Below, piece by piece: positions 1 through 64,000 of a stretch of 64,000 nt of DNA. Position 1 is the stretch's first letter; every line of letters begins with the position of its first letter. The DNA lies in NCBI GenBank assembly GCA_943842245.1, contig CALTAJ010000002.1, positions 645,596 through 709,595 of the forward strand, read 5' to 3'. The DNA is from an uncultured Flavobacteriaceae bacterium. Its GTDB lineage: Bacteria; Bacteroidota; Bacteroidia; Flavobacteriales; Flavobacteriaceae. The position numbers were made by a program, and so were the translations under genes. Under the pieces are notes generated by a model. It was not told where the DNA came from and made no database searches. It was given only the letters and a program-made list of their open reading frames with translations.

Positions 1-483
1 TTAGAAAAAAAAAAGTTTGATAAAATTGCTTTTTTGGATGCTGATCTCTCTACTTCATTGGAAGAGTGCTATGCCTTATCTAAAAAAGTGAATTCAAAAA
101 TAAAGTTTGTATTTGGTTCTCGAATAAGAAAAATCGATAACAATATAAACCGCCTTTACCACAGATTTATAATTGGGCGAATCCTAGCAACCTTTATTTC
201 AAGAATACTCAATCTACCGATTTATGATTCACAATGTGGCTGTAAAATTTTCAATTCAGAATTAATCCCTGTTGCCTTTAATGATCATTTTCTTACCAAA
301 TGGCTTTTTGATGTAGAGATTTTTTTTCGTCTCAAGAATCATTTTGGAAGTGAAAATCTAATAGCCTTTTCTAAAGAAACCCCATTGAAATCTTGGAAAG
401 ATATGGGTGGTTCTAAAATTAGACTTAGTTACGGGTTTTGGGTTTGGTTCGATTTAATAAAAATTTATCGTTTTTATAAATGA
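1..483 (+). CDS. Glycosyltransferase family 2, 5' truncated by window edge
   Basis: The frame is open from base 1 and gives 160 residues up to the TGA at 481-483; the true start lies before the window, and the first in-frame ATG (34) falls just after the catalytic strand. The visible part begins in the GT-A fold with FLDADLS, a DxD-type nucleotide-sugar/metal site, and continues with a GSR segment and an xDSQCGCK stretch as in polyprenyl-phosphate sugar transferases of the DPM1/ALG5 kind. Its stop overlaps the next start (ATGA at 480-483), so it is translationally coupled to an ArnT-like membrane transferase. By inference it makes the lipid-linked sugar donor which that enzyme uses. The family call is firm; the sugar is unknown. 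Confidence 0.8.
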   Translation, partial: LEKKKFDKIAFLDADLSTSLEECYALSKKVNSKIKFVFGSRIRKIDNNINRLYHRFIIGRILATFISRILNLPIYDSQCGCKIFNSELIPVAFNDHFLTKWLFDVEIFFRLKNHFGSENLIAFSKETPLKSWKDMGGSKIRLSYGFWVWFDLIKIYRFYK

Positions 484-1868
484 AAAGAATTGAGTCGTTT
501 ATAATAAGTGAAAGTTCACACCCCTTAATATTCTGGGTAATGGTTCTGATTAGGGGAATCTTTAATTATAGTCTTCCTCTTATGGATAAAACTGAAGCGC
601 GTTATGCAGAAATCGCACGTATTATGTCAGAAACTCAAAACTGGATAGTCCTTCATGTAGACTATGATATTCCATTTTGGGCAAAGCCTCCTCTATCATC
701 TTGGGCAAGTGCGCTGAGTATTTCTGTTTTTGGGGATCACGAATTTTTTATTCGCCTACCTTATTTGCTTTTAGCTGTAGTTATCGGACTTTTTTTAAGC
801 CGTTATAATGAGGGAACTTCTCGATATTTACCAGGTATATTCCTCCTTTGTCTTCCAGAATTTTATTTACACTCTGGAGTTGTTTCAACTGATATGTTTC
901 TAAGTTTTAGTATAGCGTTAATGATGCTTAGTTTTTGGGAAGCACTTAAAGAGGAAAGTAAATCCTATTGGGGATATCTCTTTTTTATTGGTTTGGGATT
1001 GGGACTTTTAGCTAAGGGGCCTATAGTAGCTATATTAAGTTTGCCACCAATAGCGATCTGGTGTGTTATTTCAAAAAACGTTAAGAAGGCATTTAAAACT
1101 GCTCCTTGGGTTTTAGGTGTTATTTTGTCACTCACTATTAGTATACCATGGTATTATCTTGTAGAATTACGTTCTCCAGGTTTTATAAACTACTTTATAG
1201 TTGGAGAACATTTTGAACGTTTTTTTAATTCAGAATGGCAAGGAGATAAGTATGGTTTTGCTAAACAGCAGCCCTTTGGAATTATTTGGATTTTCTTTAT
1301 AGTTTTTATTTTGCCTTGGTCTATTTTACTAATTAGACTGATCAATAAAAAATGGTCAATAATTAAAAAAGATTCCTGGGCATTATTTTTATTAGTCTGG
1401 ATGTTATGGACACCTTTCTTTTTTACAACTTCAAAAAGTTTAATCCATCCATACATACTTCCTTCTATGATTCCTCTGGCCCTATTTATCAACTATTTCT
1501 GGGAGACAGTAAAAAATAAAAGAATATATCTCTATTGTGGTTTAGGTATTCCTCTCACGCTTTTAATTGTATTACTTTCAGGAGTAGCCAAGCCTATATA
1601 TATAAACAATACAGATAAATATATTTTAAAAAATATTAACCCTAAGGTACCTATCTATTCCTTGGATCAAAAATCATACTCAAGCCAATTCTATACTAAC
1701 GGACTTATTAAAATAATTGATCAAGAAAAATTAGAAAAACTAATAACTAAAGGATCAAAATTTTACATAAGGATTACTAACAATAGATGGAGAAATTTAT
1801 CACCAGGTCTGAGAAGTGGTTTAGAACTTGTTAATAAAAACAAGAAAGTAGGAGTGTACCAATTGTAA
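480..1868 (+). CDS. ArnT/PMT-like membrane glycosyltransferase (GT83/GT39 type)
   Basis: A 462-residue polytopic membrane protein. Near the N-terminus the first periplasmic loop carries DKTEARYAEIARIM (residues 36-49) and then the KPPLSSW segment (about 69-75), the acidic-Arg-Tyr and Lys-Pro-Pro signatures of ArnT and related transferases that move a sugar from undecaprenyl phosphate to an acceptor such as lipid A or protein. About ten hydrophobic segments follow, with a short soluble C-terminal tail. The start overlaps the stop of the upstream GT2 gene by four bases, fitting a donor-synthase plus transferase pair. It converges on the tRNA cluster at 1880. The substrate cannot be read from the sequence. 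Confidence 0.8.
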   Translation: MKRIESFIISESSHPLIFWVMVLIRGIFNYSLPLMDKTEARYAEIARIMSETQNWIVLHVDYDIPFWAKPPLSSWASALSISVFGDHEFFIRLPYLLLAVVIGLFLSRYNEGTSRYLPGIFLLCLPEFYLHSGVVSTDMFLSFSIALMMLSFWEALKEESKSYWGYLFFIGLGLGLLAKGPIVAILSLPPIAIWCVISKNVKKAFKTAPWVLGVILSLTISIPWYYLVELRSPGFINYFIVGEHFERFFNSEWQGDKYGFAKQQPFGIIWIFFIVFILPWSILLIRLINKKWSIIKKDSWALFLLVWMLWTPFFFTTSKSLIHPYILPSMIPLALFINYFWETVKNKRIYLYCGLGIPLTLLIVLLSGVAKPIYINNTDKYILKNINPKVPIYSLDQKSYSSQFYTNGLIKIIDQEKLEKLITKGSKFYIRITNNRWRNLSPGLRSGLELVNKNKKVGVYQL

Positions 1869-1879
1869 TAAGGAAGAAG

Positions 1880-1951
1880 AGCCAATGACGAGATTTGAAC
1901 TCGTGACCTCTTCCTTACCAAGGAAACGCTCTACCCCTGAGCTACATCGGC
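1880..1951 (-). tRNA. tRNA-Thr (GGT)
   Basis: The reverse complement folds as a cloverleaf: acceptor GCCGATG pairs with CATTGGC, the D stem is GCTC/GAGC, the anticodon loop TTGGTAA contains anticodon GGT, and the T arm has loop TTCAAAT. No CCA is encoded. It is the last of four tRNA genes in a minus-strand cluster (Thr-Tyr-Gly-Thr). Confidence 0.95.
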
Positions 1952-1963
1952 AATAAATAAGAG

Positions 1964-2036
1964 AGCGAGAGACCGGGTTCGAACCGGCGACATTCAGCTT
2001 GGAAGGCTGACGCTCTACCAACTGAGCTACTCTCGC
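1964..2036 (-). tRNA. tRNA-Gly (TCC)
   Basis: The reverse complement gives acceptor GCGAGAG/CTCTCGC, D stem GCTC/GAGC, anticodon stem TCAGC/GCTGA with loop CTTCCAA (anticodon TCC), and a T arm with loop TTCGAAC. CCA is not encoded. Third gene of the tRNA cluster. Confidence 0.96.
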
Positions 2037-2102
2037 TTTTAACTGATAAATCAGTGTTGATATAGAATTCATAAATATATAAAAAATACAAAAACTAAAT
2101 TG

Positions 2103-2184
2103 TGGGGAGAGCAGGATTCGAACCTGCGAAGTTAAAAACAGCAGATTTACAGTCTGCCCTCGTTGGCCGCTTGAGTATCTCCCC
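2103..2184 (-). tRNA. tRNA-Tyr (GTA)
   Basis: The reverse complement has acceptor GGGGAGA/TCTCCCC, anticodon loop CTGTAAA (anticodon GTA), a long variable region as expected for bacterial class II tRNA-Tyr, T loop TTCGAAT and discriminator A. Total length is 82 nt without CCA. Second gene of the cluster. Confidence 0.96.
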
Positions 2185-2205
2185 AATTTTGATGAACTTA
2201 TAAAG

Positions 2206-2279
2206 AGCCGATGGAGGGACTCGAACCCACGACCTGCTGATTACAAATCAGCTGCTCTAGCCAGCTGAGCTACATCGGC
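2206..2279 (-). tRNA. tRNA-Thr (TGT)
   Basis: The reverse complement has acceptor GCCGATG/CATCGGC, D stem GCTC/GAGC, anticodon stem GCTGA/TCAGC with loop TTTGTAA (anticodon TGT), and T loop TTCGAGT. CCA is not encoded. It is the first gene of the cluster and lies downstream of hpf. Confidence 0.96.
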
Positions 2280-2565
2280 TTAAATAAATGTTCTTTCAAG
2301 CTATAAAAGTATTTTTATTAGAAAGTATATTTAAATATTTATGTACATAGATATTAAATAATATTCGAAATTATAGCTATTAATATATTTTCAATGAACT
2401 GTCGGCAAATATAAACTGATTTGTTAAATCCAAAAGCAAAATCTATTTTTTTCTTAAGGATTAGTTATTTAATTTTTGAATAATTCTTATCTGACAGAAA
2501 ATTTAAATGATGTTTTTGAAAGATATTTCTCACCCAAATTCAACTGAACAGATGGGTTTTTATTT

Positions 2566-2868
2566 TTATAATATTCTTTCTTTTTCCTTTCTTCGTTTTA
2601 AAATCCTCTCGGCACTATCTGCAGCGGAATTGATTGACTCCTCAAAAGACTTAGAAATTTTTTTTACAACTATGTCATCTCCAGGAATTCCAATTTTAAG
2701 TTCCGTCCATTTGTTTATTCCATCAGAATTATTTTCAACTTTTGTAAAAACAAATACTTCTATAATTTGATTGTAGAATAAGGAAAGTTTTTCAATTCGC
2801 TTTTTTGCAAAGTCTTTTAACTTTTTATCTGCTTTGTAATTTACAGATTGGAAATGCATATTTATCAT
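2566..2868 (-). CDS. hpf: Ribosome hibernation promoting factor (HPF/RaiA family, short form)
   Basis: A 100-residue protein beginning MINMHFQSVNYKAD; the frame stays open into xerC, but the family begins here, so I chose the ATG at 2866-2868 (an ATG three codons later is possible). It shows the beta-alpha-beta-beta-beta-alpha pattern of the family, with a basic N-terminal helix (DFAKKRIEKL) and a charged C-terminal tail. HPF binds the 30S decoding region and converts ribosomes to inactive dimers in stationary phase. It sits 16 bases after xerC in the order rpsU-xerC-hpf-tRNAs, typical of flavobacteria, so this is a translation-linked neighbourhood. Confidence 0.88.
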   Translation of the reverse strand: MINMHFQSVNYKADKKLKDFAKKRIEKLSLFYNQIIEVFVFTKVENNSDGINKWTELKIGIPGDDIVVKKISKSFEESINSAADSAERILKRRKEKERIL

Positions 2869-2884
2869 AAATTTTATTTTTAAG

Positions 2885-3778
2885 TTATTTATTTTGCTCT
2901 CTGGGGTGTGCTTTTTTATAAATCTCTTGAATCTTAGCCATGCTGCTATGAGTATAATGCTGAGTGGCTGCAATACTACTGTGACCCAAAAGATCTTTTA
3001 TGGAATTTAAATCTGCTCCTTGATCCAATAAATGTGTGGCAAAACTGTGTCTTAAAACGTGAGGACTGCGTTTAGTTTTGGTAGACACTTTACTAAAGTA
3101 TTTTTTAACACACTGATAAACAAATGATATGGAGAGCTTTTTACCATTCTCATTAACAAAGAAAAAATCAGCTTCTCTAACTATCTTTAAATCTTCTTGT
3201 GATTTTAATAACATCTTTAAATGATCTTGAATTTCTGGTAAAAGGGGCACTAGTCGTTCTTTATTGCGCTTACCTAAAACTTTCAATAATCCTTTAGGAA
3301 AATCTATGTCTTTAACTTTTAAATCAATCAACTCACTCCTACGAATTCCTGTAAAGTAAAGAAGCTGTATTAAAGTTCTTGTCATTGACCCGATATAGGT
3401 GTCAGGAAAAATATCTGCCTCAAATAAGCTTTTAATTTCTTCTTGAGAAAAGGGTAATGCTACTTTAGTTTCTGTTTTAAGTGCCCTATGCTCTTTTAAC
3501 GGAGAAACTCCAATTTTTTTAATACTAAGTTGGAATTTATAATATGAACGTAAAGCTGATACTTTCCTATTAACTGTTCTTGAACTATTACCTGACTCTA
3601 TTAAAGTCACAATCCAAGCTCTTATTTCACCATAAGAAGCTGTCTCAATCCCTCCTTGAGATTGCTCTGATTTTAAATAAGATTCAAAAGCAATTAGGTT
3701 AGCTTGATAGGCCTTCATTGTGTGCTCAGAACATTTTTTTTCTAGGGAGATGTATTCTAAGAAGGCAAAAATGGACAT
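2885..3778 (-). CDS. xerC: Tyrosine recombinase XerC-like (chromosome dimer resolution)
   Basis: A 297-residue integrase-family recombinase of normal Xer length. The N-terminal SAM-like DNA-binding domain covers about residues 1-95 and the catalytic domain 110-290. All catalytic residues are visible: Arg146 (TGIRRSEL), Lys170 (LGKRNKER), His240 and Arg243 (HVLRH), His266 (LLGHSS) and nucleophile Tyr275. Xer recombinases act at dif to resolve chromosome dimers before division. Placement between rpsU and hpf is the housekeeping position in this group, so I read it as the cellular enzyme and not a mobile integrase. Its ATG directly follows the U-tract of a terminator-like hairpin (3779-3825). 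Confidence 0.88.
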   Translation of the reverse strand: MSIFAFLEYISLEKKCSEHTMKAYQANLIAFESYLKSEQSQGGIETASYGEIRAWIVTLIESGNSSRTVNRKVSALRSYYKFQLSIKKIGVSPLKEHRALKTETKVALPFSQEEIKSLFEADIFPDTYIGSMTRTLIQLLYFTGIRRSELIDLKVKDIDFPKGLLKVLGKRNKERLVPLLPEIQDHLKMLLKSQEDLKIVREADFFFVNENGKKLSISFVYQCVKKYFSKVSTKTKRSPHVLRHSFATHLLDQGADLNSIKDLLGHSSIAATQHYTHSSMAKIQEIYKKAHPREQNK

Positions 3779-3825
3779 AAAAAAACGTTATCCTATAAAG
3801 TTAAAAAACTTCATTAAGATAACGT
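3779..3825 (-). terminator. Hairpin with U-tract between rpsU and xerC (terminator or attenuator)
   Basis: On the minus strand ACGTTATC (3825-3818) pairs with GATAACGT (3792-3785); an inner stem AAGTT/AACTT closes a TTTT loop, leaving an asymmetric internal loop. Seven T residues (3785-3779) follow at once and end at the A of the xerC ATG (3778). This looks like an intrinsic terminator for the short rpsU message with read-through into xerC-hpf. Confidence 0.6.
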
Positions 3826-3845
3826 GAATTGTTTTTTATAAAAAC

Positions 3846-4040
3846 CTAAATATTTTCACTATCACGTAAATGCTGAATATATTGCGCTTTTTGAATTTTT
3901 TGACGATTTTTTACAGAAGGCTTTACAAATTGCTTTCTAACTTGAAGTTGTCGCTTAGCGCCTGTTTTATCAAATTTTCGTTTAAAACGCTTTAATGCAC
4001 GGTCGATGTTTTCACCGTCCTTAACTGGAATGATTAACAT
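3846..4040 (-). CDS. rpsU: Small ribosomal subunit protein bS21
   Basis: A 64-residue basic protein starting MLIIPVKDGENIDRALKRF, matching bS21 in length and sequence. The reading frame extends further upstream, but the ATG at 4038-4040 is fixed by a perfect Shine-Dalgarno sequence eight bases before it. In Bacteroidota bS21 helps hold the 16S anti-Shine-Dalgarno in a pocket on the 30S platform (established structural work), which explains why most genes lack this signal while rpsU keeps one, allowing autoregulation when bS21 runs low. It is transcribed ahead of xerC and hpf with a terminator-like hairpin in between. Confidence 0.93.
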   Translation of the reverse strand: MLIIPVKDGENIDRALKRFKRKFDKTGAKRQLQVRKQFVKPSVKNRQKIQKAQYIQHLRDSENI

Positions 4041-4048
4041 AAAGTGGC

Positions 4049-4057
4049 ACCTCCTTT
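4049..4057 (-). promoter_or_regulatory. Perfect Shine-Dalgarno of rpsU
   Basis: The minus strand reads AAAGGAGGT, fully complementary to the 16S rRNA 3' end, followed by an 8-base spacer to the ATG. I see no comparable sequence before other genes here, which fits the Bacteroidota rule that Shine-Dalgarno sites are rare and that rpsU is an exception used for autoregulation. Confidence 0.9.
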
Positions 4058-4067
4058 CATAAGGGTG

Positions 4068-4075
4068 CAAATATA
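4068..4075 (-). promoter_or_regulatory. Predicted -7 promoter element of rpsU
   Basis: The minus strand reads TATATTTG, an exact match to the Bacteroidota -7 consensus TAnnTTTG. Transcription would start about 20-25 bases before the rpsU ATG and include the Shine-Dalgarno. No clear -33 TTTG is visible. Confidence 0.5.
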
Positions 4076-4117
4076 AATAAAAGAATGAGTTAAGAGTCTT
4101 TAATTCTAAATTAAAGT

Positions 4118-5281
4118 TTAATCATTTAAAATTTTTCTAGCAATAACTACTTTTTGAATTTCACTAGTCCCCTCGCCTATTGTACAAAGCTTAGAATCCC
4201 TCAAGAATTTTTCAACAGGAAAGTCTTTGGTAAATCCATAACCACCATGAATTTGAACTGCTTCGTTTGCTACTTTAACACAAGTCTCAGAAGCAAATAA
4301 TTTTGCCATAGCACCAGCTTGAGTAACATTTAAGTTTTGATTTTTCATTTCTGATGCTTTTTGAGTAAGTAAAGAAGCTGCCTCTATTTCCGTTACCATA
4401 TCAGCTAATTTAAAAGAAATACCCTGAAAATTACTTATGGATTTTCCAAACTGCTTGCGTTCTTGTGAATACTTCAATGATGCATTATAAGCACCCTTGG
4501 CAATACCCAAGGAAAGTGCTGCTATTGAGATCCTACCTCCATCTAAAATTTTCATCGACTGAATAAAGCCGTCGCCAACTGGTCCAAGTCTATTTTGATC
4601 AGATATAACACATTCTTCAAAAACCATTTCTGCAGTTTCAGATGCCCGCATTCCTAATTTATTTTCTTTTTTTCCTGCGTAAAAACCAGGGGTTCCTCGT
4701 TCAACTACGAAAGCGGTCATACCTCTATTATTACCTTTCTCTCCATTTCGAGCAATAACAACTGCGATATCACCAGATATTCCGTGGGTTATAAAATTTT
4801 TAGTACCATTTAAAACCCATTGATCTCCTTCTTTTCTAGCCGTAGTCGACATGTCTTTAGCGTCAGATCCAGTATTATGTTCTGTAAGTCCCCAAGCACC
4901 AATAGCTGACCCTTGACAGAGTTTAGGCAGCCACTTTAAACGCTGATCCTCAGTTCCAAATTTGTAAATATGGTTAACACAAAGAGAGTTATGGGCAGCA
5001 ATTGATAATCCAATAGAGGGATCAACAATAGAGATTGTTTCTATAAGGGTCACATACTCATGATACCCCATGCCAGAACCACCATAAGATTCTGGAATAA
5101 GCATTCCCATAAACCCAAGAGCTCCTGCCTGTTGAAAAATTTCAGACGGGAAATATTGCGCCTCGTCCCATTCCATAATGTTTGGCTTGATAAATTGAGT
5201 AGCAAAATCTCTTGCTGCTTCATATACCATACGTTGAGTCTCGGAAGTTTTAATTTCGGGACGTAATTCGAAATCTATCAT
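4118..5281 (-). CDS. Acyl-CoA dehydrogenase
   Basis: A 387-residue flavoprotein with the full family architecture: N-terminal helical domain, middle beta domain with the FAD-contact segment WGLTEHNTGSDA (about 129-140), and C-terminal helical domain ending in the HGGYGFTKDFPVEK signature. The catalytic base is probably Glu370 in EGTSEIQ, the position used by short- and medium-chain enzymes. It oxidises acyl-CoA to the trans-2-enoyl form in beta-oxidation or branched-chain amino-acid breakdown; chain length cannot be told from sequence alone. It appears to be a single-gene unit with a TATATTTG element (5296-5303) about 15 bases before its ATG. Confidence 0.9.
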   Translation of the reverse strand: MIDFELRPEIKTSETQRMVYEAARDFATQFIKPNIMEWDEAQYFPSEIFQQAGALGFMGMLIPESYGGSGMGYHEYVTLIETISIVDPSIGLSIAAHNSLCVNHIYKFGTEDQRLKWLPKLCQGSAIGAWGLTEHNTGSDAKDMSTTARKEGDQWVLNGTKNFITHGISGDIAVVIARNGEKGNNRGMTAFVVERGTPGFYAGKKENKLGMRASETAEMVFEECVISDQNRLGPVGDGFIQSMKILDGGRISIAALSLGIAKGAYNASLKYSQERKQFGKSISNFQGISFKLADMVTEIEAASLLTQKASEMKNQNLNVTQAGAMAKLFASETCVKVANEAVQIHGGYGFTKDFPVEKFLRDSKLCTIGEGTSEIQKVVIARKILND

Positions 5282-5295
5282 AGATTGTTTTATTA

Positions 5296-5303
5296 CAAAT
5301 ATA
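5296..5303 (-). promoter_or_regulatory. Predicted -7 promoter element of the acyl-CoA dehydrogenase gene
   Basis: The minus strand reads TATATTTG (consensus TAnnTTTG). The start would be about 10 bases before the ATG at 5281, giving a very short 5' leader. The -33 box is not clear. Confidence 0.4.
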
Positions 5304-5322
5304 AATTTTTATATAGTTTGTA

Positions 5323-6933
5323 CTACTTTTTGATTTTGGCTATGGCTGATAAATAACTGTTTAATTCTTCTCTCACACGAGGGAATAGTAATAATAATCC
5401 AATCATATTTGGAAATACTAAAGCTAAGATCATAGCGTCTGAAAATGCCCAGACCGAAGACATATCTCCAGCGGCACCAATAACAATAAAAATTAAAAAT
5501 AAAGATTTATATGTCAACTCAGAAACTTTACTTTTTCCAAAAATATACATCCATGACTGTAAACCATAATATGACCAAGAAATCATAGTTGAAATAGCAA
5601 AAAGCACTACAGCAACGGTTAGGAATGGTCCTGAAAATGAAATATATTTTGCAAAAGCGGCAGCAGTGATTCCCGCTCCTTCAGATGGAACACCATCAAT
5701 CATTACAACTCCACCCACACCTCCGTAATCAAATATACTGTTATCACCATTAAAAATAATAATTACTAAAGCAGTCATAGTACAAATTACAACCGTATCA
5801 ATAAAAGGCTCTAACAGGGCTACTAATCCTTCTGAAGCCGCATAGTTAGTTTTTACAGCTGAGTGAGCTATTGAAGCAGAACCTGCTCCTGCCTCATTTG
5901 AGAATGCAGCACGCCTAAACCCAGTTATTAAAACACCTAGCAGTCCTCCTAGTCCTGCTTGGGGACTAAAGGCTTGACTAAATATCATTCTGAAAGCATC
6001 GTCAACAAAACTAAAATTAGTTAAGATGATATACAAACAAGCCAGGATGTACATAAGAGCCATCAAGGGTACAACTTTTTCTGTTACCGAGGCAATACGT
6101 TTAATGCCTCCTATAATAATAATTCCAACCAAAACCATCATAATAAATCCTATAATAGTTCGTGCGCTACCTCCAGTCATTCCAAAAGAATTGACTAATT
6201 GCATAGCAGCTTGATTAGACTGGGCTGCATTTCCACCTCCAAAGGAAGCTCCGATACACAAAAAAGCAAAAGTTGCAGCCAATATTTTTCCAAGAGTACC
6301 AAATCCTTTTTCTTTTAGGCCTTTAGTCAAATAATACATAGGGCCTCCGTATACTGTTCCATCTTCACCAACATCTCGATATTTAACGCCTAAAGTACAC
6401 TCTACAAATTTTGTAGACATACCTAATAGACCACATAATATCATCCAAAATGTAGCTCCTGGTCCTCCGACTGCAATAGCTAATGCTACCCCAGCAATAT
6501 TTCCATTACCTACAGTTCCAGAAACAGCAGTCGCAAGGGCCTGAAAGTGACTGACTTCTCCTTCTTTACCCTCGCTAAAAGAAGTTCTTTTGGCCTCTAA
6601 GTCTGATGAAATTTCAGAGTTAGTGGAATTGTGATTATCTATACTATCATATTTACCTCGAACCGTATTAATAGCTGTTGAAAAGTGTCGAACATTAACA
6701 AATCCAAAATAGATGGTAAAAAAAAGTGCTCCCCCAACTAGCAATAAAATTATTGTGGGGATTTCTGTTCCAGGAAAATTATGCAAAATTAATCCTTCCC
6801 ACCAATTTGCTATAGGTGTAAATGCTTCATTAATCCGTTCGTCTAAACCACGTTCTTGAGAAAATACTGGTGAATGAATTAATAGAAATAACAGGGTTGA
6901 GAAATAATACTTTTTTGGGAGAGAAAATTTCAT
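5323..6933 (-). CDS. Alanine/glycine:cation symporter (AGCS family, AlsT-like)
   Basis: A 536-residue integral membrane protein with about eleven hydrophobic helices, preceded by a signal-like N-terminus (about residues 1-25, ending SPVFSQ) that is common in Bacteroidota members. Family signatures visible include the ATAVSGTVGNGNIAGVA region and the FSNEAGAGSASIAHSA segment. AGCS transporters import alanine or glycine with sodium, or protons. It stands alone, transcribed away from the PspC-like gene, with a 272-base upstream gap in which I see no riboswitch-like fold. The specific amino acid is unproven. Confidence 0.88.
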   Translation of the reverse strand: MKFSLPKKYYFSTLLFLLIHSPVFSQERGLDERINEAFTPIANWWEGLILHNFPGTEIPTIILLLVGGALFFTIYFGFVNVRHFSTAINTVRGKYDSIDNHNSTNSEISSDLEAKRTSFSEGKEGEVSHFQALATAVSGTVGNGNIAGVALAIAVGGPGATFWMILCGLLGMSTKFVECTLGVKYRDVGEDGTVYGGPMYYLTKGLKEKGFGTLGKILAATFAFLCIGASFGGGNAAQSNQAAMQLVNSFGMTGGSARTIIGFIMMVLVGIIIIGGIKRIASVTEKVVPLMALMYILACLYIILTNFSFVDDAFRMIFSQAFSPQAGLGGLLGVLITGFRRAAFSNEAGAGSASIAHSAVKTNYAASEGLVALLEPFIDTVVICTMTALVIIIFNGDNSIFDYGGVGGVVMIDGVPSEGAGITAAAFAKYISFSGPFLTVAVVLFAISTMISWSYYGLQSWMYIFGKSKVSELTYKSLFLIFIVIGAAGDMSSVWAFSDAMILALVFPNMIGLLLLFPRVREELNSYLSAIAKIKK

Positions 6934-7205
6934 AATTTTTTTGAAAAATTTGATAGGCTCAATATCATAAAAAGGAATAGAAAAACAAATTAATAAATTG
7001 AAAGATTATACTTAATTTATAAATATCCTATTTGATAAGAAATTCATTAGTCATAGTAGTATAAGAAAATATGATACTTTCTTTAAAATTTATTCTTCCT
7101 TTGAATTTTGTTTTATTAAAATTTACCTCAATTATCAATGCTGGTTGAATAATTAAATAAATCAATTAGGAAATGAAAATAAGAATTAAAAATCTAGTAA
7201 GAAGA

Positions 7206-7433
7206 TCATAAATCGAAAACAGAAGTTCTTTTAGTATAGATAAGATCTTTGAGTTTTAACCAAAATGCCAATATTAAATAAATCACAAAGCCCCCTATTA
7301 ATGTTGTAAAAGAAGCATAAATAAAAAATAAGCGAACGCTTTTGACCTTCATTCCAAGTAACTCTGCCAACCGGTTTGAAACAGCAAAACCATTTCGCTC
7401 AAAAAAAATACGAAATCGGTTAGATCTATCCAT
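7206..7433 (-). CDS. PspC-domain small membrane protein
   Basis: A 75-residue protein with one hydrophobic helix (about residues 35-58) after an N-terminal segment reading NRLAELLGMKVKSVRLFFI, which resembles the PspC domain (helix, Gly-hydrophobic turn, VRLxF). The tail LKLKDLIYTKRTSVFDL is cytoplasmic and highly conserved in flavobacteria as I recall. PspC proteins act in membrane-stress responses, but short stand-alone forms like this have no proven role. It lies 18 bases downstream of the rhodanese gene on the same strand, so the two may be co-transcribed. Confidence 0.65.
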   Translation of the reverse strand: MDRSNRFRIFFERNGFAVSNRLAELLGMKVKSVRLFFIYASFTTLIGGFVIYLILAFWLKLKDLIYTKRTSVFDL

Positions 7434-7451
7434 AAAACAACCTTGAACTAA

Positions 7452-7760
7452 TTAACTTATTATTTCTCCTTTCCACTCCATAATTCCCCCCAATAAATTA
7501 TAACAGTTAACAATTCCTTTCTGTTTCAAAATCTGACATGCTTGGGCACTTCTAGCACCAGAACGACAGTAAATATAATATGAATTTGAAACTTCTAAAT
7601 CATTCACTTTATTCATGAATTCTTGAGGGCTTCGAATATCAATTAACTCTGCATTTGGAATATGTCCTTCTATAAATTCTTCAGGTGTTCTTACATCTAA
7701 AATTATACTCACAGATTCTAATTTCTGATTTTCAGTCCACTTATCTTGTGATAAATCCAT
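7452..7760 (-). CDS. Rhodanese-like sulfurtransferase domain protein
   Basis: A 102-residue single rhodanese domain. The LDVRTPEEFIEGHIPNA motif (residues 21-37) is the canonical CH2A-like segment and the active-site loop CRSGAR begins at Cys65, the persulfide-forming residue. Such single-domain proteins carry sulfane sulfur or act in thiosulfate/cyanide sulfur transfer; partner and substrate are not evident. No signal peptide is present, so it is cytoplasmic. It is divergent from the MarR gene at 7873 and upstream of the PspC-like gene. Confidence 0.88.
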   Translation of the reverse strand: MDLSQDKWTENQKLESVSIILDVRTPEEFIEGHIPNAELIDIRSPQEFMNKVNDLEVSNSYYIYCRSGARSAQACQILKQKGIVNCYNLLGGIMEWKGEIIS

Positions 7761-7840
7761 TATTTAATTTTAATCTAAAAATACAATAGCGTCAATCAAT
7801 AAACAAATCAAAAAAATTAAAATTGAAAGAATATTAATTG

Positions 7841-7848
7841 TATATTTG
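7841..7848 (+). promoter_or_regulatory. Predicted -7 promoter element of the marR-yceI pair
   Basis: TATATTTG matches TAnnTTTG and lies 24 bases before the MarR ATG. The nearest TTG upstream (7823-7825) is spaced closer than usual, so only the -7 box is convincing. Confidence 0.4.
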
Positions 7849-7872
7849 TACCTACAACATTCGTGGTAAAAA

Positions 7873-8292
7873 ATGTCCGAAAATTCAAAAAACTTAGTAA
7901 TTGCACTTATTAAGTATAATTGCAAAGTAAACGAGTCTGTATCTAAAGCATTGAAACCTTTTGGTGTTTCATTCCAACAATTTAATGTCTTGAGAATATT
8001 AAGAGGACAAAATGGAGTTGCTGCTAATCTATCAACTGTTCATGAAAGAATGGTTAATAGAACGAGTAATACTACTAGGATTATAGATAAGTTATCTGAT
8101 AAAAATTTAGTAAAAAGAAATATTTGCAAAGAGAATAGGAGAAAAATAGAATTATTTATCACCAATGAAGGTCTTAAACTACTTTCTGTGATAGATACTA
8201 TTGTTGAAAAAACAGAAGATAAAGCAACCCAAAAACTTAACGAAAAAGAAAAGGAAAAACTTATTGCCTTGCTTAATCAAATAAATGACTAA
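7873..8292 (+). CDS. MarR family transcriptional regulator
   Basis: A 139-residue winged-helix protein. Helices at the N-terminus form the dimer region; the recognition helix area reads ERMVNRTSNTTRIIDKLSDKNLVKR (shortened here to its key part, residues about 56-80), followed by the basic wing ENRRKIELFIT. MarR proteins are dimeric repressors released by small ligands or oxidants. It is two bases upstream of a YceI-like gene on the same strand, and MarR-YceI pairs recur in flavobacteria, suggesting it controls its neighbour. The ligand is unknown. Confidence 0.88.
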   Translation: MSENSKNLVIALIKYNCKVNESVSKALKPFGVSFQQFNVLRILRGQNGVAANLSTVHERMVNRTSNTTRIIDKLSDKNLVKRNICKENRRKIELFITNEGLKLLSVIDTIVEKTEDKATQKLNEKEKEKLIALLNQIND

Positions 8293-8294
8293 AA

Positions 8295-8858
8295 ATGAAA
8301 AACATAAACATCTTATTTATTTTAATTATGTCCTTCACAACAATTCTTCAAGGGCAAGAAAAAATAATTAATTTAAATTTAAGTGAAATAAAATGGGTTG
8401 GTAAAGAAATTACCACAAAGACTCATTATGGATCACTTAAATTTAAAAAAGGAAATATCTCAATAGTTAATGATTTGATAACTGCTGGAGAATTTATTGT
8501 AGATATGAATAGTCTTAAAAATGAAGACTTGAGTGGTGGATCTAAAGAATATCTTGAAAAACACTTACGTTCAGATGATTTTTTTGGGGTAGAACAACAT
8601 CCTACTTCTACTTTAAAAATAACATCCGTTAAAAAAGTTGAAGGGGAAAAACATTTAGTTGTGGGAGACCTCAAAATAAAAGGAATCAATAATCAAGTAA
8701 TTTTTGATATCGTTCTCAACTCAAAAGGTGCAACAGCTGAACTCACTTTTGATAGATCTAAATACGGTGTAAAATTCAGATCCTCCAGTTTTTTTGATGA
8801 GTTAGGCGATAAGTTAATTTATGATGACATTGAACTTAAAGTAGACTTAGTTTTTTAA
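8295..8858 (+). CDS. YceI-like periplasmic lipid-binding family protein
   Basis: A 187-residue protein with a signal peptide (about residues 1-20, MKNINILFILIMSF then a Q-G-Q cleavage region). The mature part is a beta-rich YceI/lipocalin-like barrel: IKWVGKEI near the start, GEFIVDMNSL, HLRSDDFFGVEQHPTSTLK in the middle and FDRSKYGVKFRSSSFF near the end, all family hallmarks. YceI proteins bind isoprenoid or amphiphilic molecules in the periplasm. Here it is coupled to a MarR regulator, so it probably responds to a membrane-active or hydrophobic compound; that is inference. Confidence 0.88.
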   Translation: MKNINILFILIMSFTTILQGQEKIINLNLSEIKWVGKEITTKTHYGSLKFKKGNISIVNDLITAGEFIVDMNSLKNEDLSGGSKEYLEKHLRSDDFFGVEQHPTSTLKITSVKKVEGEKHLVVGDLKIKGINNQVIFDIVLNSKGATAELTFDRSKYGVKFRSSSFFDELGDKLIYDDIELKVDLVF

Positions 8859-8946
8859 TATGCTTTGTTAAAATCTGATCTTCTTTAATTTCAATTACTA
8901 TAATAAATATGTTTCAAAACTAATAATGGAGTTATAAATTTTATAT

Positions 8947-8954
8947 TATATTTG
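8947..8954 (+). promoter_or_regulatory. Predicted -7 promoter element of the trp operon
   Basis: TATATTTG matches TAnnTTTG exactly. It ends six bases before the leader-peptide ATG at 8960, so transcription would begin at or next to the A of that ATG. A -33 TTTG at the usual distance is not visible, which limits confidence. Confidence 0.4.
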
Positions 8955-8959
8955 AAGCA

Positions 8960-9010
8960 ATGATTTTAATAAAATTAAATAACACTTGGTGGTGCTCGAT
9001 TCAAAAATGA
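8960..9010 (+). CDS. trpL: trp operon leader peptide (16 aa, tandem Trp codons)
   Basis: ATG at 8960 opens a 16-codon frame, MILIKLNNTWWCSIQK, stopped by TGA at 9008-9010. Two consecutive Trp codons (TGG TGG, 8987-8992) sit in a 16-codon peptide immediately upstream of an intrinsic terminator and of trpE. Tryptophan is the rarest residue, so a TrpTrp pair here is strong evidence for ribosome-mediated attenuation: a ribosome stalled for lack of charged tRNA-Trp would alter folding of the leader RNA. No family match is needed or claimed; the call rests on position and composition. A promoter-like element ends six bases before the ATG, so the message may be leaderless. Confidence 0.8.
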   Translation: MILIKLNNTWWCSIQK

Positions 9011-9041
9011 TTCGCGTGAAACAACTGTATAAAATATAACT

Positions 9042-9069
9042 AGGCTTGTCATCACGACAAGCCTTTTTT
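9042..9069 (+). terminator. trp attenuator terminator
   Basis: AGGCTTGTC (9042-9050) pairs perfectly with GACAAGCCT (9056-9064) around a five-base loop, followed by a run of T to 9069. It lies between trpL and trpE, 14 bases before the trpE ATG, so it can only serve as a conditional terminator for the operon, or as the end of a transcript entering from yceI. Confidence 0.88.
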
Positions 9070-9083
9070 AATTTATATCAAAA

Positions 9084-10484
9084 ATGAAAACATTTGCCCT
9101 TAAAACAGAGCACAAAAAAATACTTGCTGACACTATTACCCCGGTCAGTGTATATTTAAAATTAAGGGATGTGTTTCCACATTCTTTACTTCTAGAAAGC
9201 AGTGATTACCATGCAAATAATAATGACTTTTCATACATCTGTTGTAACCCAATAGCTTCTATTGAACTTAAAAACAATATACTAACTACCCATTTTCCTG
9301 ATAAGAGTTTAGAAGTAGAAAAAGTCAATAGCATGCTTGATATACCTGAGCGAATACATAAATTTTCACAGCAGTTTGAGAGTGAACGTTTCCCCTTTAA
9401 ATTTATTAGTAATGGAATATTTGGTTATGTAGCTCACGATGCTGTTGATCGTTTCGAAAATATTGAGCTAAATAAAACTAAACCAGGGCAAGATATTCCC
9501 GATATATATTATGCTGTTTATCAAAATATTATCGCGATTAGTCTTTTTAATCACGAAGCTCACTTATTTTCACACATTTATGGCGGTGATCATAATCTTA
9601 CTGAGATAGAGGTTTTACTCCAAGCCAAAAACAACAGCCATTTTAACTTTGAAAAAGTAGGAGAAAAATCGTCTAATCTTAGTGATGAACAATTTATTAA
9701 TTTTGTAAAAAAAGGGAAAGAACATTGTTTCAGAGGGGATGTATTTCAGCTTGTACTTTCCAGGTGCTTTTCGCAAGGTTTTAAAGGTGACGAATTTAAT
9801 GTTTATCGAACCCTAAGGTCTATCAACCCTTCCCCTTATTTATTTTTCTTTGACTATGGTTATTTTAAAATTTTTGGGAGTTCACCAGAAGCTCAACTAA
9901 TTGTTCAAAGTGGTAAGGCGGAAATTCACCCTATTGCAGGAACCTTTCGCCGAACAGGTGATGATGAGAAAGATGCTGTAGCTGCTGGACTATTAGCAAA
10001 AGATCCTAAAGAAAATAGCGAGCATGTTATGCTTGTGGATTTAGCTAGAAACGACTTAAGTCGAAATGGATCACAAGTTGTTGTGGAAAAAAATCGAGAA
10101 ATTCAATTCTATTCTCATGTTATTCACTTAGTCTCAAAGGTAAGTTGCACTATGAAAAAAGCTACTAAAACATTCCGCGTTGTGGCAGACACTTTCCCAG
10201 CAGGTACTCTAAGTGGTGCTCCAAAGCACAGGGCATTACAATTGATTGATCAATATGAAACCACAAAACGAAATGTTTATGGAGGTGCAATTGGTTACAT
10301 GGATTTTCATGGGAATTTTAATCATGCAATAATTATTCGTTCATTCTTAAGTAAAAATCATGAATTACATTATCAGGCAGGAGCTGGAATTGTTGCTGAT
10401 TCAGTTCCAGAGAATGAATTACAAGAAGTCTATAATAAATTAGGAGCTCTAGATAAAGCCTTAACATTAGCAGAGGACGTTTGA
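9084..10484 (+). CDS. trpE: Anthranilate synthase component I
   Basis: A 466-residue chorismate-utilising enzyme, the usual length. The N-terminal domain has LLESSDYHA, the region that binds feedback tryptophan (LLES), and the C-terminal domain carries the chorismate-binding signatures FRGDVFQLVLS, IHPIAGTFRRTG, MLVDLARNDL and FPAGTLSGAPK. It converts chorismate and ammonia (from TrpG) to anthranilate, the first step of tryptophan synthesis. It is the first structural gene of trpEGDCFBA, preceded by a leader peptide and attenuator, so expression should respond to charged tRNA-Trp. Enzyme level is probably also tuned by Trp feedback. Confidence 0.95.
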   Translation: MKTFALKTEHKKILADTITPVSVYLKLRDVFPHSLLLESSDYHANNNDFSYICCNPIASIELKNNILTTHFPDKSLEVEKVNSMLDIPERIHKFSQQFESERFPFKFISNGIFGYVAHDAVDRFENIELNKTKPGQDIPDIYYAVYQNIIAISLFNHEAHLFSHIYGGDHNLTEIEVLLQAKNNSHFNFEKVGEKSSNLSDEQFINFVKKGKEHCFRGDVFQLVLSRCFSQGFKGDEFNVYRTLRSINPSPYLFFFDYGYFKIFGSSPEAQLIVQSGKAEIHPIAGTFRRTGDDEKDAVAAGLLAKDPKENSEHVMLVDLARNDLSRNGSQVVVEKNREIQFYSHVIHLVSKVSCTMKKATKTFRVVADTFPAGTLSGAPKHRALQLIDQYETTKRNVYGGAIGYMDFHGNFNHAIIIRSFLSKNHELHYQAGAGIVADSVPENELQEVYNKLGALDKALTLAEDV

Positions 10485-10486
10485 CT

Positions 10487-11050
10487 ATGAAAAAAGTATT
10501 TGTCATCGATAATTATGATTCTTTTACATATAACCTAGTTCATTATCTAGAAGAAATGAACTGTGAGGCAACCGTAAAACGAAATGATAAATTCGAACTT
10601 GGCGAGTTAGAAAATTATCCGCTATTACTCCTCTCCCCTGGACCTGGTATTCCTGATGAATCTGGTTTATTAAAAGCAGCAATTAAACGTTATGCTCCTA
10701 CTAAGAAAATTTTAGGTATCTGTTTAGGTCAACAAGCCATTGGAGAAGTTTTTGGTGGTAGACTAATTAATCTAGATAAAGTTTATCATGGTGTTGCAAC
10801 TCCAGTAAAGGTTATTAAAGAAGATGTATTATTTACAGATCTCCCTGATACCTTCGATATTGCCCGCTATCATTCTTGGGTAGTTGAAACACCATTACCT
10901 AAAGAGCTTATTGCCACCTCAATAGATCAAAAAGGACGGTTAATGTCTTTACGTCATAAAAAATTTGATGTTCGTGGGGTTCAATTTCATCCTGAGTCAA
11001 TTCTCACACCTCATGGGAAAAAAATATTAAGTAATTGGATTAATAGTTGA
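10487..11050 (+). CDS. trpG: Anthranilate synthase component II (glutamine amidotransferase)
   Basis: A 187-residue class I glutamine amidotransferase starting MKKVFVIDNYDSFTYNL. The catalytic triad is visible: Cys79 (GICLGQQ), His168 and Glu170 (FHPES); the oxyanion segment SPGPG is at 50-54. It hydrolyses glutamine and passes ammonia to TrpE. I chose the ATG at 10487, two bases after the trpE stop. A TTG two codons earlier (10481) would overlap that stop as TTGA and cannot be excluded. The gene could also supply aminodeoxychorismate synthase, as in other bacteria with a single trpG/pabA. Confidence 0.93.
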   Translation: MKKVFVIDNYDSFTYNLVHYLEEMNCEATVKRNDKFELGELENYPLLLLSPGPGIPDESGLLKAAIKRYAPTKKILGICLGQQAIGEVFGGRLINLDKVYHGVATPVKVIKEDVLFTDLPDTFDIARYHSWVVETPLPKELIATSIDQKGRLMSLRHKKFDVRGVQFHPESILTPHGKKILSNWINS

Positions 11051-11052
11051 GC

Positions 11053-12048
11053 ATGAAAGCCATATTAAATAGACTTATAAATCATCAAAAACTGAGCAAG
11101 GAAGAATCTCGACAAATGATTATAAATATAGCTGATGGGCAGTATAATTCTTCCCAAATTGCTTCATTCCTTACCGTTTATATGATGCGAAGTATTAGCC
11201 TAGACGAACTCGAAGGTTTTCGTTCTGCTTTATTAGAATTATGCATTTTAATTGATCTTGATGAATACGATACCATAGACTTATGTGGTACTGGCGGAGA
11301 TGGGAAAGACACCTTCAATATTTCGACTCTTTCCTCTTTTGTAACTGCTGGTGCTGGGGTTAAAGTTACCAAACATGGAAATTATGGTGTTTCTTCAGGA
11401 TGTGGTTCTAGTAATGTATTAGAAGCATTAGGGGTAAAATTTTCTAATAAAAAAAATTTTTTAAAACGGTGTCTTGACGAAGCAGGTATTTGTATTTTAC
11501 ATGCGCCCCTTTTTCATCCAGCAATGAAAAATATCGCACCTGTAAGACGTGAACTTGGAGTTAAAACTTTTTTTAATATGTTGGGCCCACTAGTTAATCC
11601 TGTCTTACCAAAAAATCAGTTAACAGGAGTGTTCAATCTTGAATTAGCAAGACTTTACAATTATCTATTTCAAAAAACAAACATCAACTTTACAATTCTT
11701 TATGGGTTAGATGGATATGATGAGATATCACTTACAGGTCCTACTAAAGTCTTTAGTAAAAATGGTGAAAGTGTATTGACATCTCAAGATTTTGGAGTAA
11801 CAACAATAGCTGCCAAAGAAATATCTGGGGGAGAAGATATAAATTCTTCAGCTAAAATATTTTTGGATGTAATACAAAATAAAGGTACAACTGCACAGCA
11901 GAATGTAGTCTGTGCCAATTCAGGAATAGCTATTGCAACAGCTTTAAGACTGTCACCCATTGAAGGGTTTGAAAAAGCTAAAGAATCAATACTTTCTGGA
12001 AAAGCATTCAATGCTCTAAAAAAACTTCAAAACCTTAGTGAAAAATGA
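11053..12048 (+). CDS. trpD: Anthranilate phosphoribosyltransferase
   Basis: A 331-residue enzyme of normal length with the phosphoribosyl-pyrophosphate signature GTGGDGKDTFN (from residue 79) and the KHGNYGVSS segment that contacts anthranilate. It joins anthranilate to PRPP to give N-phosphoribosylanthranilate. ATG at 11053 lies two bases after the trpG stop; as for trpG, an upstream TTG (11047) would create a TTGA overlap. Its own stop overlaps trpC by four bases (ATGA), so translation of the two is coupled. Confidence 0.94.
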   Translation: MKAILNRLINHQKLSKEESRQMIINIADGQYNSSQIASFLTVYMMRSISLDELEGFRSALLELCILIDLDEYDTIDLCGTGGDGKDTFNISTLSSFVTAGAGVKVTKHGNYGVSSGCGSSNVLEALGVKFSNKKNFLKRCLDEAGICILHAPLFHPAMKNIAPVRRELGVKTFFNMLGPLVNPVLPKNQLTGVFNLELARLYNYLFQKTNINFTILYGLDGYDEISLTGPTKVFSKNGESVLTSQDFGVTTIAAKEISGGEDINSSAKIFLDVIQNKGTTAQQNVVCANSGIAIATALRLSPIEGFEKAKESILSGKAFNALKKLQNLSEK

Positions 12049-12830
12049 GCATATTAGATCTAATCGTAGCTGATAAACGTATAGAGATTACCCAAAGGAA
12101 GAAGTTATTTCCAAGTAGTTATTGGGAGTCCTCTCCGCTTTTTGAACGACAGTCTAATTCATTGGTAAAAAGTCTCAGTGATAGTAATTCAGGCATAATT
12201 GCTGAACACAAACGTCGTTCTCCATCTAAACAAAACATAAATAGCTCACTTTCTGTAACAGATGTTGCTGGCGGATATGAGAAAGCAGGCGCATGTGGAA
12301 TGTCAGTCTTAACTGATGGTAAATATTTTGGGGGATCTTTAAATGATTTAAACCTTGCTCGTTCTGTTACTAGTTTTCCAGTCTTGCGTAAAGAATTTAT
12401 TATTGACGAATACCAAATAATCGAAGCCAAGGCCCATGGAGCTGATGCTATTTTATTAATTGCAGGAATCTTAAATCGATCTGAAATCTTTCAATTGTCA
12501 AATGCAGCAAAAGGATTTGGATTAGAAGTTTTATTAGAAGTACATAACCTAAAAGAATTAAAAAAATCTGTCATGCCCTCCCTAGACATAATAGGAGTGA
12601 ATAATCGAAATCTTAAAACCTTTGAAGTTTCCTTAAATACAAGTAGGGTCTTAATTGAAGAGATTCCTGATGATTTTGTCAAAATATCTGAAAGTGGTAT
12701 AAGTGAGGTTACTGCCATAAAAGATTTAAGAAGTCAAGGATATCAGGGCTTTCTAGTTGGAGAAAATTTTATGAAAACTGATAATCCAGGAGAAGCAGCC
12801 CATAAATTCATAAAACAAATAGAGTCATGA
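12045..12830 (+). CDS. trpC: Indole-3-glycerol phosphate synthase
   Basis: A 261-residue TIM-barrel enzyme. Characteristic segments are AEHKRRSPSK (53-62, with the catalytic Glu and Lys), LRKEFIIDEYQI, LEVH, GVNNRNLKTFEV and SESGI. It closes the ring of CdRP to give indoleglycerol phosphate. It is a separate gene here, not the TrpC-TrpF fusion of enterobacteria. Four-base overlaps link it with trpD upstream and trpF downstream. Confidence 0.95.
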   Translation: MSILDLIVADKRIEITQRKKLFPSSYWESSPLFERQSNSLVKSLSDSNSGIIAEHKRRSPSKQNINSSLSVTDVAGGYEKAGACGMSVLTDGKYFGGSLNDLNLARSVTSFPVLRKEFIIDEYQIIEAKAHGADAILLIAGILNRSEIFQLSNAAKGFGLEVLLEVHNLKELKKSVMPSLDIIGVNNRNLKTFEVSLNTSRVLIEEIPDDFVKISESGISEVTAIKDLRSQGYQGFLVGENFMKTDNPGEAAHKFIKQIES

Positions 12831-13444
12831 AGTTAAAAGTTTGTGGTATGAGAGAAAATGAAAATATTTTAGCTCTGAGCGATTTACGGCCAGACTATAT
12901 AGGCTTTATTTTTTGGGCCTCCTCAAGTCGCTACGTAAATAGTCCAACGCCTAAACTTGATAAAAAAATCAAGAAAACTGGAGTATTTGTAGATGCTAAT
13001 GTCGAATATGTTCAGGATATAATTATTACACATCAATTACAAGCTGTGCAATTGCATGGAAAAGAAACACCAAGTTATTGTGAGCTCATTAAAGAATTTG
13101 GTGTAGAAGTGATAAAATCTTTTTCTATAAAAGATTATTTTGATTTTTCACTTCTTGTCCCTTATCAAGAAAATTGCGATTTCTTTTTGTTTGATACCAA
13201 AGGTCCATCTCCTGGTGGCAATGGTTATACTTTTAATTGGAGTGTTTTAAAAGATTACTATTCACAGAAACCATTTTTTTTGAGTGGTGGAATAGGACTA
13301 GAAAACATACAACAGGTTAAAGAATTATTAAATTCAACTCTACCCCTTTACGGTATTGATGTAAATAGCAAATTTGAATCTGCACCTGGACTAAAAAAAA
13401 TAGAGTCTTTAACAAAATTTAAAAATGAATTATATGAATTATAA
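12827..13444 (+). CDS. trpF: Phosphoribosylanthranilate isomerase
   Basis: A 205-residue TIM barrel with the family catalytic pair: Cys6 (KVCGMRE) as general base and Asp123 (LFDTKGPSPGG) as general acid; QLHG and GIDVNSKFE are also typical. It performs the Amadori rearrangement of phosphoribosylanthranilate to CdRP. It overlaps trpC by four bases and trpB by 11 or 20 bases depending on the trpB start. Confidence 0.94.
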   Translation: MKLKVCGMRENENILALSDLRPDYIGFIFWASSSRYVNSPTPKLDKKIKKTGVFVDANVEYVQDIIITHQLQAVQLHGKETPSYCELIKEFGVEVIKSFSIKDYFDFSLLVPYQENCDFFLFDTKGPSPGGNGYTFNWSVLKDYYSQKPFFLSGGIGLENIQQVKELLNSTLPLYGIDVNSKFESAPGLKKIESLTKFKNELYEL

Positions 13445-14615
13445 TGTAGATGAAAAAGGATATTACGGTGATTTTGGTGGCGCCTTTATACCTGAAATGT
13501 TATATCCCAATGTGGCAGAACTTCGGGAAAAATATTTAAAAATTTCATCAGAACCTGACTTTAAAAAAGAATTTGATAATTTATTAAAGGTCTATGTTGG
13601 GCGTCCAACTCCTTTATATTTTGCTAAACGTTTGTCTAAACGTTACAATACAAAAATATATTTAAAGCGTGAAGATCTTTGTCATACTGGTGCCCATAAA
13701 GTCAATAACACCATTGGTCAAATTTTGTTAGCTAAACGTCTAGGTAAAAATCGTGTAATTGCAGAAACTGGTGCAGGACAACATGGAGTTGCCACCGCTA
13801 CAGTTTGTGCTCTTATGGGAATAGAATGTATTGTTTACATGGGCGAGTTAGATATTAAACGTCAGGCACCAAATGTAGCACGAATGAAAATGTTAGGAGC
13901 AGAAGTTCGCTCTGCAAAATCAGGTAGTAAAACTCTCAAAGATGCTACCAATGAAGCCATTCGCGATTGGATAAATAATCCAGTAGATACACATTATATT
14001 ATAGGATCTGTAGTTGGACCTCACCCCTATCCCGATATGGTGGCTCGTTTTCAATCAGTTATTAGTGAAGAAACTAAATGGCAATTGAAAGAACAAGAAG
14101 GACGTGAATATCCCGATCATATTATAGCTTGTGTAGGTGGAGGAAGTAATGCTGCTGGACTATATTTTCACTATCTCAATGATGAACGTGTAAATATTAT
14201 TTCAGTTGAGGCTGCAGGAAAGGGAATTCATTCTGGAAAGAGTGCTGCAACTTCAGCACTAGGTAAAGAAGGAATTATTCATGGAAGTAAAACTCTATTA
14301 ATGCAAAGTCATGACGGACAAATAACCGAACCATATTCTATCTCAGCTGGCTTAGATTACCCAGGTATTGGACCAATGCATGCGCATCTGTACCGCTCTA
14401 AACGTGCAGAGTTTATATCTATTCCAGATCAAGAGGCAATGGGTTGGGGGCTTACCCTTTCGCAAATGGAAGGTATAATTCCAGCTATTGAAACCGCGCA
14501 TGCTTTTGCGGTACTTGATGTGCGAAAGTTTAGTCCCGAAGAAGTAATTGTTTTTAACTGTTCAGGCCGAGGTGATAAGGACTTGGATACCTATATTGAT
14601 TATTTTAAATTATGA
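13434..14615 (+). CDS. trpB: Tryptophan synthase beta chain
   Basis: About 393 residues, fold type II PLP enzyme. The PLP lysine is in HTGAHKVNNT (Lys89 from this start), with GAGQHG, the phosphate-binding GGGSNAAG loop and the C-terminal NCSGRGDKD. It condenses indole and serine to tryptophan in the alpha2-beta2 complex with TrpA. Two ATGs are possible: 13425 (adds MNY) and 13434; the latter gives the usual N-terminus NVDEKGYYGDFGG. Both lie inside trpF. The stop overlaps trpA by four bases, ensuring matched expression of the two subunits. Confidence 0.95.
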   Translation: MNYNVDEKGYYGDFGGAFIPEMLYPNVAELREKYLKISSEPDFKKEFDNLLKVYVGRPTPLYFAKRLSKRYNTKIYLKREDLCHTGAHKVNNTIGQILLAKRLGKNRVIAETGAGQHGVATATVCALMGIECIVYMGELDIKRQAPNVARMKMLGAEVRSAKSGSKTLKDATNEAIRDWINNPVDTHYIIGSVVGPHPYPDMVARFQSVISEETKWQLKEQEGREYPDHIIACVGGGSNAAGLYFHYLNDERVNIISVEAAGKGIHSGKSAATSALGKEGIIHGSKTLLMQSHDGQITEPYSISAGLDYPGIGPMHAHLYRSKRAEFISIPDQEAMGWGLTLSQMEGIIPAIETAHAFAVLDVRKFSPEEVIVFNCSGRGDKDLDTYIDYFKL

Positions 14616-15379
14616 TTAATAGAATAGATAAAAAATTTCAAGAAGACAAAAAACTCTTGTCTATCTATTTTTCTGCTGGACATCCTAGCTTAGAAGACAC
14701 AGTACCTATTTTAAAGAAATTGCAAGCTGCCAAAGTAGATATGGTAGAAATTGGCCTCCCTTTTTCTGATCCTTTAGCTGATGGACCTACTATTCAGGAA
14801 AGCTCAACTCAGGCCCTAAGTAACGGGATGACCACAGATAAGTTATTCTCTCAATTAGAAAATATAAGGAAATACATAAATATTCCATTGGTCTTGATGG
14901 GTTATTTTAATCCTATGATGCAATTTGGGATTGAAAAATTCTGTAAGTGTTGTGAATCAATTGGTATTGATGGTTTAATTATTCCCGATTTACCTGTCGA
15001 TATTTATCACGAGAAATACAAGATTTTATTTGATAAACATGGGTTATATAATATGTTTTTAATCACCCCACAAACTCCAGAGAAACGTATTCGATATATT
15101 GACAAAGTTTCAAATGGTTTTATCTATATGGTAAGTAGTGCAAGTGTAACTGGTGCAAAAAACACCTTTGGTGACAGTCAAAAAGACTATTTCAAGCGCA
15201 TATCAGGGATGAGATTGAGTTCTCCAACAGTTGTCGGTTTTGGCATTAGTAATGCAAGTACATATTCTACGGCGATAGAACATTCAAATGGAGCAATAAT
15301 TGGCTCAGCATTTATAAAGTTTTTAGAAGATAAAGGAGTAAATAAAATTGCTGACTTTATCAGTTCTATAAGGGATTGA
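14612..15379 (+). CDS. trpA: Tryptophan synthase alpha chain
   Basis: A 255-residue TIM-barrel subunit with catalytic Glu46 (VEIGLPF) and Asp57 (LADGPT), plus GYFNPMM and IIPDLP. It cleaves indoleglycerol phosphate to indole, which is tunnelled to TrpB. It is the last gene of the trp operon; the gap of about 57 bases to the next gene has no clear terminator, so read-through into the downstream glycan cluster is possible. Confidence 0.95.
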   Translation: MINRIDKKFQEDKKLLSIYFSAGHPSLEDTVPILKKLQAAKVDMVEIGLPFSDPLADGPTIQESSTQALSNGMTTDKLFSQLENIRKYINIPLVLMGYFNPMMQFGIEKFCKCCESIGIDGLIIPDLPVDIYHEKYKILFDKHGLYNMFLITPQTPEKRIRYIDKVSNGFIYMVSSASVTGAKNTFGDSQKDYFKRISGMRLSSPTVVGFGISNASTYSTAIEHSNGAIIGSAFIKFLEDKGVNKIADFISSIRD

Positions 15380-15436
15380 ATAATTCCAAGCTTTGCTATT
15401 TTAAATTTAAAATATTGAATTTAAAATGTTTAACCT

Positions 15437-16048
15437 ATGAAAACTGTCCTTCTTATTTTTTCTAAATCTCCTATTTTAGGAAAGGTAAAAAATCGCCTTA
15501 GTAAAAATATTGGATTAGAGTCTTCACTCCATATTTATAAGAAATTATTAAAACATACTGCATCAGTTGCTCAAAAAAGTAGAATTAAAACAGTCCTTTT
15601 TCAAAGCGAATTAAACCCAGAATTAAAAGCTATTTTTAAAAATGTGGCAGACTACCAAATACAGAAAGGGAAAAATCTTGGAGAAAAAATGGAAAATGCT
15701 TTTCGCTGGGCTTTTAGTTTAAAATACAAAAATGTCATACTAATTGGAAGTGATTTGTGGAGTTTAGATAAAGACACTTTAATAGAGGCAAAAAAAGCAT
15801 TAGAACATAATGACGTAGTAATTGGCCCTTGCTATGACGGAGGATACTATTTAATCGGGATGAAAAATTTTAATAATAAAATTTTTAAAAACATATCTTG
15901 GAGTAAAAAACAAGTTTTTAAACAGACTTTATCAAAAGTTTTGGAAAATTCTGTCTACTATTTAGAAATAAAGAATGATATCGATAATAAAGAAAGTCTT
16001 AGAGCACACGCTTCTTTATATGAGCTTTATAAAAAAACTTTATCATAA
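15437..16048 (+). CDS. DUF2064 / TIGR04282 GT-A-like transferase
   Basis: A 203-residue protein matching the GT-A superfamily DUF2064 group: KSPILGKVKNRLS near the N-terminus resembles a nucleotide-binding loop, GSDLWSLDKDTL carries the Asp of the metal site, and GPCYDGGYYLIGM is the most typical segment. Members are often annotated as arsenosugar biosynthesis glycosyltransferases (TIGR04282) because they sit beside arsenosugar radical-SAM genes, but I see no such gene here, so that role is not supported in this window. It heads a plus-strand run of six genes with other glycosyltransferases. Confidence 0.75.
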   Translation: MKTVLLIFSKSPILGKVKNRLSKNIGLESSLHIYKKLLKHTASVAQKSRIKTVLFQSELNPELKAIFKNVADYQIQKGKNLGEKMENAFRWAFSLKYKNVILIGSDLWSLDKDTLIEAKKALEHNDVVIGPCYDGGYYLIGMKNFNNKIFKNISWSKKQVFKQTLSKVLENSVYYLEIKNDIDNKESLRAHASLYELYKKTLS

Positions 16049-16177
16049 AAAATTTCAAAGGATATTATTTTACTCAATTTGAGAGCTTTTTTTTTATATC
16101 ATATTAATAGTAAGATGTTCGTTTATTAATTCTCTAATAAATTATGTTTTAAATTTGTATTTATCCTATTTAAACAA

Positions 16178-16891
16178 ATGAAAACTAAATCTGTTAAATT
16201 TATTTTTTGTCTCAAAATTTGTCTAATTGGTTTTATTTCATTTGGACAAAAAAATATTCATCATAGATGGAATAAACAACTTAAGACATATGTTTCTGAA
16301 AGTGGAAAAGTTGATTACAACGCCTGGAAAAAGGATCAAAAGAATTTAAATGCTTATATAGAAACTTTGTCAGATTTTCCGCCTAGAGAGGGTGCATCAA
16401 AAAATTATAAATTAGCTTACTGGATAAATGCTTACAATTCATTAACAATTAAACTTATTCTAGAAAATTATCCAGTTAAAAGTATTAAGGAAATAAAATC
16501 ACCCTGGAATAATAGGTGTTTTAAAATTGAAGATAAAGATTATAGTCTAGGTGACATAGAACATAAAATTTTACGAAAAATGAACGAGCCTCGTATACAT
16601 TTTGCAATTAATTGTGCGTCGGTTTCCTGTCCAAAATTATTAAATTCAGCCTTTCAAGAAAAACAATTAGAAACTCAGCTAATTCAAGCTACACGTTCCT
16701 TTTTAATGGATTCTTCAAAAAATATTTTAAATAAAAATAAACTTAAACTTTCTAAAATATTTTTTTGGTTCAAAAAAGACTTTGGCTCAAAAAAAGAGAG
16801 ACTAAATTTTATTAAAAAATATTCAGATTTAGAATATAATAAACCTGTAATAGATTATCTTGATTATGATTGGAGTCTTAATACACAATAA
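16178..16891 (+). CDS. DUF547 domain protein, probably secreted
   Basis: A 237-residue protein with a signal peptide (about residues 1-23, ending ISFGQ) and a DUF547 domain shown by YWINAYNSLTIKLILENYP, followed by HFAINCASVSCPKL with two cysteines. DUF547 proteins have no established biochemical role; the conserved Cys/His/Asn positions resemble a papain- or transglutaminase-like site, which is inference. It probably lies in the periplasm or outer membrane. In flavobacteria it frequently accompanies DUF2064 genes, as here (129-base gap). Confidence 0.78.
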   Translation: MKTKSVKFIFCLKICLIGFISFGQKNIHHRWNKQLKTYVSESGKVDYNAWKKDQKNLNAYIETLSDFPPREGASKNYKLAYWINAYNSLTIKLILENYPVKSIKEIKSPWNNRCFKIEDKDYSLGDIEHKILRKMNEPRIHFAINCASVSCPKLLNSAFQEKQLETQLIQATRSFLMDSSKNILNKNKLKLSKIFFWFKKDFGSKKERLNFIKKYSDLEYNKPVIDYLDYDWSLNTQ

Positions 16892-16922
16892 GTATTAATT
16901 TTATAAAAAATTTAGAATCAAA

Positions 16923-17333
16923 ATGAAAAATCCAAATGCTTTTAAGTGGTCTCTTAAGTTTGGTTTGATATCAGCTTTAACAGGAATGATATGTTGTGTT
17001 GCACCTGCAATTTTATTTATGTTTGGTTTAATGGGAGGAGTCGTTGCAATTTCATTTGCAGATTTTTTTTATGCAGAAGATGGTAGTATTGGAACAGGAT
17101 CTATTTTACTAAGAATAATAGCCTGTTGCCTTGGAATTTATGGTTTTATAATGTTCAGGAAGAAACAAGATCAATGTTCAATTGATCCAAAAAGAAAAAG
17201 GTTAAACTTGACTTTACTAATCTTTTTACTCATAACATTTGGTATTTCCTTTTTCTTAGCTTTTGAAAGCTTGTCTGGGTGGTATTTTGACGAATATATT
17301 GTTCCACAACAACAAATTGAATTAAAAAAATAA
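16923..17333 (+). CDS. Small MerT-like membrane protein
   Basis: A 136-residue protein with about three or four hydrophobic helices. The first helix contains MICCVAPAI, a Cys-Cys-x-x-Pro motif as in MerT-type mercuric transporters, and helix-internal small residues follow. A second cysteine pair occurs in IIACCLGIYG and another Cys in the loop (DQCSID). There is no MerR, MerP or MerA nearby, so mercury transport is unsupported; metal or thiol chemistry at the membrane is a guess. It is 31 bases after DUF547 and 12 bases before a GT2 gene whose start is non-standard. Confidence 0.55.
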   Translation: MKNPNAFKWSLKFGLISALTGMICCVAPAILFMFGLMGGVVAISFADFFYAEDGSIGTGSILLRIIACCLGIYGFIMFRKKQDQCSIDPKRKRLNLTLLIFLLITFGISFFLAFESLSGWYFDEYIVPQQQIELKK

Positions 17334-17345
17334 ACTTTACGACTC

Positions 17346-18035
17346 ATTAAAATTGCTGTAATTATACCGGCTTTTAACGAGGCTCTTTCTATTGGAAAAG
17401 TGGTTGCTTCAATTCCTAAAAGTGTGAGTGAAATTATAGTTGTTGATAATGGTTCACAGGATAATACAGCTATAATTGCAAATGCTCAAGGTGCTATAGT
17501 TCTTGAAGAAAAAAGAAAAGGATATGGGTTTGCTTGCCTTAAAGGAATGAGCTACTTGGAAAACTCCAGTCCTGATATTGTAGTTTTTTTGGATGGAGAC
17601 TATTCCGACTATCCTGAAAACTTAGATTTAATTGTTGATCCTATTCTTAAAGGAGAAGTTGTTTTCAGTTTAGGATCACGCATAAAAACTTTAAGAGAAA
17701 AAGGATCAATGACATCTTCTCAGATCTTTGGGAATGCTTTATCTTGCTTTTTGATGCGTATATTATACAATAGTAAATTTACAGATCTAGGTCCTTTTCG
17801 TGCAATTAGATGGGACACTTTGCAGAGTTTTGGAATGAAAGATAAAACCTTTGGATGGACTATAGAAATGCAATTAAAGATCCTTCGAAGAAAACTTCCG
17901 TACATTGAAATACCAGTTAGATACAGAAATCGAATTGGAGTTTCTAAGGTTTCTGGAACTATAAGTGGGACAATTTTAGCAGGCTATAAAATATTAACCT
18001 GGATCGGTAAATTTTATTTCTCTAAATGGAAATAA
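17346..18035 (+). CDS. Glycosyltransferase family 2, apparent AUU start
   Basis: About 229 residues. The frame is open from the stop codon of the preceding gene (TAA 17331-17333, same frame) and encodes KIAVIIPAFNE at once, the normal N-terminus of a GT2 enzyme, then VVDNGSQDNT and FLDGDYSDYP (metal and donor site). No ATG, GTG or TTG exists before 17400, and that GTG would delete the first beta strand. ATT at 17346 gives the expected start M-K-I-A-V. It resembles polyprenyl-phosphate sugar synthases. Its stop shares a base with the next ATG (TAATG). Alternatives are a sequencing error or read-through of the upstream TAA. Confidence 0.75.
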   Translation: MKIAVIIPAFNEALSIGKVVASIPKSVSEIIVVDNGSQDNTAIIANAQGAIVLEEKRKGYGFACLKGMSYLENSSPDIVVFLDGDYSDYPENLDLIVDPILKGEVVFSLGSRIKTLREKGSMTSSQIFGNALSCFLMRILYNSKFTDLGPFRAIRWDTLQSFGMKDKTFGWTIEMQLKILRRKLPYIEIPVRYRNRIGVSKVSGTISGTILAGYKILTWIGKFYFSKWK

Positions 18036-19516
18036 TGTCAACTTTAATATTTAGATATATAATTTATGGAATTTTGGTAATCTATATCGGGTGCTTACTT
18101 ATGATTTTTTTTTATAGTCTTACACAACTTAACATACTACGCCATTTTTTAAACTTCTTAAATCAAAAAAAAGACATACCCCCAGTTCCAAAAAAACTTC
18201 CAAAAGTAACTGTTCAATTACCTATTTATAATGAATTTCATGTCATAGAACGCTTACTTGAGTGCATCACAGCCCTAGAATATCCACATAGCTTGTTACA
18301 AATTCAAGTTTTAGAAGATTCCACCGACGAATGTTTGGGTATGAGTAAAAGTTTAGTAATTAAATATAAAAAGAAGGGAATTCCTATAGAACTCATAACC
18401 CGAAACAAACGTGAAGGATTTAAAGCAGGAGCATTAAAAAATGGATTAGCTCATGCGACGGGAGAATTCATTGCAATTTTTGATTCTGATTTTTTACCCA
18501 AGCCAGATTGGCTTTTAAAAACTATTCCTCACTTTATCGATTCCAAGATTGGATTAGTCCAAACTCGATGGGGACATTTAAATCGAGAATATTCGATTCT
18601 AACAAAAGTTCAAGCCTTTGCTTTAGATGCACATTTCATTTTAGAACAAGTAGGAAGAAATCAACAACAACATTTTATTAATTTTAATGGAACAGCAGGG
18701 ATTTGGAGAAAAAGTTGCATACTCGATGCGGGAAATTGGGAAGGAGATACTCTAACCGAAGATTTAGATTTAAGTTATCGAGCTCAATTAAAACATTGGA
18801 AGTTTCACTATCTAGTTGATGTGGTTGCACCTGCAGAACTACCTATCACAATAAATGCCATTCGGTCTCAACAATTTAGGTGGAACAAGGGAGGGGCAGA
18901 GAATTTTAGAAAATTTATTGCCCAGGTAATCACTGCAAAAGGACATCCTATATGGACAAAAATCAATGCTTTTTTTCACTTGATAAACAGTAGCATATTT
19001 TTGAATATTTTATTGGTTTCCATTCTAAGCGTTCCACTAATTTATATTAAATCAGCCTATCCAGAATTATCATTGGCATATGATATAAGTACTTTATTTA
19101 TAATATCTACAATTATTTTTTTTACTTGCTATTGGTTTATCCATAAATATATTTACGGTGGTGGACTTCGCTCTTTTTTACAATATATTAATCGCTTTAT
19201 TAGCTTTTACACCCTGGTTATGGGTTTTTCTATTCATAATTCAATAGCTGTTTTAGAAGGATATTTCGGTAAAAAAAGTTCTTTCGTTCGTACACCTAAA
19301 TTTAACAAAAGCAAAATGAATGACAATAAATATACTATTAAGAAAGTCTCTTTTTACTCGTTTATCGAAATTGCTCTTGCACTTTACTTTCTGTTTGGAA
19401 TGTATGCCTCTTTTAATATTGTTGCAAAAGTAGATTTTGGATTATTTTTATTTCACTTTTTTTTATTTATTGGGTTTTCCAGTATTAGTTATCAAGGCTT
19501 AAAACAAAGTATTTAA
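18035..19516 (+). CDS. Cellulose-synthase-like processive glycosyltransferase (GT2)
   Basis: About 493 residues. An N-terminal transmembrane helix precedes a cytosolic GT-A domain with the four GT2 processive signatures: LEDSTDE, FDSDF (DxD), TEDLDLS (TED) and QQFRW (QxxRW). Several C-terminal transmembrane helices follow (about 300-490). Such enzymes extend beta-glucan or beta-mannan chains and export them, or transfer a single sugar to a lipid. The ATG at 18035 overlaps the upstream stop as TAATG; an ATG at 18026 is possible. It is part of the glycan cluster and probably works with the neighbouring GT2 and GT87-like genes. Confidence 0.82.
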   Translation: MSTLIFRYIIYGILVIYIGCLLMIFFYSLTQLNILRHFLNFLNQKKDIPPVPKKLPKVTVQLPIYNEFHVIERLLECITALEYPHSLLQIQVLEDSTDECLGMSKSLVIKYKKKGIPIELITRNKREGFKAGALKNGLAHATGEFIAIFDSDFLPKPDWLLKTIPHFIDSKIGLVQTRWGHLNREYSILTKVQAFALDAHFILEQVGRNQQQHFINFNGTAGIWRKSCILDAGNWEGDTLTEDLDLSYRAQLKHWKFHYLVDVVAPAELPITINAIRSQQFRWNKGGAENFRKFIAQVITAKGHPIWTKINAFFHLINSSIFLNILLVSILSVPLIYIKSAYPELSLAYDISTLFIISTIIFFTCYWFIHKYIYGGGLRSFLQYINRFISFYTLVMGFSIHNSIAVLEGYFGKKSSFVRTPKFNKSKMNDNKYTIKKVSFYSFIEIALALYFLFGMYASFNIVAKVDFGLFLFHFFLFIGFSSISYQGLKQSI

Positions 19517-19517
19517 A

Positions 19518-20858
19518 ATGCGATTAAATAATAGGATTTTAAGTTGGTGTCTTCAATTTTCATTATTCATTGGTTTTTATTTAATTTCTTATAAATTAAA
19601 AAGAATAGATACTATACCCCTACTTTTTACCTTTAGTAGTTTATTTTTTTTGCTTTGGTTTTGGATTCGAAATTTCAGTAACCTTACTAGTGTTTTTTTT
19701 ATTGGTATTTTTTGTCGATTGTTATTTTGGAATCACATTCCAGAGCTCTCCCAAGATTTTTATCGTTTTATCTGGGATGGAAATATTCAACTTTTAGGTA
19801 TCAATCCGTACCGGTACACTCCAATTTCTCTGGTTGATTTGATCGAGTTTCCAAATTCTCAACTTTTATATGAAAAAATGGGAAGTCTAAGTAATCATAA
19901 CTATTCTAACTATCCACCATTTAGTCAATACATATTTCAAGTTATGGCTTATTTTAATAAAGGAAATATATTACACCCTTTATTCGTTCTCAGATTGATC
20001 TATTTGATAGGGGAGTTAGTTTTATTCTTTGGTGCTAAAATTCTTTTAGAAAAATTAAAACTTCCATCTATTAACATTGCATGGTATTTTTTAAATCCAC
20101 TAGTCATTGTCGAAGGCTTTGGAAATCTTCACTCAGAGTCTTTAATGATAACATTTTCTATTTTATCTTTGCTTTATTGCTTAAAAATAAAACCCATTTT
20201 AGGAGGGTTTTTTATGACTTTAGCAGTGGGAACAAAACTTCTTCCGCTTCTCTTAGTCCCCCTTTTTTTAAAATATTTAGGGTTTCAAAGGTTTTTATTG
20301 TTCAGTATTAGCTTAGTGGTTTTTTCTGGTATTTTATGGATTCCATTTTTAAATGAAGAAATGATAAAAAATTACATTCAAACTATCCAACTTTGGTTTA
20401 CAACCTTTGAATTTAATGGCAGTATTTATAATATTGTTCGCGCTGTTGGATATGAAGTCAAAGGATACAATATCATTCGTCAATTAGGAGAAATTACTCC
20501 TTACATTACTATAATATTGGTTTTTGTGTTTTCACTTTTCAATTCCAATCGTAACCATAATAGGCTTTTTAAAAGTATGCTTTTGCTACTCAGTTTTTAT
20601 TTTTTTATAGCTACAACAGTTCACCCCTGGTATATTATTAATCTAATATTATTGGGCATACTAACAGGGTATTTATTTCCAATTCTATGGAGTATGACTG
20701 TTTTTTGGAGTTATAGTGCTTATAAATTTAATATCGTAGAAGAAAGTATTGGATATCAACTAATTGCTTATATTTTAGTTTATGGATGTCTAGCTTTTGA
20801 AATTATTAAAGGGCGTTTAGGGAATCATCTTCATAAACCCAATTTCTTTGGTACTTAA
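19518..20858 (+). CDS. Polytopic membrane mannosyltransferase-like protein (GT87/GT-C type)
   Basis: A 446-residue protein with about eleven hydrophobic helices. The first extracytoplasmic loop carries SQDFYRFIWDGNIQLLGINPYRYTP (key residues D-x-x-R-x-x-W-D-G and the G-I-N-P-Y motif, positions about 78-100), typical of GT-C enzymes using polyprenyl-phosphate sugars. It follows the processive GT2 by one base and ends the cluster. Its last 42 bases overlap the end of the convergent RsuA-like gene. Acceptor and sugar are unknown. Confidence 0.72.
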   Translation: MRLNNRILSWCLQFSLFIGFYLISYKLKRIDTIPLLFTFSSLFFLLWFWIRNFSNLTSVFFIGIFCRLLFWNHIPELSQDFYRFIWDGNIQLLGINPYRYTPISLVDLIEFPNSQLLYEKMGSLSNHNYSNYPPFSQYIFQVMAYFNKGNILHPLFVLRLIYLIGELVLFFGAKILLEKLKLPSINIAWYFLNPLVIVEGFGNLHSESLMITFSILSLLYCLKIKPILGGFFMTLAVGTKLLPLLLVPLFLKYLGFQRFLLFSISLVVFSGILWIPFLNEEMIKNYIQTIQLWFTTFEFNGSIYNIVRAVGYEVKGYNIIRQLGEITPYITIILVFVFSLFNSNRNHNRLFKSMLLLLSFYFFIATTVHPWYIINLILLGILTGYLFPILWSMTVFWSYSAYKFNIVEESIGYQLIAYILVYGCLAFEIIKGRLGNHLHKPNFFGT

Positions 20859-21590
20859 CTTTCTCCAATTCCCTCTAGGAAGATCTTTTTTACTTAGTCC
20901 ACCATAAATTACACGGTCCATTTGAATAACTTTTACGCCAACTGTAGAAAAAAGTTTGACCATTATAGCAGGGCTAAGTGAATGCACTTCAACACCTACT
21001 TCTTTTTTCGATTTTCCATGTATATTACTAATTACATTTACTTTTTGAAACTTGTCAAAAACTATTTGTCCTTCCTTAAGTTTATCCATCATCTCCTTGG
21101 TGATATTTTGATCCAAAACAACTTGATAGATCATAGGGATAGAATTAGAATTATTTAATTTTTTTCGAAGACTTTCATCATTTGTGAATAGTAGAAGTCC
21201 TGTCATAGGCCTTCCCATATCTCCAATTGGAGGGACTTTTGTATTTATACCCGAACTTATCAAATCTTGGACTGATTTATTAATTTTTCCACCCTGTGAG
21301 GTAGCAACAAATCCTTTAGGTTTATTAAGTAAAATGTATACCGGAGGAGACTGATGAACCCTTGACCCATCATATTTGACCTCGTCATTAGACTTCACTT
21401 GATAACCCATCTCTGTTACAATCTTGCCATTTACATGAACTAATCCCATTTTGATAAATTCATCAGCCTCTCTTCTTGAGCAAAGTCCTGCATTTGACAA
21501 AAATTTATTTAATCTTGTGGTTTTCCCTTTATCAAGATGTTTTGAATTTGAAGAGGGGTCTTTTGATTTCATGGTGGTTAAATTCTTCAA
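20817..21590 (-). CDS. RsuA/RluB-family protein with degenerate catalytic motifs
   Basis: A 257-residue protein with an S4 RNA-binding domain (about 25-75, RLNKFLSNAGLCSRREADE) and an RsuA-type pseudouridine synthase domain beginning YILLNKPKGF. The catalytic motif, normally GRLDxxTxGLLLLTND, here reads GDMGRPMTGLLLFTND, so the catalytic Asp is Gly126. The C-terminal motif, normally NRQVRRMF, reads SPAIMVKLF (about 206-214). The rest, including LDRV-like MDRVIYGGLSKKDLPRGNWR, is kept. It is probably a non-catalytic rRNA-binding protein derived from an RluB paralogue; that is inference. It converges on and overlaps the GT-C gene by 42 bases. Confidence 0.8.
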   Translation of the reverse strand: MKNLTTMKSKDPSSNSKHLDKGKTTRLNKFLSNAGLCSRREADEFIKMGLVHVNGKIVTEMGYQVKSNDEVKYDGSRVHQSPPVYILLNKPKGFVATSQGGKINKSVQDLISSGINTKVPPIGDMGRPMTGLLLFTNDESLRKKLNNSNSIPMIYQVVLDQNITKEMMDKLKEGQIVFDKFQKVNVISNIHGKSKKEVGVEVHSLSPAIMVKLFSTVGVKVIQMDRVIYGGLSKKDLPRGNWRKLSTKEIGFMKMIP

Positions 21591-21740
21591 TTTACTTAAA
21601 ATTTTGATATAAAAGAGTGATGCTCAAAACACTTGCTAAAATCCAAAACTTTATTAAATTGTGAATTCAAAGGTAAGCCTTTTGGTCTATTGAAAGCTAC
21701 AATAAAATTAAAACAAAAGTCAAAAAGACATTACTCATTA

Positions 21741-22670
21741 TTAGAAATGATATACCACTTCCAAAGGATAGTCTTTCAAAGTTTTTTTAACTTTTTCAAA
21801 ATCTTCAGTAAAACCTAGTATAAATCCTCCACCACCAGACCCACAAAGTTTAAGATAATAATCATTAGAATCTATACCTGCTTGCCATAGCCTATGAAAG
21901 CTATCAGGAATCATTGGTTCAAAGTTTTTTAAAACTAATAAAGACAATGATTTAATATTTTTAAACAATGAATTGAGATTTCCATCAACAAAGTCTTTAA
22001 CGCAAGCATCAGAGTATCTAATAAATTGGTCCCCAATCATATTATTAAAAGCTTCTTTCTTCATGTTTTCCATAAATATTGAAATCATAGTAGCAGTTTT
22101 ACTAGCTACGCCACTATCAATTAAAAATACAGCCCCTTTTCCATTTGTATTTTGTGGAGGAATACCTATTGTTTCAATATGCTTTTTCGAGTTAATTAAA
22201 ATAGGTAAACACAAGTAGCTATTTAAAGGATCTAAACCTGAAGATTTACCATGAAAAAATGATTCCATCAAACTGAAAATATTTTTTAGGTTGAGTAATT
22301 TCTCCTTAGTTAAGTTTTCAAGTATAGTGATTTTTCGAAAGGCATACTGATAATAAATTGCTGCAACAAGAGCCCCACTACTCCCTACTCCATAACCTTG
22401 AGGAATACTACTATCAAAATATATTTTCCGTTCCAAATCGAAATTAAATTTTTTCCAGTTAAAGGATATTAGATCAGCATCTAACGTTTTTAAATAATTG
22501 GAAAAAGCCAAAAGTTTTTGATGAGACTCCTTAATAGAGGTATTATTTTTATAAGGAATTTTTAATGATCCATGATAAAAATTATAAGGAATTGAAAGGC
22601 CCATAGAATCTTTTATAATTCCATATTCTCCGAAAAGTAATATTTTAGCAAAAAATAATGGTCCTTTCAT
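21741..22670 (-). CDS. Mevalonate kinase-like GHMP kinase
   Basis: A 309-residue GHMP kinase: FAKILLFGEYGI (8-19) is the substrate-binding start, IPQGYGVGSSGALVAA (89-104) the ATP-binding motif 2, Asp147 in GKSSGLDPLN the catalytic Asp, and LCGSGGGGFILGF the C-terminal motif 3. It phosphorylates mevalonate in isoprenoid synthesis, as flavobacteria use the mevalonate route. It follows the decarboxylase gene by 23 bases on the same strand. I see no phosphomevalonate kinase gene in this window. Mevalonate kinase is the best call from context; a phosphomevalonate kinase role cannot be ruled out. Confidence 0.82.
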   Translation of the reverse strand: MKGPLFFAKILLFGEYGIIKDSMGLSIPYNFYHGSLKIPYKNNTSIKESHQKLLAFSNYLKTLDADLISFNWKKFNFDLERKIYFDSSIPQGYGVGSSGALVAAIYYQYAFRKITILENLTKEKLLNLKNIFSLMESFFHGKSSGLDPLNSYLCLPILINSKKHIETIGIPPQNTNGKGAVFLIDSGVASKTATMISIFMENMKKEAFNNMIGDQFIRYSDACVKDFVDGNLNSLFKNIKSLSLLVLKNFEPMIPDSFHRLWQAGIDSNDYYLKLCGSGGGGFILGFTEDFEKVKKTLKDYPLEVVYHF

Positions 22671-22693
22671 TTATTTAAAAAATATAGATGGAT

Positions 22694-23773
22694 TTATAAT
22701 TTTCTGGCACCTTGACCAACTTGATCGATAAGGTACTGTTCATTTTCGCAGAATGATTTAAGATCTGTATCAATAAATGAAAGGACATGTCTCTTATACT
22801 CTAATGGATAAAGCAAATGAACATTAGCTCCAGCATCCAAAGTAAAACAAATAGGTATTTTTTGACTCATTCTAAAATCCCATATTCTTTGAATAATCTC
22901 CAGAGTATTTGGTTTGATCAAGATAAAATAAGGAGTAGATGTCATCATCATCGCATGAAGAGATAAAGCTTCTAATTCAACTATTTTTATAAAAGCATCT
23001 ATATCCCCAGATTTCATTATGGGTAAAAGAGAGTCTAAATTATTTGATGCTTGAAGGAAACGGTTTGAAGCAAATGGATGTTCATGCATTAAGTCGTGTC
23101 CTTTTGAACTCGATATGACTTTTATTCCTCTATCAACTAAAAGAATTGTGTCTTGATAGGATTTAAATACCGGATTTAAATCTTCTCCAAGATTAATTGC
23201 GTATAAATTAGAACAAGTTTCAAGAGTTCTATTTTCACCCCAAAGTGCAACTGGACCTAGTACGCTGCGAGCAGCACTCCCCGATCCTAAGCGTGCAAGG
23301 AAAGATGCTTTTTGATAAAAAAAACTTTTATTCATGCTAGGGAAAAAATGACGCTCTAAGTCCATCAAGCAAAGTGATAGTGACGCCATTGCAGATGCAG
23401 ATGAGGCGATACCACTACTATGGGGGAAAGAATTGTGGCTCTTAATTATTAAATCGTGTTCTTTAATCCATGGGATATAGGATTCTATACGCTTAAAAAA
23501 TATTTGAAGTTTAGGTTTAAATTCAGGTTTTAGTTTTTTCTCAAAATAAAAATCAAAATCAAATTTTCCTGATTTTTTGGGCTTAAAACTCACTTCGGTT
23601 TTACTGACACTTGATGAAAGTGTAAAACTCAAAGATGGGTTTTTAGGTATCTGTGAATCTTGTTTCCCCCAATATTTAATTAATGCGATATTACTTGGTG
23701 CTTCCCAAGATGTCAAGTAATCGACAGGAGTGGTTTTTTTTGAAATAAAAGCGTTCAAATTCATATAGTCCAT
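22694..23773 (-). CDS. mvaD: Diphosphomevalonate decarboxylase
   Basis: A 359-residue GHMP-superfamily enzyme. APSNIALIKYWGKQD near residue 25-39 is the diagnostic N-terminal motif, SSGIASSASAMASL is the ATP loop, GSGSAARS is typical, and FTLDAGANVH carries the catalytic Asp. It converts mevalonate diphosphate to isopentenyl diphosphate with ATP. It is upstream of the mevalonate kinase gene in an apparent two-gene unit. Two ATGs (23773 and 23764) are possible starts. Confidence 0.9.
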   Translation of the reverse strand: MDYMNLNAFISKKTTPVDYLTSWEAPSNIALIKYWGKQDSQIPKNPSLSFTLSSSVSKTEVSFKPKKSGKFDFDFYFEKKLKPEFKPKLQIFFKRIESYIPWIKEHDLIIKSHNSFPHSSGIASSASAMASLSLCLMDLERHFFPSMNKSFFYQKASFLARLGSGSAARSVLGPVALWGENRTLETCSNLYAINLGEDLNPVFKSYQDTILLVDRGIKVISSSKGHDLMHEHPFASNRFLQASNNLDSLLPIMKSGDIDAFIKIVELEALSLHAMMMTSTPYFILIKPNTLEIIQRIWDFRMSQKIPICFTLDAGANVHLLYPLEYKRHVLSFIDTDLKSFCENEQYLIDQVGQGARKL

Positions 23774-23848
23774 AAAGATACAGCTTCAATTGTAATGTTT
23801 TATAGCATAATTATTAGAAATGATTTTTTTCTACTAGCTTTACTTTTA

Positions 23849-24334
23849 ATGAAAAAAAATAGTTATCAACTTTTTCTTGCTTCTCTTTTAGGAATTCTTT
23901 TTTCAGTTGGGGTTGGTTTTCTATCTAGCATAGTCACTCAAGATGCAATACCAACCTGGTATAAAGGCTTAAATAAACCCTTTTTTTCTCCCCCTAACTG
24001 GCTTTTTGCTCCTGTTTGGACATTATTATATACTCTTATGGGAATCGCTGTAGGTAGGATTTGGTTTTATGGGAGAAAACACAAATGGGGTAAAACTGCG
24101 CTATATCATTTTGGAGCCCAATTGATCTTTAATGGTCTGTGGTCTCTAGTTTTTTTTGGTTTAAAGAATCCACTACTTGCATTGATTATTATTTTAATCT
24201 TGTGGATTTTAATTCAACGTAGTATTTTTTGGTTTCGACTTGTAGACAGAAAATCAGCTGTCATGCTCTATCCCTACCTAGCTTGGGTTAGCTTTGCAAC
24301 CTTATTAAATACAGGTATAGTATATTTAAATTAA
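23849..24334 (+). CDS. TspO/MBR family protein
   Basis: About 161 residues with five transmembrane helices, rich in aromatic residues: IPTWYKGLNKPFFSPPNWLFAPVW (key part W-Y-x-x-L-x-K-P-x-x-x-P-P-x-W) and FNGLWSLVFF are family hallmarks. TspO proteins bind porphyrins and other tetrapyrroles and are linked to light and oxidative-stress responses. The frame opens further upstream, but the ATG at 23849 (MKKNSYQLF) gives the normal N-terminus. Divergent from mvaD, convergent with the GDPD gene. Confidence 0.9.
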   Translation: MKKNSYQLFLASLLGILFSVGVGFLSSIVTQDAIPTWYKGLNKPFFSPPNWLFAPVWTLLYTLMGIAVGRIWFYGRKHKWGKTALYHFGAQLIFNGLWSLVFFGLKNPLLALIIILILWILIQRSIFWFRLVDRKSAVMLYPYLAWVSFATLLNTGIVYLN

Positions 24335-24344
24335 AAAGCTAGAT

Positions 24345-25100
24345 TTAGGGTGAGATACGCTCCGGAAAATCTGTAATTATACCATCAACCCCTAAACTTT
24401 TCATTATGGCTATATTATCGATTTTATTTACTGTCCAAGGAAATACTTTAAAACCTGCTTTATGAATCTTTACTACATTAATTGAGTTAAGAGTTTTAAA
24501 ATCTGGGTTTATGGCTTTAGCTTTTAATTCCAATCCAATGGGTATGGCATCCAAAGGATCATCTTCAGTAAGAATAGCAATTGGTACTTCTTTGTTAATT
24601 TGACGAAAAATTTTGAGTTCATCCCAATTAAAGCTTGAAATAAGGATTTTTTCTGGAAACCAAGCTTCACCCTCAAAATAAACCTGAAGAACTTCATCTG
24701 TTTTTAACGCTGTGGCACTTCCTTTTAGTTCAATATTCAAAAAGACACGTCCATTGATTAAATCAAGAACTTCTTCAAGTGTAGGTATACTGTAACCATT
24801 TAATACCTCAATACGTCTTATTGAGTCTAAAACTAATTCCTCAATATAGCCTGTTGAATTAGTCAATTTTTCTAAAGTCTTATCATGAAAGACAACTAAT
24901 TCTCCACTTGCACATTTAAAAATATCTATTTCTATTCCATCTACACCTAGCTCTATTGCTTTAGATATAGAAGGGAGAGTATTTTCTGCAAGATGACCTT
25001 TTGCTCCTCGGTGTCCTATTATAACTAGGTTTTTAGATGACATACAAGCTGTAATTATAAAACCGAAAAATAGAATTATATAAAAACTTCGATATTTCAT
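24345..25100 (-). CDS. Glycerophosphodiester phosphodiesterase lipoprotein
   Basis: A 251-residue GDPD-family TIM barrel. The N-terminal hydrophobic segment ends in ITAC (lipobox, Cys19), so it is a lipoprotein. Catalytic residues are visible in IGHRGAKGHLAENT (His, Arg, Glu) and EIDIFKCASGELVVFHD (Glu-Asp metal ligands and His). It hydrolyses glycerophosphodiesters from phospholipid turnover to glycerol-3-phosphate and an alcohol. It lies 46 bases after a GH13 lipoprotein gene on the same strand and may share its transcript. Confidence 0.88.
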   Translation of the reverse strand: MKYRSFYIILFFGFIITACMSSKNLVIIGHRGAKGHLAENTLPSISKAIELGVDGIEIDIFKCASGELVVFHDKTLEKLTNSTGYIEELVLDSIRRIEVLNGYSIPTLEEVLDLINGRVFLNIELKGSATALKTDEVLQVYFEGEAWFPEKILISSFNWDELKIFRQINKEVPIAILTEDDPLDAIPIGLELKAKAINPDFKTLNSINVVKIHKAGFKVFPWTVNKIDNIAIMKSLGVDGIITDFPERISP

Positions 25101-25146
25101 CCTTATTATAAGTTTGGAATCATAGATTTTAAAAAAAGATATGTTT

Positions 25147-26547
25147 TTAATTTGTTAAAATCCAGAATTCCCATGGCTTCATATCATATTGATATGATGA
25201 AGAAAGTCTTTTATTTTTAAAATCTTGAAAGCGTTTAAAATTCCCTTCATAGGGTAAAGTAAACTGAGCATAGTCTTTACTTAGATTTGCAATAAAAACA
25301 ATTGTATCTCCATCTCTTTCACGTTCAAAGGCAAGTATTTGATCATTCTTAGAATTTAATAAACGTTTAAAAGAACCTCCAGATAATCCAGAAGTCAATG
25401 CTTTGTGATTATTTTTTAATGCTCCTAATTGTTGTAAAAACTCCATAGTTTTTCCTGACACTTTAGGAAAGCTGTCTTTTTCAAAAAAATGTAATCGCTT
25501 ATTAAGATCATATTCCTGACCGGAATATACCAGTGGCATTCCAGGGATGGTATAATTTAGTGCCATGAAAGCGTAAGCTGCTTTTCCATAGCTTTCCTCA
25601 ATAGTTCCATTCCAAGAATTTTCATCATGATTGGAAACAAAATTGACAACGATATTTTCAGGACCATAACGTTTAATCGTTCGCTCTATGTGTCTTGAAT
25701 AATTAAGAGCATTTTTTTGACCTTGGGCTACTTTTTTAGATAAATGGTGGCCAGGCCAATCATAAGAAGCGTCAAACTTTTTTACCAAGTCTAGACCTCC
25801 AGGATGATATATATCTGTTTCTGCCAAAAGGAAAAGAGGTTTGATTCGCTTCAAAATAGCAAAGGTTTTATTGTAAAATTCCTGGGGTACAGCATAAGCC
25901 TGATCGATACGATACCCATCTATATTGGTTTCTTCTACCCAATATACCATGGCTTTTCTCAGTGCTTCTCGCATTTGCATATTCTTGTAATTCAAATCTG
26001 CTACATCAGTCCAGCCAAAAGACTTTCCTGTTCGAAAGTCGATGGGGTCAATAATTTCTCCTTTTCTATTTTTAAGATAATAATCACTATTCTCTTTAAT
26101 CCAAACATGATCCCAGCCAGTATGACCTGGAACCCAATCCAAAATAACATACATCCCTAATTGATGAGCTTTATTTACAAGAGATTTAAAATCCTTTAAC
26201 GTCCCAAATTCTGGATTTACTTTAGTGTAGTTGGAAACTGCATAATAACTTCCTAATGGACCTTTGCTTTTTGTAGTAGAGATTGGGTTAATTGGCATGA
26301 GCCAAATAATTTTGACTCCCATTTTTTTTAATTTTGGGAGATCCTCTGCAAAAGCATTAAAACTTCCTTCGACAGAATATTGACGAATATTAGCTTCGTA
26401 AAGTACTGCCTTGGAAATGATTTCCTCATTTATAGGCAAGAACGGTGTATCTTCAATAGTTTTAACCTGAGGTTTTCGAGCTATTTCAGATTGATTTTGA
26501 CAAGATAATATCAATAGGCTCAATAATAAAATACTTTTTAGTCTCAT
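25147..26547 (-). CDS. Alpha-amylase family (GH13) lipoprotein
   Basis: A 466-residue protein with a lipobox (LILSC, Cys16) and a GH13 TIM barrel. The catalytic triad is visible: Asp215 nucleophile (GYRIDQAY), Glu243 acid/base (LAETDI) and Asp308 (SNHDEN); DWVPGHTGWDH is conserved region I. A short C-terminal beta domain follows. It hydrolyses alpha-1,4-glucan outside or in the periplasm. The start overlaps the upstream GH13 stop by four bases. It belongs with pgmB, GH65 and the other GH13 in a maltodextrin operon. Confidence 0.9.
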   Translation of the reverse strand: MRLKSILLLSLLILSCQNQSEIARKPQVKTIEDTPFLPINEEIISKAVLYEANIRQYSVEGSFNAFAEDLPKLKKMGVKIIWLMPINPISTTKSKGPLGSYYAVSNYTKVNPEFGTLKDFKSLVNKAHQLGMYVILDWVPGHTGWDHVWIKENSDYYLKNRKGEIIDPIDFRTGKSFGWTDVADLNYKNMQMREALRKAMVYWVEETNIDGYRIDQAYAVPQEFYNKTFAILKRIKPLFLLAETDIYHPGGLDLVKKFDASYDWPGHHLSKKVAQGQKNALNYSRHIERTIKRYGPENIVVNFVSNHDENSWNGTIEESYGKAAYAFMALNYTIPGMPLVYSGQEYDLNKRLHFFEKDSFPKVSGKTMEFLQQLGALKNNHKALTSGLSGGSFKRLLNSKNDQILAFERERDGDTIVFIANLSKDYAQFTLPYEGNFKRFQDFKNKRLSSSYQYDMKPWEFWILTN

Positions 26548-28376
26548 AAGCTTAATTCAAAAATTAAAGTTGTTTCCGCCGGGATTTTCAATACTTTAGG
26601 TAGCTTAAAAGCAGCTTCAGAAATAATTTCAAAAGCTTGGGTTCGCCCTGCAATTCCCTCGCTATATCTATTTAAAGAAATTTTTTGATCTAGGGTGTTA
26701 TTATTTACTATTATCATGACACGTTCATCATCGGTATACCTAAAATAAACATAAACATCATCACGTGGAACATAATGTAATGTTTTTCCAAAATGAATTG
26801 CAGGATTAGTCTTTCTCCATTGAATTAGTTTCTTTGAAAAATCATAATATTTAGCTTGCTTAGAGACTCTACCATTCTCGCTAAAAGCATTTTGAGTGTC
26901 TTTTGGCCAACCGCCTGGAAAATCTCTTCTGATATCTCCATCACCAACTTCTTTCTTCCCAGTCATTCCAATTTCAGAACCATAATAAATTTGTGGGATT
27001 CCCCTTATGGTCATTAATACGCTAAGAATTTGTTTATAATTTTTAAATTTTGGGTAAAAATCATTTATTCGATTAGTATCATGATTCTCAGCAAAAATAA
27101 CAACATTATTAATATTTGAATAAAGAAAATCATTCTGTAAATTTTTATAAAGTCTAGTCGTTCCGTGCTCCCAAAAAGAGTTCTTTTCGTTAAAGGCTTT
27201 GACTAAAGCATCGTTCAAAGTAAAATCCATAACACTTGGAAGCTTGGAATCAAAACCTTGAATTGCTGCAATTGGACTTTTTTCTTGCCAATAAGAAAGA
27301 TGTAAGCTATTGTGCATCCAACCCTCTCCAACAATATTAAAATTTGGGTATTCTTTACGAATAGCTTCTAACCAAGTAATCATAGGTTTAGGATTATTAT
27401 AAGGGTATGTGTCTACTCTAAAACCATCGATTTGAGCAAATTCAATCCACCAAATTGCATTTTGACTCAAATATTTTAGAAGGTAATGATTGCTTTGGTT
27501 TAAATCTGCCATAGATGGTACAAACCAACCTTGGAGTAATTCATTACGATCTATATTAGTTGCATAAGGATCAGAATGAATTTCTTTTCTGTGATTGGTA
27601 TTTGTGTATTTTTCAAGCTGATGAATCCAATCGGAGGATGGCAAATCTTTAATCATCCAATGTTCAATTCCCCAGTGATTGGTAACGTAATCCATGATCA
27701 ACTTCATATTACGCTGGTGAAGGGCATTTGACAAAGAGCGATAATCTTCGTTTGTTCCATAGCGTGGATCGATACGATAAATATTACTTTGGGCATAAGT
27801 ATGATATGATACTTTAGGGGCATTGTCCTCGAGCATAGGGGTTGACCATAAAGCAGTTACACCCAAGTCTTCTAGATAATCTAAGTGATCAATAATTCCT
27901 TTTATATCACCGCCATGACGTCCATCTTTATCATTTCGATTCGTTTTTTCCGAGACAGAGGAATGAATATCATTAGAAGAATCGCCATTAGCAAATCGAT
28001 CGGGCATTAAGAGATAGATTACATCAGAAGAATTAAAACTTTCTTTATTGGTATGTTGATTACGAGTTTTTATTTCATAGTTAATAGAAGAATGAACTTG
28101 TCCATCTTTGATTAAGTTGATTTTTATTTCTCCAGGTTTTTTTCTAGTCAAATCAAGATCAACAAACAAGTAATTTGAATTTTCTACGCGGTGAACATTA
28201 ATTTTTCTCAAAGATGGTACATCCAAATCGTATTGAGCTAGATTATTTCCGTAAAGCATTAATTGAAGGGTAGGTTCTTGCATCCCTTCCCACCAAAACG
28301 GAGGTTCTACTTTTTCAATTTGGGCAAAAGTGAGATATGATTGAACTAAAAAATATAAACAAAATAGTTTTTTCAA
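26544..28376 (-). CDS. Exported cyclomaltodextrinase/neopullulanase-like GH13 enzyme (SusA-like)
   Basis: A 610-residue protein with a signal peptide (1-18, ending LTFA), an N-terminal beta-sandwich (about 22-105) typical of cyclomaltodextrinase/neopullulanase, and a GH13 barrel. The catalytic residues are Asp322 (FRVDTYPY), Glu351 (VGEGWMH) and Asp433 (AENHDTNR). It cleaves alpha-1,4 (and perhaps alpha-1,6) bonds of maltodextrins in the periplasm, like SusA. Six bases separate it from the GH65 gene upstream. No susC/susD homologues are present in this window. Confidence 0.9.
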   Translation of the reverse strand: MKKLFCLYFLVQSYLTFAQIEKVEPPFWWEGMQEPTLQLMLYGNNLAQYDLDVPSLRKINVHRVENSNYLFVDLDLTRKKPGEIKINLIKDGQVHSSINYEIKTRNQHTNKESFNSSDVIYLLMPDRFANGDSSNDIHSSVSEKTNRNDKDGRHGGDIKGIIDHLDYLEDLGVTALWSTPMLEDNAPKVSYHTYAQSNIYRIDPRYGTNEDYRSLSNALHQRNMKLIMDYVTNHWGIEHWMIKDLPSSDWIHQLEKYTNTNHRKEIHSDPYATNIDRNELLQGWFVPSMADLNQSNHYLLKYLSQNAIWWIEFAQIDGFRVDTYPYNNPKPMITWLEAIRKEYPNFNIVGEGWMHNSLHLSYWQEKSPIAAIQGFDSKLPSVMDFTLNDALVKAFNEKNSFWEHGTTRLYKNLQNDFLYSNINNVVIFAENHDTNRINDFYPKFKNYKQILSVLMTIRGIPQIYYGSEIGMTGKKEVGDGDIRRDFPGGWPKDTQNAFSENGRVSKQAKYYDFSKKLIQWRKTNPAIHFGKTLHYVPRDDVYVYFRYTDDERVMIIVNNNTLDQKISLNRYSEGIAGRTQAFEIISEAAFKLPKVLKIPAETTLIFELSL

Positions 28377-28382
28377 TGATTG

Positions 28383-30659
28383 CTAATTAAGTAATTTACC
28401 CTTACAATATACAATCGATTCTTTATTAGATTTTTCCACAGTTATTTTTTGTTTTGAAAATTTAACATTTATTATTGTTCCTCTAAAGTTAATCTTAAAT
28501 GAGAGTGTTTTCCAGGCATTAGGAAGTTTAGGATCTATATGTACTTGGTTATCAATGATACGAAGGCCTCCAAAACCTTCTACAATACTCATCCAAGTTC
28601 CAGCCATACTGGTTATATGAAGACCTTCTTCTAATTCATTGTTGTAGTCATCTAAGTCCAAACGTGAGGTTTGAAGGTAAAAATCATATGCTTGATCCTT
28701 TTTCCCTAAACGTGCTGCAAGGATAGAATGAATACAAGGGGAAAGCGAAGATTCATGAACCGTTAAGGGCTCATAAAAATTAAAATGACGTTCCAAAGTA
28801 GCTTTATTGAATTGATTTTCGAAAAAATAAAAGCCTTGTAATACATCAGCTTGTTTAATAAAAGGAGATCTTAAAATTCGATCCCATGACCAGTGCTGAT
28901 TAATTGGCCGTTCATTTTTATTTATACTTGTTGCAGGTATTAACTTTTTATCTAAAAAACCGTCTTGTTGCAAATATATATCTTGATTTGGGTGCTTAGG
29001 AAAATAAATATTATCCGCAATTTCTTTCCACCGATCTACCTCAATATCAAGCCAATTTAATTTGACTTTGATCACTTCCCATTTTTGAATATGTTGTTTT
29101 TTTATTTTGAAGATTTGCTCAATTGTAAACCTCAAACACCATTGACAAAGATAATTTGTGTACCAATTATTATTAATATTATTTTCGTATTCGTTAGGCC
29201 CAGTAACTCCTAGGATTACAAAGGCCTTTTGAAACTCAGAATAGTTTACGCGTTGAGCCCAAAATCTTGCAATTCCGATTAGTACCTCAATTCCCATTTC
29301 TGGAATATAAGATGTATCACCTGTAAATCTTTCATAATTAAAAATAGCGAATGCAATAGCGCCATTTCTATGAATTTCTTCGAAGGTAATTTCCCATTCA
29401 TTATGACACTCCTCCCCATTCATTGTAACCATTGGATAAAGTGCAGCACCATCAGTAAAACCGAGTTTTATTGCATTTTCTATAGCTTTATCTAATTGGT
29501 TATATCGATACTTTAACAAGTTTCTAGCTACCTTATGATTTTTTGTTGCCATATAAAAAGGTAAGCAGTAGGCCTCTGTATCCCAATAAGTACTTCCCCC
29601 ATACTTTTCGCCAGTAAAACCTTTAGGCCCTACATTGAGTCTAGCATCATGGCCGGTATAAGTTTGATTCAGTTGAAAAATATTAAATCGAATAGCCTGT
29701 TGAGCTTTGTCATCACCTTCAATCTTGATATCAGATTGTTCCCATATTTTATTCCAAGAACTATTATGCTCTTCTGCTAATTTGTTAAATCCTTTTGAAG
29801 AGGCATTTAAAACTAAACTAAATGCAGTACTTTCAAAATTATTGACATCATAATTCATTCCATTTATATAACCACCAAATTTTAAAACAGAACAACTATC
29901 TCCTTCGGTTAAGTAGTGTTTTTTATTCTGGCTAATAATTTGATTTTGCTCACTAGTAGTAAAGTTACCCTTTGAAACTCCATTTTTATCAAAGAGTTGA
30001 GTTTGGGCATAAGTAGCAACATCAAATTTTGTTTTCAAGGTTTGAGAATGTAATAGTAATAGTTCTGGTGAAACAATTTTACTCTTAAAATCCCAAAAAG
30101 GATCTTCCCAATTAGAATCATAATTTTTAATGTTTCCATCAACATAAGAGTCTATTTCTATATCTGCGTCACCCTTAATCATGGTAATTTGATATTTAAT
30201 GGCCCCCAAAGAACTTTCTTTCATTGAAAGAAAACGTTTAACATCAATAGCTACACGAATATTAGCTGAAAGTTGAATCTCAAAAGAACGTTTGTAAATT
30301 CCCGTCTTCATATTGAGTTCTCTTCTGAATTTTAATATTTCAACGCATTTATTCAAATCCAATGGAATTCCTGCTATTCTAATATTGATTCCTATCCAGT
30401 TTGGAGCATTTAGAACTTTTGCAAAGTATTCTGGATAACCATTTTTCCACCAACCTACTCTTGTTTTATCGGGATAATAGACCCCTGCAATATAACTTCC
30501 TTGATAAGTTTTACCAGAGTACTGTTCCTCAAAATTAGCACGTTGACCCATAGAACCATTTCCCAAGCTAAAAATACTTTCGGATGCTCTAACCTTACTT
30601 TTGTCAAAACCATCTTCTATGATTTTCCATGGATCTATCTCGTAGTATACTTTTTTCAT
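28383..30659 (-). CDS. Maltose phosphorylase (glycoside hydrolase family 65)
   Basis: A 758-residue GH65 protein of normal length without signal peptide, so cytoplasmic. The catalytic Glu490 is in VTGPNEYENNIN, preceded by the conserved ECHNEWEITFEE segment (417-428); the HESSLSP loop near residue 625-635 binds phosphate. It phosphorolyses maltose to glucose and beta-glucose-1-phosphate, which the adjacent beta-phosphoglucomutase then isomerises. This pairing strongly favours maltose over trehalose or kojibiose as substrate, though that is contextual. It follows pgmB by 43 bases. Confidence 0.9.
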   Translation of the reverse strand: MKKVYYEIDPWKIIEDGFDKSKVRASESIFSLGNGSMGQRANFEEQYSGKTYQGSYIAGVYYPDKTRVGWWKNGYPEYFAKVLNAPNWIGINIRIAGIPLDLNKCVEILKFRRELNMKTGIYKRSFEIQLSANIRVAIDVKRFLSMKESSLGAIKYQITMIKGDADIEIDSYVDGNIKNYDSNWEDPFWDFKSKIVSPELLLLHSQTLKTKFDVATYAQTQLFDKNGVSKGNFTTSEQNQIISQNKKHYLTEGDSCSVLKFGGYINGMNYDVNNFESTAFSLVLNASSKGFNKLAEEHNSSWNKIWEQSDIKIEGDDKAQQAIRFNIFQLNQTYTGHDARLNVGPKGFTGEKYGGSTYWDTEAYCLPFYMATKNHKVARNLLKYRYNQLDKAIENAIKLGFTDGAALYPMVTMNGEECHNEWEITFEEIHRNGAIAFAIFNYERFTGDTSYIPEMGIEVLIGIARFWAQRVNYSEFQKAFVILGVTGPNEYENNINNNWYTNYLCQWCLRFTIEQIFKIKKQHIQKWEVIKVKLNWLDIEVDRWKEIADNIYFPKHPNQDIYLQQDGFLDKKLIPATSINKNERPINQHWSWDRILRSPFIKQADVLQGFYFFENQFNKATLERHFNFYEPLTVHESSLSPCIHSILAARLGKKDQAYDFYLQTSRLDLDDYNNELEEGLHITSMAGTWMSIVEGFGGLRIIDNQVHIDPKLPNAWKTLSFKINFRGTIINVKFSKQKITVEKSNKESIVYCKGKLLN

Positions 30660-30702
30660 TTAGCGCTTAATTAAATACCGAATAGATAAGATTAGATTTA
30701 AT

Positions 30703-31356
30703 TTAAAACAATTTATCTAAATCATTTTGAACCAAAGACAGAAAATCAGGATAACAAAAGTCTTCATTTAAAAATTTATCTGGGTTGCCTATCGCAACAG
30801 CTGTCATCCCAGCTGCTTTTGCTGAAATAATTCCAGAGGCAGAATCTTCAAAAACCAAACATTTCTCTGGAACTACTCCAAGAGCCAAACTACCTCTTAA
30901 AAAAACCTCTGGATGTGGTTTACTTTTTTTTACTTTGTTTCCGTCTATCACAATCTCAAAAAACGAAGTAAGTCCTAATTTACTTAGAATAACTTCAGCA
31001 TTTTTACTAGCAGAACCTAATCCAATTTTTACCTTCCTTTTATTTAAAAAAATTAAAGTTTCAAAAATCCCAGGTAAAATATCTTTTGGACCAAGATCCT
31101 GGATAAAATCTAAATAATCTAGGTTCTTTTGAGCTAAATATTTTTCAAATTTTGAAGGCTCTATAACTGTATTAGCCATTTTTAAAATAATCTGAAGACA
31201 ATCTGAACGACTAACCCCTTTTAACTGTTCATTGTCATTCGAAGTAAGGTCATAATTAAAAATTGATGCTATTTTTTTCCACGCGAGAAAATGAAATTTT
31301 GCAGTATCAACTATAACACCGTCTAAGTCAAATAATGCACAATCATGCTTTTTCAT
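30703..31356 (-). CDS. pgmB: Beta-phosphoglucomutase
   Basis: A 217-residue HAD-superfamily enzyme. ALFDLDGVIVDT contains nucleophile Asp10 and acid/base Asp12; the cap domain (about 15-90) holds the GVSRSDCLQ loop; GSASKN, KKSKPHPE and FEDSASGI are HAD motifs II-IV. It turns beta-glucose-1-phosphate into glucose-6-phosphate through a 1,6-bisphosphate intermediate. It is the first gene of the maltodextrin operon pgmB-GH65-GH13-GH13, 31 bases downstream of the ferredoxin gene. Confidence 0.93.
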   Translation of the reverse strand: MKKHDCALFDLDGVIVDTAKFHFLAWKKIASIFNYDLTSNDNEQLKGVSRSDCLQIILKMANTVIEPSKFEKYLAQKNLDYLDFIQDLGPKDILPGIFETLIFLNKRKVKIGLGSASKNAEVILSKLGLTSFFEIVIDGNKVKKSKPHPEVFLRGSLALGVVPEKCLVFEDSASGIISAKAAGMTAVAIGNPDKFLNEDFCYPDFLSLVQNDLDKLF

Positions 31357-31386
31357 TAAAGGTATTATTTTTTAATACTTTTTAAC

Positions 31387-31710
31387 TTATTCTTCAGGTG
31401 CTAATGTTACACTAAGATCATTAAGTTCTGGAGTTAAATAAATTTGACATCCTAAGCGACTATTATCTTTTACATTAAAGGCTTCGGCAAGCATAGCTTC
31501 TTCATCTTCGGAACGTTCCGGTAGTGAGTGATTACTTGTAACATAACACTGACATGAGGCGCAAAGGGCCATTCCTCCACAGGTTCCTTCAATAGGAAAT
31601 TCATATACCTTACAAAGCTCCATTAAATTAAGTTGCATGTCTGTAGGTGCAGTTAATTTATGGTTATTACCTTCCCTATCAGTTAATTGAATATTAATGT
31701 TTTGATTCAT
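31387..31710 (-). CDS. 2Fe-2S ferredoxin (adrenodoxin type)
   Basis: A 107-residue ferredoxin with cluster ligands Cys44, Cys50, Cys53 (GTCGGMALCASC) and Cys88 (LGCQIY). The CX5CX2C spacing and acidic patch RSEDEEAMLAEA match the vertebrate/ISC-type group. It carries electrons, most likely in Fe-S assembly given its neighbours: a NifU-like scaffold one base upstream and an Mrp carrier before that, all on one transcript. Confidence 0.9.
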   Translation of the reverse strand: MNQNINIQLTDREGNNHKLTAPTDMQLNLMELCKVYEFPIEGTCGGMALCASCQCYVTSNHSLPERSEDEEAMLAEAFNVKDNSRLGCQIYLTPELNDLSVTLAPEE

Positions 31711-31711
31711 C

Positions 31712-31963
31712 TTAAGATGGATCTATGCTTGTAACAGACTCAATTTGAGGAAGATGTTTTTTAATAGTCAGTTCAACTCCTGTCTTTAAGGTCATTTGAT
31801 TGACACTACAACCCACACAAGCACCGTGAAGTTGGACATTCACATGTTTATCTCCTTCAATGGATACTAGTGATATATCTCCTCCGTCTGATTTTAAAAA
31901 AGGTCTGATTTCTTCTAACGCCAATAATACTTTTGATTCAATTTCTTTGGAATCCATAATCAT
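31712..31963 (-). CDS. NifU-like C-terminal domain Fe-S scaffold/carrier
   Basis: An 83-residue stand-alone NifU C-terminal domain with the cluster-binding CVGC (Cys49 and Cys52) after LKSDGGDISLVSI. It holds or transfers a 4Fe-4S cluster to target proteins. It starts at the stop of mrp (overlap of four bases) and is followed after one base by the ferredoxin gene. An ATG two codons later (31957) is an alternative start. Confidence 0.88.
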   Translation of the reverse strand: MIMDSKEIESKVLLALEEIRPFLKSDGGDISLVSIEGDKHVNVQLHGACVGCSVNQMTLKTGVELTIKKHLPQIESVTSIDPS

Positions 31964-33093
31964 GATTTTATTGCTTCACATCCTACTAAATTAGTAATTT
32001 CTACTGCTTTTGTGGGTGGTAAATTTTTATTTCTATAAACTACTTGAGAAACTAAGTTTTTTGTTATCTGAATAAACTCGTTAGCTATAGCAGTTTTTTC
32101 TTGAAGACAAGCAGGACGACCATAATCAGAAGCTTCTCTAACACTTTGGACAAGTGGTAGGGATCCGAGAAACGGAACACCTTTATCTTTTGCTAAATAT
32201 TCAGCACCTCTCTCTCCAAAAATATAGTATTTATTTTCGGGTAACTCTTCTGGAGTGAAATAACTCATATTTTCAATAACTCCAAGCACAGGTACTTGAA
32301 TATTTTCTTGTTGAAACATTGATATTCCTTTTTTAGCATCTGCTAGAGCAACATTTTGTGGAGTACTCACAACCATAGCTCCACTTATTGGCAATGATTG
32401 TACTATACTTAAGTGAATATCTCCTGTCCCTGGAGGTAAGTCGATTAATAAAAAATCTAAATCACCCCAAGCTGCATCAAAAATCATTTGATTTAGTGCT
32501 TTAGCAGCCATTGGTCCTCTCCAGATAACAGCTTGTTCTGGCTTTGTAAAAAAACCTATTGAAAGAATCTTTACTCCATAGTTTTCAATAGGTTTCATTT
32601 TAGATTTTCCATTAACCTCAACAGAAAGAGGTTTAGATCCCTCCATATCGAACATGGTCGGAATAGAAGGACCATATATATCAGCATCTAAGATGCCAAC
32701 TTTACAACCCATTTGTGCTAAAGTAACAGCTATATTGGATGTCACAGTAGATTTTCCAACCCCTCCTTTTCCAGATGAAATTGCAATTATATTTTCAATT
32801 CCGGGTATGGGCTTTCCTTTAATAGAGTTAATCTGTTTTTTAACAGGTACAACTTTTATATTAATATTAATTTTAGCTTTTTCGTAAACCTGTTCATGGA
32901 TAGTCTTAAGGATGGTAACCTCTAATTTTTTTCTGGCTTGTAAGCTTGGATTTTCAAGTTGTAAATCAATATCAACTTGATCTCCAAAAATCATAACATT
33001 ATTTACAACACCTTTATCAATTATGTTATCTCCTTCGCCAGGTACAGATATTTTTTTTAGTGCACTTAACACTGCATTTTTAGTAATTTTCAT
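31960..33093 (-). CDS. Mrp/ApbC family Fe-S cluster carrier ATPase
   Basis: A 377-residue protein with an N-terminal MIP18/DUF59 domain (about 1-85) and a P-loop ATPase domain with deviant Walker A SSGKGGVGKS (106-115), DADIYGPSIP and LLIDLPPGTGD. Mrp proteins load or transfer 4Fe-4S clusters. The usual CxxC after ENMSxF is absent (YFTPEELPENKYY), a variation I believe is shared by Bacteroidota orthologues. First gene of mrp-nifU-fdx, with a good promoter at 33111-33140. Confidence 0.88.
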   Translation of the reverse strand: MKITKNAVLSALKKISVPGEGDNIIDKGVVNNVMIFGDQVDIDLQLENPSLQARKKLEVTILKTIHEQVYEKAKININIKVVPVKKQINSIKGKPIPGIENIIAISSGKGGVGKSTVTSNIAVTLAQMGCKVGILDADIYGPSIPTMFDMEGSKPLSVEVNGKSKMKPIENYGVKILSIGFFTKPEQAVIWRGPMAAKALNQMIFDAAWGDLDFLLIDLPPGTGDIHLSIVQSLPISGAMVVSTPQNVALADAKKGISMFQQENIQVPVLGVIENMSYFTPEELPENKYYIFGERGAEYLAKDKGVPFLGSLPLVQSVREASDYGRPACLQEKTAIANEFIQITKNLVSQVVYRNKNLPPTKAVEITNLVGCEAIKS

Positions 33094-33110
33094 AATTAAC
33101 TTAAGAAATA

Positions 33111-33140
33111 CAAATATAATGTTAAGGATTAAATAACAAA
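33111..33140 (-). promoter_or_regulatory. Predicted promoter of the mrp-nifU-ferredoxin operon
   Basis: On the minus strand TTTG (33140-33137), an 18-base spacer, then TATATTTG (33118-33111), matching the Bacteroidota -33/-7 consensus. The transcription start would be near 33106, giving a leader of about 13 bases before the mrp ATG. Confidence 0.65.
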
Positions 33141-33152
33141 CGCCAGTTATTT

Positions 33153-33491
33153 TTAAATCGTAGGTAATTCGAATTTTGGATCCCAGAAATACTTTTCTAA
33201 ATTTTTAATTTGATTTTCCTCAATCTCAATCCCCTCATTTTCTAATAGTTGTTGCATTAGTTTAGTTCCTCTAAAATGGTGTTTTCCCGTTAATAATCCA
33301 TTACGATTTACAACTCTGTGGGCTGGCACACTTTCATCATTGTGAGAGGCATTCATTGCCCAGCCAACCATACGAGCACTTCTTACTGCACCTAAATGTT
33401 TTGCAATTGCTCCATATGAGGTTACTCTTCCTTCGGGGATTAGGCGAACTATGCTGTATACTTTTTCAAAAAAAAATTCCTCATCTTTCAT
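33153..33491 (-). CDS. Alkyltransferase-like protein (ATL, MGMT family without catalytic Cys)
   Basis: A 112-residue protein of the O6-alkylguanine-DNA alkyltransferase C-terminal domain family. The helix-turn-helix GRVTSYGAIAKHLG and arginine-finger region (SARMVGWAM) are present, but the PCHRV active site reads PAHRV, with Ala57 replacing the acceptor Cys. ATL proteins bind O6-alkylguanine without repairing it and flag it for nucleotide excision repair (known in yeast and bacteria). It directly abuts trmB with no spacer. Confidence 0.88.
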   Translation of the reverse strand: MKDEEFFFEKVYSIVRLIPEGRVTSYGAIAKHLGAVRSARMVGWAMNASHNDESVPAHRVVNRNGLLTGKHHFRGTKLMQQLLENEGIEIEENQIKNLEKYFWDPKFELPTI

Positions 33492-34160
33492 TCAAAGATT
33501 AAATTTAATGTAGGTAATTGCTTTATCTTGATCTAAGAACTTTTTTTCATAAAAAGTTTGAATTGCAGTAGATTCTTTGGGAGCATCAATATTGTTGTAT
33601 ATGTTATGATGTGCGTACAAAATTTTACCTAGATGACTAACATTTGCGAGGGTGTAACCAAACAAAAATTCACTATCAGTTTTTAAATGTATAACTCCTT
33701 TAGCTTTTAAAATTTTTTTGTAATCCATTAACAATTTTGGCCGAGTAAGTCTGTGCTTTGTCCTTTTAAATTTGATTTGAGGGTCAGGAAAAGTAATCCA
33801 TATCTCATCCACCTCATTCTCAGCAAAACAATTAGTGATGAGTTCAATTTGCGTCCTTAAAAAAGCCGTATTCCTTAAATCTTTTTCAAGAGCTGTTTTG
33901 GCTCCCCTCCAAAAACGTGCTCCTTTAATATCTATCCCAATATGATTTTTTTTTGGATTACGTTCAGCAAGATTTATGGTATACTCGCCCTTGCCACATC
34001 CCAATTCCAAAACAATAGGATTATCATTTTTAAAAAACTCAGAATTCCACTTTCCCCTTAATAAAAAAACATTATCCTGAATTGTCGATCTTTCAGGCTG
34101 AATGACATTAGAAAAAGTTTCGTTTTCCCTAAAACGTTTTAATTTATTTTTACTCCCCAA
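33492..34160 (-). CDS. trmB: tRNA (guanine-N7-)-methyltransferase
   Basis: A 222-residue SAM-dependent methyltransferase with the Rossmann motif LELGCGKGEYT (about 51-61), GIDIKGAR, and the TrmB signature WITFPDPQIKFKRTKHR-like segment (key WITFPDP and KHRL). It makes m7G46 in the variable loop of tRNAs. Downstream of a two-component pair (29 bases) and immediately upstream of the ATL gene. Confidence 0.92.
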   Translation of the reverse strand: MGSKNKLKRFRENETFSNVIQPERSTIQDNVFLLRGKWNSEFFKNDNPIVLELGCGKGEYTINLAERNPKKNHIGIDIKGARFWRGAKTALEKDLRNTAFLRTQIELITNCFAENEVDEIWITFPDPQIKFKRTKHRLTRPKLLMDYKKILKAKGVIHLKTDSEFLFGYTLANVSHLGKILYAHHNIYNNIDAPKESTAIQTFYEKKFLDQDKAITYIKFNL

Positions 34161-34189
34161 TTATAAATTTTTTATAAAAATAGAGAAAT

Positions 34190-35251
34190 TTAAATTTCAT
34201 TGACTCCTTTTTCTTTTACACATTTTAATGTAAAAGAAAACTCAGAACCAATACCGGTGCGACTTTCTACAAAAATCTTTTCATTATGAGCATCTATAAT
34301 ATGTTTTACAATAGATAATCCCAGTCCAGAACCCCCTAGTTTTCTGTTTCTAGTTTTTTCTACACGATAAAAGCGCTCAAAAATTCGGGGTAAGTGTTCT
34401 TCTTCAATACCCTCCCCATTATCAGAAATTCGGATAAGGATTTTATTTTTATCAAAAACTTCAATACTTACTTCTGAAATACCTCGTTCAACACCATATT
34501 TAAGAGAATTAATAATTAAATTGATTATTACCTGTTGAATTCTTTCTTCATCTGCTATCACAAAAATAGGGTCGTTGTATTGACGATTCATTCTTAAATT
34601 AATATTACTCTTTTTAGCTTGTATTTCTAATGATTCAAAAACATTTTCGATTGTTAGACGAATATCAAAAGGTTTTTTGTCCAATTTAGCCATCCCAGAC
34701 TCAAACTTGGTAATAAGATCCAAGTCTTTTACTATATAACTGAGTCTATCAACTCCTTTGGAGGTTCGCTTCAAATACTTTTTTATTATTTTTTTATCCT
34801 TAATCCCTCCATCTAGTAAGGTCAGTACATAGCCTTGAATTGTGAATAACGGTGTTTTTAATTCATGAGCAATATTTCCAATGAAATCTTTTCTATAATC
34901 CTCTTGTTTTTTGAGAAGTTCTATTTCTAGGTTTTTATCAGAATTTAATTTCTTTAGATTGATTGTTAGTAATTCAATATCAGAAGTTGATTTGATAGTT
35001 GAAGTTGAATTAGGATAAAGACTATTATACAATTCACTTACTCGATTGATTAAATAATTCTCTAAACGATAAAATAATAATATATATGAAAAAATAAGAA
35101 TACTTAAAAAACTTAGAAATGAAAATTTAATGATTTTTTCTACAGGAATATTAAAAATAATATACCCAATTCCAATAAAAATGATCTCACAAAAAAGTGA
35201 AATTACTAATGATAGATAAAAACTGATTTTATTGAATTTTGGGAAAGTCAA
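34190..35251 (-). CDS. Sensor histidine kinase (PhoR-like)
   Basis: A 353-residue membrane kinase. Two transmembrane helices (about 10-33 and 42-60) flank almost no periplasmic loop, then a linker, a HisKA domain with phospho-acceptor His129 (NIAHELKTPLF), and an HATPase domain with N box INLIINSLKYG, DNGEGI and GSGLGLSI. The tiny loop implies sensing within the membrane or through partners. The start overlaps the response regulator stop by four bases. It resembles PhoR by context with the PhoB-type regulator; a phosphate role is not proven. Confidence 0.9.
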   Translation of the reverse strand: MTFPKFNKISFYLSLVISLFCEIIFIGIGYIIFNIPVEKIIKFSFLSFLSILIFSYILLFYRLENYLINRVSELYNSLYPNSTSTIKSTSDIELLTINLKKLNSDKNLEIELLKKQEDYRKDFIGNIAHELKTPLFTIQGYVLTLLDGGIKDKKIIKKYLKRTSKGVDRLSYIVKDLDLITKFESGMAKLDKKPFDIRLTIENVFESLEIQAKKSNINLRMNRQYNDPIFVIADEERIQQVIINLIINSLKYGVERGISEVSIEVFDKNKILIRISDNGEGIEEEHLPRIFERFYRVEKTRNRKLGGSGLGLSIVKHIIDAHNEKIFVESRTGIGSEFSFTLKCVKEKGVNEI

Positions 35252-35943
35252 AGTATTTTTTGTGGCGTTATGAACTTATAACCAATACCTTTAATGGTTT
35301 TGATAAAACCATCTCCTATTTTTTCTCTCAGCTTTCTAATATGGACATCTATAGTTCGATCACCGACAATATCACCTCCCCATACTCTATTCATAATTTT
35401 TTCTCTTTCAAATACTTTTCCAGGTTTACTTGCTAAAAGAAAGATAAGTTCAAATTCTTTTCGAGGTAGAGAAAGTTCTTTACCCTCTTTAATTATCTTG
35501 TAAGCATCACGATCTATAATAAGTTGATTAAACGAAAGTATATTTTGTGTCTCCTCTTTTTCTTTAAATCTTCTTAAAAGTCCCTTTACTTTTGATATTA
35601 AAACTTTAGGCTTTATAGGTTTAGTTACGTAATCATCTGCGCCAGCATCAAATGCTGCAACATAGGAATAATCTTCAGCACGAGCGGTTAAAAACATAAT
35701 AACAGTATCTTTAAATCGGTCGTCTTGACGTAATCGTTCACAAGTTTCTATTCCGTCTAGATTAGGCATCATAACATCTATAATTATAAGATGAGGTAAC
35801 TTTTCTTCTGCAATTTTTATTGCCTCCAAACCGTCATAAGCTGTAAAGACTTGATAACCCTTTTGCTCAAGATTAAAACGAATTATCTCGACTATATCAG
35901 GTTCATCATCAACAAGTAGTATTTTAGTGTCTTCCTTTATCAT
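35248..35943 (-). CDS. OmpR/PhoB-type response regulator
   Basis: A 231-residue regulator: receiver domain (1-120) with acidic pocket DDE at 12-14, phospho-acceptor Asp56 (LIIIDVMMP), Thr86 (FLTAR) and Lys108 (YVTKPI), then a winged-helix DNA-binding domain (about 135-228) with RTIDVHIRKLREKIGD and IKGIGYKF. It is paired with the downstream histidine kinase. Single-domain logic suggests DNA-binding activation upon phosphorylation; targets are unknown. Confidence 0.93.
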   Translation of the reverse strand: MIKEDTKILLVDDEPDIVEIIRFNLEQKGYQVFTAYDGLEAIKIAEEKLPHLIIIDVMMPNLDGIETCERLRQDDRFKDTVIMFLTARAEDYSYVAAFDAGADDYVTKPIKPKVLISKVKGLLRRFKEKEETQNILSFNQLIIDRDAYKIIKEGKELSLPRKEFELIFLLASKPGKVFEREKIMNRVWGGDIVGDRTIDVHIRKLREKIGDGFIKTIKGIGYKFITPQKIL

Positions 35944-36018
35944 TTATATAAAAATAGTATTTCTTTGAATTATTAATGTTATTCAAGAACTAATATTTAA
36001 AAAGAAATTCATTTTTGT

Positions 36019-36026
36019 TATTTTTG
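36019..36026 (+). promoter_or_regulatory. Possible -7 element of the LuxE-like gene
   Basis: TATTTTTG fits TAnnTTTG and ends seven bases before a GTG codon at 36033. If used, the GTG would be at or next to the 5' end of the mRNA, and the upstream TTG (36015) could not be the start codon. The match is weak in such T-rich DNA. Confidence 0.3.
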
Positions 36027-36032
36027 AAATTA

Positions 36033-37013
36033 GTGAGGAATTTATTTACAGCTTTTGATACAGTTAATAAAACAACATTTGATAGTCATGCTTTAAAGCT
36101 TTTTGCTTATCAATATGAAAAAAATTCGATTTATCGTTCATACTGTAATTTGATTAATGTTGATCCTAGTGAAGTAACTGATATTAAAAATATTCCCTTT
36201 TTACCTATTCAGCTCTTTAAAACTCATAATTTGAATATTTCAAAAAGGCCTCCTAAAATCAGATTCACTTCTAGTAAAACGACAGGACAAACATCTTCTA
36301 TCCATGCTATAAATGATTTGAATCTTTACATAAAAAGTTTTAATAAAACATTTAATTATTTTTATGGAGATATTGAAAACTATGTCTTACTTGCTTTACT
36401 CCCTTCCTACCTAGAACGTAAAGGTTCTTCTTTAGTCTACATGGCTGATTACTTAATAAAAAAAACTAAGCGATTAGAAAGTGGTTTTTATTTAAATGAC
36501 TGGAATGCTTTAAGAAAAAATATAATTGAGTTAGAAAATAAGGGGCAAAAAACAATACTACTAGGTGTCACATTTGCATTGCTTGAAGTCGCAGAAAAAT
36601 ATAAATGGGATTTAAAAAATACAATAATCTTAGAGACAGGAGGAATGAAAGGAATGAGAGAAGAAATGGTACGCTCAGCACTTCATAAAAAACTTAAGGA
36701 TGAATTCAATGTAACCGAAATTCACTCTGAATATGGAATGACAGAGCTGTTAAGTCAAGCCTATTCTAAAAGTAAAGGAATTTTTAAGTGTCCGCCATGG
36801 ATGAGGGTAATGACTAGGTCAGTTGAAGATCCACTTCAATTATTGACAAACTGTAAAACTGGAGCAATAAATGTAATAGACCTTGCTAATTTAGACTCAT
36901 GTGCTTTTATTGCAACTCAAGACTTAGGAAAAATGAATAGTGATGGAAGTTTTGAAGTACTAGGTCGTTTTGACCAGGCGGATATAAGGGGTTGTAATCT
37001 AATGGTACTTTAA
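36033..37013 (+). CDS. LuxE-like acyl-protein synthetase family protein
   Basis: About 326 residues, related to the LuxE/PaaK branch of the adenylate-forming superfamily. Visible features are YQYEKNSIYRSYC near the N-terminus, IPFLPIQLFKTH, FTSSKTTGQTSSIH (the P-loop-like Ser/Thr/Gly segment), LETGGMKGMREE and SEYGMTELLSQAY with the acyl-adenylate motif. No ATG precedes this; candidate starts are TTG 36015, TTG 36024 and GTG 36033. No luciferase or reductase genes are nearby, so a light-emission role is not implied; acyl activation for surface polymer or lipid synthesis is more likely. It converges on tyrS with a four-base overlap. Confidence 0.75.
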   Translation: MRNLFTAFDTVNKTTFDSHALKLFAYQYEKNSIYRSYCNLINVDPSEVTDIKNIPFLPIQLFKTHNLNISKRPPKIRFTSSKTTGQTSSIHAINDLNLYIKSFNKTFNYFYGDIENYVLLALLPSYLERKGSSLVYMADYLIKKTKRLESGFYLNDWNALRKNIIELENKGQKTILLGVTFALLEVAEKYKWDLKNTIILETGGMKGMREEMVRSALHKKLKDEFNVTEIHSEYGMTELLSQAYSKSKGIFKCPPWMRVMTRSVEDPLQLLTNCKTGAINVIDLANLDSCAFIATQDLGKMNSDGSFEVLGRFDQADIRGCNLMVL

Positions 37014-38308
37014 TCGTTCACCTTAATAACAAAATAATTTTTTTTCCCTCGCTGTAACAAGACATATTGATTTGCAATTAAATCTTTAATCCCAATAAAA
37101 TAATCTAAAGTTACCTTGGCTTGATTTACTGAAATAGCATTTTGATTTATCGCACGACGAGCTTCTCCTTTTGAATTAAAAAGTCCAGTTTCATTTGTTA
37201 ATACAGTAACAATGTCAATTCCGTCATCCAAAAGACTTCTTTTAATTTTTGCTTGAGGAACACCCGCAAATATCTCTAAAAAAGTTTGTGTATCTAATTT
37301 TTGAAGAGCATCATCAGTCGATTTTCCAAATAAAATCTGAGACGCTTCTACAGCTTTTAAATAAGCTTCTTTTCCATGAACTAGAGTAGTTACTTCCTCA
37401 GCAATAATTTTTTGTAATAATCTTAAATGAGGTGTTTCTGAGTGTTCCTTAATTTTATTTTCTATGGTTTTTTTAGTTAAAAAAGTAAATATTTTGATGT
37501 AAGTCATAGCATCATCATCAGTTGTATTTAACCAAAATTGATAAAACTTGTAAGGCGAAGTTCTTGATTTATCAAGCCAAACGTTTCCATTCTCAGTTTT
37601 ACCAAATTTTGAGCCATCGGTTTTTTTGATTAGAGGACATGTAATAGCATAAGACTTTCCACCTTCTTTTCTTCTAATTAATTCAGTACCAGTTGTAATA
37701 TTTCCCCACTGATCACTACCACCCATTTGAAGTTTACAATCTAAAGAGTTGTAAAGATGAAGAAAGTCATAACCTTGTATCAATTGATAAGTAAATTCTG
37801 TAAAAGACATTCCTACCTTAGATTCTGAACCCAAACGCTTTTTAACTGACTCTTTAGCCATCATATAATTGACTGTTAAATGCTTTCCTATTTCTCTAGA
37901 AAAATCAATCAAGCTATACGATTTCATCCAGTCATAATTATTCACTAATATGGCTGGGTTGTCAATAGTTTTTTTAAAATTTAGAAATTTTTCAAATTGC
38001 TTTTTAATGCCATTACAATTTTTCACTAAAGTTTTTTGATCCAATAAGTTACGCTCATCAGATTTACCTGAAGGGTCACCAATCATTCCTGTAGCACCAC
38101 CAAGTAAAATTATTGGAGAATGACCGGCCTTTTGAAAATGCATTAAAATAATAATTTGCACTAAGCTTCCGATATGCATTGAATCGGCAGTAGGATCAAA
38201 TCCAATATATCCTTTCTCAGGTCTTTCTAAGAGGAATTTTTCTGTTTCAGGTGTAATGTCAAAAAGTAAGCCCCGCCACTTTAGTTCCTCAATAAAATTT
38301 GTTGGCAT
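37010..38308 (-). CDS. tyrS: Tyrosyl-tRNA synthetase
   Basis: A 432-residue class I synthetase. GFDPTADSMHIGS holds the HIGH-type motif, MGGSDQWGNIT contacts tyrosine, and KFGKTENG is the KMSKS-type loop. A C-terminal S4 domain (about 365-430, INQNAISVNQAKV) binds the tRNA. It charges tRNA-Tyr. Single gene, divergent from the epimerase gene at 38384. Confidence 0.95.
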   Translation of the reverse strand: MPTNFIEELKWRGLLFDITPETEKFLLERPEKGYIGFDPTADSMHIGSLVQIIILMHFQKAGHSPIILLGGATGMIGDPSGKSDERNLLDQKTLVKNCNGIKKQFEKFLNFKKTIDNPAILVNNYDWMKSYSLIDFSREIGKHLTVNYMMAKESVKKRLGSESKVGMSFTEFTYQLIQGYDFLHLYNSLDCKLQMGGSDQWGNITTGTELIRRKEGGKSYAITCPLIKKTDGSKFGKTENGNVWLDKSRTSPYKFYQFWLNTTDDDAMTYIKIFTFLTKKTIENKIKEHSETPHLRLLQKIIAEEVTTLVHGKEAYLKAVEASQILFGKSTDDALQKLDTQTFLEIFAGVPQAKIKRSLLDDGIDIVTVLTNETGLFNSKGEARRAINQNAISVNQAKVTLDYFIGIKDLIANQYVLLQRGKKNYFVIKVND

Positions 38309-38383
38309 CTATTTTTAATGTAAAGATATATTTCTCTGTGAGAAACAGAAAATGAAAACCAAAAAAGTGTACATTTAAATTAT

Positions 38384-39379
38384 ATGATATTAGTAACTGG
38401 AGGTACAGGTATGGTAGGTTCGCATATTCTTTTGGAATGTGTAAAAAAAAATGAACCCATTCGTGCTATCTATAGAAGAGATGAAAGTTTAAATCATATC
38501 AAAAGTGTTTTTAAAAAATCCTTTCCTCGAAATACAAATCTATTCAAAAGTATTGAATGGATAAAGACTGACTTGAATGACTTAGTTGGTTTAGATATGG
38601 CTTTTAAGGGAGTTGAATATGTGTATCATTGTGCAGCTAAAGTTTCTTTAGTTCAATTTCATGAAAAAAAATTATTAAAAACCAATATTGAGGGCACAGC
38701 AAATATTGTTAACCTATGCATAAAATATAAAATAAAAAAATTAGGATATGTGTCATCAATTGCTTCGCTAGGGGCTGAAAAAAAGGTGAAAGTTGTAAAT
38801 GAAAATCACCATTGGTCAAGTGGTCAAAATCATACTCCCTATGCTTATTCTAAATATAATGCTGAACTTGAAGTTTGGAGGGCTTCAAAGGAAGGGATTG
38901 ATGTTGTTGTAATTAATCCAGGTTTGATTTTAGGAGCTTATTTTTGGCATAGAGGCAGTGGAGCTATTTTCGAAAAAGTTAACAAAGGATTAAAATATTA
39001 TACTAAGGGAAATACTCCAATTGTATCTCTTAAAGATGTTGTTGATGTTTTAATCATTTTGATGAATTCATCAATAAAAAATGAACGATTTATCTTGGTA
39101 TCTGAAAACTTAAAGCAAAAAAAATTATTAGATAAAATTGCTTTTGCGTTTAAAAAAAAGGAACCTAGCTTTCGGCTTTCAAGAGGAATCCTATATACAC
39201 TTAATATAATTGATAAAACATTAAATTTTTTAGGTCTTAGAAAAAGATATTTAAGTTTTGCTCTTATTGATTCACTCTGCAATGATCAAAAATATGATGG
39301 TTCAAGAATTTTGAATAAAATTAATTTCACATACAGAAAAACTGATAACATAATAAATCAAATAGTAAAAAACTATTGA
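38384..39379 (+). CDS. NAD-dependent epimerase/dehydratase family protein
   Basis: A 331-residue extended short-chain dehydrogenase. The dinucleotide motif GGTGMVG (6-12) and active site Tyr153-x3-Lys157 (PYAYSKYNAE) are present, with the catalytic Ser in VSSIASLG. Lack of sugar-specific motifs and the NPGLILGAY segment suggest the dihydroflavonol-reductase/ hopanoid-type branch over sugar epimerases. Substrate unknown. Its 3' end overlaps the convergent DUF4296 gene by seven bases. Confidence 0.8.
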   Translation: MILVTGGTGMVGSHILLECVKKNEPIRAIYRRDESLNHIKSVFKKSFPRNTNLFKSIEWIKTDLNDLVGLDMAFKGVEYVYHCAAKVSLVQFHEKKLLKTNIEGTANIVNLCIKYKIKKLGYVSSIASLGAEKKVKVVNENHHWSSGQNHTPYAYSKYNAELEVWRASKEGIDVVVINPGLILGAYFWHRGSGAIFEKVNKGLKYYTKGNTPIVSLKDVVDVLIILMNSSIKNERFILVSENLKQKKLLDKIAFAFKKKEPSFRLSRGILYTLNIIDKTLNFLGLRKRYLSFALIDSLCNDQKYDGSRILNKINFTYRKTDNIINQIVKNY

Positions 39380-39744
39380 TTTAATTTTTTCTCTTTCGTT
39401 AATAAATTAAAACTATCTCTAAGTTTTTCTAATTTAAGTAAAACCTTCCTATGAATCTTTTCGTAAACTCTAGGATTTTTAGTGTAATAAATTTCATTTT
39501 GGGCTAATTGTAAACTGTCTATTCCATACTTTATATAAAAATAAGGGGCCCCAATAATTGAAGTAAAGTCTGGGTTTTTATTGGAAAAAGTATTCATAAC
39601 TTCCAAAAGAGTAGCTTCATAAAGAATTTGTTCCATTAAATCTTGGTCGATTAATTCATCGGGATTTTTGATATTTATAGAGTTTTCACAGCCTATAAAT
39701 AAAAAAATAATTACAATTTTAAAATAGGAATATTTAATTTTCAT
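39373..39744 (-). CDS. DUF4296 lipoprotein
   Basis: A 123-residue protein with a hydrophobic N-terminus ending in FIGC (lipobox, Cys19) and the DUF4296 pattern: DELIDQDLMEQIL, then a helix, and KYGIDSLQLAQNEIYYTKNP. Conserved in flavobacteria next to dihydroorotase; function unknown. It starts at the base after the pyrC stop, so it is co-translated with that gene. Confidence 0.8.
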   Translation of the reverse strand: MKIKYSYFKIVIIFLFIGCENSINIKNPDELIDQDLMEQILYEATLLEVMNTFSNKNPDFTSIIGAPYFYIKYGIDSLQLAQNEIYYTKNPRVYEKIHRKVLLKLEKLRDSFNLLTKEKKLNQ

Positions 39745-41082
39745 TTATCGATCAAATTTTAATGCCATTGCAGCAGATACAGGAAGAAATTCTCCTTGAT
39801 TATAAGCCCATTGCCCATTGAGTAAAGTTTTTTCAACAGATCCTTTAAAAGTAGTTCCTTCAAAAGGAGACCAACCGCACTTATACAATAAGTCTTCCTT
39901 TTTTACGGTTAGCTTTCTTTCTAAATCGATTACTACCAAATCTGCAAAATATCCCTCTCTAATATAACCACGGTCTTTAATATCAAAAAGAATTGCTGGA
40001 TTATGACATGCTTTTTCCACAATCTTTTCTAATGAAATTTTATTTTGATGATAAGCTGTCAATAATGAGGGTAATGCATGTTGAACTAATGGACCTCCGG
40101 ATGGAGATTTACTATATATATTAAGTTTTTCATCTTTAGTATGGGGTGCATGATCAGTGGCTAAAACATCTAATAAATCTGAGCTAAGACCCTCCCATAG
40201 AGCTTCACGATCATTCTCAGTTTTAATCGCAGGATTCCATTTTATAAAAGTCCCTTTAGATGCGTAATCTTTCGAACTAAACCAAAGATGATGTACGCAA
40301 ACCTCTGCTGTTATTTTTTTATCCTTTAAAGGAATGTCATTACGAAAAAGTGAAAGCTCTCTGGCAGTGGATACATGAAAAATATGGAGACGTGCACCGG
40401 TTTCTTTTGCCAGATTAATTGCCTTTGAAGAGGACAAATAACAAGCTTCTTCACTTCTAATTATGGGATGTTGATCGATTGGAATATCTTCCCCATACTT
40501 TTCTTTTGCATACTTTAAGTTTTTACTTATGGTAGCTTCATCTTCACAATGAACTGCAATAACTAAATCTGTATTCTTAAAAATGTTTTTTAAAATCTCA
40601 GGATCATCAACTAACATATTCCCTGTAGAAGACCCAAGAAATAATTTTAGGGCTGGTACAAGTTTAGAATCAAGAGCTAGTATTTGATCTAAATTGTTGT
40701 TGGTACCGCCAAACATAAATCCATAATTGGCATAGGAAGTTTGGGCTGCAAGTTCATTTTTTAATTCCCATTCTCTAAGTGTTGTTGTTTGCGGATTTGT
40801 ATTTGGCATTTCCAGATAGGAAGTAATACCACCTGCTAATGCTGCTTTAGACTCGGTCTCTATTGAGGCCTTATATGTTAAACCAGGCTCTCTAAAATGG
40901 ACCTGATCGTCAATTAAACCTGGAATCACATAATTCCCTGTAGCATCATAAACCTCAACATTATCGGAAACTTTAATCTGAGTTCCTATTTCAACTATCC
41001 TATCTCCAATAATTAGAATCTCTTTTTGAGATATCTCTCCTTCATTTACTATGTTAGCATTAATGATTTTAAGCCCTCTCAT
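39745..41082 (-). CDS. pyrC: Dihydroorotase, Bacteroidota type
   Basis: A 445-residue amidohydrolase of class I dihydroorotase length. GLIDDQVHFREPG (56-68) replaces the usual DxHxH: the first metal His is Gln60. Other metal residues are visible (VHCEDE, HIFHVST, ATDHAPH). It converts carbamoyl aspartate to dihydroorotate in pyrimidine synthesis. The Q-for-H change is, as I recall, common in Bacteroidota orthologues, so it is a lineage feature and not decay. It overlaps the upstream transferase gene by four bases. Confidence 0.88.
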   Translation of the reverse strand: MRGLKIINANIVNEGEISQKEILIIGDRIVEIGTQIKVSDNVEVYDATGNYVIPGLIDDQVHFREPGLTYKASIETESKAALAGGITSYLEMPNTNPQTTTLREWELKNELAAQTSYANYGFMFGGTNNNLDQILALDSKLVPALKLFLGSSTGNMLVDDPEILKNIFKNTDLVIAVHCEDEATISKNLKYAKEKYGEDIPIDQHPIIRSEEACYLSSSKAINLAKETGARLHIFHVSTARELSLFRNDIPLKDKKITAEVCVHHLWFSSKDYASKGTFIKWNPAIKTENDREALWEGLSSDLLDVLATDHAPHTKDEKLNIYSKSPSGGPLVQHALPSLLTAYHQNKISLEKIVEKACHNPAILFDIKDRGYIREGYFADLVVIDLERKLTVKKEDLLYKCGWSPFEGTTFKGSVEKTLLNGQWAYNQGEFLPVSAAMALKFDR

Positions 41083-41807
41083 ATTTGATGTAAAAATTTT
41101 TTCTTATTTAAACGTAAGAATAAAACACCGAAGAATGCTTCCCAAATAATATTTCCACTCATCTTAGATTTTCCAAAAACTCTATTAACAAAAATTATTG
41201 GATGCTCTTTTATTTTGAAGCCATTAACCCAAGCCTTGTATTTAAGTTCAATTTGAAAAGCATATCCAATAAATTTCATTTGATCTAAATTGATAGTTTT
41301 TAAAACACTCATTTTATAGCCTACAAAGCCAGCAGTTGCGTCCTTAATTGGCATACTAGTAATTATTTGAACATATAATGATGCAAAATATGAAAGTAAA
41401 ACCCTACTTAAGGGCCAATTTACAACATTGACTCCATTTATATACCTAGATCCAACTACTACATCAGCTTCAGAATCTAGTATTTTAATCATTGATTTTA
41501 ATTCCATTGGTTGATGAGAAAAATCTGCATCCATTTCAAAAATATAATCATACTCCCTTTTTAGAGCCCATTTAAAACCATGAACATACGCTGCTCCTAA
41601 ACCTTGTTTTTCTAACTTGGTTTCTAAAAAAAGAGAATTTGAAAAAATTTTCATAAGTTTTCTTACTTCCTCTCCAGTCCCATCAGGAGATAGATCGTCA
41701 ACTATCAGAACATCTATCGATAGATCAGTATTAAAAACAGCATTAATGATTTTTGAAATATTCTCTATTTCATTGTAAGTAGGAATTATGACTAGTATAT
41801 TATTCAT
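41079..41807 (-). CDS. Polyprenol-phosphate mannosyltransferase-like GT2
   Basis: A 242-residue GT2 protein starting MNNILVIIPTYNEIENI; the frame extends upstream, but the ATG at 41807 gives the family start. VDDLSPDGTG, EMDADFSHQP (DxD) and GSRYINGVNVVNWPLSR match the DPM1 group, which make polyprenyl-phosphate-mannose (or glucose). No C-terminal membrane helices are present, so it is the soluble type. It is co-transcribed with pyrC, possibly for convenience only. Confidence 0.85.
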   Translation of the reverse strand: MNNILVIIPTYNEIENISKIINAVFNTDLSIDVLIVDDLSPDGTGEEVRKLMKIFSNSLFLETKLEKQGLGAAYVHGFKWALKREYDYIFEMDADFSHQPMELKSMIKILDSEADVVVGSRYINGVNVVNWPLSRVLLSYFASLYVQIITSMPIKDATAGFVGYKMSVLKTINLDQMKFIGYAFQIELKYKAWVNGFKIKEHPIIFVNRVFGKSKMSGNIIWEAFFGVLFLRLNKKKFLHQI

Positions 41808-41827
41808 TTTCATCATAGTAAAAATAA

Positions 41828-41835
41828 CAAATGTA
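41828..41835 (-). promoter_or_regulatory. Predicted -7 element of the DPM1-like/pyrC/DUF4296 operon
   Basis: The minus strand reads TACATTTG (TAnnTTTG). TTG triplets lie 23-26 bases further upstream on that strand as a loose -33 box. The start would be about 15 bases before the ATG at 41807. Confidence 0.5.
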
Positions 41836-41882
41836 AATTCAACATAATGATGAAGAAGCAACAATAATTTTTTGAAATCTAG

Positions 41883-41890
41883 TAAATTTG
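41883..41890 (+). promoter_or_regulatory. Predicted -7 element of DUF4271-hemD, giving a leaderless start
   Basis: TAAATTTG matches TAnnTTTG and ends only four bases before the DUF4271 ATG at 41895, so the mRNA would begin at or beside the start codon. A -33 box is not distinct. Confidence 0.4.
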
Positions 41891-41894
41891 AATT

Positions 41895-42560
41895 ATGGGA
41901 GAACTAATTTTAAGAAATAATACTCAACAAGAATGGGTAAGCATTATTTTTTTTTTAAATCTTTTAATTGTTAGCAGTATTTTCTTTTTAAATCCAAATA
42001 GAGTTAAAAGAATGATTAAATTTTATGCTACAGATTTTTACATCAGTAAATATACTTCTGAAAGAAATTTAAACTATTTAAGTGTTTATAATCTGCTAAG
42101 TCTTTTATTAATTATTAATACTCTTTGTCTTTTCATTTTCTCTTTTTTCAATTATTCAAGTAAAGTTTCCAAATTTGACACTAAATATTATTACTTAATA
42201 ATTGTTTTATTTATTTTTTTTGGAATTCGTTTTTTACTTCTAAAAATTGTAGCCGGTCTAATTGGAGAAACTATGGAATTAAAATCATTTTTTTTTAAAA
42301 GTTTTACTCATCACGTTCAATTTTCTCTTATTTTATTTATTGTTCTGTTTTTGTATTTTTATTCTTCTTTTTCAAATATTATATTTATTTGGGTTACCTC
42401 TTTTATAGGACTTATGTGGTTTTTTTATCAAAGTAGTGTTATTGTTTCTGTTTTTCGTTCTAAACCTAGAGAACTTATCTACATAATTCTTTATCTTTGC
42501 ACATCAAAAATTATTCCTTGGTATTGGTTATATTTTTTTGTAGTAGAATTAAAGTTATAA
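41895..42560 (+). CDS. DUF4271 membrane protein
   Basis: A 221-residue integral membrane protein with about six hydrophobic helices and little polar sequence; DUF4271 is known only from Bacteroidota and usually precedes hemD, as here (12-base gap). A characteristic segment is FYATDFYISKY near residue 43. Function is unknown. The helices and the link to haem synthesis suggest a membrane role in tetrapyrrole metabolism, which is only inference. Confidence 0.8.
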   Translation: MGELILRNNTQQEWVSIIFFLNLLIVSSIFFLNPNRVKRMIKFYATDFYISKYTSERNLNYLSVYNLLSLLLIINTLCLFIFSFFNYSSKVSKFDTKYYYLIIVLFIFFGIRFLLLKIVAGLIGETMELKSFFFKSFTHHVQFSLILFIVLFLYFYSSFSNIIFIWVTSFIGLMWFFYQSSVIVSVFRSKPRELIYIILYLCTSKIIPWYWLYFFVVELKL

Positions 42561-42572
42561 CAAAAAAAGATT

Positions 42573-43313
42573 ATGAAAGTTAAAACAATTCTAGTATCTC
42601 AACCTGAACCTTCATCTGAGAAATCTCCTTATAATAGACTTCAAAACAAACATAAATTAACTATAGATTTTAGACCCTTTATTCATGTCGAAGGAGTTGA
42701 TGCAAAAGAAGTACGCCAACAAAAAATAGATTTTAAAAATTACAATAACGTCATATTAACAAGTCGTAATGCGGTTGATCATTTTTTCCGTCTATGTAAA
42801 GATATGCGATTTTCAGTCCCAGATTCAACTAAATATTTTTGCTTATCCGAAGCAGTAGCCTTTTATCTTCAAAAATATGTAGTTTACAGAAAAAGAAAAA
42901 TTTATGTTGGAAAAGGAAAAATTGGAGATTTAGAGGGTGTTTTAAAAAAATTTGAAAAAGAAACCTTCCTTTTTCCTACTTCTAACATGCTTAAAAAAGA
43001 CGTTCCTGACTTTTTGAGTTCAATTAATTTGAAATGGACTCGTGCAGTGTTATACAGAACTGTAGTCAGTGATTTATCTGATTTAAGAAATGTTTATTAT
43101 GATATTCTTGTGTTTTTTAGCCCATCGGGAATTGAATCATTATTTAAAAATTTTCCTGACTTTAAGCAAAATAAAACTAGGATATCAGCATATGGAAATT
43201 CAACAATCAAAGCTGCTGAAGATGCTGGTCTAGTTGTTCAAATTAAGGCACCTACTCCAAAAAGTCCATCTATGACCATGGCTATAGAGCAATATGTTGA
43301 AAACATAAAGTAA
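42573..43313 (+). CDS. hemD: Uroporphyrinogen-III synthase
   Basis: A 246-residue protein with the two-lobed HemD fold: KTILVSQPEP at the start, NVILTSRNAVDHFF (62-75) and VFFSPSGIESLF (about 190-201) as the paired lobe signatures, with ISAYGNSTIKAAEDAG near the end. Sequence conservation is low across the family, as usual. It cyclises hydroxymethylbilane to uroporphyrinogen III. Follows DUF4271. Confidence 0.85.
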   Translation: MKVKTILVSQPEPSSEKSPYNRLQNKHKLTIDFRPFIHVEGVDAKEVRQQKIDFKNYNNVILTSRNAVDHFFRLCKDMRFSVPDSTKYFCLSEAVAFYLQKYVVYRKRKIYVGKGKIGDLEGVLKKFEKETFLFPTSNMLKKDVPDFLSSINLKWTRAVLYRTVVSDLSDLRNVYYDILVFFSPSGIESLFKNFPDFKQNKTRISAYGNSTIKAAEDAGLVVQIKAPTPKSPSMTMAIEQYVENIK

Positions 43314-43617
43314 ACTTTATTATCACCTAAAAATTCTAATCAAATAAAATTTCATCACTAAAACTTATATTAAGGCTGTGATGGAATTAATAAATAATTT
43401 TTTAAAAAAAGTTAATATTTAAGTACTTCCATTTTTTAGCTAAAGATTCTCAGAATAATTCTAAAAGTATTAAAGAAGTAACATGAACATAAAAACTCTA
43501 TTATATCGTTATATTTTTTATTTTACTTTTTTTAAAATTAATATCAGATAAATTCATTATAATATTTTACATTAATTATTTAATCTTAATTTGAATAAAA
43601 ATAAATAGTTAAATAGT
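43314..43617. other. 304-base gap between hemD and lrp-like gene
   Basis: No ORF or RNA fold of note. It is very AT-rich. Two features stand out: CATCAC...GTGATG, a six-base inverted repeat with a long loop just after hemD, and the alternating half-sites ATTCT-c-AGAAT-a-ATTCT at 43446-43462, about 155 bases before the regulator gene and a possible operator. Confidence 0.6.
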
Positions 43618-44088
43618 TTGAAAATTTTAAAACAAATAGTTAAAATAGACGGTATTGATAAAATCATCTTAAAAAATCTTTTACAAGATGCAAGGACACC
43701 AATACAATTCATTGCTAAAGCTAGTGGAATATCAGGGGCGGCAGTACACCAAAGATTAAAGAAGCTTGAAAAGGCTAATGTTATTTCTGGTTCACAAATT
43801 ATCTTAAACCCAAAAGTATTAGGATTTAAAACTGTTGCCTTTATTGGTATCTACCTAGATAAAGCAATGCGAAATCCCGAAGCTGTGAAACAATTAAAAG
43901 ATATTCCTGAGGTAATTGAATGTCACTACACAACTGGAAACTGGAGTATTTTTGCTAAACTTTTATGTCAAGATAATGAGCATTTAATGGAATTACTTAA
44001 TAAAAAAATTCAATCAGTAAAGGGTGTTTCAAGAACAGAGACTTTTATTTCCTTACAAGAGCAGATGAATCGACAAATTACATTTTAA
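43618..44088 (+). CDS. Lrp/AsnC family transcriptional regulator
   Basis: A 156-residue protein: N-terminal helix-turn-helix (IDKIILKNLLQDARTP, then GISGAAVHQRLKKLEKANVI, in parts) and C-terminal RAM ligand-binding domain (about 65-145) with VIECHYTTGNWSIFAKL. Start is TTG at 43618; an ATG is not available before the HTH. Lrp-type proteins sense amino acids and control their metabolism. It stands alone, so targets are not evident; it may regulate itself through the inverted repeats upstream. Confidence 0.88.
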   Translation: MKILKQIVKIDGIDKIILKNLLQDARTPIQFIAKASGISGAAVHQRLKKLEKANVISGSQIILNPKVLGFKTVAFIGIYLDKAMRNPEAVKQLKDIPEVIECHYTTGNWSIFAKLLCQDNEHLMELLNKKIQSVKGVSRTETFISLQEQMNRQITF

Positions 44089-44128
44089 CTAACTTCTCCT
44101 CTCCCCAAAAACTTGAAAAGCAAAATAA

Positions 44129-44365
44129 ATTATTTTAGATAAAGATGATAAAGTTTCAATAACCAAAATTCTTTCGGCTCGCCTCAATTTATCTTTTACT
44201 CCAGATAATTTTTCACGATTTATCATATTCTTTCTTTATATCCATACCAAAGCACAATTACCTGCAACTAACTCTTTAAAAAGGGTTTTAAAACCAAATG
44301 ATATTCCCATTGAAAAAAGACCCTACTCCGGCCAACGAATATCAAATCAAAATAAAATTTATTAG
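44129..44365 (+). pseudogene. Possible decayed coding remnant, no start codon
   Basis: The gap 44089-44433 (345 bases) contains a frame open from 44129 to a TAG at 44363-44365 (78 codons). It has no ATG, GTG or TTG near its beginning and encodes LNLSFTPDNFSRF and later PNDIPIEKRPYSGQ, of mixed composition. I recognise no family with confidence; the RPYSG stretch weakly recalls outer-membrane lipid A deacylases, but this is not a call. It may be chance in a GC-richer patch of an AT-rich gap. Nothing else is seen in the gap. Confidence 0.2.
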
Positions 44366-44433
44366 CATTAGACTACAAATAATTGCTTCCCATTTTAATA
44401 AGAATAATTTATCCATTTGAATTGACAAAACCA

Positions 44434-44694
44434 TTATTTGAGTTTTAACTTGTAATAAATAATCATCATTTGAAGAAGAGCAGCAATAAAATTAGCAATG
44501 ATTATCGAAATACTTCCTATTAAAAGTCCATAGATAAACCAAAGAATTACTCCTGTCAACATAAAAAGATACATACTTAAGGATATTCCATCAGAGCTTT
44601 TGAACTTCCATATTTTATATACCTGAGGTAAAAAAGAACTCGTAGTTAAACAAGCTGCAATTAAACCAATGACTTCAATTTGTATCTCGGTCAT
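44434..44694 (-). CDS. SemiSWEET family sugar transporter
   Basis: An 86-residue protein with three transmembrane helices and the PQ-loop motif SSFLPQVYKIWK (Pro23, Gln24) in helix 1, the form of bacterial SemiSWEET half-transporters that dimerise to move glucose or sucrose. Ending LQMMIIYYKLKLK. Its ATG overlaps the leuS stop by one base (TGATG), so it is likely translated after leuS. The sugar is not predictable. Confidence 0.9.
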   Translation of the reverse strand: MTEIQIEVIGLIAACLTTSSFLPQVYKIWKFKSSDGISLSMYLFMLTGVILWFIYGLLIGSISIIIANFIAALLQMMIIYYKLKLK

Positions 44695-47510
44695 CAGAAA
44701 ACAATATTGATTATTTTATTTGGTACAATAATCCATTTTTTTGGAGTTTTTCCCTGTAAGTATTCCGTTGTCCTTAAATCCTCTAAGATTACTTTTTTTA
44801 TAGCATCTTGATCTAAATTTAAAGACAAATTAATAGTAAAGCGCATCTTCCCATTAAATGAAACAGGATAATTTTTTGTGTCTTCAACCAAATATGATTC
44901 ATTTACTTCAGGAAAAGAATTATACACTATCGTAGTTTTATTTCCTAATTTTTCCCAAACTTCCTCGGCTAAATGAGGGGCAAAAGGAGATAAAAGCAGT
45001 GTTAGTGGGGTAAGAATTTCTCTACTGTGACAGTTTAATGATGTCAATTCATTTACACAAATCATAAATGAACTAACACATGTGTTAAAGGAAAAATTTT
45101 CAATATCGATACTGACTCTTTTAATTGTCTCGTGTAAAATTTTAAGTTCTTTTTTATTTGGCTCTTTATCATTTACAATCCAACGATTTTCTGCATAAAA
45201 TAAACGTAAATATTTTTTCAAAAAATTATGAACCCCAGTAATTCCTGACGTATTCCAAGGTTTCGCTTGCTCAATAGGGCCTAAAAACATTTCGTACATT
45301 CTTAATGTATCCGCCCCATATTTCTCACAAATTCTATCAGGATTGACAACATTAAATTTTGACTTGGACATTTTTTCTACCTCACGGCCTACTTTAAAAA
45401 CTCCATTTTTCATCTTAAATTTTGCAGTGTCAAATTGTTTTTGCCACATGCGTAAGCGATCAATATCCAATTCATCAGACAGGTTTACTAAACTTACATC
45501 TACTCTAATTGGATCGTAATCTTCAACTGAATCTAGCAAATCTTTAGAAAAATATTCCTGTGTTCCTGGTTTTCTGAAAATAAATGCAGAATTACCTAAA
45601 ATCATCCCCTGATTAATTAATTTTTTTGCATATTCATCTACAGGTAAAAGTTTTAGATCAAAAAGAAATTTTTGCCAAAAACGAGAGTAAAATAAGTGAC
45701 TTGTAGCATGTTCACTACCACCCAAGTATAAATCTACATCCTGCCAATAGTTCATTGCTTTTTCGCCAACAAATGTATCTGAATTATAAGGATCCATGTA
45801 CCTGTAAAAATACCACGAACTTCCTGCCCAGACAGGCATAGTATTTAGCTCTAAAGGAAATACTTTTTTGTTATCAATTTTTTCATTTTCTACAACAGTT
45901 CTTGACTCAGTATCCCATGCCCATTTATGCGCATTACCAAGAGGAGGAAATCCTTCACGAGTAGGCAAATAGTTCTCAACATCAGGAAGTTTTAAAGGTA
46001 AATCATCAAGATTTAAAGGTTGAGGAAGTTTGTCTTTATGATAGATAGGAATTGGTTCTCCCCAGTAACGTTGTCTACTAAAAATAGCATCGCGTAAACG
46101 ATAATTTATAGTTCCCTCGCCACATTCTTTATTTTCTAATTCCTCAATTATCCTTGACATTGCATCAGGGCAGTTAAGGTTCGTTAAGAAATCTGAATTG
46201 TCAATAATTGTATTTTCTTTGTTTACATAGGCCTCCTTATCAATTGAAATACCCTTAAAAATATTTTTGATTGGGATATTGAATTTTTTAGCAAAATCAT
46301 AATCTCTCTGATCACCGCATGGTACTGCCATCACTGCTCCTGTTCCATAATCTGCTAAGACATAATCTCCAATCCAAATTGGTATTCTTTCTCCAGTAAA
46401 AGGATGCAAAACATAACTACCGGTAAAAACACCTGTAATACTCTTAATATCTGACATCCTTTCACGTTGACTTCTCTGTTGTGTTTGCTCAACATAATTA
46501 TTCACCTCATTTTTTTGTTCTTCATGAGTAATAGTTTTGACTATATCAAGCTCAGGTGCTAGAGTCATAAATGTAACACCAAACAAAGTATCTGGCCGTG
46601 TAGTGAATACTTCGATTTTTTGGTCAAAACCCTCAATCTGAAATAAAACTTTCGCTCCAATAGACTTTCCAATCCAATTTCTTTGCATTTCTTTTAATGA
46701 ATCTGGCCAATCAATTTTATCTAAATCTGAAAGCAAGCGTTCTGCATATGCGCAAATCCGCATACTCCATTGCCTCATTTTCTTTTTAGTAACAGGATAA
46801 CCTCCCCGTTCTGAAACCCCATTAATTACTTCGCTGTTAGCCAAAACTGTACCTAAATCAGCACACCAATTGACTTCTGTATTTGACAGATAAGTTAATC
46901 TATAGTTTAGAAGAATTTCTTCTTTTTTGACTTTGCTAAACTTGAGCCATTGATCAGCGGTGAAGTTTTCAGTTCCAGGAGAACAAACTGCATTAACAAA
47001 ATAATTTCCCTCCTTTTCAAAATTGCTTATCAAATTTGTAATTGGAAGTGCCTTGTTTATTGTCTTGCAATAATAATGTTCAAAAAGAAGCAAGAATATC
47101 CATTGGGTCCATTTGTAAAAATCAGGGCTTGAAGTTCGTAACTCTCTGCTCCAATCAAACGAAAATCCCATCTGATCAAGCTGAACTCGATATCTAGAAA
47201 TGTTTTCTTTTGTTGTTTTAGCAGGATGCTGTCCAGTTTCAATGGCGTATTGTTCTGCGGGTAAACCAAAAGAATCATATCCTTGAGGATGAAGAACATT
47301 ATATCCTTTGTGTCTCTTGTATCGAGCAAAAATATCACTTGCTATGTAGCCTAAGGGATGCCCAACGTGAAGGCCAGCTCCAGAGGGATAGGGAAACATA
47401 TCCAGGATATAATATTTAGGCTTATCAGAATCATTCTCTACTTTAAAAGTTTGATTTTTTGCCCAATATGCTTGCCATTTTTTCTCTATGCTTTCAAAAT
47501 CGTACTCCAC
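44694..47510 (-). CDS. leuS: Leucyl-tRNA synthetase
   Basis: A 938-residue class Ia synthetase of Bacteroidota length. HVGH (residues 48-51) is the HIGH motif, KMSKSKFN the KMSKS loop, and the editing (CP1) domain contains TTRPDTLFGVTF. Start codon is GTG at 47508-47510 (MEYDFESIEKKW), the normal N-terminus. It charges tRNA-Leu and edits isoleucine and norvaline. A TACTTTTG element (47541-47548) lies upstream. Confidence 0.95.
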   Translation of the reverse strand: MEYDFESIEKKWQAYWAKNQTFKVENDSDKPKYYILDMFPYPSGAGLHVGHPLGYIASDIFARYKRHKGYNVLHPQGYDSFGLPAEQYAIETGQHPAKTTKENISRYRVQLDQMGFSFDWSRELRTSSPDFYKWTQWIFLLLFEHYYCKTINKALPITNLISNFEKEGNYFVNAVCSPGTENFTADQWLKFSKVKKEEILLNYRLTYLSNTEVNWCADLGTVLANSEVINGVSERGGYPVTKKKMRQWSMRICAYAERLLSDLDKIDWPDSLKEMQRNWIGKSIGAKVLFQIEGFDQKIEVFTTRPDTLFGVTFMTLAPELDIVKTITHEEQKNEVNNYVEQTQQRSQRERMSDIKSITGVFTGSYVLHPFTGERIPIWIGDYVLADYGTGAVMAVPCGDQRDYDFAKKFNIPIKNIFKGISIDKEAYVNKENTIIDNSDFLTNLNCPDAMSRIIEELENKECGEGTINYRLRDAIFSRQRYWGEPIPIYHKDKLPQPLNLDDLPLKLPDVENYLPTREGFPPLGNAHKWAWDTESRTVVENEKIDNKKVFPLELNTMPVWAGSSWYFYRYMDPYNSDTFVGEKAMNYWQDVDLYLGGSEHATSHLFYSRFWQKFLFDLKLLPVDEYAKKLINQGMILGNSAFIFRKPGTQEYFSKDLLDSVEDYDPIRVDVSLVNLSDELDIDRLRMWQKQFDTAKFKMKNGVFKVGREVEKMSKSKFNVVNPDRICEKYGADTLRMYEMFLGPIEQAKPWNTSGITGVHNFLKKYLRLFYAENRWIVNDKEPNKKELKILHETIKRVSIDIENFSFNTCVSSFMICVNELTSLNCHSREILTPLTLLLSPFAPHLAEEVWEKLGNKTTIVYNSFPEVNESYLVEDTKNYPVSFNGKMRFTINLSLNLDQDAIKKVILEDLRTTEYLQGKTPKKWIIVPNKIINIVF

Positions 47511-47540
47511 TACCTTAACTGTTATTATTTATAAAAGCAA

Positions 47541-47548
47541 CAAAAGTA
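47541..47548 (-). promoter_or_regulatory. Predicted -7 element of leuS
   Basis: The minus strand reads TACTTTTG (TAnnTTTG), about 30 bases before the leuS GTG start. No clear -33 box. Confidence 0.4.
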
Positions 47549-47617
47549 CATTTATTGCTTGAATGTTATAAAGCTAAAAGAATATTTTATCTCTATCCTT
47601 ATCTTATATTTCTTTTC

Positions 47618-47625
47618 TATGTTTG
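47618..47625 (+). promoter_or_regulatory. Predicted -7 element of ftsX operon
   Basis: TATGTTTG matches TAnnTTTG and ends 15 bases before the ftsX TTG start at 47641. Only the -7 box is convincing. Confidence 0.4.
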
Positions 47626-47640
47626 TAAAAAATATTCACT

Positions 47641-48519
47641 TTGGCTAATAGTTTTCAAGATAATTATCAAAAAAGAAGGATTTTAAATAATTATTTCTCA
47701 GTTGTAATTAGTATTACTGTGGTTTTATTTTTCGTTGGAATCTTAGGATTATTTTTACTAAACACCAAAAGTTTAGCTTCTCATTTTAAGGAACAAATTG
47801 TAATGACGGTGTATTTAAAAGATAGTGCTAAGGACATTGAAATTACTCAAATGCAAAAAAAAATTCAACTTAATTCTTCAACTAAAAGAGTTCAGTTCAA
47901 GTCAAAAGAGGAGGCTGCAGAAGATTACGCAAGAGATATCGGGGAAGATTTTGTGGAATTTTTAGGATTCAACCCACTACTCAATTCTATTGATATTTAT
48001 TTCAATGCTGCATATGTAAATGCTTTGAGCCTAAATCAAACTAAAACAGAAATTGAAATTTCAGATTTTGTAGCCGAAGTAGTTTACGATCAACCCCTGG
48101 TAACTCTTTTAGAAAAAAACATTGAAAGAATTTCTTTTGTGCTCTTAATAAGCACGGCTTTATTTGTTGTTATTGCGCTTCTATTAATCAATAGTTCCAT
48201 TCGACTTTCTATCTACTCAAAACGATTTGTTATTAAAACCATGCAATTAGTCGGTGCCACAAAATCCTTTATACGAAGACCTTTTATTTTGAGCCATTTA
48301 AGCTTAGGTATTATAAGTTCTTTCCTGGCATTAACAGCTCTAAACTTTTTACTTTGGGAGGTAAATAAAAGATTTCCAGAGATAGAAATAATGCAGCAGA
48401 CAAGTGAATTAATGATTGTTTTTGGAAGTATTTTAATTCTAGGCATCAGTGTAACTGGAGTAAGTACTTTTTTTGCTACTCAACGATATTTAAACCTTAA
48501 AACAGATGCTGTCTACTAA
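47641..48519 (+). CDS. ftsX: Cell division protein FtsX
   Basis: A 292-residue FtsX: N-terminal helix (about 20-45), a periplasmic domain (about 45-160) with EQIVMTVYLKD and FNPLLNSIDIY, then three helices with the MQLVGATKSFIRRPF segment. FtsX forms an ABC-type complex with FtsE that activates cell-wall hydrolases at division; ftsE is not adjacent here. Start codon is TTG. First gene of ftsX-DUF3098-uppP-truB. Confidence 0.92.
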   Translation: MANSFQDNYQKRRILNNYFSVVISITVVLFFVGILGLFLLNTKSLASHFKEQIVMTVYLKDSAKDIEITQMQKKIQLNSSTKRVQFKSKEEAAEDYARDIGEDFVEFLGFNPLLNSIDIYFNAAYVNALSLNQTKTEIEISDFVAEVVYDQPLVTLLEKNIERISFVLLISTALFVVIALLLINSSIRLSIYSKRFVIKTMQLVGATKSFIRRPFILSHLSLGIISSFLALTALNFLLWEVNKRFPEIEIMQQTSELMIVFGSILILGISVTGVSTFFATQRYLNLKTDAVY

Positions 48520-48528
48520 TTTAACAAA

Positions 48529-48774
48529 ATGAAACAATCACAATCTTCTAAAAAATTTTTATTTGGTAAACGTAATTATCAGTTTCTATTCGTCTCAATT
48601 TTAATTATTGCGACAGGCTTTATTTTAATGATTGGAGGTGGCAGTGATGATCCAAAACACTTCAATGAAGCGATTTTTAATTTTAGAAGAATTCGACTAG
48701 CCCCTTCATTAATTCTTATTGGTTTTGTTATTGCCATGTACTCAATCTTAACCAAATCGAGTAGTAAAAAATGA
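48529..48774 (+). CDS. DUF3098 small membrane protein
   Basis: An 81-residue protein with two hydrophobic helices (about 15-36 and 57-74) and the DUF3098 loop LMIGGGSDDPKHFNEAIFNFRRIRLAP (key GGGSDDP and FRRIRLAP). The family occurs between ftsX and uppP across Bacteroidota. Function unknown, but constant linkage to division and lipid-carrier genes suggests an envelope role. Its stop overlaps uppP by four bases. Confidence 0.88.
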   Translation: MKQSQSSKKFLFGKRNYQFLFVSILIIATGFILMIGGGSDDPKHFNEAIFNFRRIRLAPSLILIGFVIAMYSILTKSSSKK

Positions 48775-49562
48775 AATATATAGAAGCTATTATTATTGGT
48801 ATTATTCAGGGTTTTACTGAATTTTTACCAATCTCCTCTAGCGGTCATTTAGAAATTGGAAAAGCTTTATTTGGAAATGAAGCTATTGGTCAAGAAAGCT
48901 TGTTCCTTACTTTAGTGCTGCATTTTGCAACGGCTCTAAGTACCATGGTAGTTTTTAAAAATGAAATTCGAGAAATCTTAAAAGGTCTTTTAGATTTCGA
49001 AATCAATGATCACACTCAATTCTCAATAAAAATAATTATTTCAATGATTCCTGCAATTCTAGTAGGCCTGTTTTTTCAAAATCAAATTGAAGCTTTGTTT
49101 TCCAAAAATTTAGTGCTTGTAGGGGTAATGCTATTATTTACAGCTATGATTCTTTTTCTTGCAGATCTAGCTAGTGATACTCAAAACAAAGTAACCTTCT
49201 CAAATGCCTTTGTGTTAGGAATTGTGCAAGCGATAGCTATTCTTCCCGGAATATCAAGAAGCGGTTCAACAATTGCAAGTGCTGTACTTTTAGGGATTGA
49301 TCGCCAAAAAGCTACGCGTTTTTCCTTTCTCATGGTACTCCCACTTATCTTTGGTAGCATGGCTAAAACGATTATTGACTTAGAAGGAACCCCACAAAAC
49401 TCGAATATTACTATCTTGGCTATAGGCTTTATATCAGCTTTTATCAGTGGGATTGTAGCCTGTAAATGGATGATCACTATCGTAAAAAAAAGTCAGCTAA
49501 GATATTTTAGCTACTACTGTATATTTGTTGGTATAATAACCTTGATTTATGGACTTTTTTAA
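48771..49562 (+). CDS. uppP: Undecaprenyl-diphosphate phosphatase
   Basis: A 263-residue integral membrane enzyme with the two BacA motifs: GFTEFLPISSSGHL (15-28) and PGISRSGST (about 159-167). It regenerates undecaprenyl phosphate for peptidoglycan and O-antigen synthesis and confers bacitracin tolerance. Overlaps DUF3098 by four and truB by 14 bases. Confidence 0.95.
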   Translation: MKYIEAIIIGIIQGFTEFLPISSSGHLEIGKALFGNEAIGQESLFLTLVLHFATALSTMVVFKNEIREILKGLLDFEINDHTQFSIKIIISMIPAILVGLFFQNQIEALFSKNLVLVGVMLLFTAMILFLADLASDTQNKVTFSNAFVLGIVQAIAILPGISRSGSTIASAVLLGIDRQKATRFSFLMVLPLIFGSMAKTIIDLEGTPQNSNITILAIGFISAFISGIVACKWMITIVKKSQLRYFSYYCIFVGIITLIYGLF

Positions 49563-50289
49563 AGAAAGCTTTAAAGCAGAAGTTTTGCAGCAAGGACAAG
49601 TCTTTTTAATTGACAAACCCATTGGCTGGACTTCTTTTCAGGTAGTAAATAAAATTCGTTGGTATCTTAAGAACCAAACAGGATTAGAAAAATTAAAAGT
49701 AGGACATGCAGGCACTCTAGACCCCCTAGCAACGGGACTACTAGTGATTTGTACAGGTAAAAAAACAAAAGAAATAAATGAACTTCAACATCAAGAAAAA
49801 GTTTACAATGGGACCTTTACCATTGGAAGCACAACTCCTTCTTACGATCTGGAAACAAAAGTTGATGCAACTTTTCCTACAAAACATATTACTGAAGCTT
49901 TGATTCTAGAAGCTACTAGAAGTTTAACGGGTGAAATTCAACAAACACCCCCTGTATTTTCTGCTCTTAAGAAAAATGGGAAAAGACTTTACGAATATGC
50001 AAGAATGGGAGAAAAAATTAAGATTCAGCCTCGTAAAGTGCATATATCAAAATTTGAAATAAAACGAAAAGATCCTACTAAACTAGATTTTTTAATTCAT
50101 TGTAAAAAAGGCACATACATTCGAAGTCTAGCTCATGATTTTGGAAAAAAACTTAACTCAGGAGCGCATCTTTCTTCCCTTCGAAGAATAAAAAACGGAT
50201 CACAGTCAATAGAAAATGCTTACAGTATGGAAAGTGTGATAGTTGAGAATTCAAAAAAAAATATTAAGAGCATAAAATCCGTACTTTAA
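49549..50289 (+). CDS. truB: tRNA pseudouridine-55 synthase
   Basis: A 246-residue TruB with KPIGWTSFQVVNKIR and catalytic Asp58 in AGTLDPLATGLL; KGTYIRSLAHDFG is the C-terminal motif. It makes pseudouridine 55 in the T loop of tRNAs. It lacks a long PUA extension, as in several Bacteroidota. The start lies within uppP. Confidence 0.94.
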   Translation: MDFFKESFKAEVLQQGQVFLIDKPIGWTSFQVVNKIRWYLKNQTGLEKLKVGHAGTLDPLATGLLVICTGKKTKEINELQHQEKVYNGTFTIGSTTPSYDLETKVDATFPTKHITEALILEATRSLTGEIQQTPPVFSALKKNGKRLYEYARMGEKIKIQPRKVHISKFEIKRKDPTKLDFLIHCKKGTYIRSLAHDFGKKLNSGAHLSSLRRIKNGSQSIENAYSMESVIVENSKKNIKSIKSVL

Positions 50290-50308
50290 AACTTACTAAT
50301 TTTATAGC

Positions 50309-51274
50309 ATGAATATAAAAAGTATCATCCTAACAAAAGAGGTAAAAAATAAAACCGAACTAACTTCAGCTATAAAAAAGCTTAAGAAGGAAAAAAATGC
50401 GGTGATTCTAGCACACTATTATCAAGATGATGCAATACAAGAAGTTGCAGATTATTTAGGAGATAGTCTTTATCTAGCTCAACAAGCAGCGAAAGTAGAA
50501 AATGATATTATTGTTTTTGCGGGAGTACATTTCATGGCTGAAACAGCAAAAATAATAAACCCTTCAAAAAAAGTTCTTCTACCCGATCTTAAAGCAGGGT
50601 GTTCACTAGCTGATTCTTGCCCTCCAGATGATTTTGCAGCTTTTAAAGCAAATCATCCTGATGCTTTAGTAGTTTCATACATCAATTGTTCGGCAGAAGT
50701 AAAAATGCTTAGTGACTTAGTTTGCACATCAAGTAATGCTAAAAAAATAATTGAAAGTATCCCTAAAGATCAAAAGATCATTTTTGCCCCTGATAAAAAT
50801 TTAGGAGCATATCTTAACAAAGAAACAGATCGGAATATGATTCTTTGGCAAGGATCATGTATTGTTCACGAAGCCTTTTCTTTTGAAAAAATTATTTCTC
50901 TTATAAAATCATATCCCAAAGCAAAATTCATTGCACATCCTGAAAGTGAATCTCCAGTTTTAGATATTGCACATTATATTGGAAGTACTTCTGGACTTTT
51001 AGCTTTTGTTCAAAAGGATAAAGCTAAAGAATACATCGTAGCAACTGAAGCAGGCATCCTTTATGAGATGCAAAAACGCTGCCCTAAAAAAACATTTATT
51101 CCAGCACCAGTTGAAGATGACACTTGTGCATGTAGTGAATGTGCTTTTATGAAACTTAACACTTTAGAAAAACTATATCGCTGTTTATTAAATGAATCTC
51201 CTGAAGTGAAAATGGATAAAAAACTCATGGATGGTGCAAGAATTCCTATACAACGCATGTTTGAATTGAGTTAA
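50309..51274 (+). CDS. nadA: Quinolinate synthase
   Basis: A 321-residue Nad[20 protein letters not shown] is the N-terminal signature; probable 4Fe-4S ligands are Cys98 (GCSLADSC), Cys184 (GSCIVHEAF) and a Cys in CACSEC (273-278). It condenses iminoaspartate and DHAP to quinolinate. First of nadABC, two bases before nadB; all three steps of de novo NAD synthesis to nicotinate mononucleotide are encoded together. Confidence 0.95.
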
Positions 51275-51276
51275 TA

Positions 51277-52830
51277 ATGGTCAAAGATATTCTTGTTATT
51301 GGAACTGGGATTTCAGGTTTAACTTTTGCGATTAAGGTTGCAGAAGAAAATCCAAAACTGTCCCTTACTTTAATTTCTAAAATGGATATAAATGAAGGGA
51401 ATACAAAATATGCACAAGGAGGAATTGCAGTAGTTCAAAATTTAAAAAAAGATTCTATTGAAAAGCACATTCAAGACACCCTTGACGCAGGAGATGGAGC
51501 TTGTGATTCCGAAGTTGTAAAGTTTGTAGTAGAAGAGGCAAATGAACGTTTAGATGAGCTAATCCAATGGGGTGCTGCATTTGACAAAAAGAAAGAACAA
51601 TTTGACTTAGGAATTGAAGGGGGGCACTCAGAAAAAAGAATTGTGCACTACAAAGACCAAACAGGAAAACAAATCCAAGAAGTTCTTACTGCAAAGGTAA
51701 AAAGTTTTCCTAATGTCATCATTTTAGAAAACCATACACTTGTCGACTTAATTACAGATCACCACTCGAAATCAAAAATGAAGCGTTGCTATGGGGCTTA
51801 TGTAATTTCTCAAGAAAAGGAAGAAATTATTAAAATTTGCGCTAAGATTACTGTACTTTCTACAGGGGGAGCTGGAAGCTTATATGCTTATTCGACTAAC
51901 CCAATTGTTGCCACTGGAGATGGCTTAGGTGCCGCGTATCGTGCCAAGGTTCAAATGGACTGCTTACCCTTTGTTCAATTTCATCCTACTGCCTTAAGAG
52001 ATAAGATAGATAATAACATTTTTTTAATTACTGAAGCAGTAAGAGGTGCAGGAGCAAAACTACGCAATAACTTACTAGAGCAATTTATGCTAAAAATTGA
52101 TCCAAGAGGTGAACTGGCTCCCAGAGACATTGTAGCAAGAGGAATTCAAAAACAAATACAGGAACAAGATGACAACTTTGTATGGCTTGATGGTTCAGAG
52201 ATATCCAAGGAACAATGGAAATTAAATTTTCCAATGATTTATAAAACATGTAAATCAATGGGCATTTTTTTACCAGAAGACCCCATTCCGGTTGTCCCCG
52301 CAGCTCATTATTTTTGTGGTGGAGTTAAAGTGAATAAAAATAGTGAATCTAGTTTAAAAGGACTCTATGCTGTTGGTGAGTGTAGCTCCACGGGATTACA
52401 TGGAGCTAATAGACTTGCTTCTAATTCCCTCTTGGAAGCTCTAGTTTTTGCCCATCGAGCGGCTATTGATTGTATTAAATCTCTTTACGAACCTTTACCG
52501 CAAAATAATTTTTACATTAAAATACCTGAATGGAAGGGTGATGACTATTCAAAAAATATCATAATTGAAAATGTAAAACTTTTAAGAGAGGAATTACAAG
52601 AAATCATGACAAATTATGTAGGAATTTTTAAGACAGTTGATGGCTTGAAACGAGCAGAATTAAGAATCAATGATATCTATCTTACAGTACAAATTTTATA
52701 TAACCAAAACAAATTAACTAATGGATTATGTGAATTGAGAAATATGGTAAGTATTGCTTATTTATTAACAAAACAAGCTCAAGAAATTAAAGAAAATAAA
52801 GGCGTCTTTTACAATCAAAACTATGTCTAA
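51277..52830 (+). CDS. nadB: L-aspartate oxidase
   Basis: A 517-residue FAD enzyme: GTGISGLTFAI (8-18) binds FAD, NEGNTKYAQGGIAVV and RGAGAKL are typical, and LAPRDIVARGI contains the catalytic Arg. HGANRLASNSLLEALVFAHRAA is the C-terminal signature (key HGANRLASNSL). It oxidises aspartate to iminoaspartate for NadA. Its stop overlaps nadC by eight bases. Confidence 0.95.
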   Translation: MVKDILVIGTGISGLTFAIKVAEENPKLSLTLISKMDINEGNTKYAQGGIAVVQNLKKDSIEKHIQDTLDAGDGACDSEVVKFVVEEANERLDELIQWGAAFDKKKEQFDLGIEGGHSEKRIVHYKDQTGKQIQEVLTAKVKSFPNVIILENHTLVDLITDHHSKSKMKRCYGAYVISQEKEEIIKICAKITVLSTGGAGSLYAYSTNPIVATGDGLGAAYRAKVQMDCLPFVQFHPTALRDKIDNNIFLITEAVRGAGAKLRNNLLEQFMLKIDPRGELAPRDIVARGIQKQIQEQDDNFVWLDGSEISKEQWKLNFPMIYKTCKSMGIFLPEDPIPVVPAAHYFCGGVKVNKNSESSLKGLYAVGECSSTGLHGANRLASNSLLEALVFAHRAAIDCIKSLYEPLPQNNFYIKIPEWKGDDYSKNIIIENVKLLREELQEIMTNYVGIFKTVDGLKRAELRINDIYLTVQILYNQNKLTNGLCELRNMVSIAYLLTKQAQEIKENKGVFYNQNYV

Positions 52831-53692
52831 TAATTTCTATAATAATTATAAAAATGAAATTGATTCTTTTATTGATAATTCACTTTTGGAGGATATAGGA
52901 ATTGGTGATCATAGCAGCCAATCATCCATTAATATTTCAGACCATAGTAGTGCTCAATTATTAATTAAAGAAAAAGGACTTATAGCAGGAATAACACTTG
53001 CTAAGCATATTTTTAAACGTTATGATTCTAATCTGAAATTTAATTCCCTTTTAGACGAGGGTGATTATGTTAGAGATGGGGATATTGCATTTACAGTAAA
53101 AGGTTCTACTCAGTCTATTCTTTCTACCGAGCGAGTTGTACTTAATTGTATGCAAAGGATGAGCGGTATAGCTAGTCTAACATTTGGTTTAAATGAAATG
53201 ATTCAACACACTTCCTGTAAGCTTTTGGACACTAGAAAAACAACTCCTAATTTTCGTTATCCAGAAAAATGGGCTGTTCTAATTGGCGGAGGTTTCAACC
53301 ATAGAATGGGTCTATTTGATTCTATAATGATTAAGGACAATCATGTAGATTTTTGTGGAAGTATGACACGGGCATTGAAAAAGACATCACTATATATTAA
53401 AAATTTAGGAAGACCAATTGATGTAATTGTAGAGTGTAGAAATGAAAAAGAAATTAAAGAAGCATTAACTTTTTCTTTTATAAGTAGAATTCTTCTTGAT
53501 AATCACAGTCCAGCTGAGTTAAGTAAAGCTATATCAATGATTGCAAAAAAAATACCGACAGAAGCTTCTGGTATGATCACAAGATATAACCTTGTTGAAT
53601 ATGCTGAAACGGGTGTTGATTTTATTTCTATGGGAGCTTTAACTTACGGTGCTGATATAATAGACTTGAGTTTAAAAGCTATTTTAGAATAA
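52823..53692 (+). CDS. nadC: Nicotinate-nucleotide pyrophosphorylase (carboxylating)
   Basis: A 289-residue NadC with ERVVLNCMQRMSGIAS and the phosphoribosyl-binding RKTTPNFR and KWAVLIGGGFNHR segments, plus VECRNEKEI and ASGMI. It converts quinolinate and PRPP to nicotinate mononucleotide. Last of the nad operon, with a start inside nadB. Confidence 0.94.
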   Translation: MSNNFYNNYKNEIDSFIDNSLLEDIGIGDHSSQSSINISDHSSAQLLIKEKGLIAGITLAKHIFKRYDSNLKFNSLLDEGDYVRDGDIAFTVKGSTQSILSTERVVLNCMQRMSGIASLTFGLNEMIQHTSCKLLDTRKTTPNFRYPEKWAVLIGGGFNHRMGLFDSIMIKDNHVDFCGSMTRALKKTSLYIKNLGRPIDVIVECRNEKEIKEALTFSFISRILLDNHSPAELSKAISMIAKKIPTEASGMITRYNLVEYAETGVDFISMGALTYGADIIDLSLKAILE

Positions 53693-53746
53693 AATATGAT
53701 TCTCTAAAGATTGTAGTATAAGCCAGAAAAATTCTTCTTTAATTTT

Positions 53747-53754
53747 TATATTTG
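53747..53754 (+). promoter_or_regulatory. Predicted -7 element of pyrH-frr
   Basis: TATATTTG (TAnnTTTG) ends 17 bases before the pyrH ATG. No -33 box at the expected spacing. Confidence 0.4.
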
Positions 53755-53771
53755 TAAAACATCATATTTAT

Positions 53772-54479
53772 ATGAAATATCAAAGAATTCTCTTAAAATT
53801 AAGTGGTGAAGCTCTTATGGGTAATTTAAGTCACGGTATTGATCCTGAACTCATCGATAGCTATGCCAAAGAGATTAAAAAAGTTTTTGATAAAGATATC
53901 GAAATTGCAATTGTTATAGGAGGAGGAAATATATTTAGAGGAATATCTGGAGCAAGTAAAGGTATGGATCGTGTTCAGGCTGACTATATGGGAATGCTAG
54001 CAACTGTTATAAATGGGCTGGCACTTCAAGGTGCTTTAGAAAATAATGGTGTTCCTACTCGGCTTCAAACAGCGATCAAAATTGAGGCTATTGCAGAACC
54101 ATTTATCAAAAGAAAGGCTACGAGACATTTAGAAAAAGGAAGGGTAGTTATCTTTGGTTCTGGAACTGGAAATCCTTATTTCACGACAGACTCAGCGGCT
54201 GTTTTAAGAGCAATTGAAATTGATGCTGATGTTATTTTAAAAGGAACAAGAGTAGATGGTATTTATACTGAGGATCCAGAAAAAAACATGAAAGCAACCA
54301 AATTTGATAACATCTCTTTTGATGATGTACTCAAAAAAGGAATAAAAGTAATGGATACTACAGCCTTCACATTAAGCAAGGAAAATAATTTACCAATTAT
54401 TGTTTTTGATATGAACACGTCTGATAATCTATTCAAGGTTGTTAAAGGAAATAATATTGGAACAAGAGTAAATTTATAA
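53772..54479 (+). CDS. pyrH: Uridylate kinase
   Basis: A 235-residue amino-acid-kinase-fold UMP kinase: [10 protein letters not shown] (8-17), [10 protein letters not shown] (about 49-58), [13 protein letters not shown] and [12 protein letters not shown]. It makes UDP from UMP and is GTP-activated and UTP-inhibited in the family. Ten bases before frr, the usual pairing. Confidence 0.96.
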
Positions 54480-54489
54480 GATATAACCG

Positions 54490-55044
54490 ATGGAAGAAGA
54501 AATACAATTTATTGTTGATACTGCTAAAGAAAATATGGAGCTAGCGTTAAAACATTTAGATAAAGAAATGCTCAATATACGTGCAGGTAAAGCAAACCCC
54601 ATTATGCTTTCTGGAGTCAAAGTTGATTATTATGGTACTCCAACTCCTCTTTCTCAAGTTGCTAATGTAAATTCTCCAGATGGAAGAACTCTTACAGTCC
54701 AGCCTTGGGAAAAAGCAATGTTGTCGGAAATTGAAAAAGCAATTTTAGTAGCTAATTTAGGTTTAAATCCAATGAATAATGGAGAATCTATAATTATTAA
54801 TATTCCTGTACTTACAGAAGAACGAAGAAGAGAATTAGCAAAACTTGCAAAGGCTGAAGCTGAAAGTGCGAAAATCTCTATTCGTGCTGCAAGAAAAGAT
54901 GCAAATACCGAAATCAAAAATTCTGATATCTCAGAGGATCTTCAAAAAAACTTTGAAATAGATATCCAAAATATCACTGATCAATATATTTCAAAAGCTG
55001 ATAAGACCTTCAGCTTGAAAGAAAAAGAAATTCTAACGGTTTAA
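54490..55044 (+). CDS. frr: Ribosome recycling factor
   Basis: A 184-residue RRF with LNIRAGKANPIMLSGVKVDYYG and INIPVLTEERRRELAKLAK (key RAGKANP and PVLTEERR). With EF-G it splits post-termination ribosomes. A six-base inverted repeat TAACGG/CCGTTA spans its stop but has no trailing U-tract, so I do not call it a terminator. Confidence 0.96.
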   Translation: MEEEIQFIVDTAKENMELALKHLDKEMLNIRAGKANPIMLSGVKVDYYGTPTPLSQVANVNSPDGRTLTVQPWEKAMLSEIEKAILVANLGLNPMNNGESIIINIPVLTEERRRELAKLAKAEAESAKISIRAARKDANTEIKNSDISEDLQKNFEIDIQNITDQYISKADKTFSLKEKEILTV

Positions 55045-55077
55045 AACAATGTTTTTTTTCCGTTAATCGGTCCTCTT

Positions 55078-57447
55078 ATGAGAAAAACTAAAGAATCTAA
55101 TTTTTGGGGCCTAGTAGCAAGGCTCATATTAAGGAATAGAATTCTTATTTTATTAGGAATCATCTCACTTACTCTATTCTGGTCATTACAATGGAAAAAC
55201 ATGCGGTTTACATTTACCGAAGCCAATCTTCTTCCAGATAATCATCCTGAGAATATCTTATACAAATCTTTTACAAAAACTTTTGGGGAGGAGGGAAATG
55301 TAATTGTAATTGCTTTTCAAGACAGTCTGTTCTTTGCACAAAAAAATAGGGAGGCATGGAAATTATTAAATGAAAAGATTGAAAGTTTTGAAGAAATCAA
55401 TTTTGTATTATCTACTGAAAATCTTCAAGAACTTGTTAAAAACAATAAAGGGGGTAATTTTTTTCTAAAAAAAGTATCTGATGATTTTCCTACAGATAAA
55501 AAAAATAATGAGAAATTTAAGCAGAAATTATTCTTAGAATTACCTTTTTACAACAACTTACTTTTTGACAAAAAGTCAAGCACTATTCGCTCTGTAATTT
55601 ACATGGACTCTGAAATTGTAAATACAGCTCTTCGCAAAGACTTTATTTTTGAAATCTTTATACCGCTAATAAAAAAGTTTGAAAAAGAATCAGAAGTAGA
55701 TGTGCGAATTTCTGGTATGCCATATATTAGAACATTAAATGCACAAAATATTGTAGATGAGATAGGTTTGTTTGTCCTTGGAGCAACCTTAGTAACATCA
55801 TTGATTTTCTTTTTATTCTTTAGATCTTTTAGGGCAACATTTATCTCTTTAATTGTTGTTGCAGTTGGAGTGATGTGGGCTTTTGGAATTTTAGGATTTT
55901 TGGGTTATGAAATAACAGTTCTCACTGCTCTTATCCCACCATTAATAATAGTTATTGGAGTTCCAAATTGTATTTTTTTGATCAATAAATATCAACAAGA
56001 AATTGCCAAGCATAGTAATCAAGCAAAATCACTTCAAAGGGTAATTGCTAAAATTGGAAATGCAACATTAATGACCAACTTAACTACAGCCTCTGGATTT
56101 GCAACATTTATTTTGACAAATAGTAAGATTTTAAAAGAATTTGGAGTAGTTGCATCTATTAATATTATTTCAATATTCCTACTTTCTCTTCTTATTATTC
56201 CAATTACTTATAGTTTTATGGAACGCCCAAAAAAGAAGCATTTAAAACATTTGAAAAATAAAACAGTTGACTTTTTTGTAAGCTGGATGGAGCACAAGGT
56301 GCGTAAAAAGAGAATCAATGTATACATAGTTTCTTTACTAGGATTAATAATTGGAATAACAGGGATTTATCAGATGAAGATTTCAGGTAGTTTAATAGAG
56401 GATATGCCCAAAAGCGCAAGTTTTTTTAAGGATATTCTCTTTTTTGATGATAATTTTAATGGTATTGTTCCACTTGAAGTTTGGGTTGATAGTAAGCGTG
56501 AAGATGGAATTGTCAAACCAGCCACTCTTAGAAGAATGAATCGCCTTCATGAAGTAATAGAAGAAATCCCAGAGTTAGCTCCACCTTTATCAATAGTAAA
56601 TGTAGTTAAATATGCTAAACAAGCGTATTATAACGGTAATCCTAATTATTATTCGTTACCAACCTCTCAAGAAAATAGTTTTATATACCCATACTTAAAT
56701 AAATCTGAAAGTAATAGTAAAATTTTAAATGGCTATGTTGACAGTTCGGGACAGTTTGGCCGAATAACAACTTATATGAAGGATATAAAAACCTATCGTA
56801 TGGAAGAAATAGAAAATGATTTAATTCATAAAATTGATAAAATTTTTCCTGAAGAACGTTATGGTGTAAAGATTACTGGAAAATCACTTCTATTTCTCAA
56901 GGGAACTAAATATTTAATCAAAAACCTAATTTTATCTTTAAGTCTTGCTATTCTTTTAATCGCTTTTTTTATGGCATTTCTCTTCCGATCTTTTAAAATG
57001 ATAATTATTTCATTAATCCCTAATCTATTACCCCTTATAATAACTGCCGGGGTGATGGGATTTACTGGAATTCCCCTGAAACCGTCTACCATTCTTGTAT
57101 TTAGCATAGCATTTGGCATCTCTGTAGATGATACCATCCACTTTTTAGCAAAATATAGGCAAGAACTTATAACTAACGGGTGGAGGATAAATAAAGCTGT
57201 ATTTGCTGCATTACGAGAAACAGGGATAAGCATGTTCTATACTTCGATAGTATTGTTTTTTGGTTTTTCAGTCTTTTTATCATCAAACTTTGGGGGAACT
57301 CAGGCCTTAGGAGGACTAGTAGCTGTTACCTTAATGATGGCTATGTTGGCAAATTTAATTTTACTCCCTTCTCTACTTATATCGTTAGAAGATTCTGTAA
57401 GCAATTACAAGGATTTAAAGGAACCTAAACTTAAAATTTTAGATTAA
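55078..57447 (+). CDS. RND/MMPL-family membrane transporter
   Basis: A 789-residue protein with twelve hydrophobic helices in two halves of six, each with a large periplasmic loop (about 45-215 and 425-610). Helix-4-type signatures include GVMWAFGILGFLG-like and FSIAFGISVDDTIHFLAKYR (key GISVDDTIHF) as in MMPL/hopanoid transporter RND members. It has no adjacent membrane-fusion or outer-membrane partner, so it probably acts alone moving lipids or hydrophobic compounds. Substrate unknown. Confidence 0.85.
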   Translation: MRKTKESNFWGLVARLILRNRILILLGIISLTLFWSLQWKNMRFTFTEANLLPDNHPENILYKSFTKTFGEEGNVIVIAFQDSLFFAQKNREAWKLLNEKIESFEEINFVLSTENLQELVKNNKGGNFFLKKVSDDFPTDKKNNEKFKQKLFLELPFYNNLLFDKKSSTIRSVIYMDSEIVNTALRKDFIFEIFIPLIKKFEKESEVDVRISGMPYIRTLNAQNIVDEIGLFVLGATLVTSLIFFLFFRSFRATFISLIVVAVGVMWAFGILGFLGYEITVLTALIPPLIIVIGVPNCIFLINKYQQEIAKHSNQAKSLQRVIAKIGNATLMTNLTTASGFATFILTNSKILKEFGVVASINIISIFLLSLLIIPITYSFMERPKKKHLKHLKNKTVDFFVSWMEHKVRKKRINVYIVSLLGLIIGITGIYQMKISGSLIEDMPKSASFFKDILFFDDNFNGIVPLEVWVDSKREDGIVKPATLRRMNRLHEVIEEIPELAPPLSIVNVVKYAKQAYYNGNPNYYSLPTSQENSFIYPYLNKSESNSKILNGYVDSSGQFGRITTYMKDIKTYRMEEIENDLIHKIDKIFPEERYGVKITGKSLLFLKGTKYLIKNLILSLSLAILLIAFFMAFLFRSFKMIIISLIPNLLPLIITAGVMGFTGIPLKPSTILVFSIAFGISVDDTIHFLAKYRQELITNGWRINKAVFAALRETGISMFYTSIVLFFGFSVFLSSNFGGTQALGGLVAVTLMMAMLANLILLPSLLISLEDSVSNYKDLKEPKLKILD

Positions 57448-57462
57448 AATCTACAGTTCAGG

Positions 57463-57497
57463 TTTGATTAAAACTTTCTGAAATAAACTTATCTTTG
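57463..57497 (+). promoter_or_regulatory. Predicted promoter of asnS
   Basis: TTTG (57463-57466), a 23-base spacer, then TATCTTTG (57490-57497) fits the Bacteroidota -33/-7 pattern at the long end of spacing. The 5' leader would be about 75 bases, the longest predicted in this window. Confidence 0.55.
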
Positions 57498-57577
57498 TAG
57501 AACGATTCGATTAAAGAAAAACAAAGAACTATAATCTTAATTTACACCATTAATACATTTAGAAAAGATACTTATAA

Positions 57578-59011
57578 ATGAAAGTAGCGAAAATCAAAAC
57601 CCTTTTAAAATCGTCAAAATTCAACCAAGTAAGTGCTGTACAGGGATGGGTCAAAACTTTTAGAGCCAATCGATTTATTTCGCTTAATGACGGTTCATCA
57701 CTTGAGAATCTTCAATGTGTTGTTGATTTTGATAGCTTAGAAGAATCTTTTATAAAACGAATAACTTCTGGAGCAGCATTACATTTAGAAGGTACTTTGG
57801 TTAAAAGTCAAGGCAGTGGACAAACAATTGAATTACAAGTAAAAAAAATTAAAATTTATGGGGATTCTGACCCAGAAAAATACCCTATCCAACCTAAGAA
57901 ACATAGTTTAGAATTTTTACGTGAAAAGGCTCACTTGAGAATTCGAACTTCAACATTTGCCGCTGTTATGCGAGTACGCTCAGCTTTATCATTTGCAGTC
58001 CATAAGTTTTTTCAAGAAAAAGGCTTTTTTTATGTTAATACACCTATTATTACTGGAAGTGATGCGGAGGGTGCTGGAGAGATGTTTCGCGTAACTTCAC
58101 TACATCCTAAAAATCCACCTTTGGATAATAAAGGAGTTGTAGATTATAAAAAAGATTTTTTCGGTAAGGAAACAAATCTAACTGTATCTGGACAACTAGA
58201 AGCTGAATCATATGCACTTGGACTAGGAGAAGTTTATACTTTTGGCCCAACATTTCGCGCTGAAAACTCTAATACCACTAGACACCTAGCTGAATTCTGG
58301 ATGATTGAACCTGAAATGGCATTCTATGATCTTAAAGATAATATGAATTTGGCTGAAAGATTCATAAAGAGTGTTTTGACGGATATAATAAAGAATTGTT
58401 TTGAAGATTTAAAACATCTTGATGTACGACTAACAAAAGAGGATCAAAGTAAACCCAAAGATGAGAGAAGTCCAATGGGGCTAATAGAGAAAATAAATTT
58501 TATTATTGATAATGATTTTAAAAGAATTAGCTACACTGAAGCTTACCAAATTTTAAGAAACTCCAAGCCAAATAAAAAAAAGAAATTCAAATTCCCTGTT
58601 AATGAATGGGGTTTTGATTTACAGAGTGAACATGAGCGTTATTTAGTAGAGAAACATTTTAATTGTCCAGTAATATTATTTGATTATCCTTCAAATATCA
58701 AAGCCTTTTACATGCGAAGAAATGACGATGGGAAGACAGTTAGAGCAATGGATATTCTCTTTCCAGGAATTGGTGAAATAGTTGGTGGTTCCCAGAGAGA
58801 AGAACGTTTAGAAGTATTAGAAAAGTGTATTAAAGATTTGAATATAGATGTAGAAGAATTATGGTGGTATCTTGATTTAAGAAGGTTTGGCAGTGTACCA
58901 CATAGTGGTTTTGGGCTAGGCTTTGAGAGATTAGTTCAATTTGTTACAGGAATGAATAACATTCGAGATGTAATTCCGTTTCCTAGAACTCCTCAAAATG
59001 CAGCCTTTTAA
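57578..59011 (+). CDS. asnS: Asparaginyl-tRNA synthetase
   Basis: A 477-residue class IIb synthetase: N-terminal OB fold (about 15-110), motif 2 FGPTFRAENSNTTRH and motif 3 GFGLGFERLV near the C-terminus. The residues favour Asn over Asp (AENSNTTRHLAEFWMIEPE region, key FRAENSNT). Its presence implies direct tRNA-Asn charging. 43 bases before rpoN. Confidence 0.95.
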   Translation: MKVAKIKTLLKSSKFNQVSAVQGWVKTFRANRFISLNDGSSLENLQCVVDFDSLEESFIKRITSGAALHLEGTLVKSQGSGQTIELQVKKIKIYGDSDPEKYPIQPKKHSLEFLREKAHLRIRTSTFAAVMRVRSALSFAVHKFFQEKGFFYVNTPIITGSDAEGAGEMFRVTSLHPKNPPLDNKGVVDYKKDFFGKETNLTVSGQLEAESYALGLGEVYTFGPTFRAENSNTTRHLAEFWMIEPEMAFYDLKDNMNLAERFIKSVLTDIIKNCFEDLKHLDVRLTKEDQSKPKDERSPMGLIEKINFIIDNDFKRISYTEAYQILRNSKPNKKKKFKFPVNEWGFDLQSEHERYLVEKHFNCPVILFDYPSNIKAFYMRRNDDGKTVRAMDILFPGIGEIVGGSQREERLEVLEKCIKDLNIDVEELWWYLDLRRFGSVPHSGFGLGFERLVQFVTGMNNIRDVIPFPRTPQNAAF

Positions 59012-59054
59012 GGATGAAATATAAATTTTATAAATAATACCAGTTTAAGACTAA

Positions 59055-60497
59055 ATGCTAAAGCAACATCTCCATTTAAAGCTTTCTCAAAAATTATCTC
59101 CTCAACAAATTCAATTGATGAAGATGATTCAACTTTCTACACTTGAGCTGGAGCAAAAGATTGAAGCTGAAATAGGAGAAAATCCTGCCTTAGAAAATGG
59201 TATTGAAAGAACTAATAACGAAAATCACGAAAATGAGTTTGATGAAGGAACTAAAATAGAAGCAAAAGAAATTAATATTGATCAATATTTAAGCGATGAT
59301 GAAACTCCCTCCTATAAACTCTATTCAAATAATTACAACAATCAAGAAAATGAAACAACAGTACCAGTATCGTCTGGTATGAGTTTTCACCAGTACTTGT
59401 CTCAACAAATAGGAAATTTAATCCTTGGTGAAAAAGAGATGATTATTGCAGAATTTATAATTGGTAGTATTGATGAAAGTGGATATTTAAGAAGAAGTAA
59501 TGAAGAGCTAATGGATGATCTAGCCTTTACTCAAAATATTATTGTAGATACGCATGAAATTGGAAAAACATTAAAAGCAGTACAATCACTTGACCCACCT
59601 GGTGTTGGTGCTCGTTCACTTCAAGAGTGTCTTGAAATTCAATTAGAAAAAAAGAAAAAGAATCGTCCTGAAGTAATATTAGCTCTTAATATAATTAAAA
59701 ATGAATTTGAACACTTTAGCCATAAACATTATGTGAAACTTCAAGAAAGACTTGGCGTTAATAAAAATGAATTGAAAATTGCTTTAAATCTGATAAGCAG
59801 GCTAAATCCAAAACCAGGAGGTTCGCTTTCTGGATCAAATCAAAATACTCAAGTTGTTCCAGATTTTATTTTAAACATTGAAGATGGTGAACTAAATGTT
59901 GTGTTAAATCATAGGAATGCACCTCAATTGCGTGTTTCGAACGAATATAAAGAAATGCTTTTAGGATATTCTGAAACTAATTTTAAATCAAAACCTCAAG
60001 AAGAAGCAGTCCAATTTATTAAGCAAAAACTTGATTCAGCAAAATGGTTCATTGATGCTATAAAACAACGTCACCAAACCTTGGAACTAACCATAAATGC
60101 TATTTTAGATCATCAAACAGAATATTTTTTGACTGGAGACGAACGGAAATTACGTCCAATGATATTAAAAGATATTGCAGATAAAATAGAAATGGATATT
60201 TCAACTATCTCACGTGTTGCTAGTAGTAAATACATAGATACACCTTATGGTGTCAAATTACTAAAAAAATTTTTTTCAGAAGGATTAAAAAATCAAGAAG
60301 GAGAAGATGTTTCCTCTATAGAAATAAAAAAAAATCTGGAACAATTTGTTTCATTGGAAAACAAGAAAAAACCCTTAACAGATCAATCGCTTTCAACTAA
60401 GATGAAAGAAAAAGGATATATTGTAGCAAGGAGAACAATTGCAAAATATAGAGAACAATTAGATATTCCTGTTGCAAGGATGCGAAAAGAGCTTTAA
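59055..60497 (+). CDS. rpoN: RNA polymerase sigma-54 factor
   Basis: A 480-residue sigma-54. Region I is Gln-rich (LSQKLSPQQIQLMKMIQL), region II acidic (about 50-95), and the C-terminal half holds the core-binding domain and the RpoN box ARRTIAKYRE near residue 460-470. It recognises -24/-12 promoters and needs AAA+ activators; none is in this window. Convergent with the PorT-like gene. Confidence 0.94.
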   Translation: MLKQHLHLKLSQKLSPQQIQLMKMIQLSTLELEQKIEAEIGENPALENGIERTNNENHENEFDEGTKIEAKEINIDQYLSDDETPSYKLYSNNYNNQENETTVPVSSGMSFHQYLSQQIGNLILGEKEMIIAEFIIGSIDESGYLRRSNEELMDDLAFTQNIIVDTHEIGKTLKAVQSLDPPGVGARSLQECLEIQLEKKKKNRPEVILALNIIKNEFEHFSHKHYVKLQERLGVNKNELKIALNLISRLNPKPGGSLSGSNQNTQVVPDFILNIEDGELNVVLNHRNAPQLRVSNEYKEMLLGYSETNFKSKPQEEAVQFIKQKLDSAKWFIDAIKQRHQTLELTINAILDHQTEYFLTGDERKLRPMILKDIADKIEMDISTISRVASSKYIDTPYGVKLLKKFFSEGLKNQEGEDVSSIEIKKNLEQFVSLENKKKPLTDQSLSTKMKEKGYIVARRTIAKYREQLDIPVARMRKEL

Positions 60498-60500
60498 TCC

Positions 60501-61211
60501 CTATAGTATATAAAAAATCAACCCTATCTTTAGAGAACTAATATTAAATGATTTATCAGAATATTGATTCCTTATGTTTTTCATAATTTGATTCAAGCCA
60601 TAAGAGAAATAAAAATTCCACGTGTTATATCCAAAACTTAAATACAACTCTTTATTCCAATTATTGACTTCATTAGAAATATTTTTTATATCACCAGTGC
60701 TATATTTCAATTTTGAAAGAAAATTTCTTTGAAATTTAATTCCTGTGTAAACTCTCCAGAATTGATAATTATTAAGAGAGGAATTTCTCCATCTTAAAGA
60801 AATTGGGAATTCAATGGAATTAAAAGATAATTTAGATTTTTGATTTAAGGTGTTATTTACAATAAAAATTGAACTTTCATTATCAATATTAAATCTTATT
60901 AAATTAGAATTATAATTTTGAAAGGAATACCCTAAACCCAAACCAATTGCTAATTTACCAGAAGAAATTAATGGAATATCTCTTACAAAACCTAATTGAA
61001 AATGTCTTGAAATTCCTTGACGTTTAAAGTTTTCTTGATTACTATTAAGAAGCATAAAAGATGCACCAAAATAAATTTGATCTTCTCGATAAAATGTTGA
61101 GTCAATATCGTTTAATTTCTTTTGTCCCATAATATTAGAACAATAAAGAAGGACTATTAAAATATAGCTTAAATTAACTTGTATTTTATTATGCTTATTA
61201 TTATTTAACAT
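60501..61211 (-). CDS. PorT-like outer-membrane beta-barrel protein
   Basis: A 236-residue protein with a signal peptide (about 1-29, ending SNIMGQ) and alternating beta-strand pattern (LAIGLGLGYSFQNY, LYLSFGYNTWNFYFSYGLNQ), matching the flavobacterial PorT/porin-family protein found between rpoN and exbD. PorT-related proteins take part in type IX secretion in some Bacteroidota; that role is not shown here. It lies downstream of the exb terminator, so it likely has its own promoter. Confidence 0.7.
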   Translation of the reverse strand: MLNNNKHNKIQVNLSYILIVLLYCSNIMGQKKLNDIDSTFYREDQIYFGASFMLLNSNQENFKRQGISRHFQLGFVRDIPLISSGKLAIGLGLGYSFQNYNSNLIRFNIDNESSIFIVNNTLNQKSKLSFNSIEFPISLRWRNSSLNNYQFWRVYTGIKFQRNFLSKLKYSTGDIKNISNEVNNWNKELYLSFGYNTWNFYFSYGLNQIMKNIRNQYSDKSFNISSLKIGLIFYIL

Positions 61212-61224
61212 TTAAAATTAAAGT

Positions 61225-61254
61225 AAAAAAAAAGTGCCTGTATAAGGCACTTTT
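61225..61254 (-). terminator. Intrinsic terminator of the exbB-exbD-exbD operon
   Basis: On the minus strand AAAAGTGCCT (61254-61245) pairs with AGGCACTTTT (61239-61230) over a five-base loop, followed by more T to 61225. A ten-pair stem with a U-tract, 19 bases after the last exbD stop. The best terminator in the window. Confidence 0.9.
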
Positions 61255-61272
61255 AATCATAAAAATTAAAAT

Positions 61273-61755
61273 TTAATTTAAATTTTGTGTGTAATCCCCA
61301 ACTCTAGTAGTGTAATTAATTTTCAGTGCACTTACTTTACGAAGTTCTTGTTTAATGTCTTGAATTAAACCCATCTTTGTTTCACTGTCTACTTTCATCG
61401 CTGTAGTCAATACATTTTGAAGCTCTTGTCTCTTAGAAGCACGCTCAGCTAAAATAAAAGCCCCTACTTCGTTAACTGTAGCAAATTTATCATTTAACTG
61501 AATCCTAGCACTTGAACCATATTTATCCTCATAACGAGAGGATGGCTTCCCAGCATAAATATACATTACTCTGTCTTTTTTATCCAACTTTTGTATCTGA
61601 TCCGCAGCAGGAAGCTTATTAACAACCATCAATGTACTATCTCGCATTACGGTTGCAACCATAAAAAAGAATAATAACATAAATACAATGTCTGGTAAAG
61701 AGGCAGTTGAAATTGCTGGTAAGTCACCACCTTTTTTCTTTTTAAATTTTGACAT
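61273..61755 (-). CDS. ExbD/TolR family protein (second exbD)
   Basis: A 160-residue ExbD with an N-terminal cytoplasmic tail, one transmembrane helix (about 24-42, IVFMLLFFFMVATVM with the conserved Asp24 just before) and a periplasmic domain. The Asp is needed for proton-driven coupling in the family. With ExbB it energises TonB-dependent transport; the two unlike ExbDs here may form a hetero-oligomer. Ten bases after the first exbD. Confidence 0.9.
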   Translation of the reverse strand: MSKFKKKKGGDLPAISTASLPDIVFMLLFFFMVATVMRDSTLMVVNKLPAADQIQKLDKKDRVMYIYAGKPSSRYEDKYGSSARIQLNDKFATVNEVGAFILAERASKRQELQNVLTTAMKVDSETKMGLIQDIKQELRKVSALKINYTTRVGDYTQNLN

Positions 61756-61765
61756 AATTTAAAGT

Positions 61766-62389
61766 TTATTTTAATTTATTAGTTTCAGCCTCTGATAACT
61801 TCTGAGGGAACATTGCTTTCACCTGTGCTATTTTAGGTTTTAATTCTAATGCAGTATCAGCATTTGTTCTAGGATCATCATATTGCTTTTGTGCTGAGAC
61901 AAAATTTATTCCTAAATTAGGGAAAAGCCTTTCAAACTCTCGATTTCGAAGATCGTTGTATGCTGCAACTAGTTCATTCTGAACTGCTATATAGACTTTA
62001 TAAGAAGTTTCACGATCGCTTTTTAGGGATATAATAGCTTTATCTGGATTATCTGATGAAGATTCATTGCGCTCGCCTTGGCAATATTCACATGCTTCAT
62101 CTCCAACACCACCTCCATTATCTAAAAAAGAAATGGCTAAAGATCTCAAATCTTCAATATCAGCTAGCTTTTCTTCAACAAGAAGTTGATCATTTTTACT
62201 TACCAAAACAGTGAAAATATTTTTCTCTCTTGTTATGGGTGGGTCAACCTGGTCCTCTAAAGGAGGTAATTTTCGATTCAAACCACTATCAGTTTCAATT
62301 GTAGTTGTAACCAAAAAAAAGATTAATAAAAGAAATGCAATATCCGCCATGGAACCTGCATTTACCTCAGGTGCTGATCTTTTAGCCAT
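61766..62389 (-). CDS. ExbD/TolR family protein with periplasmic CxxC loop (first exbD)
   Basis: A 207-residue ExbD: transmembrane helix about 16-34 with the conserved Asp (MADIAFLLLIFFLV) and a periplasmic domain longer than E. coli ExbD by an insert containing EACEYCQGERNESSS, a Cys-x-x-Cys pair. Two cysteines in the periplasm could form a disulfide or bind metal; I recall similar inserts in flavobacterial orthologues. It works with ExbB to power TonB-type transport. Three bases after the small membrane protein. Confidence 0.9.
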   Translation of the reverse strand: MAKRSAPEVNAGSMADIAFLLLIFFLVTTTIETDSGLNRKLPPLEDQVDPPITREKNIFTVLVSKNDQLLVEEKLADIEDLRSLAISFLDNGGGVGDEACEYCQGERNESSSDNPDKAIISLKSDRETSYKVYIAVQNELVAAYNDLRNREFERLFPNLGINFVSAQKQYDDPRTNADTALELKPKIAQVKAMFPQKLSEAETNKLK

Positions 62390-62392
62390 AGA

Positions 62393-62842
62393 TTATCGTT
62401 TAAGGATTTTCTTGGCTCCTGAAAAAACCATTGATAAGATTGCCAAAGATGCAAGTATGTAAAACATTCTTAATCCAGTTTCTACCCATCTTGATCCTGC
62501 TGCAGAAAGCATTTCCCCGTCTTTCATCGGCGTCTCCACTCCAGTAGAAAGGACATATGCTAACCCTGTAACCACAAGGAAGCATCCAATAAAAATTAAA
62601 GATTTTTTTAGTTTCTGAGGGCTAGATGCTAAATTTAAAAGAGAAAATAAAACCGTTACTATTACCGTAATCGAGAGAATTGCAATAGCAAGATTTACTA
62701 ATGGAGTAACAGTTCCAAAGTCACCTGTACTTGCTAACATTTTGATTTCCTCATCTCCTGATCCTATTATCATAAATAAAAATATGACACCTAGTAAACC
62801 AAAAACAGCACTAATAATTTTTACAATTGTTTGAATATTCAT
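62393..62842 (-). CDS. Small four-helix membrane protein of the exb operon
   Basis: A 149-residue protein with four hydrophobic helices and polar loops (GSGDEEIKMLASTGDFGTV; GVETPMKDGEM). It shows no recognised domain but sits between exbB and exbD with gaps of 22 and 3 bases, as in other flavobacteria. A structural or accessory role in the ExbBD complex is plausible but unproven. Confidence 0.75.
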   Translation of the reverse strand: MNIQTIVKIISAVFGLLGVIFLFMIIGSGDEEIKMLASTGDFGTVTPLVNLAIAILSITVIVTVLFSLLNLASSPQKLKKSLIFIGCFLVVTGLAYVLSTGVETPMKDGEMLSAAGSRWVETGLRMFYILASLAILSMVFSGAKKILKR

Positions 62843-62864
62843 GTGAATTGCTGTTAAAGATTAA

Positions 62865-63626
62865 TTATTTTTTATGCGCAACAAGTATATCTATCAGTGT
62901 GATAGATGCATCTTCCATATCATTTACTATACTATCAATTTTTGCTACGATATAGTTGTAAAATACCTGAAGTATAATCGCAACAATAAGACCAAATACA
63001 GTTGTAAGAAGAGCTACTTTGATACCACCTGCAACAAGTGAAGGTTGCATATCACCAGCAGCTTCAATTTTATCAAAGGCCTGAATCATCCCAATTACAG
63101 TTCCCATGAATCCTAGCATGGGAGCTAAAGCTATAAATAACGAAATCCAAGATACATTTTTTTCAAGTTGACCCATTTGAACTCCTCCATAAGCAACAAC
63201 TGCTTTTTCAGCGCTTTCAACTCCTTCATTTACTCTATCTAATCCCTGATAGAAGATCGAAGCAACAGGTCCTTTTGTATTTCTACAAAATTCTTTAGCG
63301 GCATCAATCCCTCCTGAAGAAAGAGCTTCCTCTACACCTTCAGTTAATTTTTTAGAATTTGTTGTAGCTAAGTTTAAGAAAATAATTCTTTCAATAGAGA
63401 TAGCAAGACCAAGAATCAAGCAAATCAATACGATTCCCATAAAACCTGGACCACCTTCTATGAAGCGGCTTTTTAATTCTTGTGTAAACGAAGCTGATTG
63501 TTCAGGAGCTTCTTCATCTTGAATAATGGAAGATGCTACTGTTGTAGCTGTATTAGGAGTTGCTGTAGTTGCATTAGCTGTTGCTATGAAACCTAATAAA
63601 GTTAGGGTAAAAAGTAATTTTCTCAT
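62865..63626 (-). CDS. exbB: ExbB/MotA/TolQ proton channel family protein
   Basis: A 253-residue protein: signal-like N-terminus (about 1-20), three transmembrane helices (about 60-80, 160-180, 205-230) and the family segments LFIALAPMLGFMGTVIGMIQAF and LLTTVFGLIVAI (key LGFMGTVIGMI). It forms the proton channel with ExbD. First gene of the four-gene operon; TonB itself is not in this window. Confidence 0.92.
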   Translation of the reverse strand: MRKLLFTLTLLGFIATANATTATPNTATTVASSIIQDEEAPEQSASFTQELKSRFIEGGPGFMGIVLICLILGLAISIERIIFLNLATTNSKKLTEGVEEALSSGGIDAAKEFCRNTKGPVASIFYQGLDRVNEGVESAEKAVVAYGGVQMGQLEKNVSWISLFIALAPMLGFMGTVIGMIQAFDKIEAAGDMQPSLVAGGIKVALLTTVFGLIVAIILQVFYNYIVAKIDSIVNDMEDASITLIDILVAHKK

Positions 63627-64000
63627 TTTAAATAATGTTTGTTCTTTTAATTAAATGCGGTTAAAGATAAAAAAAAATATACATCATATTAATTTTTGTA
63701 CATACTTCTACTTTTAGGATCATAAAGTAAAGGTTTTTTGTTCTATCACCAATGAATTTATATTATGCATAGATCTTCCAATATTTTAATTTTTTATTAT
63801 CCTAACAATAGTAAATTTTAATAATTACTTGAATTAAGATAGAACCAGGAATATTGTCTCACACCAATGGAATAAATTTATCAATAAAAGGGATTTAGTT
63901 AAAGTAGAGTTATTTAGTGTTTGATAAAATTTAATGTATGACCTTCACGTAAATTCAGTTTTTTGTAAATTGTTAGATCTAAAAGCTTGGAGTAAGTTCA
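63627..64000. other. 374-base region upstream of exbB without a gene
   Basis: Very AT-rich. No open frame, tRNA or strong hairpin is visible on either strand, and no clear TAnnTTTG in exbB orientation. It presumably contains the exb promoter and runs toward a gene beyond the window. Confidence 0.6.

Follow-up and report, generated by a model that had tools for sequence, protein, structure and literature searches.

A putative tryptophan attenuator with a predicted leaderless start and a terminator-loop antiterminator upstream of trpEGDCFBA in a Flavobacteriaceae genome

Attenuation requires that a ribosome load onto the nascent leader early enough to race RNA polymerase, and the usual account of this step involves leaders served by a Shine-Dalgarno site. 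To our knowledge, flavobacteria do not rely on Shine-Dalgarno sites, and leaders that lack them raise the question of how the race between ribosome and polymerase is timed in these bacteria. We examined the trp locus of an uncultured Flavobacteriaceae bacterium, contained in a 64,000-nucleotide stretch of DNA (the window; positions are counted from its first letter, on the + strand unless noted). The segment ahead of trpE is quite probably a ribosome-mediated transcription attenuator of trpEGDCFBA, with a leaderless start and a switch between two strands, designated R2 and R3, as proposed below.

Anatomy and conservation of the trp leader

The trp operon of the window comprises trpE, G, D, C, F, B and A (9084-15379), as assigned from open reading frames (ORFs) and Pfam. 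Its leader opens with the -7 promoter box TATATTTG (8947-8954), in agreement with the TAnnTTTG consensus of the Bacteroidota housekeeping sigma factor. A 16-codon frame follows (8960-9010), with its ATG at 8960 and its stop codon at 9008-9010, encoding the leader peptide MILIKLNNTWWCSIQK; both this frame and its tandem Trp codons (TGG TGG, 8987-8992), the presumed sensing site, are recognizable in the sequence and in relatives. The intrinsic terminator (9042-9069) consists of a nine-pair stem, AGGCTTGTC/GACAAGCCT (9042-9050/9056-9064), enclosing the loop ATCAC (AUCAC in the RNA; 9051-9055), and a U tract (T at 9065-9069). It is separated by 14 bases (9070-9083) from the trpE ATG at 9084. The original prediction, made from the letters of this stretch, had described the tandem-Trp frame and the nine-pair terminator with its U-tract 14 bases before trpE, and both are present as claimed. 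Just upstream of the locus, on the same strand, lie genes for a MarR-family regulator and a YceI-like protein (7873-8858, Pfam).

The leader folds better than all 200 of its dinucleotide shuffles (z -2.78). A scan of positions 8300-9700 returned four terminator-like sites, compared with a shuffle mean of 0.4, and two of the four are the trp stem read on either strand. In a whole-genome pattern count the exact terminator pattern occupied a single place, and the possibility that it is a repeated genomic element was rejected on that ground.

Using the TrpE of the window as query against public genomes, we retained the best 80 of 576 confirmed loci, a selection that biases the set of trpE loci toward near relatives. 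Three loci at contig ends (L036, L057 and L060) have no upstream DNA and were left out, giving 77 loci with at least 139 nt upstream. Within this set from the best 80 of 576, a leader peptide with WW or WWW precedes trpE in 77 of 77 loci, and a rule-based scan detected the terminator in 77 of 78 trpE loci, the window included. The scan's one miss, L063, has an imperfect stem visible in the sequence. The original prediction had proposed aligning the region upstream of trpE in related flavobacteria; the TGG pairs are kept throughout these 77 loci, and the comparison strongly supports its reading of ribosome-mediated attenuation.

Under curated Rfam cut-offs, the window yields four tRNAs only. 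At a relaxed threshold, the Bacteroid-trp model (RF01692) aligns to the leader over all 131 model positions with 42.5 bits, against a gathering score of 49 (E 0.00061 in 301 nt); related loci score from 88.5 down to 40 bits. The window RNA is homologous by position to Bacteroid-trp and, by curated score, is not a formal member of the family. The definition of Bacteroid-trp, which we take to be an ORF with at least two Trp codons upstream of trp genes in Bacteroidota, describes the window as well. Across the phylum, the model matched 35 of 296 genomes at E <= 0.01, including that of the window, and each of the other 34 matching loci has a WW or WWW leader and a terminator (34/34). Pooling these with the loci of the TrpE search (best 80 of 576) gave 111 leaders, with 107 distinct R2/terminator pairs; L063, which has no terminator by rule, was left out of the pairing and UTR counts.

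Promoter spacing and the predicted transcription start

According to the available sections of two published studies, the TAnnTTTG box spans -12 to -5 in F. psychrophilum (PMC9723704), and in F. johnsoniae promoters judged probable the gap between box and start measures 4 or 5 nt (PMC6847099). Given these distances and the five bases between box and ATG in the window, the start is expected at 8959 or 8960, that is, one base before or at the leader ATG. The GGAG closest to the leader, at 8928-8931, comes ahead of the -7 box, and a transcript beginning at the predicted position 8959 would have no room for a Shine-Dalgarno site. From box spacing across relatives together with the published distances, we strongly predict that the window leader is leaderless, with a 5' UTR of 0-1 nt.

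The same attenuator might instead carry a conventional leader: transcription would start further upstream or read through from the MarR-YceI genes, an A-rich 5' UTR would load the ribosome, and the short box spacing would be incidental. We consider this reading unlikely, and the spacing data bear on it from both sides. For 107 of the 111 leaders a strict box is present within range of the start codon (L044, L114, L115 and L116, which have none in range, were left out of the UTR count). Box and ATG are 4-9 nt apart in 72 of these 107 leaders, with 48 different spacer sequences among them, although such counts are phylogenetically non-independent across leaders; the corresponding predicted 5' UTR is 0-5 nt in these 72 leaders, and of the rest, 34 have 12-18 nt and a single one has 8 nt. 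Among control ORFs, by contrast, boxes 2-8 nt ahead of the first ATG are uncommon, at 1 of 57 in the window and 6 of 380 at trpE loci, and of those control ORFs with a box within 60 nt, 7 of 45 have it at spacing 4-9. This difference argues against an incidental spacing. The 34 leaders with a predicted UTR of 12-18 nt, mostly A-rich, speak for the conventional leader and indicate that a leaderless start is not required.

The bases around the expected start divide in the same manner. In the spacing-5 class, to which the window belongs, the fifth base after the box, immediately before the ATG, is A in 31 of 36 leaders, which disfavors a conventional leader. At spacing 4, the base before the ATG is A in 10 of 20 leaders, and the fifth base coincides by construction with the first base of the start codon. 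This contrast between the two classes is as expected if transcription starts at the fifth base after the box. At spacing 6-9, the fifth base is A in only 4 of 16 leaders; a fixed start distance fails there, and the start may lie slightly further on. The mostly missing A in this group is a point in favor of the conventional leader.

Genomic context and published maps also lend that alternative some weight. The preceding gene runs in the same direction as trp and stops at 8858, 88 bases ahead of the -7 box, and the terminator scan is blank between the MarR-YceI genes and the trp promoter, so that read-through is possible; a further promoter upstream of the strict box may also exist. In mapped Bacteroidota, leaderless mRNAs are rare: in the sections available, they amount to 5.5% in F. 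psychrophilum (PMC9723704), about 3.7% of 5' UTRs are under 10 nt in the published map of B. thetaiotaomicron, and leaders exceed 10 nt in 87% of predicted F. johnsoniae transcripts (PMC6847099). On balance, the leaderless start suggested in the original prediction has gained comparative support from promoter spacing, with 0-5 nt predicted in 72 of 107 leaders, and the start position itself stays a prediction.

The start codon of the trp leader is ATG in 106 of 107 leaders; L055 has GTG despite a predicted 5' UTR of 0 nt. In the window's genome, the pattern TATATTTG-N4-8-ATG occurs 18 times, compared with 15 for the reversed control pattern, so this count proves nothing by itself. Several of the 18 sites fall inside long frames and are probably not promoters. 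Other sites (within L227-L244) stand ahead of frames of 146-501 aa (e.g. L231, L238, L239 and L242), possibly ordinary leaderless mRNAs. Within the window, TATATTTGCACCCTTATG (4058-4075, - strand) opens an eight-codon frame, MKGGATLC, with no terminator nearby.

We placed the two predicted classes on a quick TrpE tree of 105 rows, from which L006 and L113-L117 were left out and in which the placement of two long-branch rows is unsure. Of these rows, 71 are leaderless by prediction, 33 have a UTR and one is unlabelled, with eight label changes, at least five of them forced by starred branches. Most UTR rows (28 of 33) fall in a clade with rows named Flavobacterium, beside five leaderless rows.

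The antiterminator and the proposed switch

No convincing classical antiterminator had been found in the original prediction, a statement that the pairing analysis does not support. In the window, the candidate 5' strand R2 (9015-9026) comprises CGUGA (9015-9019), the counterpart of a conserved UCGUGA, and ACAACU (9021-9026). Its partner R3 (9043-9056) spans the terminator 5' arm, the loop and the first base of the 3' arm, so that 9015-9019 would pair with 9052-9056 and 9021-9026 with 9043-9049, leaving C9045 unpaired. This helix is weak in the window (-8.5 kcal/mol, with 15% of shuffles as good) and ranks among the weakest of the 30 leaders listed.

Two motifs recur among the 111 pooled leaders: UCGUGA, in or close to the stop codon of the leader, and UCACGA, within the loop and 3' arm of the terminator. 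Both are present in 83 leaders, one of them in 19 and neither in nine. In the usual WWW peptide, UCGUGA is read as the closing sense codon followed by the stop (UCG UGA), and the final Ser of the leader peptide therefore appears to be dictated by the RNA. In the pooled leaders the extended R2 pairing reaches the terminator 5' arm, and at least three terminator-loop bases are paired in 108 of 111. For the 107 distinct leaders, at least three loop bases are paired in 97%, compared with 46% for shuffled R2; the mean R2:R3 energy is -14.0 kcal/mol, compared with -7.3 kcal/mol for shuffled R2; and in 83% at most 5% of R2 shuffles are equally good.

Divergent leaders keep the pairing with other letters in the same places: AUCGUAAGGCAACCUC pairs with AGGGUUGCCAUAUGGC in L114, and AUGUGGC with GCCACAU in L117. 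Covarying stems had been proposed as a check at the outset, and in nine divergent lineages of our own choice the R2 and R3 of one lineage pair better with each other than with partners exchanged between lineages (permutation p 0.00017; on omission of any single lineage, 0.0002-0.0014). Taken together, the comparative evidence indicates that the antiterminator exists and is conserved and covarying. A more distant leader, L028, encodes a 24-residue peptide and forms its antiterminator, in which UCAAAGUCUU pairs with AAGACUUUGA, with the terminator 5' arm only and inside the leader frame; its pairing spares the loop, its R2 starts 28 nt ahead of the stop codon, and the leader departs from the stop-codon logic described below.

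The terminator sequence itself, AGGCUUGUCAUCACGACAAGCCU (9042-9064 in the window, and in relatives), is little varied across leaders, even though compensatory changes would allow a terminator stem to drift. Its two pairings may hold the sequence fixed, or the short transcript left by termination (about 110 nt) may also act in trans as a small RNA or a small leaderless mRNA. The latter has a precedent in rnTrpL of Sinorhizobium meliloti, whose terminated RNA acts in trans as described in the available part of the report (PMC7298713). A strand with two partners to match would likewise be expected to vary little, and we regard a trans role in the window as distinctly improbable.

A different and unusual switch logic had been put forward in the original prediction, in which pairing of the Trp-codon segment with the 3' half of the terminator, rather than R2:R3, decides termination. 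This pairing is formable in the window (-9.0 kcal/mol), yet among the nine divergent lineages partners from the same lineage have no advantage over exchanged ones (p 0.45). It was rejected as the switch and has, in our judgment, very little chance of being correct. A chance TGG-rich frame before the ordinary terminator of the MarR-YceI genes, whose last gene ends 88 bases before the -7 box with no other terminator in between by scan, was rejected as next to impossible, given a leader peptide in 77 of 77 and a terminator in 77 of 78 trpE loci (best 80 of 576) with differing peptide and spacer sequences.

The position of R2 points to how an R2:R3 switch would be read by the ribosome. Counted from the first base of the last Trp codon, R2 starts 14-26 nt downstream in all 111 leaders (20 nt in 54). 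Relative to the stop codon, its start falls between -10 and +14 nt in every leader but one (110 of 111), which has it at -28. A ribosome stalled on Trp would thus leave R2 free, and one at the stop codon would tend to cover it. We folded the window RNA ending at 9056 under ribosome masks with an assumed footprint of 15 nt. The antiterminator probability was approximately 0.9-0.96 with the ribosome on the Trp codons and 0-0.01 with the ribosome at the stop codon; without a ribosome, and with the 3' arm not yet out, the antiterminator still forms (0.86-0.90). In silico, therefore, the antiterminator of the window is mutually exclusive in the expected sense, hidden at the stop codon and free on stalling.

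The same masks were applied to 18 of the 111 leaders, again of our choice. With a stalled ribosome, the antiterminator reached at least 0.70 in 17 of 18, the exception being L028, and with the ribosome at the stop codon it was at most 0.09 in 15 of 18. In L032, L035 and L038, R2 is not hidden by a stop-codon ribosome with a 15-nt footprint, and the antiterminator probability was 0.64-1.0. Equilibrium folding of the full-length RNA revealed no switch, as the terminator was preferred in all 18 leaders. With the 3' arm present the terminator wins at equilibrium, which means that the switch has to operate kinetically, during transcription.

In the mechanism that we propose, RNA polymerase would begin on the A of the leader AUG or on the base preceding it, and a ribosome would load on the almost bare 5' end. 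When charged tRNA-Trp is scarce, the ribosome would stall on the two Trp codons, covering the RNA to about 9002 on the assumed footprint, and R2 (9015-9026) would remain free to capture the emerging terminator 5' arm and loop (9043-9056). The terminator would then be unable to form, and trpEGDCFBA would be transcribed. When Trp is plentiful, the ribosome would arrive at the stop codon (9008-9010) and cover most of R2, allowing the terminator (9042-9069) to end transcription. The switch as such appears well supported by comparison among leaders; the response to Trp and the kinetic win of antitermination are steps that we infer.

His leaders and comparison with known systems

Exactly two of the 18 TATATTTG-N4-8-ATG sites in the window's genome, trp and his, have a short peptide and a terminator. 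At the hisG locus (L135), box and leader ATG lie at G000:C2:144096-144113 on the - strand; the peptide is MKLIKHHTHQILIPSNER and the antiterminator strands are CUCAAACG and CGUUUGAG. This leader shares its promoter spacing class and its antiterminator plan with the trp leader. In the same genus, the box stands 5-8 nt before the ATG of the his leader in 18 of 18 genomes. This count omits L140, an additional hisG fragment in G297 that has no leader, and includes rows identical in peptide (L129/L131 and L130/L134). In all 18 genomes the terminator 5' arm pairs with an R2 whose start lies 12-21 nt ahead of the stop codon; in two of them (L122 and L128) the pairing is matched by 8% or 17.5% of shuffles. 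Across the family, a his leader was found in 27 of the 30 loci read (of 75 found), and the antiterminator recurs. A strict box is present in 13 of these 27 leaders, four of them with the box 7-8 nt from the ATG, and the other 14 have no strict box. Short box spacing is thus not the rule for his across the family, and few his leaders are leaderless outside the genus. A relaxed Rfam search of the his leader gave no match above a family cut-off.

Upstream of thrA (L187 and eight relatives) and ilvD (22 loci and L196), no attenuator was found by a scan that required a strict box followed at 3-23 nt by an ATG, together with a terminator, and that would miss other builds; the window's genome thus yielded none at either gene under these criteria. 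The one exception is L157, an ILV-rich candidate with 23-nt spacing in a different family.

We lean toward the view that selection maintains leaderless starts in flavobacterial amino-acid attenuators (in much of the family for trp, in the window's genus for his), which would let the ribosome load onto the 5' end the moment it appears and keep pace with the polymerase, and that the switch consists in capture of the terminator loop by the stop-codon strand. As a natural set, the homologous trp leaders fall into two classes, with predicted UTRs of 0-5 or 12-18 nt and at least five forced changes on the tree, which makes the question of the race directly testable. The locus would serve an ordinary purpose, trp attenuation, with two informative twists, namely the R2:R3 antiterminator and the predicted leaderless start.

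The attenuator class is already known. Bacteroid-trp RNA is listed in Weinberg et al, 2010 (PMC2864571) and noted upstream of the F. psychrophilum trp operon (PMC6414381), and Lopatovskaya et al, 2010, cited in PMC4833913, may already list such attenuators, as far as the available text of these sources goes. Like the window leader, RF01692 describes an RNA before trpE in Bacteroidota with Trp codons, a paired region over them and the terminator 5' arm. Unlike it, the model ends inside that arm, leaving out the terminator loop and the antiterminator, and the window scores below its curated 49 bits; the R2:R3 antiterminator thus extends a model that stops short of it. For F. psychrophilum, a member of the same family Flavobacteriaceae, the same mechanism of leader-peptide attenuation has been proposed for amino-acid operons from structured 5' regions, in an account whose available passages give neither an antiterminator nor a trp start site (PMC9723704). 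In the literature searched, which included few subscription papers and was in part available as excerpts, we found no account of the R2:R3 antiterminator, of its use of the terminator loop or of a leaderless class of trp leader in Bacteroidota.

Outside the phylum, the closest resemblance in the predicted start is to trpL/rnTrpL of S. meliloti, a Trp attenuator whose transcript begins at the leader-peptide ATG according to the available part of its description (PMC7298713). This system belongs to the Alphaproteobacteria and uses another promoter type, and it is set beside the window by description.

The E. coli trp attenuator shares with the window a leader peptide with tandem Trp codons, a mutually exclusive antiterminator and terminator, and the trp operon downstream. 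In the enteric system a Shine-Dalgarno site precedes the leader peptide, the 5' UTR is longer, and antiterminator pairing extends as far as the terminator 5' arm and leaves out the loop. In nearly all of the leaders described here (108/111), at least three loop bases are predicted to be engaged.
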